Virus record (IMG/VR): IMGVR_UViG_3300025889_012072
Coordinates: 1 to 32,095 of that record
DNA from: a virus
Reading direction: 5' to 3' (one strand)
Length of the DNA stretch: 32,095 nt
The notes under the pieces were generated by a model. That model was not told where the DNA came from. It saw nothing but the letters and a program-made list of their open reading frames with translations, and searched no databases. Below, one piece after another: positions 1 through 32,095 of this stretch. Position numbers and translations under genes: made by a program. Position 1 is the stretch's first letter. Each line of letters opens with the position of its first letter.

Positions 1-678
1 GTGGAGGTGGCTGAAGACCCCGAACTTCTTGAGGTACTCCTTGAGCGTAATAGACTCGCCGTTGATTATGGCTGTTGCATTTGCAGCCTGATCAGGGTCA
101 AGGCTTTTAACCGGCACGCCGAACTTAGTTGCAATCCGATCAAGTGCTTCCACGACAAGAGGCTGACGAGCCTCGGTATCAGCGCGAAGCAACGAAGAAA
201 AGCGATGGCTTGCACTGTTGACCATCGAACCCAATGGGGTTCCTGCTCCATACTGATGGGCGTTCAGAAGACCAAGACTCTCGAGGATCGAGTACCTGCC
301 AGTAAGAAAAGACAGATACTCCGATCCTTCGGAGTCAATCATCTTCTTGGACATCCCCCTGAAGACTTTCCCCCCACGACTCAGGGCAGCACCTGCGGCT
401 GGGCTCGTGATGAACATGAACCAGACGAAGGGGTTGGTGCCAATGTCAACAAAGGCGTTTGTGAGAGGGTTGTTGCCAAGAGACTCTTTGAGTTTGCCTG
501 CGAAGGAATCCCGCTCCGCCGGTGAAAGCGAAGCAGGATCAAGGAACGTATCCTTCAGGCTCCGAAACGACGCCTGATCCGTGAACATCTGAGACAACGC
601 AACCATGGGCGCGTCGTATATCCGAACAGGATCAAACGAGCCAGCGACGAAACCCTCATCGTCAAGGGCTTCAGCCAT
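1..678 (-). CDS. Unknown virion-module protein, N-terminal 226 residues (cut by window edge)
   Basis: This reading frame stays open from an ATG at 678 to the left edge, so only the N-terminal 226 residues are visible. The ATG overlaps the stop of the upstream gene (TGATG), which fixes the start and implies translational coupling. The N terminus reads MAEALDDEGFVAGSFD. A mildly hydrophobic stretch (about residues 81-96, around NPFVWFMFITSPAAGAA) is followed by a basic segment (GGKVFRGMSKK) and helix-forming sequence. I recognise no domain. Its place at the end of the series of likely internal or ejection proteins suggests a large internal virion protein, but this is inferred from position only. 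Confidence 0.75.
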   Translation of the reverse strand, partial: MAEALDDEGFVAGSFDPVRIYDAPMVALSQMFTDQASFRSLKDTFLDPASLSPAERDSFAGKLKESLGNNPLTNAFVDIGTNPFVWFMFITSPAAGAALSRGGKVFRGMSKKMIDSEGSEYLSFLTGRYSILESLGLLNAHQYGAGTPLGSMVNSASHRFSSLLRADTEARQPLVVEALDRIATKFGVPVKSLDPDQAANATAIINGESITLKEYLKKFGVFSHLH

Positions 679-1067
679 CAGCCGGTAACTCGGGTCCGAA
701 TCCGCATCTGAATAACGACCATGTCATTGTTAGACGCAGAACTAAAATCGGCAGTAATAGTCGTACCAGCAGGAACCAAGTTGTTCGCAGGGTCAACAGT
801 CGCCGCAGCAAAACTGGTCGTAATGGTGTGGGCGTTAGTAATAGCGGGAGTGCCAGACGCAGTCGTCTTCAGCGTGAGAGTGCCGCTAGCAACAGCGGCA
901 GTAATAAACACTGCATCAACGACGGTGTCCCGCTCGGCGTAGAAAAACGGCTTGTTGTCAAGCGGATCGTTCTGGTCGTTAAGAATGACCACGACATCCT
1001 GAAAGTGATCAGGGACGCTGTGGTTGCGGCCATCGGATTCAATGAGAAGAGGGGTATAGCCTGCCAT
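678..1067 (-). CDS. Small beta-rich virion structural protein, possible capsid decoration protein
   Basis: This is a 129-aa protein rich in Thr, Ala, Ser and Val. It has alternating beta-type sequence (for example ITAAVASGTLTLKTTASGT near residues 55-73) and only one short charged N-terminal section. Small Thr/Ala-rich proteins of this style occur in marine phage structural modules, often as capsid decoration or surface proteins; that comparison is from memory. The start is an ATG preceded by AAGGAATTGAATC, a usable ribosome site in the 11-nt gap after the upstream stop. Its stop overlaps the next start. It lies far from the capsid gene, so a tail or surface role is equally possible. Confidence 0.7.
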   Translation of the reverse strand: MAGYTPLLIESDGRNHSVPDHFQDVVVILNDQNDPLDNKPFFYAERDTVVDAVFITAAVASGTLTLKTTASGTPAITNAHTITTSFAAATVDPANNLVPAGTTITADFSSASNNDMVVIQMRIRTRVTG

Positions 1068-1078
1068 GATTCAATTCC

Positions 1079-1561
1079 TTACTGGATGAGGGATGAGAAC
1101 TCGTCAAGAGATTCGGAAGTGCCCATGTTGTATGCGACTTCTTCCAAAAGATCGGTGCGGGGGTTGCCACCCAGAACGACGGCACCCTGCGGGAGAATGC
1201 GGCCCGCGAGAATCTGGTTGTGCATGTGGGGGGACATACGCTCGATGGCGGCGATGTTCCGCTGCACCATCTCTTCTATACGGGCGGTCTTCAATCTATC
1301 GGAAGTGAGCCCTTGAAGAGATTCCATTTCTCTCTTCGCCTGCTCTTCGACAGAAGGCATTCCAATCCTGTCAAGACCAGATCCTCGAGCAAATCCTCCC
1401 GTAAGAGGAGACGCAATATCTTCAGCCAAAAAAGCAGCCGTAGGTGCAAGAAGCCCGAACGTCGCAAAGGGGTTCTCCTTCGCAAAACTCTTGATGCTGT
1501 CTTTCTGGGCAAACCCAGAAGCGGACTTTAAAAGAGATTTAAGGGCTTTCAAAGCACTCAT
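1079..1561 (-). CDS. Probable internal/ejection protein with a hydrophobic N-terminal segment
   Basis: This is a 160-aa protein. The N terminus is a basic amphipathic-looking helix (SALKALKSLLKSASGF). A hydrophobic stretch follows at about residues 32-46 (FATFGLLAPTAAFLA), then a charged helical region (about 70-110) and a motif around RMSPHMHNQILAGRILP (about 108-124). A membrane-active N terminus joined to a helical tail fits small proteins ejected into the host envelope, but I know of no direct homolog. The start overlaps the upstream stop by 4 nt (ATGA). The neighbouring 240-aa gene has the same overall plan, so the two may be related in role. Confidence 0.65.
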   Translation of the reverse strand: MSALKALKSLLKSASGFAQKDSIKSFAKENPFATFGLLAPTAAFLAEDIASPLTGGFARGSGLDRIGMPSVEEQAKREMESLQGLTSDRLKTARIEEMVQRNIAAIERMSPHMHNQILAGRILPQGAVVLGGNPRTDLLEEVAYNMGTSESLDEFSSLIQ

Positions 1562-2280
1562 GCACTAAGTCCTGCTCTGGCGTAAGCCTCCTTCAAGGAA
1601 GCAGGTCGTGTTGACTGCCTAAACTTGAAGATCTGATTTGGATCGGTCGCAAGAATGTCTTGCAATTCGCGGGACATAGGAATCGGATTACGATCCCCCA
1701 TTGCAGCAAGTCGTCGTGCTTCACTAGAAGCATTCAATCTGCTTGTGGCGCTTGGCCTCATTGAGTTTTGGAGGTTCTGGGCGAACTCGGCGGGAGCAGA
1801 GGCACGGGCAAGACTCTTGCCTTCTTTTTCTTGGCCCTCACTAAGAAGCCTCATGAATTCCATAGCCATGAAAATGCCGCCAAGTGTACCACCGCCAACA
1901 AGGAGGCTCTTTCCTAGTCCCCCCTTGAAGAAGCCCTTGCCCTTCTCGACAAGACTCTTTGGTGCTTTGGAGGCATCCTCTGCGAGTCGCCGGGCAGTTG
2001 CACCTCGTCCGGTAGCCTTTGCCTGAGATCGCTTGAGTTCCCTCTGGAGTTCCTCGATGACATCATCGTTGACAGAAGTCCTACGAGACCCATAGGCATC
2101 GCCGCGAAAGAGATCCGCATCAAGATCCTGCCGAATGCGTTCGAGTAGTTCGGCCTGAGTAGCCCCACTACGGGAAGCAGGGCCAAATCCCGACATTCGA
2201 GGGATCGGAGCAGCACCTTCTTCGCTCAGCATTGCGATGAGGTTTGCGAGTTCAGTGGATGTAAGAGATCTAGATGCCAT
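1558..2280 (-). CDS. Unknown protein with one hydrophobic segment, possible internal virion protein
   Basis: This 240-aa protein has a charged helical first half (residues 40-110, with ELLERIRQDLDAD and VIEELQRELKRSQAK), a Gly/Lys linker (about 113-124), one hydrophobic segment at about 125-146 (SLLVGGGTLGGIFMAMEFMRLL), and a helical C terminus. The arrangement of soluble helix, membrane-active segment and helix resembles that of the following 160-aa protein and is compatible with an ejected internal protein. The ATG lies 11 nt inside the upstream gene. I recognise no family. Confidence 0.65.
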   Translation of the reverse strand: MASRSLTSTELANLIAMLSEEGAAPIPRMSGFGPASRSGATQAELLERIRQDLDADLFRGDAYGSRRTSVNDDVIEELQRELKRSQAKATGRGATARRLAEDASKAPKSLVEKGKGFFKGGLGKSLLVGGGTLGGIFMAMEFMRLLSEGQEKEGKSLARASAPAEFAQNLQNSMRPSATSRLNASSEARRLAAMGDRNPIPMSRELQDILATDPNQIFKFRQSTRPASLKEAYARAGLSA

Positions 2281-2593
2281 TAGTCAGCCTCTCGACAACA
2301 GGAACCACCGTAAGGGTACCAAGTCCTACCGTAGAAGTTTCCAACTCAGAGTCGTACTTCTTCCAAAGAAAAGCCCGATCTCTAGTCAGGACCCGCTTGT
2401 TGCGGTGTTCCCATAGAAACTGGCGGATCGCCTTGGGAGACGGAGTGCCCTCGACCTTGAGTTGGGGGGACGGATGCTCGTAAGGAGCGACCCACTCCGG
2501 CATATCCCCCCACTCCATATCGGGGTGGTCGAGCAGGATCATGTCGGACTCCGATTCAACGAAGTCCTTTGAGATCTTCTTCCAGTCCCTCAA
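2270..2593 (-). CDS. Unknown small acidic protein, TTG start
   Basis: This 107-aa protein is rich in Trp, Asp, Glu and Pro in its first half (WKKISKDFVESESDMILLD, then DMEWGDMPEWVAPYEHP) and more basic in its second (FLWEHRNKRVLTRDRAFLWK). No domain is recognised. The frame opens with TTG at 2593, overlapping the upstream stop (TTGA). The next in-frame Met is residue 18, so the TTG start is preferred on grounds of coupling, although the ribosome site (AAAGG, about 10 nt upstream) is modest. It sits between two likely internal virion proteins and may be a small chaperone or connector; nothing in the sequence shows which. Confidence 0.6.
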   Translation of the reverse strand: MRDWKKISKDFVESESDMILLDHPDMEWGDMPEWVAPYEHPSPQLKVEGTPSPKAIRQFLWEHRNKRVLTRDRAFLWKKYDSELETSTVGLGTLTVVPVVERLTNGI

Positions 2594-4221
2594 GGTGCAA
2601 GCCTTTCAAGTTCCGCGATCAACGCTTCGCTGGCGTCAAGACCGGCTTGGTTCATGCCCCTAGCCCTATTGAATCCAGCACGGTCAACGCCCATGCGTTC
2701 CTTGAGTTCAAACCTCTGCATATCGCGAGCAAGATTTTCAACGGTGTCTTCAGATGCAATCAGAGCATCCAAGGGATCTTGGAGTCTTGCACCAAACCCA
2801 GAAGTGTCTCTCGAAATCACATCGGTAAGTGCTTGGGTGGTAAGGCCCGATGCAGGATCAATGTAGTCCCTAAAGGACCGGAGTTGGTCAAGGCTAGGGC
2901 CGCCTGCAACAAGACGATTCAAGCCTACAGCATTATCCCTTGAGAAAATTACTGAGTTCAAGAACGCTTGATCCGCTCGCATTGTGCGACTATTGATTTG
3001 AGCCCCTGTCTCAGGATCAAAGATAGGAACCTCAACTACATCGGAGTAAGATTCTAGATCCGAGATCTCTCGGGGCATGCCAAGAGATCGGTAAGATGTC
3101 GAGTTGCCTTTGACCGTTTGAGCAGCAGCACGAAGACCCTCGAAAATAGCGAGGGTGTTTCCAATGCCCGCCTCAGTAAACGCCCGGTTCAAATCAGAAC
3201 GAAGTTGAATAACTCCTTCTTCATCCAAAGTAGAAGCCCTACGCATACCGGCACTTAGAAGACTTTCTACGGTCCCTCGTTGCTCAGGGGTAAGGTTCAA
3301 CCCATCTGCCACGCTTGTAGCAATACGTTGTTCAAGAACTTCGGTAGGACTTTTTCGTTCAAGGTTTACCTTGTCGCCGATCACTCCCGGAGTTTCTTGA
3401 CCCATGTATTCAAGGGTCGCAATCACTCGAGGATCAAACTGCTCGTCAGTAATCCCAATGAGTCCTCCCACAGACATCGCCGCGTAAACCAAGTTCTTTC
3501 CTAAAGCATCAATAGATTCATAGGCGGTTTTATCGCGACCAATGATCGACTTAAGATCAGTAGAAAACGCGGCATCAGTCAAGTCGCCAGCAATGCCTAG
3601 ACGAACATCATCAACAAGACTCTCTGAAGCGACAATGAACCTGTCCAATTCACCGTGGACTTGATTCCTTTTGTCTCCAAAACCCCGTTCGTTGCCCTGA
3701 TTGATTTCGTTTGCATCCGCAAGCGCGAGATCTAGTTGATTTGCCTGTTCTCTAAGAGCATTAAGTGCATCGCCTTCTTCGTTCTGGGCATTCAGAGACC
3801 CCGAAAGATAAGCGTGTTCGGCCTTTGCCTGAGCAATTTCAATCCCAAATCTACGCTGCTCAATGCCCTTCTTGAGATTCATCTCTTCTTGATGCTGCTG
3901 GGCATCAACGGACATCCTCTGTCTGGCAAGGTCTTGTTCTACGCTTGCCTTTTCCCGCAAGAAGTCGCGGTACTCAGACTGCGAACGTGCCTGTTCATAG
4001 ACGCCAGCCAGTTGGACTGCACGGTTCCCCTGTGCAATCTGCTGCTGGTTCTGCATTTGCTCACGCTGGACCTGCTGCTGTTGCTGGGCAATCTGCCCTC
4101 GCTGTGCAATCTGAGCCTGCTGAATGGCCTGCTGGTTACGGACATTGGCCTGCTGACCACCAGCCTGAACCATCTGTGCGACATCAGGAGTAATCGGAGA
4201 GATGGGCTGCATACGGCTCAT
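2590..4221 (-). CDS. Gln-rich coiled-coil virion protein, probable ejection protein
   Basis: This 543-aa protein has a strikingly Gln-rich N terminus (residues 18-65, including a run of five Q at 46-50). A long predicted coiled coil follows at about 68-170 (for example YRDFLREKASVEQDLARQR). The remainder is a mixed globular region up to residue 543. Long Gln/Ala-rich helical proteins next to the tail-nozzle gene are typical of podovirus internal-core or ejection proteins, and the order here (nozzle, 340-aa protein, this protein) supports that reading. No lysozyme or transglycosylase motif was seen. The start overlaps the upstream stop (ATGA). Confidence 0.7.
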   Translation of the reverse strand: MSRMQPISPITPDVAQMVQAGGQQANVRNQQAIQQAQIAQRGQIAQQQQQVQREQMQNQQQIAQGNRAVQLAGVYEQARSQSEYRDFLREKASVEQDLARQRMSVDAQQHQEEMNLKKGIEQRRFGIEIAQAKAEHAYLSGSLNAQNEEGDALNALREQANQLDLALADANEINQGNERGFGDKRNQVHGELDRFIVASESLVDDVRLGIAGDLTDAAFSTDLKSIIGRDKTAYESIDALGKNLVYAAMSVGGLIGITDEQFDPRVIATLEYMGQETPGVIGDKVNLERKSPTEVLEQRIATSVADGLNLTPEQRGTVESLLSAGMRRASTLDEEGVIQLRSDLNRAFTEAGIGNTLAIFEGLRAAAQTVKGNSTSYRSLGMPREISDLESYSDVVEVPIFDPETGAQINSRTMRADQAFLNSVIFSRDNAVGLNRLVAGGPSLDQLRSFRDYIDPASGLTTQALTDVISRDTSGFGARLQDPLDALIASEDTVENLARDMQRFELKERMGVDRAGFNRARGMNQAGLDASEALIAELERLAP

Positions 4222-5240
4222 GCGAGGGCTCCGAGAAGGTCTTCGTCAAGACCGGGGAAGTCACCAGATCCAGTCGTCATGCCAAACTGGAAGTAGGAAG
4301 CAAGGACAGGAAGGAACGAAACCGGAGAGAATGGATTAGCCGCAACCATGTTCGCGTAGTTGCTGAGGCCCTGAGCCTCGTAGTTGGCGGCGTTAGCGAT
4401 TGCAGACTGCTGCATCGCAGCACCCGCCTGATTCAAAGCAGCGGCCTGACTTTCAAACCCAGCCTGCAACTGACCGGCTTGGCCGTAGAGACCTGCACGC
4501 TGCATCCCCAACCCCGCCAAAGCGTTGTTGTAGTTGGATGCCTGCTCCGTCATGATCTGAGCAGTCTTGGCTTGGCTCTGGAGTTCAAACTGCCGCTGAG
4601 CGGCAATAGCCTGAGGATCGCCCATCTTGGCTTGAGAACTGAGTTGCTGGTGGGTGGACCTGTTCTGGGCAGCGAGGCCCATTGAGATGCTGGACGCCTG
4701 CTGGGCACTCAGATCCTTGAAGTCGCTCACGGCTGTATCGGCAGCATCCTTAATCCCCCCAGCAACATCTGCTCCAAGGCCGGACATTTGAGAAGCCTGT
4801 CCCGTCATGAAGTCAAAGGCGTCCTGTCCTCCAGCACGGATAGCGTCAGCGTTGGTGCCAATGGCAGTCCCATAGTTGCCCATGGCATCCATGAAGTTGC
4901 CGTAGTTCATATCATTCGCATTGAGGAGATTCTGGTAGTCCTGCAAAGCGGCGGCTTGAAACTGCTGCATCCCCTGCTGTTGGCCGGGGGCAACCACAGG
5001 AGCCTGACTGTAGGTAATCCCAGACCCCGCCATAACGCCGCCCATGCTGTTGGGAACGTAATTCTCGTTCATGCCAGAGGCGGGGTTGTAGGTGTAGCCC
5101 GGCGGCGGAGGACCAAAAGAGCCCTCTCCAGTAGCGGGATTGATCAGGCTAGCAAAGTCGCCGAAACCACTGTTGCCACCGTCGCCGGGACCAAAGGTCC
5201 CGAACGATCCGCCTCCGCCAAATGCTCCGAATGAACTCAT
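4218..5240 (-). CDS. Gly/Phe then Ala/Gln-rich helical virion protein, probable ejection protein
   Basis: This 340-aa protein has two distinct halves. Residues 1-60 are low-complexity Gly/Phe/Ser/Pro (FGAFGGGGSFGTFGPGDGG). From about 85 to 305 the protein is almost entirely Ala/Gln/Met/Asn helical sequence with few charges, followed by a short hydrophobic segment (FSPVSFLPVLASYFQFGM, about 303-320). This resembles small internal-core proteins of podoviruses that line the ejection channel. The assignment rests on composition and on position between the probable nozzle and the Gln-rich protein. The ATG shares one base with the upstream stop (TGATG). Confidence 0.7.
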   Translation of the reverse strand: MSSFGAFGGGGSFGTFGPGDGGNSGFGDFASLINPATGEGSFGPPPPGYTYNPASGMNENYVPNSMGGVMAGSGITYSQAPVVAPGQQQGMQQFQAAALQDYQNLLNANDMNYGNFMDAMGNYGTAIGTNADAIRAGGQDAFDFMTGQASQMSGLGADVAGGIKDAADTAVSDFKDLSAQQASSISMGLAAQNRSTHQQLSSQAKMGDPQAIAAQRQFELQSQAKTAQIMTEQASNYNNALAGLGMQRAGLYGQAGQLQAGFESQAAALNQAGAAMQQSAIANAANYEAQGLSNYANMVAANPFSPVSFLPVLASYFQFGMTTGSGDFPGLDEDLLGALA

Positions 5241-8080
5241 CAGGTGTTCCTTTCCGTAGTATCGGTCGAAGTTGTGCGACCCCTACAGATCATTGCCATC
5301 AGTTTATAGTCTAGATCCGGGCAGAAGATCTCGATTCCGGGGTTCAGGGCAGAGTCCTGAATACCATGCCTTCCCGTAGTGCTTAGACCAGAAACCGTGA
5401 ACGCGGCATAATCAGAAGACTCCCCGTTCTGAATAGAGTCTCCAATAATGGCCCCGGAAAAATCAGCAGGAAATGCTGAAACAGCAGGAGAATCAGAGGA
5501 TGTGTTGTAGGCAAGGCCCCGGAAGAACTTGTAACCAGAAACCCCTCCCCCCACATCAGAGAAGTGGCATCCCACTGACGACAACTGCTTGTTCTGGAAC
5601 AGATCAAACGAGGTAATGATCTGCTCATCCTTGGTTCGAACCATGGGGAGGGCTCCCCCGACATACCTGAAGAACATGGGGCTAAGAGCAAGCACATCGC
5701 CTTCAGAAAGGCTGGAGGATACATTTCCTCTTGGGGTAATGAAGGAACGGGTGCCAGAGCCACCGTAAGTACCGTCCACCGTGACGGTCCCCCCACTAGC
5801 CTTGAGGATCTGGAACTTCTGGCCCACCTTCGTCTGGTCGGTTGAGGACACCACATAGACGTAGGCCCCGCAAAGATCGAGGGCTGCCGATCCTTCGGTG
5901 GGATCTGCTCCCAACTCTTTTGTGGTGCTTAGTCCACTCTTCAGGATGACGGTGTTGTTGGGGGTACCAAGCGTCACAGACTTGACCGTGAAGATGCTAT
6001 CTCCTCCGCAGTCAAGGGTCCTCAAGACCTTGTCTGTTCCAGCCGTCAGATCAGTGGAGTTGACCGCTACCTTGTCTCGGTCTGTATCCAAGATGTAGAC
6101 ACGAGGTCTCCAGCCCGTAGGAATGTTGGATGGAGAAGAAGGGTCAGGATGGTTCTGGAGAAAGAACGACCTCTCGACCATGTCCGAGGCTGTCGTCGGG
6201 ACAGGGGTAGTGTTGTCGAAAGAGTTCCGGGTGTAGTCCTTCTGCCAAATGCCAGAACGGATATCGTCAAAGTCCATGTCGTGGAACTCAGTCACCCGGC
6301 CCGTCGAGAACCACATCGCAACCGTCTGTTCTTTGACGGGGTTGTGTACGAACAGGCAAGAAGCGTACGAGTCGTAAGACAATCGAATGGACGAGAGGTT
6401 GTCGTACCAGTCTTCAAGCAGTAGGTTGTCCAATGCTTTTACATCGTCCAACTGTCCGTTGTTGGCGATTGCCTTAAGTCCCTTGCTGGTCACAAAGTAG
6501 ATCACGGGACCAGCGGTCGCATAAGCATCAATACCAGAAAGACCAAAGCCTGAGTGCAGGTCCTCGATCTTCAGATAGATACCGTTTCGACGGATGTGGT
6601 AGATGCGGTCCTTCGAGAAACCAATCGCAAAGTCACCTGCTCTTGCCAGTCGAATGACCCGATTCTGAAACACATCAGGGGTGTACTTGTTGTTGATAGG
6701 AAAGAGTTCGGGGCTACGCTCTGTCAACGAAGACCAGCGGATCTCTCCAATGTCACGGATCCTCTGATCGAGATCCGTGGCAAGAATGCCAACCTCTCCT
6801 TCCGGATCACTGGTAATTAGACTGCCGTCAAATGCAGTTGCTGCACCTACAAACGGCATCTTCTCGTCGCAAGTAATGCGGTCAAGGTAGATATCCTGCA
6901 TGGACAACGCGATGTCATCCAGTCGATAGACCACCTTGAAGATCTTAACCCCGCTAGGGTAGGTCAAATTTGCGTTGGCAGAAGTGTCTTGTTCTTCGAT
7001 ACCCACATATTCAGCGTTGGTGTCTGCAACAGCATCGCCAATGTCGTAGATGGTGTCGAGATGAAGGATGCTGCCCGAATAGGTACTTCCAACGCTCTGC
7101 ATCTTGACCGATCTGAAGAGATAGATCTGATCAAACTTGTTGGTGTCGATTTCCGTTGTGATCCGGACATGATCGCCGTTGGTTATGGAGGGTCCGTCTT
7201 GCGAACGCTGGGCAATCTTGCTCAAAGGCGTTCGGCGTCCTGTATGGCTGTCATGCAGGTAGTAAGCGAAACTGTAATCGCCTTCTTTGAATGTATGGAA
7301 CTTGACCTCTGTATTTGAGCCCGGAGTCTCACCGCTATCCACAGGCGTTTCAATCAAAGCAATAGGAGTAGTGTCACTTTCCCAACTTGTGTCTCGGCCA
7401 TTGGCATCAGGAGACCCTACGACGAAAACAGGTTTGTCTGAAGACTCGTTCTTTAGTCGAGGCTCATTTCCCGGCCCACCGTTAATGACCTGATGGGTGT
7501 AGGTAGATGTACCGTCGAAGTCGATGTAGAAGACACGAGGTTGTCGGCCCTTCACAAAAGTGAAGACGTACTTACCCATTGAAACCACATCCATCTTTGC
7601 AGTAGATAGAACGTGGCCTCCAGCGGCAGTAGTGTGTTCGCTGATAAGGACTGTCCTCCATCCGGTGGCACTGTCCACCGTGTTGGTTGGAACGTAGTCC
7701 ATGTAGATCGCAGTGTTCGTAGACCCAATAGGTTGGACGCGGTAAACAAAGCCGTGGCCGAATTCGCCTTCCCGAATCTGGAAGTGGACGGGAAAACAGT
7801 CCGTCACTGCAGACTGGGCATTAACTGCTGGGGGGGCTACATCGGAGAACGGGCGAACTGCGTCGGCAGCCGCAGGATTAGACCCTTGAAAGTTCTGATT
7901 CCAGTTGAGCGTGTGGGCCAGACGAAAGCCAGAAGACGGCCTGCACCCGAAACGACGGCTTCCGTCTACACCCACAACCTCGTGGGCAGTGCCTTCTCCA
8001 GACAAAGCAATACGCTCAATGCCCTTGTTCTCAGAGGCAGTGACCGTCGGGTAAATCCATCTACGATTAATTTCAGGCAT
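5240..8080 (-). CDS. Probable tail nozzle / tail tubular protein B-like protein
   Basis: This 946-aa protein is predicted almost entirely beta. Around residues 490-545 it has the kind of alternating signature seen in podovirus nozzle and stopper proteins with a beta-propeller core (FSKDRIYHIRRNGIYLKI, then GPVIYFVTSKGLKAI). Its N terminus opens MPEINRRWIYPTVT and contains a host-factor-like loop region with few helices. Size, all-beta character and position just before the internal proteins argue for the tail nozzle, the role of T7 gp12 or P22 gp10. A large receptor-binding or tail-hub protein is the main alternative. The start overlaps the upstream gene by 8 nt, with AAGGA upstream at a workable spacing. 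Confidence 0.75.
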   Translation of the reverse strand: MPEINRRWIYPTVTASENKGIERIALSGEGTAHEVVGVDGSRRFGCRPSSGFRLAHTLNWNQNFQGSNPAAADAVRPFSDVAPPAVNAQSAVTDCFPVHFQIREGEFGHGFVYRVQPIGSTNTAIYMDYVPTNTVDSATGWRTVLISEHTTAAGGHVLSTAKMDVVSMGKYVFTFVKGRQPRVFYIDFDGTSTYTHQVINGGPGNEPRLKNESSDKPVFVVGSPDANGRDTSWESDTTPIALIETPVDSGETPGSNTEVKFHTFKEGDYSFAYYLHDSHTGRRTPLSKIAQRSQDGPSITNGDHVRITTEIDTNKFDQIYLFRSVKMQSVGSTYSGSILHLDTIYDIGDAVADTNAEYVGIEEQDTSANANLTYPSGVKIFKVVYRLDDIALSMQDIYLDRITCDEKMPFVGAATAFDGSLITSDPEGEVGILATDLDQRIRDIGEIRWSSLTERSPELFPINNKYTPDVFQNRVIRLARAGDFAIGFSKDRIYHIRRNGIYLKIEDLHSGFGLSGIDAYATAGPVIYFVTSKGLKAIANNGQLDDVKALDNLLLEDWYDNLSSIRLSYDSYASCLFVHNPVKEQTVAMWFSTGRVTEFHDMDFDDIRSGIWQKDYTRNSFDNTTPVPTTASDMVERSFFLQNHPDPSSPSNIPTGWRPRVYILDTDRDKVAVNSTDLTAGTDKVLRTLDCGGDSIFTVKSVTLGTPNNTVILKSGLSTTKELGADPTEGSAALDLCGAYVYVVSSTDQTKVGQKFQILKASGGTVTVDGTYGGSGTRSFITPRGNVSSSLSEGDVLALSPMFFRYVGGALPMVRTKDEQIITSFDLFQNKQLSSVGCHFSDVGGGVSGYKFFRGLAYNTSSDSPAVSAFPADFSGAIIGDSIQNGESSDYAAFTVSGLSTTGRHGIQDSALNPGIEIFCPDLDYKLMAMICRGRTTSTDTTERNT

Positions 8081-8336
8081 CAGACTTGTCCTTGCACGGT
8101 AGTGCCTTGTTTAGGGAGGCACGGCGATTACCGCAGCCACACCCTTTCCCCCCACTAACGGCCTTCACAACCTTCTCAACGCCCGTCTTCCTGAGGAAGT
8201 TGGCGACCTTGTCACCCGCTCCTCGGTCAGGGCCTTGGTATTGATCGCATGAATTGCAGTCTTCGATAGAAGGCTTCATTTCAAAAAGACCGAGAGTGCA
8301 GTGGTTGTTTCGATATCTATCGCAAGTGTAACTCAT
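8073..8336 (-). CDS. Small Cys-rich conserved phage protein of unknown function
   Basis: This 87-aa protein has eight cysteines. The N-terminal part carries C-x7-C then C-x2-C spacing (CDRYRNNHC ... CNSC). The C-terminal part reads VANFLRKTGVEKVVKAVSGG followed by GCGCGNRRASLNKALP. From memory, the combination of 'G-GD-V', 'TG-KKVV' and 'CGC--RR--LN---P' recurs in small proteins of many tailed phages, beside tail or fibre genes, without a known function. The Cys pairs could bind zinc. It is coupled to its neighbours on both sides (ATGA with the Cys-rich gene upstream, an 8-nt overlap with the nozzle gene downstream). Confidence 0.75.
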   Translation of the reverse strand: MSYTCDRYRNNHCTLGLFEMKPSIEDCNSCDQYQGPDRGAGDKVANFLRKTGVEKVVKAVSGGKGCGCGNRRASLNKALPCKDKSDA

Positions 8337-10222
8337 GGAATATCAATCGTCCCGTCTTCGCAACCCTCAGGCGGCGCATCAACGCATTCAATAGAAGTGA
8401 TTGTATCGGAAATAGATGCCTCAATCATGAGGCGTCGTGAGGCTTGCTGAACAGCATCCAAAGGATTGATGACCATGTCGTCTTGAGTCGCCGTATGGTC
8501 AAAAGAAAAACTCCAACTCAGCCCCAAGGATCCGCAGATGTAATCTTCTTTTTCATCTGCATCGACGTAAGGATTCCCAAATTTGCCTAGATCCCAGTTG
8601 TTGGTTCCCGGCCCATCAAACAACGGCTTGAACTCGCCGTTACGCCATTGACTAAAAACATTACCCAATTTGAAACGAGGCAAAATGCCCGAAGCGATTC
8701 CCTGATCGTGCATCTGAAGAAACAGGGATGAGAATTGAATAAAAGAGTTGGCGTCAGTCCAGAACATGCCCTCAAATTCAGGGATGTCTGTGCAACAGCA
8801 GTCATCCTTTGCATTGAAGTCAACCATGGATGTCGCCATCTTGAGATTAAAGTTGGCGGTGTCTGTAAGGGTTCCGGGGAACGAGCCTGTCTCAACGTAG
8901 TCGGTAGACGTTTCAATTAGAAGAGGGTTTGTAGATGTGGTTGTAAGGTTGTTGCTCCACACCATCACGCAGTCATCGTTGGTTGTCCCGGCCTCGCAAA
9001 TTTCGAGCCAGCCTCCGGGCGAATTGCTAAGGTTGCAACCCTTTGTTATGGCGTCTTCGTAAATGTCCTTACGCTTCTGCAACTTAGAGCCACCCATGGT
9101 GTCTTCTTGGTCAGGGATGCTAAAGGTTGTCGTTGAAGTGAATTCTGTAGAAACGTCTTGAGGGTTGTTGTCGTCATTATCGGCGACATGGCTGATAGTA
9201 GATTTGTGAGCAAACCCGCCGTCAACAAGATTAAAGACTTGGATGTTTGAAACCACCGTGCATCCGGGGTCAGGTTTACAGTGATTAGAGTAAATCTGAT
9301 CCCACTCATTCACACTTGAGACACCGTCCCAAGTAGTTGCATTTGCTTCCAAGTATGTTTCGTATTGGAGGGCAACACCAAAGCGTATTTCGTTCTTGCC
9401 TTCACCTTCAATCCTTCCATCGAAACTTCCAGATTGAAAGTCGTCATCAAACTCTGAGGCTTCAATAAGAGACTCGAACAAAAATACTTTAGTGCCACTG
9501 ACCTTCAAGTAGTCTCCTTGGCAACCTTGAGTCCTGCAAACAACGGGGCAATCAGAATCTTCGCAGTTGTCTTGCAACGTAAATGAAACAGCACTAGAGG
9601 CGTTAAGTCTTTGGACCTTGCCGTCTGGGACATCGCATTTAAGACACTGCTCGGTAAGGGGTTTGGTTGCATCGTCAAAGCAAAGATCAGTAGAACCAGC
9701 AAGACTTAAGTTCCCGCAAAACTTGAAGCATGGTTCTTCAGCAGGATCCTCGCAGCATTCTGTTCCATCGGTTCGTTCAAACAGCCAAGTCCCTGCGTAG
9801 GTAGTTGGATCTGCAAGGTCAATAGTTCCGGGGGTAAGCCCTAGAAAAGTCTCCCACTCCGATACAAGGGCGGCCATGGTGTACGCACCGCACAACTCAT
9901 CGTCGCACGGCACAAAGAACAACAGGGGCAGCGGGCAGTCAGGATCATTACAATCATCCTGCTTTTCAAAGCCACTTGATGGAGCAAAACTACCTAATGG
10001 TTCCGGGGAATCTGTTTGGAACTTGCCGCAGAAGTCGCACGGTTCTTCTCGATCAGGGTCGTTGTATTTCCAAACGTCGTCAACGACAGGGACTTCGCCA
10101 AGTATTACAGTCCACTGACTCTTAAGAGCAAAGAAACCTTCTGCACACGAGTCAGTGCCGGGACAGGGGACAAAGAAGAAGAAAGGATCATCTTCACAGC
10201 AGCAAGTGGTCCAAGGGATCAT
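8333..10222 (-). CDS. Large cysteine-rich virion protein with internal repeats
   Basis: This is a 629-aa acidic protein with 33 cysteines, about 21 of them in the first 230 residues, often as CCC, CC, C-x2-C or C-x4-C. Two diverged repeats are visible at about residues 10-68 and 96-172. Each runs from an 'FFVPC' strand through a Trp-containing helix (W-x-L/F-LG) to 'EEPC-x2-CG'; a third partial copy starts near residue 219. The C-terminal 300 residues are ordinary beta-rich virion sequence. I chose the ATG at 10222 because it overlaps the upstream stop as ATGA; the frame stays open to a TTG at 10315, which would overlap by 97 nt. No family is recognised. Dense disulphides or metal sites are the obvious possibilities. 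Confidence 0.75.
   Translation of the reverse strand: MIPWTTCCCEDDPFFFFVPCPGTDSCAEGFFALKSQWTVILGEVPVVDDVWKYNDPDREEPCDFCGKFQTDSPEPLGSFAPSSGFEKQDDCNDPDCPLPLLFFVPCDDELCGAYTMAALVSEWETFLGLTPGTIDLADPTTYAGTWLFERTDGTECCEDPAEEPCFKFCGNLSLAGSTDLCFDDATKPLTEQCLKCDVPDGKVQRLNASSAVSFTLQDNCEDSDCPVVCRTQGCQGDYLKVSGTKVFLFESLIEASEFDDDFQSGSFDGRIEGEGKNEIRFGVALQYETYLEANATTWDGVSSVNEWDQIYSNHCKPDPGCTVVSNIQVFNLVDGGFAHKSTISHVADNDDNNPQDVSTEFTSTTTFSIPDQEDTMGGSKLQKRKDIYEDAITKGCNLSNSPGGWLEICEAGTTNDDCVMVWSNNLTTTSTNPLLIETSTDYVETGSFPGTLTDTANFNLKMATSMVDFNAKDDCCCTDIPEFEGMFWTDANSFIQFSSLFLQMHDQGIASGILPRFKLGNVFSQWRNGEFKPLFDGPGTNNWDLGKFGNPYVDADEKEDYICGSLGLSWSFSFDHTATQDDMVINPLDAVQQASRRLMIEASISDTITSIECVDAPPEGCEDGTIDIP
9707..10198 (-). 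repeat. Diverged Cys-rich protein repeats within the 629-aa gene
   Basis: Two copies of a 60-77 residue module lie at 10019-10198 and 9707-9937. Both contain a hydrophobic strand ending in VPC, a Cys about 5 residues later, a Trp-centred helix, an insertion of variable length and the ending EEPC-x2-CG. Similarity is at the protein level only; the DNA has diverged. Confidence 0.6.
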
Positions 10223-11484
10223 GAGGGGCAAGTTGCCTTTAAGATCGGCATCAAGCCAGTTACATAAGTGTTGGCTGAGACTCTCTGAGCCAAGAGGATT
10301 GCACCTATAGGCCAAAGAACGTGGGTAAGTTGCACTGTCTCGCCGTCAAGAACCTTATCGTCAATCTCATTTTGAGGGAAGGCGTGGGAGTAATCGAGAA
10401 GTATCTGGCCGGTTGATTGTGTGATGTTGGCGTCTGAGGTACCCGTACCGTCAAAGGTGTAGGCGGTAACTACATACCTGCGGTACGCACCAATCTCGTT
10501 ACTGTCTGTATTGGGGGTCGGATCTTGGCCTGTTATTTTCACCAACTGAGCCCCAAAGCCAGCGTGGCCCACGGGGAGCATATTGAACCGCACTTCGTCA
10601 GGGTCGCCTGCTGCGTGCGTAATAAGCAGGGTACCGTCAACCACGGGATTGGAAGTCACGTTTGTGAACTTCAGGCCCTGATCACCCTTTGCAGCAGTCA
10701 TCACACCAGACTCATCTGTAGCAACCGTCTTGTACCCAAAGACGCTTGAGTCAAGGGACAGCGTAATTGCATCGCCAGTAACCGCGCTCGCTATCTCTCC
10801 TGTAGTTCCATTGAGAGCAAGCGTGCTGTTCTTTGAAGTAGGAGTTGCCGTGCCGCTATCGGAAGCAAACTTCTCGTAGAGCGGGCGAGTGAAGTCAATC
10901 TCCACCTTGGACGTATCGTTGTCGCCCGTCACAGTAGCACTCAGGTAGGCGTTAGCCCCCCCAAATGATGCCGTCGATATCTCAAGGTCCTTGTTTGGGG
11001 CAGTGGCTTCGCAGTCGCCCGTGTCGCCAGTGATCCTTTCCCACGAGTTTGAAGGCGTGCCCCCAAGAATGTCAATACGACCGTCTACAAAAACCTGCAA
11101 AGCGGCGTCATCGACGTTGACTGTAAAAGTAGTAGGAGGAGCCCCACTGTTATTTACGTTGATTCTGTTTCCCCCCACGACTTGGCTGTAATCAACTCCA
11201 GCAGCAGCGCCGTCAGGGATATTGAAGTTGAAGGGCGTTGCGATCTGGACTTGGGGGGCTCCGAAGAACAGATTGCTTACACCCTGTGGGGGGTTCTGGC
11301 TGGCGTAACTATAGTTGTTGCCGACGTAAGAGTACGGGACATCTGAAAGAGTGCCTGCAATAGACATCTCTTGGAAGAAGTGCTTTGTGCTATCTGGTCC
11401 CCACCCAATGTACGAAACCGCTTGGGCTTCTCCGGGCATCAGCCCATAAGAAGTATTTGGGTCGTTTTCGTTTAGGTAGCCCAT
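10219..11484 (-). CDS. Unknown beta-rich virion protein, probably tail/fibre associated
   Basis: This 421-aa protein is dominated by Thr, Gly, Asn, Asp and Ala, with repeated short beta strands and turns (for example LSLDSSVFGYKTVATDES). No signal peptide, helix bundle or catalytic motif is seen. It begins MGYLNENDPNTSYGLMPGEA and ends in a hydrophobic strand (GAILLAQRVSANTYVTGLMP). Location between the fibre module and the Cys-rich protein suggests a structural tail component. The ATG follows the stop of the small membrane-protein gene by 3 nt. Base composition here is close to the genome norm, unlike the genes immediately upstream. Confidence 0.7.
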   Translation of the reverse strand: MGYLNENDPNTSYGLMPGEAQAVSYIGWGPDSTKHFFQEMSIAGTLSDVPYSYVGNNYSYASQNPPQGVSNLFFGAPQVQIATPFNFNIPDGAAAGVDYSQVVGGNRINVNNSGAPPTTFTVNVDDAALQVFVDGRIDILGGTPSNSWERITGDTGDCEATAPNKDLEISTASFGGANAYLSATVTGDNDTSKVEIDFTRPLYEKFASDSGTATPTSKNSTLALNGTTGEIASAVTGDAITLSLDSSVFGYKTVATDESGVMTAAKGDQGLKFTNVTSNPVVDGTLLITHAAGDPDEVRFNMLPVGHAGFGAQLVKITGQDPTPNTDSNEIGAYRRYVVTAYTFDGTGTSDANITQSTGQILLDYSHAFPQNEIDDKVLDGETVQLTHVLWPIGAILLAQRVSANTYVTGLMPILKATCPS

Positions 11485-11487
11485 GGG

Positions 11488-11619
11488 TCACTTGTCCAAC
11501 TTGTCCTTGATGTCCTCTAGGTCACGGCGAATGCCCTTGACCATTGTGTAGTAGACCAGAACCCACACGATGAGCGGGGTGAGATTGTTTTCGAGGATCG
11601 GCAGGATCGAAGGTTCCAT
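11488..11619 (-). CDS. 43-aa single-helix membrane protein (holin-like size, function unknown)
   Basis: This small gene encodes 43 residues: a short N terminus (MEPSILPILENN), one hydrophobic helix at about residues 13-27 (LTPLIVWVLVYYTMV), and a charged amphipathic C-terminal helix (KGIRRDLEDIKDKLDK). One transmembrane segment plus a short coiled tail is seen in small phage membrane proteins, including some holin-associated ones and tail-anchored virion proteins, but no family can be assigned from this length. The start shares a base with the stop of the dockerin gene (TGATG), and the stop lies 3 nt before the next start. Without it there would be a 130-nt gap in a genome that otherwise has none. 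Confidence 0.7.
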   Translation of the reverse strand: MEPSILPILENNLTPLIVWVLVYYTMVKGIRRDLEDIKDKLDK

Positions 11620-12245
11620 CAATCGGCTCCCGGCTCATAAGTATCTGACCACTGCCCGAACAGGATCCCGAGATCCTTTCCGTCAACGACCCCATCGAAG
11701 TTGAGGTCCGATCGGTTCTGGTCGCTGCCGAAGTCAGCGAGCAGCAAGCCCTGATCCTGAGCGTTGACCACGCCATCTGCGTTGATGTCTGCGATCTGGT
11801 CAGCCCTGCGAATCGTGCAAGCCCAGTTGATCGCTTCCGTCACAGTTTCGTTTCCGGGCACCGCGAAGGTGTAGTCGGAAACGATTCGCTGCTTCTCCGC
11901 GTCCCAGCAGAGATCGGAACCCTGCTCGAAGATCGGAACGAACCCGTCGTCGACTCGCGTTGACATCCGGTACTTCACGTTCTTCTCGGAGCCGCTCATG
12001 TTCTGCACCTGAGCAGTCCCCTCGACGGTGAACCATCCGACCTCCGTGACAGCAGGTCGAACATAGGTCACCATCAAGGCTCGCGTTTCGGTGCTTGCCT
12101 GCGAGTTGACCTCGATCGCGTCGGTGACATTGCCATCTGAATCCACGAAGGGGAGACGAGTGGTAGTCATCGGCAGCATGCGAGGGCTGCACGGCTCGGC
12201 GTCCTGAACAGCCACGATAGTTGCGAGTGCAAATTCAATCATCAC
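11619..12245 (-). CDS. Protein with C-terminal dockerin domain
   Basis: This 208-aa protein has a clear pair of dockerin Ca-binding repeats at its C terminus: residues 153-172 (DINADGVVNAQDQGLLLADF) and 180-199 (DLNFDGVVDGKDLGILFGQW). Each has the D-x-N-x-D-G-x-V-x-x-x-D loop; the likely Ca ligands are D153, N155, D157 and D164, and D180, N182, D184 and D191. Dockerins bind cohesin modules and are best known from cellulosomes, but they are also abundant in Planctomycetota, whose repeats often end in 'DLG-LLG-W' as here. Residues 35-145 look like a beta domain (DSDGNVTDAIEV ... WFTVEGTAQVQN). The N terminus has a weak hydrophobic stretch (FALATIVAV), not a clear signal peptide. The start overlaps the upstream stop (ATGA). 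A dockerin in a phage tail module is unexpected. Confidence 0.85.
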   Translation of the reverse strand: MMIEFALATIVAVQDAEPCSPRMLPMTTTRLPFVDSDGNVTDAIEVNSQASTETRALMVTYVRPAVTEVGWFTVEGTAQVQNMSGSEKNVKYRMSTRVDDGFVPIFEQGSDLCWDAEKQRIVSDYTFAVPGNETVTEAINWACTIRRADQIADINADGVVNAQDQGLLLADFGSDQNRSDLNFDGVVDGKDLGILFGQWSDTYEPGAD

Positions 12246-12469
12246 GGCAGTTCCGGGTCATCAAAAGGCGTCGGGTCGTAGGCGATCGACTTCAACGCGT
12301 TCGCCGCTGCGATCATCTCGTTCGCCGAAGCGACGAGCAGGTCGATGTGCGCTTCGTCGAGCGCGGTACGCGGCGCGGTCTCCTTGTACGCGTAGCCGAG
12401 CGTGCCGAGTCCAGTCTGCACCGTTGCGAGTGCCTGCGTGAGAGAAGCGAAAGTGAAGATCGTTTCCAT
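12242..12469 (-). CDS. Unknown 75-aa helical protein
   Basis: This small, mainly helical, acidic protein (METIFTFASLTQALATVQTG ... LDEAHIDLLVASANEMIAAA) belongs to no family I recognise. The ATG follows the upstream stop by a single base, and its stop overlaps the start of the dockerin gene, so it is embedded in a coupled series. Its sequence is rich in TCG and GCG words, like its neighbours on both sides and unlike most of the window. It could be a small fibre chaperone or trimerisation factor, but only position suggests that. Confidence 0.65.
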   Translation of the reverse strand: METIFTFASLTQALATVQTGLGTLGYAYKETAPRTALDEAHIDLLVASANEMIAAANALKSIAYDPTPFDDPELP

Positions 12470-12470
12470 G

Positions 12471-13109
12471 TCATGTCACCTGAGTTGGGGGCCAGTTTGA
12501 ATCCGTGATCGTCGTTGCGTCATCGAACCAGTAGAAGCGAACCTTGAACCCGACGCTGTAGTCCGATGCCGAACACTTCGGAGAGGAGTTCCAGTAGTAA
12601 TGGGAGCCTGCATTGGCTCCCCAGTCCGGGCTGTACGTCGAGCCGGTGTCGTTGTACCGCTTGAGCATGGCGATCGTGCCGTCGCTTCGTTCGGCTTCGC
12701 ACACCCAGTCGTAGTTACTGTTCGCAGCGAGGACATCGCTCATCGCCGTCTGCTCGCTGCCAGTCGAACTCTGCGTGCTGTCGGGATGGTTCCTGAAGTC
12801 GATTCCGATCGTCGTGTAGGAACCGAACCACGCCGTCACCCACCACACCAAGTCACCGCCGACCGCGATGTTGCCGTAGGCACAGGTTGCGTTCGATGGT
12901 TCGAGGTCGCCGTCGATCGTGATGTTGTAGTTGTAACCTCCGGAACCACTGTTGGCGGAGGCGTCGTATCCGATCATGCCGGGAGCGAGCGACGAGGTTG
13001 ACCACGCCGTGTGGACGGTCGCCTCAAACGAGTGGTCTGCCTCATCACGCCACGTCGTCGTCCCGGAAGATTGCGTCGGGAAGAACAGCCATTTGCTTGG
13101 TGGTGTCAT
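12471..13109 (-). CDS. Unknown beta-rich protein after the fibre gene, possible receptor-binding or fibre-tip protein
   Basis: This 212-aa protein is rich in Trp, Tyr, Ser, Thr, Gly and Asp (about ten Trp), with few basic residues. Segments such as YNYNITIDGDLEPS and DYSVGFKVRFYWFDDATTI read as beta strands. Aromatic-rich beta proteins directly downstream of a phage fibre are often fibre-tip or carbohydrate-binding subunits, but no lectin motif was identified. It is coupled to the fibre gene (ATGA). Composition is CpG-rich, matching the 3' half of the fibre gene and the next two genes. Confidence 0.65.
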   Translation of the reverse strand: MTPPSKWLFFPTQSSGTTTWRDEADHSFEATVHTAWSTSSLAPGMIGYDASANSGSGGYNYNITIDGDLEPSNATCAYGNIAVGGDLVWWVTAWFGSYTTIGIDFRNHPDSTQSSTGSEQTAMSDVLAANSNYDWVCEAERSDGTIAMLKRYNDTGSTYSPDWGANAGSHYYWNSSPKCSASDYSVGFKVRFYWFDDATTITDSNWPPTQVT

Positions 13110-15781
13110 TCGGTGTATTCCACTGAGAAGATGACATCGGTCGCGGACGAGTTCGACGAGGTGACGAGCGTGAGAACCGCGTCAGCAGCCAGCGAAGTGT
13201 TCGCGAGACCCGTCTGGTTGCCGGTGCCGGTTCCTGCCGTGACCTGCTTGACAACGTCGCTCCCGTTCTTGAGATTCACGACCACGCTTCCGGATCCGGT
13301 CTTGATGTAGAAAGCCGAGATGGTTCGAGCGGTTGCGACGGCTGGGTCAAGGGTGTACGTCTTGTCGGCCGCCGTCTCGATCTGCCCAGTGTACGATCCC
13401 GTGTTTGTGATGCCGAGGTTGGTGCGAGCGGTCGCGGCGCTATTGAGGTCACTCAAGTTGTTCGAGGCGACGAGATCGCCTGTGCCGCTTCCCGCACCGA
13501 TGGCAGATCGAGCGGCAGCCGCATCGGCAGCAGTGAACACGTTCGCACCGACCGTGGTCGCTCCAAGGTTCGTGCGAGCGGTCGCCACGTTCGTCACATC
13601 TGAGAGGTTGTTCGACCCGACCATGTCGCCGGTCCCGGTGCCGACGCCGATCGCTGATCTGGCCGCCGCCTGATCTGCCGCAGTGAAGACGTTCGCGCCG
13701 ACCGCCGTCGCTCCGAGCGTGGTCCTCGCTGCTGCTGCGTCGGCGTCGTCGATCAGCGTGCCACCGAAGGCCGAGACCGCAGACGATGCCACGAAACTAG
13801 ACCAGCCGAGGTTTCCGCTGCCGTCCGTCTTCAGTGCTTGGTCCGCCGAACCCGTCGCAGTGGGAAGAACGAGATCGTAGTTGGCTCCCGCACTATGCGG
13901 AGGAGACTTCAAGCCGACGCCGTGCGTTCCTGCCTCGCACATCAGGCGGATCTTGCCGACGTTGCTGGTGGCCGATCCGCCGACTTCAAGGTGTCCGCTT
14001 CCATCTGGGAGGAGCGTCAGGTTGCCGTCCGATGTGGAGGTGGTGATCTTCTGGGCCTGCACGTCAAGGTCGCCACCGAGTTGCGGCGTCGTGTCGCTGA
14101 CCACATCCTGCAACGCAGAATCCGCCTTCGTCCCCTGCGCAGCCGTTGCGAAGTCACCTGTTGCAGATGCGGCTGCGGTCCCCGCGTCCGTGATGTTTGC
14201 GAGCGTATGGGTGTGAATCGCTCCAGCGTAGTTCGTCGAGTCTGTCGTCGCGGCGGTCCCGAGATTGAGCGTCGTTCGGGCTGCGGCTGCGTCGGCGTCG
14301 TCGATTAGCGTTCCACCGAAAGCGGAGACACCAGACGCAGCGAACGCCCCGATGTCCGAAAGGACTTCAGCAGCAGTCCTGCTGGTGACCTTGGTCCCGA
14401 TGGCCTCAAGTCGCAGGAATTCGTTAGCAGTCACCCCGGAAGGAGCAACCTGAAGGACATCGTTGCTCGTGATACCGACATCAAAAGCAGCAGCCGTTCC
14501 CGAGTCGGTGATATTCGCGAGTGTGTGGGTGTGGTTCGACGCAGCGGCACCGAGCGTCGTTCTTGCTGTCGCGGCGTCCGCGTCGTCGACAAGAGTCGCT
14601 CCGAAGGTCGAGATTCCGTGGGCAGTGGTGATCGCGTTGTGGGTTGCAATCGAACCAGCAGCCTCAGCGACAGAAGTCAGAGTCGTGGAAACCGCTTGGT
14701 TGCTTCCATTCCCGTAGAAGATCTTTCCGCTATCGAGGTTGGGAGTAGCGTTTGAGCGTCCTGCACCAAGAACCTTGATCGAACCGTTCGTGCCACCGCC
14801 GGTGTTTGCCTTGATTACGAACCCGATCTTCTGGATCGCGGCACTCTCTCCGGTTGGAGCGGTGTTGGTGAAATCCCCTGCGGTCGTTGAAACAAAAAGT
14901 TCATCGCCAGCAGAGTACGTTCCCGAGGGAAGATCAATGCCTTCCAACGTGCCAAGCGTAGTGATATACACCTCTGCTCCGGAGTTGCCTCCGGTACTGA
15001 TTACGCCAAACGAAGGCATCTTCGCCGCGTCATCGGCATCAGCGAGATCGACATCAGGCGTGTTTCCGCTGGTGTATCCAGAGATGTACACAACATCACC
15101 AACTGAAAGTGCAGATGCGTTCCCGTTCTTCGCTCGGAACATCACCGAGCCTTCGAGATCCCCGTGAATTTCAGCCCAGCGGAAATCGGCAGACCCAAGG
15201 TCCAAAGTCCCATCTGCGTTCGGGATCAAGTCAATGCTGAGACTGCCCGATGTCAAACCGCTCGCGGGCAGAGACGATCCAGCAGATAAGTTTGTCAACT
15301 GCGAGCCATCAACCGCAGGCAACTTTGCATCGCCATCAAGTTGGACAATCTGGTTTGCTGATGTGCCGGGTACAAGCCCAAGATCAGTGCGAATTGCAGC
15401 AAGGTTGTTGTAGGAAACCGTAAGGGCACCGCTGACATCTGCAACGGAATAGCCCGAAGGCATTGTGACACCCGTCACCGTTCCCAACTTTGTATTGGTA
15501 ATAGATACTGCACCCGCTGCATCGGTTAGGACGTTCATCCCCGTCAAACCAGTTACTGATTGAACAGGAGCAGCCGCAGAAGCACGAGCATTGGTGTAGT
15601 AGAGGTTGCTACTTCCCTCATTCAAGGAGTCGGTGGTTTGCCCGCTAAGGTTTACAGCCCCAACTCCCAAAGCCACTGTCACCGTATTTGAGACAGGCGA
15701 ACTAAGCGTCACGGTATTGCTGCCTGCAGGCGTAATCGTGACGTTATCGGTAGTCGTCGAAATTGTGACAGTATCAGCCAT
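13106..15781 (-). CDS. Tail fibre protein with repeat-rich shaft
   Basis: This 891-aa protein shows several fibre hallmarks. Residues 1-45 are a Thr/Val beta region. The segment at 50-66 (TDSLNEGSSNLYYTNAR) matches a sequence frequent at the head of marine phage fibres. The segment at 556-582 (ALQDVVSDTTPQLGGDLDV and following) is another common fibre shaft word, and repeats of the type GGTLIDDADAAAARTTLG lie at about 394-411, 489-506 and 673-690. Two 50-residue copies occupy 691-790. The C-terminal 100 residues form a separate beta tip. The protein probably mediates host binding. The start overlaps the upstream stop (TAATG). DNA composition changes within the gene near residues 390-480, the 3' part being more CpG-rich, which suggests domain exchange. 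Confidence 0.85.
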   Translation of the reverse strand: MADTVTISTTTDNVTITPAGSNTVTLSSPVSNTVTVALGVGAVNLSGQTTDSLNEGSSNLYYTNARASAAAPVQSVTGLTGMNVLTDAAGAVSITNTKLGTVTGVTMPSGYSVADVSGALTVSYNNLAAIRTDLGLVPGTSANQIVQLDGDAKLPAVDGSQLTNLSAGSSLPASGLTSGSLSIDLIPNADGTLDLGSADFRWAEIHGDLEGSVMFRAKNGNASALSVGDVVYISGYTSGNTPDVDLADADDAAKMPSFGVISTGGNSGAEVYITTLGTLEGIDLPSGTYSAGDELFVSTTAGDFTNTAPTGESAAIQKIGFVIKANTGGGTNGSIKVLGAGRSNATPNLDSGKIFYGNGSNQAVSTTLTSVAEAAGSIATHNAITTAHGISTFGATLVDDADAATARTTLGAAASNHTHTLANITDSGTAAAFDVGITSNDVLQVAPSGVTANEFLRLEAIGTKVTSRTAAEVLSDIGAFAASGVSAFGGTLIDDADAAAARTTLNLGTAATTDSTNYAGAIHTHTLANITDAGTAAASATGDFATAAQGTKADSALQDVVSDTTPQLGGDLDVQAQKITTSTSDGNLTLLPDGSGHLEVGGSATSNVGKIRLMCEAGTHGVGLKSPPHSAGANYDLVLPTATGSADQALKTDGSGNLGWSSFVASSAVSAFGGTLIDDADAAAARTTLGATAVGANVFTAADQAAARSAIGVGTGTGDMVGSNNLSDVTNVATARTNLGATTVGANVFTAADAAAARSAIGAGSGTGDLVASNNLSDLNSAATARTNLGITNTGSYTGQIETAADKTYTLDPAVATARTISAFYIKTGSGSVVVNLKNGSDVVKQVTAGTGTGNQTGLANTSLAADAVLTLVTSSNSSATDVIFSVEYTE
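13412..13711 (-). repeat. Tandem 150-bp repeat (2 copies) in the fibre shaft
   Basis: Two adjacent in-frame copies of a 150-bp unit (13562-13711 and 13412-13561) encode 50 residues each, from VGANVFTAAD through NNLSD to ATARTNLG. I count 40 of 50 residues identical between copies. Both begin directly after a GGTLIDDADAAAARTTLG unit, so the shaft has probably grown by duplication. Confidence 0.85.
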
Positions 15782-16182
15782 TAGGTCGTAACCTCAGGAG
15801 TAACGATCAAAGTCCCTTCAAGAACACGTTCAACAATAAGACCGTCAGAAGTGACATTTTCAATGTCGTAGACGTACTTTCCGGGAGCATCTATCAACGC
15901 AGACTTTGCCGCACTGACTTTGACCGTGAAAGTTTCACGATCGGTTGCAGTCGCACTAGCGGTGTTGCTTTCAAACTCGTCTGAGTTTGTATGCACGTCG
16001 TCAATCGAGTTGACGGTGAGCGAAAGAACTTCAGTGCCTCCATGCTTTGTCTTTGCCTTCATTCGGAAAGTGCTGTTCTGGGGAAATGCAGCATCTCCCG
16101 CACTACCGCCGTCACGACTTCGGGAATAAACAAGCGTGGTTGTTTCGCCTTGGTTGATAGTCCAATCGTATCGAGCCGTCAT
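15781..16182 (-). CDS. Small Ig-like/beta virion protein upstream of the fibre
   Basis: This 133-aa beta-rich protein begins MTARYDWTINQGETTTLVYS and continues through FRMKAKTKHGG, LTVNSIDD, DRETFTVKVSAAKSA and GKYVYDIE. The order (N-terminal 'F-I-QG', strands around 'MKAR/K', then a 'G-Y-YDIE' strand) is common in small phage proteins preceding fibres and in the N-terminal domain of BppU-like baseplate proteins; this is a memory-based comparison. The frame extends four codons to a TTG at 16194, but the ATG at 16182 is preferred: it overlaps the upstream stop as ATGA and has GGAG six bases before it. Confidence 0.75.
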   Translation of the reverse strand: MTARYDWTINQGETTTLVYSRSRDGGSAGDAAFPQNSTFRMKAKTKHGGTEVLSLTVNSIDDVHTNSDEFESNTASATATDRETFTVKVSAAKSALIDAPGKYVYDIENVTSDGLIVERVLEGTLIVTPEVTT

Positions 16183-17096
16183 GGCGTTCTCCAAGATCCA
16201 GCGTAGAACAGATCGTCGTAAGCAGGGTTATCTACGGTCTTTCTCTTGAACGACTTGCCCGTTCGCATCTGCATATTAGCAAGGTTGTCAGTAGCAGTCT
16301 TGATCGCGGAGCGATACTGCTGGAGCACCATCTGGTAATGGGACCCACTGATTTTTCGATAGGCCCCCAACTTCATGGCAGAGCCTGCGGAGATCGCTTC
16401 GTAGAGAGACTGCATACCAATCGGTGCAATTTCGTACTGGACACCTGTCGTGAGGTTTGTGTTGAAGGGGATCCGCGTCGTCACTTCATTGAGATCAACA
16501 TCGTGACTTGCGATGACACGTTCTTCTACCATGCCCGTGGCAGGGATGACTCTAAGGATCTGGCCGCAATAAGAGTTCTCTCGCCGATCCAAAGCACCCA
16601 GATTTGGGGTCGTGTCCAAGACGAAGGTCTGGCGATCGCCTCTCATAGTCCCCCCGTTGGTGGAGTAGTGAGGCATCACGTCTCCGCTGGGGATGTAGTA
16701 GATCGTCCAGTCGTAGGTCTCATTTCCGTACTTGGGCTCGAAGCGTACGGTGTTGCCTTCCAACGCCCAGCCTACACCACGAGGGTTGAACTCGTTTCGA
16801 GGTTTGATTTCTTCCCAAAGATTGCCGTCCGTATCTCGACGGCCAATGCGGATGACTTCTCCAACCGCATTGGGAAGTTGGTAGTACTCGTCAGTAGCGT
16901 TGGGCCTGAAGTCCATCCGCATGATGGTGGGGTTGTCCGCATTCATGTTGATGCGAGACAGCACATCCACCATCGACGGGCTGATGATGTGGCGTACAAG
17001 AAAATCGTTGTCGTACTTGGCGTCGAAGTCAGGATCATCGAGGTAGCCTCGGATCCGTTCAATGACGGTGTACAGGAATGAGCCGGTGCTGTGCAT
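16179..17096 (-). CDS. Probable head-tail adaptor (tail tubular A-like) protein
   Basis: This 305-aa protein has a helical N terminus (SFLYTVIERIRGYLDDPDFD), a central beta region with wording typical of adaptor proteins (DEYYQLPNAVGEVIRIGRRD, then FEPKYGNETYDWTIYYIPSG), and a long C-terminal helix (about 231-290, LYEAISAGSAMKLGAYRK and following). This architecture matches the gp11-type adaptors that bind the portal in podoviruses, and it lies in the expected region between capsid and fibre genes. It is separated from the portal by the scaffold, capsid and cassette genes. The start overlaps the upstream stop (TAATG). Confidence 0.75.
   Translation of the reverse strand: MHSTGSFLYTVIERIRGYLDDPDFDAKYDNDFLVRHIISPSMVDVLSRINMNADNPTIMRMDFRPNATDEYYQLPNAVGEVIRIGRRDTDGNLWEEIKPRNEFNPRGVGWALEGNTVRFEPKYGNETYDWTIYYIPSGDVMPHYSTNGGTMRGDRQTFVLDTTPNLGALDRRENSYCGQILRVIPATGMVEERVIASHDVDLNEVTTRIPFNTNLTTGVQYEIAPIGMQSLYEAISAGSAMKLGAYRKISGSHYQMVLQQYRSAIKTATDNLANMQMRTGKSFKRKTVDNPAYDDLFYAGSWRTP
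16189..16192 (-). promoter_or_regulatory. Shine-Dalgarno GGAG deciding the start at 16182
   Basis: On the minus strand GGAG is followed by a six-base spacer (AACGCC) and ATG. The upstream TTG candidate at 16194 has no comparable site. Confidence 0.6.
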
Positions 17097-17398
17097 TATT
17101 TACCTCCTCCACGCCTGTGCATGACATTTGCCATGATGTCCCGGATGTCTTCCATATGCTCGTAGTTAACATCCCCGCCCATCTCTTCAAAGAGTTCGAG
17201 GATGTCATGGGTCTTTCTACTGCTTTCTTTGGCTCTCTTCAGAGACCTTTTAGGATTTAGCCCCAACGAGAGATCTCGGAAAATACTCCCATTATGAAGA
17301 CCTTCGCCCTTGAGAGAAAGGATAAGACGCTTTGCCTCAGATCGAGGCATGTTGCGAATAATAGGGCTTAGCATTTGAAGAAGGGTGAGTGGGTTCAT
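17096..17398 (-). CDS. Unknown small basic helical protein
   Basis: This 100-aa, Arg/Lys-rich, helical protein (MNPLTLLQMLSPIIRNMPRS ... LNPKRSLKRAKESSRKTHDI) ends in HRRGGGK. No family is recognised. A hydrophobic N-terminal helix followed by a basic middle and an acidic stretch (ILELFEEMGGDVNYEHMED) could be a small DNA- or partner-binding protein. It is coupled on both sides by TAATG overlaps, with the 183-aa gene upstream and the adaptor downstream. Confidence 0.65.
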   Translation of the reverse strand: MNPLTLLQMLSPIIRNMPRSEAKRLILSLKGEGLHNGSIFRDLSLGLNPKRSLKRAKESSRKTHDILELFEEMGGDVNYEHMEDIRDIMANVMHRRGGGK

Positions 17399-17949
17399 TA
17401 GGTGCCACCTGTGATGATTCGACCCTTGGCCGAGTTCATGAGATCCTTCTTAAATTCTTCAGTTTCAGCGGTCTCGGTTCCAGACCATTTCTTGGATCGA
17501 AGGGAATTAGCCGCTGCTTGATCCCCAGTGGTTCTACCCACCCAATCGGCCACCCGGTGCTTCTCTTCGATGTTGTCTCGCTCCATACTACGCTTGGCCT
17601 TGGCCCTGTCTCGAATCCCCTTCTTCATGGATTCTGCCATCTCTTGGGCAGGACGAAGCCGGTTCCGGAGCCAATCCTGAGTGGGGGGATGCCAGTTGGG
17701 AGGCGTCGGGAAAGCCTCCAACTCCATGACGATCCCAATCCCATCTCGCTTAGGATGGTAGATCCACTTTGACAGCACGAAGGTTTCGGCAATCTTGTGG
17801 TGGTAGACGAACAGATCGTCGATGCCGCTAAAACGCCGTGCCCAAAGAACCCATTCAGAGTCCGGCAGAATCTCATGGTCTTCACCAAGAACAAGGCCCA
17901 TGCCTGCGGCGTGGGCTCTTGCGTCAAATGTAATCTCGATCTCGCTCAA
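17398..17949 (-). CDS. Unknown protein between sigma-like factor and adaptor
   Basis: This 183-aa protein has an N-terminal mixed alpha/beta part (about residues 1-85) with several Trp and Tyr (EWVLWARRFSGIDDLFVYHH, then SKWIYHPKRDGIGIVMELEA). The C-terminal part is charged and helical (about 100-183), rich in Lys, Arg and Glu (MAESMKKGIRDRAKAKRSME). The C-terminal region resembles generic nucleic-acid or scaffold-binding helices. I recognise no family. The ATG lies 26 nt inside the end of the sigma-like gene. Confidence 0.65.
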   Translation of the reverse strand: MSEIEITFDARAHAAGMGLVLGEDHEILPDSEWVLWARRFSGIDDLFVYHHKIAETFVLSKWIYHPKRDGIGIVMELEAFPTPPNWHPPTQDWLRNRLRPAQEMAESMKKGIRDRAKAKRSMERDNIEEKHRVADWVGRTTGDQAAANSLRSKKWSGTETAETEEFKKDLMNSAKGRIITGGT

Positions 17950-18457
17950 TGAGACCTGCCCTTCTGAATTTAGGAAGGATGTGGTTTTTTATCCAATAGG
18001 TGACTGTCGTCGGGGATTTGTACCCGTAAGCCTCGGCAATAGAGCGGTGGGTCATTCCCCCCACCTTCATGAGGATAACGTCTATTTCTTTTTCTGTCAG
18101 ATTCGGGGGCAACTCGGCCCTCGCGTAATCCTCAATGCCCCGGACAGACGTCTCCACAAACTCACTTTCGAGAATAACCCACTTGCTCTTGCGGTATCTC
18201 CATCCATGGAACTTGCCGTAAGCGTAAGCCACTCGGGGCCACAAGAAGTTTTTCAAGAACGTGATGACGGTAGCCTTTTCAGGGTCATACCGATCTACAA
18301 GAAGTTCGTGAGCAGTCAAATACGCCTGACTCAACAACTCTTCGTGAGTCCACAAAGCAAAGTGGCCCGACTTCTTTACGTCGGCTACCCACTGCATCAA
18401 GAAACCAATATGGTCTCCAATGTCTTTACTTCGATTTCTTGGACTTCCAAGAGACAC
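17924..18457 (-). CDS. Probable sigma-70-like RNA polymerase factor
   Basis: This 177-aa protein has two recognisable parts. Residues 38-90 resemble sigma region 2: ELLSQAYLTAHELLVDRYDP, then a segment reading ITFLKNFLWPRVAYAYGK and a basic-aromatic patch (WRYRKSKW) where sigma factors contact the -10 element. Residues 118-165 look like region 4, a helix-turn-helix: NLTEKEIDVILMKVGGMTHR, SIAEAYGYKSPTTV, then a recognition-helix-like ending. It would redirect host polymerase to phage promoters; a non-sigma HTH regulator is the main alternative. The start is GTG, 32 nt inside the last cassette gene; ATG at residue 21 is possible. Placement inside the virion block suggests control of late genes, which is inference. 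Confidence 0.6.
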   Translation of the reverse strand: MSLGSPRNRSKDIGDHIGFLMQWVADVKKSGHFALWTHEELLSQAYLTAHELLVDRYDPEKATVITFLKNFLWPRVAYAYGKFHGWRYRKSKWVILESEFVETSVRGIEDYARAELPPNLTEKEIDVILMKVGGMTHRSIAEAYGYKSPTTVTYWIKNHILPKFRRAGLIERDRDYI

Positions 18458-18650
18458 GTCCGGGTCCCTTCTTTGCAGAGGTTCCCTTGCGTGTGCATTG
18501 AGACTTGGTGGGACGACAAGCAGGGTAAGGCCGCTTGCTTCCGCCCTTAGCCGACTTTCGACCGCACGCCTTACCAGTCTTACAGTCGATCCAGCCCTTG
18601 CCGTTGTTCTGAGAGAACCACTTCTTAAGACCAGTTTTCTTCTTAGCCAT
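18426..18650 (-). CDS. Polycationic Cys-containing small protein (74 aa)
   Basis: This 74-aa protein has 24 Lys/Arg and one acidic residue. Four cysteines are spaced C23-x5-C29-x15-C45-x6-C52, in the segment GWIDCKTGKACGRK and RPYPACRPTKSQC. From memory, 'GW-DCKTGK-CGR' followed by 'YP-CRPT--QC' recurs in small proteins of marine phages and large DNA viruses, with no assigned function; the Cys set could hold zinc. The start is the ATG reading MAKKKTG, overlapping the stop of the tiny CxxC peptide (TGATG); the frame opens seven codons earlier but lacks a better site. It is the last of four basic genes and overlaps the sigma-like gene. Confidence 0.75.
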   Translation of the reverse strand: MAKKKTGLKKWFSQNNGKGWIDCKTGKACGRKSAKGGSKRPYPACRPTKSQCTRKGTSAKKGPGRVSWKSKKSK

Positions 18651-18697
18651 CAGCAGCAGCACTCCCTCCACGTCTTACCACAACGTGGACAAATCAT
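18650..18697 (-). CDS. Candidate 15-residue CxxC micropeptide
   Basis: This very short frame encodes MICPRCGKTWRECCC. It contains a zinc-ribbon half (CPRCGKTW) and ends in three cysteines. It starts 14 nt after the 51-aa gene and its stop overlaps the next start (TGATG), the junction used throughout this operon. If it is not coding, there is an otherwise unexplained 61-nt gap. The ribosome site is weak. Length alone makes it impossible to prove from one genome. Confidence 0.35.
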   Translation of the reverse strand: MICPRCGKTWRECCC

Positions 18698-18711
18698 CTC
18701 AGATGCCGGGG

Positions 18712-18867
18712 TCACTTCTTCTTGCCGCCGGTGCCCCAGTTCTTCGCACCCTTCTTGCGGCACTTGACGAGGGCTCCGCTGGCGTAGGCAGACGGCCACT
18801 TCTTGTAACGGCCCTTGACCTTGTGGTAGCAAGCGTCCTTCTTGCCGCCAGCCTTCTTCTTTGCCAT
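18712..18867 (-). CDS. Polycationic small protein with WPSAYASGALVKCR motif (51 aa)
   Basis: This 51-aa protein begins MAKKKAGGKKDACYHKV and contains WPSAYASGALVKCRKKGAKN, ending WGTGGKKK. It has 18 Lys/Arg, one Asp and two Cys (C13, C36). From memory, the 'CY-KVK-RY--WPSAYASGALVKCRK-GA-NWG' pattern is strongly conserved in tiny proteins across diverse marine phages and some large viruses, with unknown function. The ATG shares one base with the upstream stop (TAATG). Conserved Trp, Tyr and Cys within a very basic chain suggest a folded nucleic-acid-binding unit and not merely a disordered tail; that is inference. Confidence 0.8.
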   Translation of the reverse strand: MAKKKAGGKKDACYHKVKGRYKKWPSAYASGALVKCRKKGAKNWGTGGKKK

Positions 18868-18989
18868 TACTTCTTGCCTCGCTTCTTACCCTTCATCATC
18901 TTGCCACAACCACCGGGCTTCATAGCCTTCTTGGCAGCAGCCTTACCCTTCTTGGTGTAGGGATACTTCTTACCGTTCACGTTTGGCAT
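18867..18989 (-). CDS. Polycationic 40-aa protein (MPNVNGKKYPYTKKGK...)
   Basis: This 40-aa protein has 14 Lys, one Arg and no acidic residue. It begins MPNVNGKKYPYTKKGKAAAK and ends in a Gly/Lys/Met tail with one Cys (C28). Small phage proteins starting 'MP-VNGKK-PYT-KGKAAAKKA' occur in marine phage genomes (memory-based); their function is unknown. It starts one base after the upstream stop (TGACATG), and its stop overlaps the next start (TAATG). The high positive charge suggests binding to phage DNA or RNA. Confidence 0.75.
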   Translation of the reverse strand: MPNVNGKKYPYTKKGKAAAKKAMKPGGCGKMMKGKKRGKK

Positions 18990-18990
18990 G

Positions 18991-19257
18991 TCAGCACTTC
19001 CATCTGCGGCGAGCCTTGCGGAGCCGACTGTTCGGATCCTTGGCAGCCTTGGGGAACTTCTTCATCTGCCCCGCCGACCGGGCACAGAAAGACTTCTTAC
19101 GGGGACCACCTCCGGGCTGGGGAGCCTTGAGGTTGGAGCCCGTCTTTCGATTGATGGAGGCGCGGCCCTTGGCAGTAAGCCCGCCCTTCTTGGACTTGCA
19201 GCCGCTCTTGATTGAGCAGCCTTTCATCGCGCCCTTCTTTTTGACTTTCTTAGCCAC
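18991..19257 (-). CDS. Polycationic 88-aa protein, DUF6321-like
   Basis: This 88-aa protein has 30 Lys/Arg, a single Asp and four Cys (C14, C20, C58, C88). The core GGLTAKGRASINRKTGSNLK, followed by RKKSFCARSAGQMK, and the ending RLRKARRRWKC, fit my memory of the small DUF6321 family in phages, whose function is unknown. The start is GTG, 8 nt inside the upstream gene and overlapping its stop. It is the first and largest member of the basic cassette and the best candidate to anchor the group's function. Confidence 0.75.
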   Translation of the reverse strand: MAKKVKKKGAMKGCSIKSGCKSKKGGLTAKGRASINRKTGSNLKAPQPGGGPRKKSFCARSAGQMKKFPKAAKDPNSRLRKARRRWKC

Positions 19258-19981
19258 CCAAACCCCCAGTCAAAAGAGGAAGAATTCTGGACATAGGACC
19301 CTGCATGAGCCCTACATTCTTTGCGGCACTAGCAGCCTTGCGTTTTGCTTTGTTTTCAGTGCCGTAGAGTTGATCATGGATTGCACCCAATCCCCCAGCC
19401 CCTACCGTGCTGTTTGCAAGACGCCCCGTAATGTTTTCCATAGTTCCGGAAGTAGTTCCTCGGGTAAATGACGGGTCAATAGCCCTCGCAACTCTTTGCG
19501 TTTGTGCTACACCCGGAACACGGTTTACGAACTGTAGTGGTCTCGAAGCCGCAACTACAGGAGCAACTCTATTAAACACTGCGTAAGGCCCTGCAAAAGC
19601 CAAGGCATCTTGGGGGGCATTAAGAAGGCCTTGGTTTCCATGCAGGGCGTCTGCCCTCTGGGTGTTCACAGAAATCATCTGCCCCATGCTCGGCTGTGCA
19701 GACCCGTACCTCATTGTGTTGTCGTACCTAGACCGTTGGGCATTTCCAATCTGACCGGGGCTCATCCCTCGGGCGGCCATGCCTTCAGCCTGACGGTCGG
19801 CCCCGATCTGGGGGCCTCTTGGAACAAACATATTCGGGGCAGGGGGAGTCGCTTGACTACCGCGTATAAGATCTTGGAGTTCTTCGACGCTAAGACCAGT
19901 CCGTCTTGCTTCTTGTTCAAGAAGAGAGGGAGCCGGTCGTGGGGCCGGAGCATTCGGGTTTTGAGGTCCATACTGCTGCAT
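19250..19981 (-). CDS. Unknown protein following the capsid gene
   Basis: This 243-aa protein is rich in Ala, Gly, Arg, Gln, Asn and Pro and opens with a Pro-rich segment (MQQYGPQNPNAPAPRPAPSL). A short helix follows (LLEQEARRTGLSVEELQDLI, about 20-39), then a low-complexity region (40-110) and an Ala/Val-rich stretch (about 128-160) around FAGPYAVFNRVAPVVAA. It ends LLTGGLGG. No family is recognised; the composition resembles minor virion or internal proteins. The start has a good ribosome site (GAGG, six bases before ATG) placed just after the hairpin that follows the capsid gene. Confidence 0.65.
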   Translation of the reverse strand: MQQYGPQNPNAPAPRPAPSLLEQEARRTGLSVEELQDLIRGSQATPPAPNMFVPRGPQIGADRQAEGMAARGMSPGQIGNAQRSRYDNTMRYGSAQPSMGQMISVNTQRADALHGNQGLLNAPQDALAFAGPYAVFNRVAPVVAASRPLQFVNRVPGVAQTQRVARAIDPSFTRGTTSGTMENITGRLANSTVGAGGLGAIHDQLYGTENKAKRKAASAAKNVGLMQGPMSRILPLLTGGLGG

Positions 19982-19999
19982 GAGTTTCCTCGGAAGTCG

Positions 20000-20025
20000 G
20001 GGAGGGGGGACTATGCCCCCCTCCC
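20000..20025 (-). terminator. Strong GC hairpin after the capsid gene (terminator or mRNA-stability element)
   Basis: A perfect 10-bp stem (GGGAGGGGGG pairing with CCCCCCTCCC) with a six-base loop lies in the 57-nt gap between the capsid stop (20039) and the next start (19981). There is no T-run after the stem on the minus strand, so it is not a classical intrinsic terminator. A partial terminator or pause site that lowers downstream expression, or a 3' stabiliser of capsid mRNA, both fit. It lies 8 nt before the next gene's ribosome site. Confidence 0.6.
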
Positions 20026-20038
20026 ATGACTACTGAGA

Positions 20039-21616
20039 TCAGTCGCCGTAGACCGTATCGGTCGTGACGCCAGTCAACTTCATGCCCGCGGCCTGATCCG
20101 GGATCAACTGCATTCGCAGCATACCGGGCATCTGAACGGCTTCCGTCATCTGGTTGCCGTTGTTGAGCAGGTACGGGAACTTCACGCTGCTACCGCCGGT
20201 GAGGGCCGGGACCACGAACCGGAACGGAACGTGAGCGTCGGCTTCACCCATCGACTGAAGGCCAGCGTAATCAGGCGGCACATACCGCTTCCAGTTCGAA
20301 CCGGAAGTCTTGAGTCCGTAGACCGTGCCGTCTTCGATGTACTGCGAGGAGTGGCCCTTGTAGGTCCGACCCTCGAAGGTCATCGCGAAGCCCTCCGCCG
20401 AACCTTCGTTGTTGAGGCTCGACAGGTTGTTGGTGCGGTCAATCTGGTACTGACCGATCTTCTGGGCTTCGTAAGCGAGCCACACACCGTCCGACGCGGT
20501 AAGAGCGTCGATGGTCTGACCCAACTTGCTCTTCGCCGCGTGGAAGCGACGGAGGTACTGACGCAACTTGTGTTCCGTCAGAACGCCGACGCTGCCCTTG
20601 AAGAACGACTTGAACTCAGGGTGGTCGGTAACGCTGATGGAAGCACCACTGATGGCCTCGTCACCGAGCAGGTCGCCCGTAGACTTGAGCCACGAGTTGA
20701 TACCCGCGATGCCGGTGAACGACGCCGATCCGGTGCCAGCAGCGTTTTCACCACTGTTGGCGTACACGAGAGCATCGCCAGCAGCAATCGCAACCGAACC
20801 AGTAGCCGATCCCGCAAAGACGTTATCTGTGGAGACGAGGGTGATTTCACCCTTGAGATCGTCAACGCTGTCAACCCACACGGAGTAACGACCGGCACCG
20901 GCGTTCGAGTTGCTTCGAAGGCCGTTGCCCGAATCCTCGGACTCGTCGTAGATGTCGATCCGCTGACCAGTGAAGAACCGATCGTAGGTACCTTCGGTGA
21001 TCGAAACCTTCGAGTAGTACGGGCCAGATCCCGAGTTCGTCGGGGTACCGCTGATGGTGCCCAACTTGTAGGAATCGTTCTGGCTGACGTACCAGTAGTT
21101 GCAGAGCGTGTGGCTCAGGTTCTGAGCAAAGCCCTGAAGGATCGGCGACACCACATCACCAATGACCGCCGGGGTGGCGTCCATCTGAAGTTCACCAAGG
21201 GTGAGCGACAGGTTGGTGTACATGGCCCGCATCGGAACCGTAAGACGGAACGTCTTCGGCTTGGCACCGTCCATCGGATCCGGGAAAGACTTGCCCGGAG
21301 CGTTCTGCTTCAGAAGGCGGTTGCCAAGAGACGAAGCAGGGCCAGTGCCGTCAAAATCCTCGCCGTACAGCATGAAGTCATCGACAGGGCCGCCCTGTTC
21401 AATGACGCCGGTCATGCCGGTGCGGTACAACTTGTTGACCTGAAAGTCCTTCGAGAATTCGCTGACATTGCCAACGCCCTGCGAAGAAACAACGGTATCA
21501 CGCCAGATTGGATCCAGCGTAGGCAGAATCGTGTCGATCTGCTTCGACAGGATTTCTTCGATACGGGTGTTATCCTTATCGAAGAGGGTACCCACCGAGT
21601 TGGGAGAAAGTCCCAT
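20039..21616 (-). CDS. Major capsid protein (HK97-like fold presumed)
   Basis: This 525-aa protein lies directly after the portal and scaffold genes, the standard head order. The N-terminal region (about 20-100) is charged and helical, as in capsid N-arms. The segment TVPMRAMYTNLSLTLGELQM (about 127-145) and the C-terminal part (TFEGRTYKGHSSQYIEDG, GSNWKRYVPPDY, about 413-450) follow the pattern of HK97-fold A-domain strands. Between about 188 and 290 there is an Asp/Ser/Gly-rich beta insertion (RYSVWVDSVDDLKGEITLVS) that could form a surface domain. It has a ribosome site (GAGG, 9 nt before ATG) inside the end of the scaffold gene. Expression is probably high, as suggested by its own hairpin. 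Confidence 0.88.
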   Translation of the reverse strand: MGLSPNSVGTLFDKDNTRIEEILSKQIDTILPTLDPIWRDTVVSSQGVGNVSEFSKDFQVNKLYRTGMTGVIEQGGPVDDFMLYGEDFDGTGPASSLGNRLLKQNAPGKSFPDPMDGAKPKTFRLTVPMRAMYTNLSLTLGELQMDATPAVIGDVVSPILQGFAQNLSHTLCNYWYVSQNDSYKLGTISGTPTNSGSGPYYSKVSITEGTYDRFFTGQRIDIYDESEDSGNGLRSNSNAGAGRYSVWVDSVDDLKGEITLVSTDNVFAGSATGSVAIAAGDALVYANSGENAAGTGSASFTGIAGINSWLKSTGDLLGDEAISGASISVTDHPEFKSFFKGSVGVLTEHKLRQYLRRFHAAKSKLGQTIDALTASDGVWLAYEAQKIGQYQIDRTNNLSSLNNEGSAEGFAMTFEGRTYKGHSSQYIEDGTVYGLKTSGSNWKRYVPPDYAGLQSMGEADAHVPFRFVVPALTGGSSVKFPYLLNNGNQMTEAVQMPGMLRMQLIPDQAAGMKLTGVTTDTVYGD

Positions 21617-21627
21617 TGTGAATTACC

Positions 21628-22524
21628 TCACGCTTTAGAGTCGCCACCGGGATCGGAGAGCGACCGGAGCAGTTGATCGGAAGTCCAGTCACGCAACTGG
21701 GCTTCAACATCACCGAAAGACTTGCCCTTGGTGTCTGGCACCTTGACGGGCTCCTTACGGTGAAGAATCTCGGTCTGCCCCGCCGTTTCCGGAACTCGTC
21801 CAATCTTGGACGTATCTCCGATTACCGTGAGCATATCCTTTGCAACCTTGTTGGCTGCCTTTTGAACTTCTTCGCCGAGCCACGAATCATCGAAGGTCCC
21901 GGCTGCATTCCGACGCTGTCGAAGGTTTTCGAGGGCTTGAGCCCTGACTCTCTCAGACAGGCTGGTCTTAACGGACTCCGCTTCATCAGGAGTGCGGTTC
22001 TGTGCGACCCATTCCATTAGAAGTTTCCCATCAGAGTCTTCTTCAATCGAAGAAGAAACTGCATTTTCCATATTTTGATGGAGGAGTTGGGCACGGAGAC
22101 GAGTAATTTCTTCGTTGTTCTTTTGAGTCGCCTGCTCAAGTGCGGGGTTAGTGGGAGGCACTTCTGGCTGTGACGGTGTGTTTTCAGCCACGGGGGCCTC
22201 CTGATCGTAAATCTTCACCCATTCTTCAACCTTCTCTTGCGGGTAGTTAGAGGCCAGAAGGATGTTCTTGGCATCCTGCTTTCTGGTCTCGTTGTCTGTT
22301 GCGGGATCCATGAGACGAACAGTCGCCTGCTGGAATGCTTCAAGACTCTGGGCGTATTCCTGAAGTTCGCCGTAGTTTTTTGCTACTTCGGCGAGATCGG
22401 TCGCGGAATACTCTTCTCCCCCCACTTTGATCGTCTGGTCCAGATCAATGGGGGGCGGAGTTTGACTTCCGTCCGGGGTTGAAGCCTCAGAAGTCTCTTC
22501 TACGGATGTCGTCTCTTCAGCCAA
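21628..22524 (-). CDS. Capsid scaffolding / assembly protein
   Basis: This acidic, Glu/Gln/Ser-rich, mostly helical 298-aa protein sits between portal and capsid genes, the normal scaffold position. It has an N-terminal disordered acidic tail (residues 1-28), a compact helical part (about 32-112, with TIKVGGEEYSATDLAEVAKN), a Pro-rich linker (112-127), a long helix (128-205) and a C-terminal basic-acidic tail. Scaffolds guide capsid assembly and then leave. No protease motif was seen. The start is TTG with a strong AAGGAG six bases upstream, overlapping the portal stop by 8 nt; no ATG is nearby in frame. Confidence 0.8.
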   Translation of the reverse strand: MAEETTSVEETSEASTPDGSQTPPPIDLDQTIKVGGEEYSATDLAEVAKNYGELQEYAQSLEAFQQATVRLMDPATDNETRKQDAKNILLASNYPQEKVEEWVKIYDQEAPVAENTPSQPEVPPTNPALEQATQKNNEEITRLRAQLLHQNMENAVSSSIEEDSDGKLLMEWVAQNRTPDEAESVKTSLSERVRAQALENLRQRRNAAGTFDDSWLGEEVQKAANKVAKDMLTVIGDTSKIGRVPETAGQTEILHRKEPVKVPDTKGKSFGDVEAQLRDWTSDQLLRSLSDPGGDSKA

Positions 22525-24514
22525 GGTTGGCTCCTTGCATCATGCCGGGACCCGGTTGTGGACCGGCGGGTTGTGGGGCTTGCTCTGCAAACGCTGCAAT
22601 TGAATCTGGATTCGGAACCATCGCAGGAAGCGAAGCACCCATGAATTGAATCAATGCTTCACGATACTTCTTGAACTCATCGACAATCCGAGGATCCGCC
22701 TTCGTCATCAGAGGCCCAGACATAAACGAACTAAGGACTCTCAACTGCAACTCAGGCTTGCTGGTGTGTGGGGTAATGACAATCTCACCCGGCTCTGTAC
22801 CATTGCCGAAAAGATTCAGAATGTTTTGAACGACCTGTTCATATCCAGACTGATCTTCGTCCATCCACATTGCAAAGTCAAGTCCCTCCTTCAGGGCAAA
22901 CAACTTGAAGGCTTCTGGGTCCATGAGCCCCGACTGGAGAAGTTGAAGTGCCTCCTGCTTCCTAGCCACCTCAGACCGGGGATTGACTTGCTTAACTGCG
23001 AATGTCAGGTGAGAAACATTGGGGATTGGATTGTTCTGGAAGGAGATCTGGCTGTTGTCAAAGTCGATGACCGCCCCTGCAAGATTGAGATCAAGACTCT
23101 TTACTGGGATGGCTCTAGGGGAGATGAAGAGTTCTCGGCTGGCGTTAGCAACCATGCTTCGATACATCCGGCCCCAAGCCTGAACAACACCCATAGTCGG
23201 GTTGGTCATGGCCTTGTTGATCTGCTCATCAAGGAACTGAAGCCCAGAAGCAGAGTCAACTCGCCCCTTCTCCTGAAGAAGGTCTTGGACCGGGTTGATG
23301 CCTTGCATGAGTTGCTTGGCGAATGCAGCGGTCTTGCCGGGGATGTCACCCGCATTGTGGGGCGAGATCGTGAACGGACTGAACTTCTCGTTCAGCGGGT
23401 CCGGAGCATAGGAAATCATCCTCAGACCATCGCCGACTTCTCGGAGGATCGAGCGTTCGTTGAAAGAACCTTGGGGCATAACGACAACCCCGTACCGATC
23501 CATCTCTCTCACGTTGTTGAAGAGAGCCTTCAGCATCTTCTCCATCTCACGATTGATGGAGAACAAGAGATCGAAAAGACCGGCACCATGGAACGAACCG
23601 TTCTCCATGAACCGAGCGAAGCCGATGGGGCAGTAGGTCTGAGTGGAAGTAAGGTCTTGATCGTCAATCAGGTAATCACCAGAACAGATGATGTAACGCT
23701 CGCAAGTGCCCCTGACCCCATCAATCCAAAGTTCACGGACCCTCACAACGGTCATCGAATCAGTGGCCGAGGAGTTGTATCCCTTGTTGTTGAAAGGGTT
23801 GACGCTATGACCACTGCCCTGAGTGTCGTCCTCTCGAGGATCTTCAAGAGGGTCCCCGACTTGGATGTCGTAGTACTCCATCTCCTCGAGGTTGCTCTTG
23901 ATGCGGGGACCGAATTTCTCAATCAGGGTTTCAAGAGGAACAATCCTCTGGCGGATGATTCCGGACTGCTTCGTGTAATCCTGTCCCAAGGACGGGAACG
24001 GAAGAATCTCCTTCGGGTGAATGACCTCCAGATCACCTGTCAAGCCAATCGTCTCGTGTTCTGTGATATGCCCCTGAATGCCACAAGACCCCAGAGATGT
24101 GAACAGGTGGGCAAACTTAGTCGAGACTTCTGCAATCTGCTCGTCTGATACAAGAGCATCTGCAAGTACCTGAGCCGTAGCACGCTGCCTGATCATTGGC
24201 AGGCTGGTCCCAGTACGAAGAACCTTTGGCCGAAGATCCATGCTGGCAAGCCGGGCCGAAACCCGGTCAATCGCAGACAGCATCTCCTGACTCTGGAACT
24301 CCATGTTCCCCTCTTCGTCAAGATAGTGGGGGGACAGATGGCCCGAGGCGGGATCAAAAACGTCGAATCGACGCATCCCGTTGAGGTAGTAGTAAGTCAA
24401 AAGCCAAGTGATTCGCCGGTACTGGAGACGGGAGATCTCCTTTTCGGCGTGGTCACGAATGACCTGACAGATTTCAATCTTCTTCTTGGGAAGTTTGAAC
24501 TGGTGCTGAGGCAT
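22517..24514 (-). CDS. Portal protein (head-tail connector)
   Basis: This 665-aa protein has portal-type features: an N-terminal helical region (residues 10-50, ICQVIRDHAEKEISRLQYRR), a mid-region wording usual for portals (DLEVIHPKEILPFPSLGQDY, about 161-180, then IVPLETLIEKFGPRI), a long central wing (about 250-450) and a C-terminal helical part that ends in Pro/Gly/Gln-rich low complexity (AEQAPQPAGPQPGPGMMQGA). The portal forms the dodecameric ring at the capsid vertex through which DNA passes. It follows terminase and precedes scaffold, as expected. The start follows AAGGACC at a spacing of about 9 nt and overlaps the 100-aa gene by 41 nt. Confidence 0.88.
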   Translation of the reverse strand: MPQHQFKLPKKKIEICQVIRDHAEKEISRLQYRRITWLLTYYYLNGMRRFDVFDPASGHLSPHYLDEEGNMEFQSQEMLSAIDRVSARLASMDLRPKVLRTGTSLPMIRQRATAQVLADALVSDEQIAEVSTKFAHLFTSLGSCGIQGHITEHETIGLTGDLEVIHPKEILPFPSLGQDYTKQSGIIRQRIVPLETLIEKFGPRIKSNLEEMEYYDIQVGDPLEDPREDDTQGSGHSVNPFNNKGYNSSATDSMTVVRVRELWIDGVRGTCERYIICSGDYLIDDQDLTSTQTYCPIGFARFMENGSFHGAGLFDLLFSINREMEKMLKALFNNVREMDRYGVVVMPQGSFNERSILREVGDGLRMISYAPDPLNEKFSPFTISPHNAGDIPGKTAAFAKQLMQGINPVQDLLQEKGRVDSASGLQFLDEQINKAMTNPTMGVVQAWGRMYRSMVANASRELFISPRAIPVKSLDLNLAGAVIDFDNSQISFQNNPIPNVSHLTFAVKQVNPRSEVARKQEALQLLQSGLMDPEAFKLFALKEGLDFAMWMDEDQSGYEQVVQNILNLFGNGTEPGEIVITPHTSKPELQLRVLSSFMSGPLMTKADPRIVDEFKKYREALIQFMGASLPAMVPNPDSIAAFAEQAPQPAGPQPGPGMMQGANLG
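22531..22536 (-). promoter_or_regulatory. Shine-Dalgarno AAGGAG for the TTG-started scaffold gene
   Basis: AAGGAG lies inside the last codons of the portal gene, six bases before TTG at 22524. The near-perfect site explains use of a weak start codon and supports 22524 over any downstream start. Confidence 0.7.
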
Positions 24515-24776
24515 TACGAAGGTCCTTCGCGGCTAGGCCACCGGGCTTCCAATTTGGAGGTACGTCAAAAGGGTTGAAATGAATGTCCGAAAGATTCAGA
24601 TTATTAGTTGCTTTCGGCGGTTGTTGGACCGGAAGATCCACATTCTTGTCGTGGGCGTAGTAAGCCCTAGCCATTGCTTCGTACAGGAAGTACGGAATCG
24701 TGACTGGCTGGTGGGCAGGATCAGACTCTGCTCCCCCCACTTGGGGGGTCTGCGGCGGCTCTTGCGAGTAGTTCAT
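24474..24776 (-). CDS. Small unknown protein between terminase and portal
   Basis: This 100-aa protein is rich in Pro, Gln, Asn and Ala, with a central Tyr-rich helix (YFLYEAMARAYYAHDKNVD, about 29-47) and a conserved-looking aromatic segment (DIHFNPFDVPPNWKPGGLAA). No family is recognised. GGAG seven bases upstream and overlaps with the terminase 3' end (56 nt) and portal 5' end (41 nt) support it as a real gene. It could be a packaging or portal accessory factor by location alone. Confidence 0.7.
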   Translation of the reverse strand: MNYSQEPPQTPQVGGAESDPAHQPVTIPYFLYEAMARAYYAHDKNVDLPVQQPPKATNNLNLSDIHFNPFDVPPNWKPGGLAAKDLRNASAPVQTSQEED

Positions 24777-26661
24777 TTACAAACTCCGGGCTAATGGACC
24801 CCAACTTGTAAGCCAAGGGGGTTCCTGCGTCATCTGTCAGTTCACCGTCAAGCATCTTCTCCTCGACGGTTCTTTCATCCTCTATATCCTCTGGGTTTCG
24901 GTGGATCCTGCCTTTGAGGATGTTGCCCGACATCGAAACGGTGTCGAGGTGGTCATCCTTGGCAAGGCCACCGTCAGCGACCTCCGGATTGAACTGCTCG
25001 ATCTGGTCGAATAGGTTCGTCCAGTGGCGGTCCATCCGGCGTTCCAGCGGGAACTTGATAAGGCCGTTCTCGAACCGGAACTGGAGAGCCCCGATCCGGG
25101 CGGACTTCGAGATCATGCCCACCTTGAGGGGCACGATCTTGGGCATGTGGGCTACCCCGAACATCTCGGACGCCCGCTGCTTCACCAGACTATCGAGGTT
25201 CTGGTACAGGGCGATGCTCTGGCGGACCACTTCCGGGTGAATGGAAGGGACCCTCCACTTGTCTGCAATCTGAAAGATGTTCTTGATCAGGGTGTTCTCG
25301 TCGCACTGGGCACCCCAGATATCCAACACGAACAACTCGTTTTCAGGGGTGGCAGCCATCACAGTTGCAACCTTGAAGTCCGAGTCGCCGGTAGCCGTCC
25401 AAGAAGTGTCGACCGTCATGAAGACCCACGATTCCTTCAAGAAATCGCAGATCGGCATCTTCTTGGCGTTGCCCTCCGGATCCTTCCAATTGATGAGGGT
25501 CGCGGATTCTCGGGGATTGAGGCCATAGTCGGCATCGACGCTGGTCAACCACCAACGATGGCTGTCGTCTAGTTCGGGGAAGAACTGGTCTTCACTACTG
25601 CCGGGATCCGCCATGTACTCCGACGCGAAGTTGGCTGACCCGATCTGCTCCTTGATCTCCTCAAGGCTGATCCGCTCTTTGAGCCGAGGATCTTCTTCCT
25701 TCTGCTTCCTGTCTACCGGCCACATCTCCGGCCAGCAAGAAATCAGTTTGTCTTGCTTGTCCTTGTAGGCGGCCTTGATGATCATCCGGGACCAGTGGTC
25801 GAACCGGGGATCCCGTGCCTTCAAACCCTCTTGGCTTTCCTGAGTCTCCATGGCGTACCACGCATAGTGGCGACGACTCACGAAAGTAGCGAGCCACCGG
25901 AGGCTGGTGCCGGGCCTTGTGATCATGGGCATGACCACCTTGAAGAGCAGGGTGTCCATGTACGAACGGAGGACGGACATCGATGTCGATGCACGCGGAT
26001 CGTACTCAGGGTCATCAAGGACGTAGCAGCGGGGGCGACCACCACGCTGACGAGACTCTGACGAGATCGCCCGGAACCACGAGCCGTTCTTCAGATACAT
26101 TAACTCGATGCCGAAGGACGCTTCGCCACGACGAGGCACAATTCGCTCATCAGGAAACTCAGGGCTCCAATCGTCGAAGATACGAGCGTTCTCTTGGAAC
26201 TGCGTCTTGATGATCTGGCCGGTCTGCTTGGCGTTGTCGTTGGTTGAGGTCGCGTAGATGAAGGAGTAGCCGGGTCTCGTCAACATCTGAAGAAGGATCG
26301 ACTTCCGGATGCAGTTGGACTTGGCAAAGCCTCGCGGTGCGATGGCAATGGATGCTCGGTTCTGTGCCCACTCCTTATAGATGCCCAAGTGACCGTCCGG
26401 TAGGGGGACTGGATCCTCGTCGTAGAACATCGGATTGAAGTCGTCGGCTTCGTCGGGGCACAAGTACCAATGATCAAAGAACAACATGGCCCCAATAAAA
26501 CGATCCGCCTTGTCTTGCGGACTCGTTACAGGAACCAACCATTGGCGACAGGCATTGACTCGGGCTTCACGTTGACCATCTTCCGTCAACTCCATGTAGT
26601 CAGGAGGCAACGGAAACAGTTCGTTGCCCTCAGCCCTTGTCTCTATCCTTTTGACTCGCAT
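24721..26661 (-). CDS. terL: Terminase large subunit (packaging ATPase/nuclease)
   Basis: This 646-aa protein powers DNA packaging and cuts the concatemer. The ATPase domain shows a Walker A-like P-loop at residues 109-115 (PRGFAKS), a Walker B at about 213-219 (YVLDDPE) and a coupling-type motif near 255-260 (RWLATF). The C-terminal RNase H-like nuclease domain shows an acidic residue at D418 (VFMTVDTSW), a mid motif around 441-450 (NELFVLDIWG) and the typical late acidic pair at D570/D573 (AKDDHLDTVS). Length fits phage TerL. It is followed by the portal module. The start is the first ATG after the preceding small gene, which it overlaps by 32 nt; the ribosome site is weak (GGGA). Confidence 0.95.
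   Translation of the reverse strand: MRVKRIETRAEGNELFPLPPDYMELTEDGQREARVNACRQWLVPVTSPQDKADRFIGAMLFFDHWYLCPDEADDFNPMFYDEDPVPLPDGHLGIYKEWAQNRASIAIAPRGFAKSNCIRKSILLQMLTRPGYSFIYATSTNDNAKQTGQIIKTQFQENARIFDDWSPEFPDERIVPRRGEASFGIELMYLKNGSWFRAISSESRQRGGRPRCYVLDDPEYDPRASTSMSVLRSYMDTLLFKVVMPMITRPGTSLRWLATFVSRRHYAWYAMETQESQEGLKARDPRFDHWSRMIIKAAYKDKQDKLISCWPEMWPVDRKQKEEDPRLKERISLEEIKEQIGSANFASEYMADPGSSEDQFFPELDDSHRWWLTSVDADYGLNPRESATLINWKDPEGNAKKMPICDFLKESWVFMTVDTSWTATGDSDFKVATVMAATPENELFVLDIWGAQCDENTLIKNIFQIADKWRVPSIHPEVVRQSIALYQNLDSLVKQRASEMFGVAHMPKIVPLKVGMISKSARIGALQFRFENGLIKFPLERRMDRHWTNLFDQIEQFNPEVADGGLAKDDHLDTVSMSGNILKGRIHRNPEDIEDERTVEEKMLDGELTDDAGTPLAYKLGSISPEFVNELLARAAADPPSGGSRV
24733..24748. other. 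Short perfect GC hairpin near the terminase 3' end
   Basis: CCCCCC and GGGGGG flank a 4-nt loop (ACTT on the plus strand), 10 nt upstream of the terminase stop and inside the start region of the 100-aa gene. One arm belongs to a copy of the recurrent GTGGGGGGA word. It could slow ribosomes or shape the coupled junction; no terminator tract follows. Confidence 0.4.
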
Positions 26662-26935
26662 TCAGAGTCCCATTGGCAAGGAGTTCAATAGTGGCGATTC
26701 TTGCCATGATTGCCACGAACGAAACCGTGTTGTTCTTGAGGAGGCTGTAGGCATGCACGTTTTCCCACACACGAAAGAAGTCGCTGGTAGGCTCGTCCTT
26801 CTTGATGTATCGGTCATACAGCAAGGCACCAAAGCGTTCCCTGCTGCCGATCAGACCATCAACATCATTAATCGCCAAGTCGAATAGTGCTTGACCCGCC
26901 GATCTCGCCAGTCCCATCGGTCCCGACCCCTTCAT
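26630..26935 (-). CDS. Unknown small protein upstream of large terminase
   Basis: This is a 101-aa helical protein (AGQALFDLAINDVDGLIGSR, then YDRYIKKDEPTSDFFRVWEN, ending with an Ala/Ile-rich helix and a charged tail). The frame extends upstream to 27118 but those codons lie inside the 152-aa gene and look non-coding. The ATG at 26935 has GGAGG about 11 nt upstream and a 68-nt overlap; the ATG at 26917 has AAGGGG about 9 nt upstream and a 50-nt overlap. Either start is possible. Its position just before TerL would also suit a small terminase, so it competes with the 152-aa protein for that role. Confidence 0.65.
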   Translation of the reverse strand: MKGSGPMGLARSAGQALFDLAINDVDGLIGSRERFGALLYDRYIKKDEPTSDFFRVWENVHAYSLLKNNTVSFVAIMARIATIELLANGTLNASQKDRDKG

Positions 26936-27326
26936 CGTCTTCAGTGCCTCCGCCTGAAGGGGGGAGATACTGAGCGGCGAAGTCGGGGTTTTCAGGGAGT
27001 TGACTGCGGTGGGTCGTGGCTTTGAGGTTCGAGAGTAGTTTTTGGTTGCGGGTGATGCGGACACTCTTGTTTCCTTCTTGGTTTGTTGCTGTAAATTCTT
27101 GGGTTGCGATGAGTCCATTGGCCTTTGCTACCTCATTGAGTACACGACGAAGTTGGTTGTGGGCTCTCAGAGCGATCTTAGCGTCTGGGTCCCGCATGTG
27201 CTGAACAAGAGTAGACACTTCTTCTTCGATGCTGAACGAGTTCATCTCCAATGCCTTTGAAGCAGCATCAGCATCAAAGAACGAAAGAACCTTACCGGCG
27301 TCAGCCTGATGTTCCCATTCGCTCAT
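26868..27326 (-). CDS. Possible terminase small subunit
   Basis: This 152-aa protein has a helical central part (about 32-75: EEEVSTLVQHMRDPDAKIAL, RAHNQLRRVLNEVAKANGLI) that could be a DNA-binding or oligomerising module, followed by a basic linker and a Gly/Thr-rich disordered tail (about 123-152). Small size and position two genes upstream of TerL fit the small terminase, which recognises the packaging site, but no defining HTH is certain. The ATG overlaps the upstream stop by 4 nt, with AAGGGGGG immediately upstream. Confidence 0.6.
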   Translation of the reverse strand: MSEWEHQADAGKVLSFFDADAASKALEMNSFSIEEEVSTLVQHMRDPDAKIALRAHNQLRRVLNEVAKANGLIATQEFTATNQEGNKSVRITRNQKLLSNLKATTHRSQLPENPDFAAQYLPPSGGGTEDDEGVGTDGTGEIGGSSTIRLGD

Positions 27327-29065
27327 AGTCCCCCCTTGAGCCCCTTCTGGGCAAGGGCGGCTACAACGCGAGCAAGGGGATGGCGAATGACAGACCCACG
27401 AGTCGCCTTGAACTGACGACTTCTCGGCATACCCCTTGAAAACTTAGGAGATCTGATCGAACCGACAGAGGGCTCCCTGAATCCTCTTGTCGCCTTTGCC
27501 GTTCCGATTGCATTGAGTTCGCGTCTCAATGCAGCCAATTGCCTGTTGGTGTTCACGGGTTGAGCCCGCGAGAAACCTTGGGCTCTTCCGATGGCGTCCT
27601 TCACCTCTTCAATAGTTGCTGGTCCAGCGATAGCGGCTGCCTTTCTGCCGGGACTAAGTCCTTGGATCCTAGTGACGTTCGCGGCGTTTCTTTGTAGACG
27701 TTCTCTGACCTTGGGGTCCGCCAGCATTTCTGGGGTGACGGCGTCACCATTGTAGTTTGTGACGTTGCCACCAGAAGCAAACGTTTGGATAAGAGGCTTT
27801 TTACCTTCTCTGCCCACAAAGAAGTCTTCGTGAGGAATAAGGAGAGGAGCCCTGAAGTTAGGGTTGTTCTTGCCTCTTACGATTTTCTTGACTTGATCGT
27901 CGGTAAGGCCCAGTTCTTTCTGGAAGAACTCTCCTTGCTCAGGAGAAAGCCCGAAGGAACCATCAACCGTTTTGAATTTTCTCTTGCTTTGCTGGACTCT
28001 TCGAACTTCCATGTAGCCGGGGTGTTTCTTCGAGTTGACGATCGTCAAGTCGTAAGGAGCATTGGGCTTTTTGCCGGGACTACTACCCTTGGTGGGCGTA
28101 ATTGCAACTTGGAAGTTTGCTGCTTTTGATTGTCGTGAGAACGTGGAAGAAGCAGGAGTTTCCGGGTCAGTGAAAACCGGCCCGATCTCAGTCATCTTTT
28201 CAGACGGCTTGTAGTTAGCAGCCGTTTTGTAATCGCCTGCTTTTATGTATTCATCGGTGAGATTGTCTACCGAGTCCGCCGCTTCATTAGGAATTCGAGA
28301 CTTACCCCTCGGATCATCTGGAGTAAACATCAAGGCTTTATCAACCGACGGGGAACGCCGGAGTTTTTCTGGCGTCTTTCCGGTGCTGCTGCTCATTGTC
28401 CCTGTGCCGACAATGCCTTCCTCGAAATCAGCCGCGTTCTTTGCCTTGTCGAAGACTTCCTTGAAGTCGCGGCTAACTTCTTCCGCAGCCTCTCTTGCTC
28501 GCTGGGGGTCTAGCCCAGACTTCACAAGGTCATCCATAAACAGGTTGTTTATTTCTTCCGTTGCAGCAAGCCCATCCTTGTACTGGAAGATGGCTGCAAG
28601 TTTTCCGGGGTCAACCGAATCCTTGAGCAACTCAGCCGCAGCAGCGGCTCGACCGCTACGACTCGTTGCCTTGTAATCAGCGAAGAGGCGGTCTCTGAGT
28701 CTTCGTGCCTTCTGCTCGGTGATGTCTTCTCGTTGACGCAGCCTCTTGAATCCGTGTTGTCTTTTTTCGGCAGCCTTTCGCTTCTTTGTTTTTGCTTTGG
28801 GGTTGATGGGCTGTTCTTCAATCATCCTCAACGCCGCAGCAACGTCGCTCTGCTTTGCACCGCCCATACCCGATTGACGTATTCTCTCGATTAGTTCTTC
28901 AAGGATTTGAAGATCAGGGGCTTCGGGGCTTAAGACTCTTGCTGCTTCAAAAAGCCCCTTTGAAGGCGGGGCGATAAACCCCCGCCTCAGAGAGTCTCTC
29001 ATTACTTCTCTAGAGAAGAGCGGGAACTCGTGGTCGTTGTAGGGTGCGACTCTACGGATTGCCAT
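27323..29065 (-). CDS. Large basic protein of unknown function
   Basis: This 580-aa protein has a strongly basic character. A Lys/Arg-rich segment at about 89-130 (PKAKTKKRKAAEKRQHGFKR) is followed by helical regions (about 135-225) and a probably folded middle (about 330-450, with KKHPGYMEVRRVQQSKRKFK). A basic Arg/Ser/Pro C terminus ends RHPLARVVAALAQKGLKGGL. No enzyme motif is recognised. It lies at the head of the virion block before terminase genes. A DNA-associated internal virion protein or a packaging factor is possible. It starts 11 nt after the 514-aa gene. Confidence 0.7.
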   Translation of the reverse strand: MAIRRVAPYNDHEFPLFSREVMRDSLRRGFIAPPSKGLFEAARVLSPEAPDLQILEELIERIRQSGMGGAKQSDVAAALRMIEEQPINPKAKTKKRKAAEKRQHGFKRLRQREDITEQKARRLRDRLFADYKATSRSGRAAAAAELLKDSVDPGKLAAIFQYKDGLAATEEINNLFMDDLVKSGLDPQRAREAAEEVSRDFKEVFDKAKNAADFEEGIVGTGTMSSSTGKTPEKLRRSPSVDKALMFTPDDPRGKSRIPNEAADSVDNLTDEYIKAGDYKTAANYKPSEKMTEIGPVFTDPETPASSTFSRQSKAANFQVAITPTKGSSPGKKPNAPYDLTIVNSKKHPGYMEVRRVQQSKRKFKTVDGSFGLSPEQGEFFQKELGLTDDQVKKIVRGKNNPNFRAPLLIPHEDFFVGREGKKPLIQTFASGGNVTNYNGDAVTPEMLADPKVRERLQRNAANVTRIQGLSPGRKAAAIAGPATIEEVKDAIGRAQGFSRAQPVNTNRQLAALRRELNAIGTAKATRGFREPSVGSIRSPKFSRGMPRSRQFKATRGSVIRHPLARVVAALAQKGLKGGL

Positions 29066-29076
29066 GCTGTTAACCC

Positions 29077-30621
29077 TTATCGGGGATAGGAACCCACGGT
29101 GTATCCGTGCGAGTAGGGATCAACCATGATCGGCTGACCGTTACCGAACCCAAGGAAGTGACCGATTCTCTGGAGAGGGTTGGGACCGAAGAAGCCTCGG
29201 TTGGAGTCGCTTGCAGTAAACGGCCTTCGGTTCCCCTGAGCGTCAACCGGCATCATCGCCAGAGGGTTTGCTGCTTCCTCGGGAGTAAGACCACGAACTC
29301 CAATCATGGGGTTTGCCTGTGCGCCTGTGAGGTATCCCCCCACTGCGTCCATGGCCCCTCCATACTGAGGAACAGGGACTCCACCCGCTGGCGGGTATCC
29401 CATTCGTTGACGAAGGTTTGCTTCGTTCAAAGAAGGGTCGTGTCCCTGCCTTGCGGTTGCGTCATCGAAGTCAGCGTAGTTGTAACCGGGGACTCCTCCG
29501 GTCATGGCTCCGGGTGGAGCGGCAGGAGGGGCCGCATTCAGTGCGTTGTTGTCGTCCACCGCCTCAACGAAACGCCGCTCTCGCTGTGCTTGGCCCGCCG
29601 CATCATATTGATTTTGGATATGGGCTCCGCGAGCATCAGATCCCTGCTGGTACATGGGCTGATTCTGAGCCCCGTAACCACTGTTATACGGCATTCCAAC
29701 AGGAGCCGGAAGCATCGGTGTTGGAAGCGTGCCGGGAGTTGCCTGACCATAGTGAGTCACCGTGGGCAGGTACGGTGCTGGTGCTGGGCCAAGACCCGAG
29801 CCTTCAAAACCCGGAGGGTTGTAAGGGGTCGGGGGAGGAAGTTCATCGGCATATGGCCCGCCGCCACGCTGGTCCGTTGAGAAGGGACCGGGGTTGGGAC
29901 GCATCGAGGGGTAGTGAGCGTAGACCACCGCCTGAAGAGGATTCGGCCCAAGTTCCTGCTGAACAGGAGGAGCCTGTGCAGGCATGAGGGTCGGGGCGGG
30001 AGCGGCGGGCACAGGAGACTCGACGATCTCCGATCCTTGCCCCCCACCATATACCTCTTCCTCGACGGGCTGAGGAAGCACGGGCGGGGTGTTTCGGCGG
30101 GCTTCGGCCTCTGCTTCTGCCGCACGGGTCTCTGCAACAAGTGCTTCTACGTCTTTTCGGTCTTGTGCAAGTTTTTCTTCGAGACGGTCTAGGTCTCGCT
30201 CAACCCGTGCGAACTTCTTGTCTTTGTTCCGACGCTTGGTCGCTTCTCTGGACGCCTCATCGCGTTCTATCTGACCCTTGGTGCGACCACGACTTGACAC
30301 GACATTCATTTCTCGTCGCCGATCGTCGATCGTCTTTGTTCTCGCGGGGTTCCGGCCACCAAACGGTCCCGCGTTTACGCGGTAGTTGGCGATTTCAGTC
30401 GCCTTCAGTGCATCGTTTGTAGGCGAGTACTCGTTTCGCGGAGCATTTTGCATCATTGTCATGAGAAGTCGCATGACATCGTCGAAACTTGTGGTACTCT
30501 GCTTGGTGCGGGAATCCTGACCCTGCTTCGTCGAATCCTTGCCCTTGAGTTCCTCGCCCTTTTTGGTCGTGGGATCTTTCTTGTCCGTCGTGGAATCTTT
30601 CTTGGCCTTGTCCTTTAGCAT
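29077..30621 (-). CDS. Low-complexity Lys-rich, coiled-coil, Pro/Gly-rich protein
   Basis: This 514-aa protein shows three zones: a Lys/Asp/Thr-rich disordered N terminus (residues 1-45), a charged coiled coil at about 115-177 (ARVERDLDRLEEKLAQDRKD and flanks), and a long Pro/Gly/Gln/Ala/Tyr-rich region (about 178-500) with many PP and GG pairs. This composition suits a flexible structural or internal protein; I recognise no family. It is the first gene of the minus-strand block, divergent from the helicase gene, so its promoter must lie in or near the 34-bp gap. AAAGG lies 8 nt before its ATG. Confidence 0.7.
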   Translation of the reverse strand: MLKDKAKKDSTTDKKDPTTKKGEELKGKDSTKQGQDSRTKQSTTSFDDVMRLLMTMMQNAPRNEYSPTNDALKATEIANYRVNAGPFGGRNPARTKTIDDRRREMNVVSSRGRTKGQIERDEASREATKRRNKDKKFARVERDLDRLEEKLAQDRKDVEALVAETRAAEAEAEARRNTPPVLPQPVEEEVYGGGQGSEIVESPVPAAPAPTLMPAQAPPVQQELGPNPLQAVVYAHYPSMRPNPGPFSTDQRGGGPYADELPPPTPYNPPGFEGSGLGPAPAPYLPTVTHYGQATPGTLPTPMLPAPVGMPYNSGYGAQNQPMYQQGSDARGAHIQNQYDAAGQAQRERRFVEAVDDNNALNAAPPAAPPGAMTGGVPGYNYADFDDATARQGHDPSLNEANLRQRMGYPPAGGVPVPQYGGAMDAVGGYLTGAQANPMIGVRGLTPEEAANPLAMMPVDAQGNRRPFTASDSNRGFFGPNPLQRIGHFLGFGNGQPIMVDPYSHGYTVGSYPR

Positions 30622-30655
30622 GAAATTGACCTTTATGAGTCTGGAGACTTAAAGC
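30622..30655. promoter_or_regulatory. Divergent intergenic region between virion block and helicase gene
   Basis: Thirty-four bases separate the two divergent start codons. They contain the ribosome site for each gene (GGAG, 9 nt before the helicase ATG; AAAGG on the other strand). The gap is too short for two separate promoters, so promoter elements must overlap the gene ends; I see no convincing -35/-10 pair. This is the junction of the replication and virion modules. Confidence 0.4.
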
Positions 30656-32056
30656 ATGACCACCCAAACGCAGACGCAGACCCTTGCGTCTCCCGAACCC
30701 TTGCAAGTGGCACGATACCTCTTGGGTACGAGGTTCTCTACTCCAAACAATCGAAACGGATTGTGGTATTGGCGAGGCAATTTCTTCGAATGGTACGGAG
30801 AAAGGTGGCAAAAGCGAGATCTTGAGTGGGTTGAGTCCGCATTGTGGGTGTCTTTGGAGAACGTCACCTACAACCAAGCCACCCAAAACGGCCAGAGGCA
30901 GGTTCGTTACGCGCCCGACATTAACAAGATAAAGGGGGTTGTGCGTGCGTTGCAGGCGTTGCAGACGCTTCCGCACGAACACACCCCCGCTTGGATCACA
31001 GCACCCAAGACCAAGGAGACCAGAACCCTTGTGTCTTTTGCCGACGCCGTTCTTGACGCCAAGACTGGTGACAAGTTTGATCGTGACGAAACATTCTTCG
31101 ACCCGAACGTGCTTCCCTGCAACTTCGACCCCTCCGCAAAGTGCCCTATCTGGCACCAGTGCTTGAGGGAGTGGAGTGGCGGCGACCCGGAGTGGAGCAA
31201 TCTACTCCAAAGGATGTTCGGGTATTGCCTGCTCCCGCACCGCGATTATGCCAAATGGTTCCTGATGTACGGCAAGATTCGTGGGGGCAAGGGTACCATC
31301 ATGACGATCCTCAAAGCCCTACTTGGGGAGGGCTATATGGGCACCTGCCTTGAGGATATCGCTGGTCAGTTCGGGCTCTGGGGCATCGAACAAGCAAGGG
31401 TCATGGCGATCAATGAAGTATCCGAGATATCGAATCGTGAAGGAGAGGCTGCGTGCCGTGTCCTCAAGTCAATCGTGGGGCGGGACCCGATCTCCATCAA
31501 TCGTAAATTCGAGCAGCCACTCCGGAACGTGGTCGTGGATGCCGTCCCGATCATGCAGTCAAACGAGATTCCGCGTCTCCCCAACAAGGGGCTCGGGCTG
31601 TCTGGGAAGATGGTTCTACTTCCCTTCACGGTGAGTTTCGCGGGGCGAGAGAACTACCGGCTGGCAGAACAGTTGCTGGCCGAATTGCCCGGTATTGCGT
31701 ACTGGGCATGGCAGGGGGCCAAGTTCATAGAGGCAGAATCGGACCCCAAGCGTAAGTTCCCCATGCCGGATCGGTCCTTGGCGTTGATTGACGAGTACCA
31801 CGCCGTCAACAACCCTATCGACGAGTTCCTGTCTGCCCGGTTTGAGGAGAAGGAAGGCAGTTTTGTGTCTTCCGAGGCCCTCTTTACCCACTGGAAAGAG
31901 TGGAGTAAGGAGTTGCGAGTGCCCCCAATGAGCCAAAACCAGTTGATCTACCGGCTTGTTGAAGGCACCACGTGGAACCTTACAAGGGCTCGTATTGGGT
32001 CTAAGCGGACCCGTGGGCTGCGTGGGCTAGCAATGCGACCACAAGCGACCAGTTGA
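30656..32056 (+). CDS. SF3 helicase (D5/P4-type primase-helicase C-terminal domain)
   Basis: This 466-aa protein contains the SF3 helicase core: Walker A at 206-214 (GKIRGGKGT), Walker B at about 247-254 (ARVMAINE) and motif C around 292-306 (VVVDAVPIMQSNEIPR) with the expected Asn at 303 and a nearby Arg finger. Residues 30-205 form a D5_N-like region (WYWRGNFFEWYGERWQKRDL). A winged C-terminal part is likely at about 385-460. Such hexameric helicases unwind DNA for phage replication. The usual N-terminal primase (AEP or Toprim) domain is absent, so priming must come from another protein. It is the only plus-strand gene here and probably belongs to the early replication module continuing beyond the window. 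Confidence 0.9.
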   Translation: MTTQTQTQTLASPEPLQVARYLLGTRFSTPNNRNGLWYWRGNFFEWYGERWQKRDLEWVESALWVSLENVTYNQATQNGQRQVRYAPDINKIKGVVRALQALQTLPHEHTPAWITAPKTKETRTLVSFADAVLDAKTGDKFDRDETFFDPNVLPCNFDPSAKCPIWHQCLREWSGGDPEWSNLLQRMFGYCLLPHRDYAKWFLMYGKIRGGKGTIMTILKALLGEGYMGTCLEDIAGQFGLWGIEQARVMAINEVSEISNREGEAACRVLKSIVGRDPISINRKFEQPLRNVVVDAVPIMQSNEIPRLPNKGLGLSGKMVLLPFTVSFAGRENYRLAEQLLAELPGIAYWAWQGAKFIEAESDPKRKFPMPDRSLALIDEYHAVNNPIDEFLSARFEEKEGSFVSSEALFTHWKEWSKELRVPPMSQNQLIYRLVEGTTWNLTRARIGSKRTRGLRGLAMRPQATS

Positions 32057-32095
32057 CGACCACAACATGCGGTCTACCCAGAGGGGGCTTCCTGA

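What the first reader, a model, noticed from the sequence alone, without database searches (positions are those of the whole stretch)
11619..12245. Dockerin domain encoded in a phage tail-fibre module
The C terminus has two complete dockerin Ca-binding loops with all ligand positions intact (D153/N155/D157/D164 and D180/N182/D184/D191). Dockerins are host proteins' docking modules for cohesins. Finding one between fibre genes and a small membrane protein suggests the virion, or a secreted phage protein, docks onto a cohesin-bearing surface complex. The loop pattern and 'DLG-L-G-W' ending resemble Planctomycetota dockerins, so this may also identify the host and be a captured host domain reused for adsorption.
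Basis: partly seen in the sequence, partly recalled or inferred. Interest (0 to 1): 0.8.

Follow-up and report, generated by a model that had tools for sequence, protein, structure and literature searches.

The report
Exported phage protein with host-type dockerin
A phage, probably of planctomycete bacteria, carries a small protein that appears to be exported from the infected cell and ends in a genuine host-style "dockerin" plug, so the virus may use its host's own protein-docking system to hold one of its proteins on the cell surface.

Summary
The gene lies on the MINUS strand (11619-12242, 207 aa from ATG). Its last ~50 residues are a two-repeat dockerin. All eight Ca-ligand positions are invariant in 18 aligned homologues, and dockerin dN/dS is mostly 0.01-0.06.

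The protein is not a tail-fibre domain. It starts with a hydrophobic segment, which in several relatives is a textbook Sec signal peptide. A confidently predicted beta-sandwich with two invariant cysteines follows, then the dockerin. The gene's stop overlaps the start of a gene for a 43-aa single-pass membrane protein. That pair recurs in 15 of 16 relatives, in at least four phage backgrounds, usually next to fibre genes.

The dockerin is of the type that caps secreted proteins in Phycisphaerae. Strong matches occur in 66 of 251 genomes of one order, and one homologue sits on a phage contig binned into a Phycisphaerae MAG. Cohesins are sparse there (27 of 251) but enriched in genomes with phage-like dockerins.

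Best reading: an exported accessory protein, anchored to the host envelope by a captured dockerin, most likely for receptor masking or superinfection exclusion. Export, docking and function are inferred, not shown.

The parts
11619..12242 (-). Dockerin-protein gene (207 aa, ATG start at 12242; GTG at 12245 also open)
   Evidence: Open frame; 22 viral loci with relatives of its N domain and a Phycisphaerae MAG contig; purifying selection
12198..12242 (-). N-terminal hydrophobic segment MIEFALATIVAVQDA, probable export signal
   Evidence: Highest N-terminal hydropathy of the window genes scored (2.69; only the 43-aa gene also exceeds 2); relatives have canonical signal peptides, e.g. MKLFNLLVIACSVTGSVFAQ (L032), MTKYLSALLVSTIVLA (L058)
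11799..12194 (-). N domain, residues 17-148: all-beta sandwich, Cys18 and Cys112 invariant
   Evidence: AlphaFold2 mean pLDDT 91.1, pTM 0.80, 10 strands; invariant cysteines
11649..11795 (-). Dockerin domain, residues 150-198, two Ca-loop/helix repeats
   Evidence: PF00404; AF2 model superposes on solved dockerin 2y3n_B, Z 6.2, rmsd 1.8 over 48 residues, 40% identity
11754..11789 (-). Ca-binding loop 1 (D152-x-N154-x-D156...D163 in ATG numbering)
   Evidence: Ligands invariant in 18 sequences
11673..11708 (-). Ca-binding loop 2 (D179-x-N181-x-D183...D190 in ATG numbering)
   Evidence: Ligands invariant in 18 sequences
11488..11619 (-). 43-aa single-pass membrane protein, start overlaps the dockerin gene's stop (TGATG)
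   Evidence: Directly downstream of the dockerin gene in 15 of 16 relatives; 72-93% identical; no family hit of note
12242..12469 (-). 75-aa helical-looking protein upstream, stop overlaps the dockerin start
   Evidence: Homologue in the same place in most relatives; no family
12471..13109 (-). 212-aa protein, start 'MTPPSKWLFFP', part of the fibre cassette, variable
   Evidence: Homologues in L026 and L030, similar start in L021
13106..15781 (-). 891-aa tail-fibre-like protein; only parts of it are kept in other phages that carry the dockerin cassette
   Evidence: phrog_2282 tail fiber 1.4e-11; partial matches

Best explanation
The gene encodes an exported phage accessory protein: export signal, beta-sandwich with a probable disulphide, C-terminal dockerin captured from the host. 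During infection it is made together with a translationally coupled 43-aa membrane protein and passes the inner membrane by the Sec route. The dockerin then holds it, with calcium, on the host envelope by binding whatever receives the host's own many dockerin-tailed secreted proteins (a cohesin or cohesin-like module). There the beta-sandwich acts on the surface. The most likely role is masking or altering the receptor used by the fibre encoded beside it, i.e. superinfection exclusion and protection of progeny, as phage T5 does with the exported lipoprotein Llp encoded next to its receptor-binding protein. Shown by computation: a real dockerin under strong selection, host-type sequence, linkage to the 43-aa gene and usually to fibre genes, movement between phage backgrounds. 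Inferred: export (about 0.8), docking to a host partner (about 0.6), role in superinfection exclusion (about 0.3).
For: Dockerin. Export: signal-like N termini in the full-length relatives, canonical in L032-L034, L037, L058 and L059; invariant Cys18 and Cys112. Host type: strong dockerin-only profile matches in 66 of 251 genomes of one order against 8 of 392 drawn across the phylum, at the C-terminal ends of predicted secreted proteins; homologous phage contig in a Phycisphaerae MAG. Cassette: fibre part / 75-aa / dockerin gene / 43-aa, followed by podovirus tail genes (window, L024, L035), a terminase and portal-like pair (L021, L059), a different terminase (L033), head genes (L030, L074) or a holin-like gene (L027). 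Cohesins are more frequent in genomes with phage-like dockerins: 15 of 65 against 12 of 186, Fisher p = 7e-4. Precedent: Llp is exported, has a disulphide, lies next to pb5 and blocks FhuA (PMC9586334).
Against: The window's own N terminus is short and lacks a basic n-region, so export is weaker for this copy than for its relatives. No cohesin was found in the linked MAG (1.8 Mb, probably incomplete) or in six of the seven genomes first found with the closest dockerins. No fold match gives the N domain a function (best Z 6.8). Host assignment rests on domain similarity and one binned contig; the window MCP found nothing in 397 genomes of the class, without a positive control. Nothing shows expression.
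Confidence: 0.42

Rival explanations
1. Virion adhesin: the protein is a tail or fibre component and the dockerin attaches the particle to cohesin-bearing host surfaces.
For: It lies between fibre and tail genes and moves together with part of the fibre. A dockerin does sit inside a fibre/baseplate-type protein of an unrelated phage, L075.
Against: Signal peptides and invariant cysteines do not fit a protein assembled into tailed particles in the cytoplasm. The gene also sits next to head genes in L074 and next to holin-like genes in L027. No fibre fold is predicted.
Confidence: 0.2
2. Lysis or release factor: the exported dockerin protein competes with host dockerin proteins for their anchor, loosening the host's surface protein coat at lysis; the 43-aa protein is a holin-type partner.
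For: The pair adjoins a holin-like gene in L027. A relative, L022, has a second signal-peptide-plus-bare-dockerin protein between a spanin-like lipoprotein gene and a holin-like gene.
Against: The window species' holin-like and lipoprotein genes lie elsewhere in its genome. Most copies of the cassette are not beside lysis genes. A large conserved N domain is not needed for simple competition.
Confidence: 0.18
3. Calcium-stabilised structural domain only: the dockerin fold serves folding or stability and binds no cohesin.
For: Cohesins are not detectable in most candidate hosts. Calcium loops without docking are known in phage enzymes (LysGH15; abstract of PMC4022735 seen).
Against: Strong purifying selection on the dockerin and close similarity to dockerins used as C-terminal tails on many unrelated host secreted proteins.
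Confidence: 0.15

Closest known systems
Type I dockerins of cellulosomes and Planctomycetota dockerin-tailed secreted proteins (PF00404)
   Same: Two Ca-loop/helix repeats with all ligands, C-terminal position, spacing and the DLGxLLxxW ending of Phycisphaerae proteins
   Different: Phage-encoded, on an N domain seen only in phages here, no recognised enzyme partner, cohesin partner unknown
NF041540 GC-type dockerin domain-anchored proteins
   Same: Weak match over the dockerin, 17.7 bits
   Different: Below the curated cut-off of 29 bits
Phage T5 Llp (and Cor) superinfection-exclusion lipoproteins
   Same: Llp: exported, disulphide-bearing small protein encoded next to the receptor-binding protein (PMC9586334)
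   Different: No lipobox here; attachment would be through a dockerin; no receptor blocking shown; no sequence relation tested
'Planctosome' cohesin-dockerin complexes proposed for freshwater Planctomycetes (PMC6461901)
   Same: Non-cellulosomal use of cohesin-dockerin pairs on the planctomycete outer surface
   Different: Hypothetical host complex; no phage component was described in the passages read
Vibrio phage VvAW1 gene 40 (PMC3558961)
   Same: Phage gene with a reported blastp hit to dockerin type I proteins
   Different: Reported in passing as a possible mark of bacterial origin; not examined here

Membership tests
Dockerin type I (PF00404) | Two ~22-residue Ca-loop/F-helix repeats with ligands at positions 1, 3, 5 and 12 | tested here: met
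   All eight positions present and invariant in 18 homologues
Dockerin type I (PF00404) | Profile score over Pfam's gathering cut-off | tested here: met
   23.5 vs 22.9 bits with both repeats, relatives up to 27.4 bits; the plain hmmscan of this copy alone is below, 15.9 bits
Dockerin type I (PF00404) | Dockerin fold | tested here: met
   Model superposes on 2y3n_B, Z 6.2, rmsd 1.8 over 48 residues, 40% identity; pLDDT there mostly about 61-76
Dockerin type I (PF00404) | Ca-dependent binding to a cohesin | not testable with these tools
   No complex prediction or binding assay was available; cohesins occur in 27 of 251 genomes of the candidate host order
GC-type dockerin-anchored protein (NF041540) | Curated score cut-off, 29 bits | tested here: not met
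   17.7 bits
Cellulosome subunit | Catalytic or carbohydrate-binding domain attached to the dockerin | tested here: inconclusive
   No Pfam hit besides the dockerin; N domain is an all-beta sandwich with only weak fold matches, many to beta domains of glycoside hydrolases, Z under 7
Phage tail-fibre protein | Fibre-type sequence or fold, no export signal | tested here: not met
   No PHROG hit, compact beta-sandwich, signal-peptide-like N terminus
Llp/Cor-type superinfection-exclusion protein | Lipoprotein signal with lipobox cysteine | tested here: not met
   Read from the alignment: no lipobox; the invariant Cys18 lies in ...QDAEPC and is conserved together with Cys112
Llp/Cor-type superinfection-exclusion protein | Blocks the receptor of the encoding phage | not testable with these tools
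   Needs an infection assay

The most novel reading that the evidence does not exclude
Phages of Phycisphaerae use the host's own dockerin-based surface anchoring to display a virus-made protein on the infected cell, as a two-gene cassette (exported dockerin protein plus 43-aa membrane protein) that spreads between different phages together with fibre genes and blocks competing phages. This would be viral use of a cohesin-dockerin system for surface display.
Probability: 0.3. Interest if true: 0.82.

Novelty: new variant of a known kind. Interest (0 to 1): 0.62.

Why it matters
Dockerins are known as docking tails of bacterial, archaeal and fungal proteins. A phage family that keeps one under strong selection on an apparently exported protein points to viral use of the host's docking system. 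It also gives a handle on what dockerins do in Phycisphaerae: candidate host genomes carry many dockerin-tailed secreted proteins but often no recognisable cohesin. The phage protein is a small, expressible probe to fish out the missing partner. It also offers a host marker for an almost uncultured virus group.

Tried and rejected
Unrelated EF-hand or structural repeat: rejected; the matches are to dockerins, with invariant ligands and a dockerin-type superposition. Pseudogene or chance frame: rejected by dN/dS. Cohesin encoded by the phage itself: none in 14 related records. Cohesin in the linked MAG: none at E<=0.1. N domain in host genomes: the profile of the whole protein finds only the dockerin part in Planctomycetota genomes, apart from the phage contig in G001. 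N domain without a dockerin: a scan with the N-domain alignment returned only loci already known or truncated at contig ends. N-domain function by fold: no PDB chain above Z 6.8, not distinguishable from common beta-sandwiches; the one strong viral match, BFVD A0A516MFS6 (E 2.6e-11, full length), has no name in the tables. Phages in public records: no usable match. Host link through the major capsid protein: nothing in 397 genomes, but without a positive control. Papers describing a phage dockerin system: none found beyond the VvAW1 remark.

Full report
What is there. Its ATG overlaps the stop of a 75-aa gene, and its own stop overlaps the start of a 43-aa gene (TGATG in both cases). The gene order on the minus strand is fibre (891 aa), 212 aa, 75 aa, dockerin protein, 43-aa membrane protein, 421 aa, 660 aa, 87 aa, 946 aa. 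The window is a 32-kb virus record without a host name.

The dockerin is real. PF00404 reaches 23.5 bits with both repeats, over the 22.9 cut-off; a plain hmmscan of this copy gives 15.9 bits. Sixteen of seventeen viral relatives match, best 7.5e-6. The eight ligand positions are invariant in 18 sequences, and dN/dS of the dockerin is 0.01-0.06 in nearly all close pairs. A profile of six viral dockerins finds cellulosomal dockerins in the PDB at 6e-7. The AlphaFold2 model superposes on the dockerin of 2y3n (Z 6.2, 1.8 A over 48 residues, 40% identity). The model's dockerin part has pLDDT mostly about 61-76, so the sequence evidence carries most weight.

Relatives. Scans of IMG/VR returned 22 loci with the N domain, 41-99% identical to it; all that are not cut off by a contig end keep the dockerin. 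One further copy lies on a contig of a Phycisphaerae MAG (MED835) that also carries neighbouring phage genes, several 82-93% identical to the window's. It is a phage contig binned with that MAG, which is weak evidence of host.

Export. The window copy begins MIEFALATIVAVQDA-EPC. Among the 29 window genes scored, only this one and the 43-aa gene have an N-terminal hydrophobic stretch above 2 on the Kyte-Doolittle scale. Relatives show canonical signal peptides: MKLFNLLVIACSVTGSVFAQ (L032, L033), MPMNWKASLSIFLAASVYA (L037), MTKYLSALLVSTIVLA (L058). Cys18 and Cys112 are invariant while a third cysteine is not, which suits a disulphide outside the cytoplasm. No signal-peptide predictor was available, so this is inference from sequence.

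The N domain is predicted as a ten-stranded beta-sandwich (pLDDT 91.1). No solved structure matches above Z 6.8, a level that common beta-sandwiches reach, so no function is assigned. The best viral match, BFVD A0A516MFS6, covers the whole protein (E 2.6e-11).

Host. Profile matches in Planctomycetota genomes cover only the dockerin. They are rare across the phylum (8 of 392 genomes at 1e-8 including the MAG) but common in the order of that MAG (66 of 251 at 1e-9). Examples: L107 'ADINGSGSVDGADLGLVLADWGTTSPRSDLNRDGSVDGVDLGLLLAAWTS' and L113 '...DLGILLGQWT'. There the dockerin ends proteins that look secreted. In the class, 121 of 150 genomes have PF00404 matches. The genomes are nameless in this tool; only the MAG's record title names Phycisphaerae.

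Partner. PF00963 cohesin matches occur in 22 of 150 genomes of the class and 27 of 251 of the order, not in the MAG or the phages. They are more frequent in genomes with phage-like dockerins (15 of 65 against 12 of 186, odds ratio 4.35, p = 7e-4). These genomes are related to each other, so the p value overstates independence. A divergent receptor in the rest is possible but not shown.

A travelling cassette. The 43-aa gene follows the dockerin gene in 15 of 16 relatives, usually with overlapping stop and start. The unit, usually with the 75-aa gene and part of the fibre, is followed by podovirus tail genes (window, L024, L035), by a terminase and portal-like pair (L021, L059; L037 by the terminase), by another terminase type (L033), by head genes (L030, L074) or by a holin-like gene (L027). 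L022, 91% identical in this protein, matches little else of the window. This speaks for an accessory, host-linked cassette and against a fixed part of one tail. Terminase, portal and holin labels in other phages are my reading of their sequences, not profile hits.

Mechanism. I think the protein is exported, held on the host envelope by the dockerin, and acts there, most likely against superinfection or re-adsorption. The co-inheritance with fibre genes and the T5 precedent, where Llp lies beside pb5, is exported, has a disulphide and shuts the receptor (PMC9586334), favour this. A role in lysis is the closest rival besides virion attachment, because L022 has a second protein made of a signal-like leader and a bare dockerin between a spanin-like and a holin-like gene. 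Attachment of virions cannot be excluded.

Novelty. In the papers held I found host cohesin-dockerin systems in Planctomycetes (PMC6461901) and a passing blastp remark for one Vibrio phage gene (PMC3558961), but no description of a phage dockerin system. The library is incomplete.

Noticed in passing
L022:12950-13138 (+): A second phage dockerin: a mini-protein of a hydrophobic leader plus a bare dockerin, between a lipobox/TM spanin-like gene and a TM/coiled-coil holin-like gene.
   Followed up: partly
L075:3461-5632 (+): An unrelated phage carries a dockerin-like repeat pair inside a 723-aa fibre/baseplate-type protein.
   Followed up: no
L009:6004-6636 and L010:3966-4598: Codons 1-171 almost identical (7 differences), codons 172-211 differ at 23 places with nearly the same amino acids: a recombination break in mid-dockerin.
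   Followed up: partly
L013/L097/L098 (IMGVR_UViG_3300006802_000165) against window 8000-15000: A 45-kb contig of the same species starts in the fibre gene and ends in the 946-aa tail gene, so it lacks just this region; it may be a hypervariable stretch that broke the assembly.
   Followed up: no
window 18991-19257 (-): Small basic protein ending CARSAGQMKKFPKAAKDPNSRLRKARRRWKC; the same C-terminal module lies at or near the end of several much longer PHROG families (525, 928, 450 aa). A similar gene sits just before the dockerin gene in L074.
   Followed up: no
window 8333-10315 (-): 660-aa cysteine-rich protein, 82% identical in L035 and L039 although its 421-aa neighbour is only about 30% identical; no family hit; its TTG-start frame overlaps the 421-aa gene by about 97 bases.
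   Followed up: no
L097:11082-11971 (+): Holin-like and lipoprotein/TM spanin-like genes of the window species, far from the dockerin gene.
   Followed up: no
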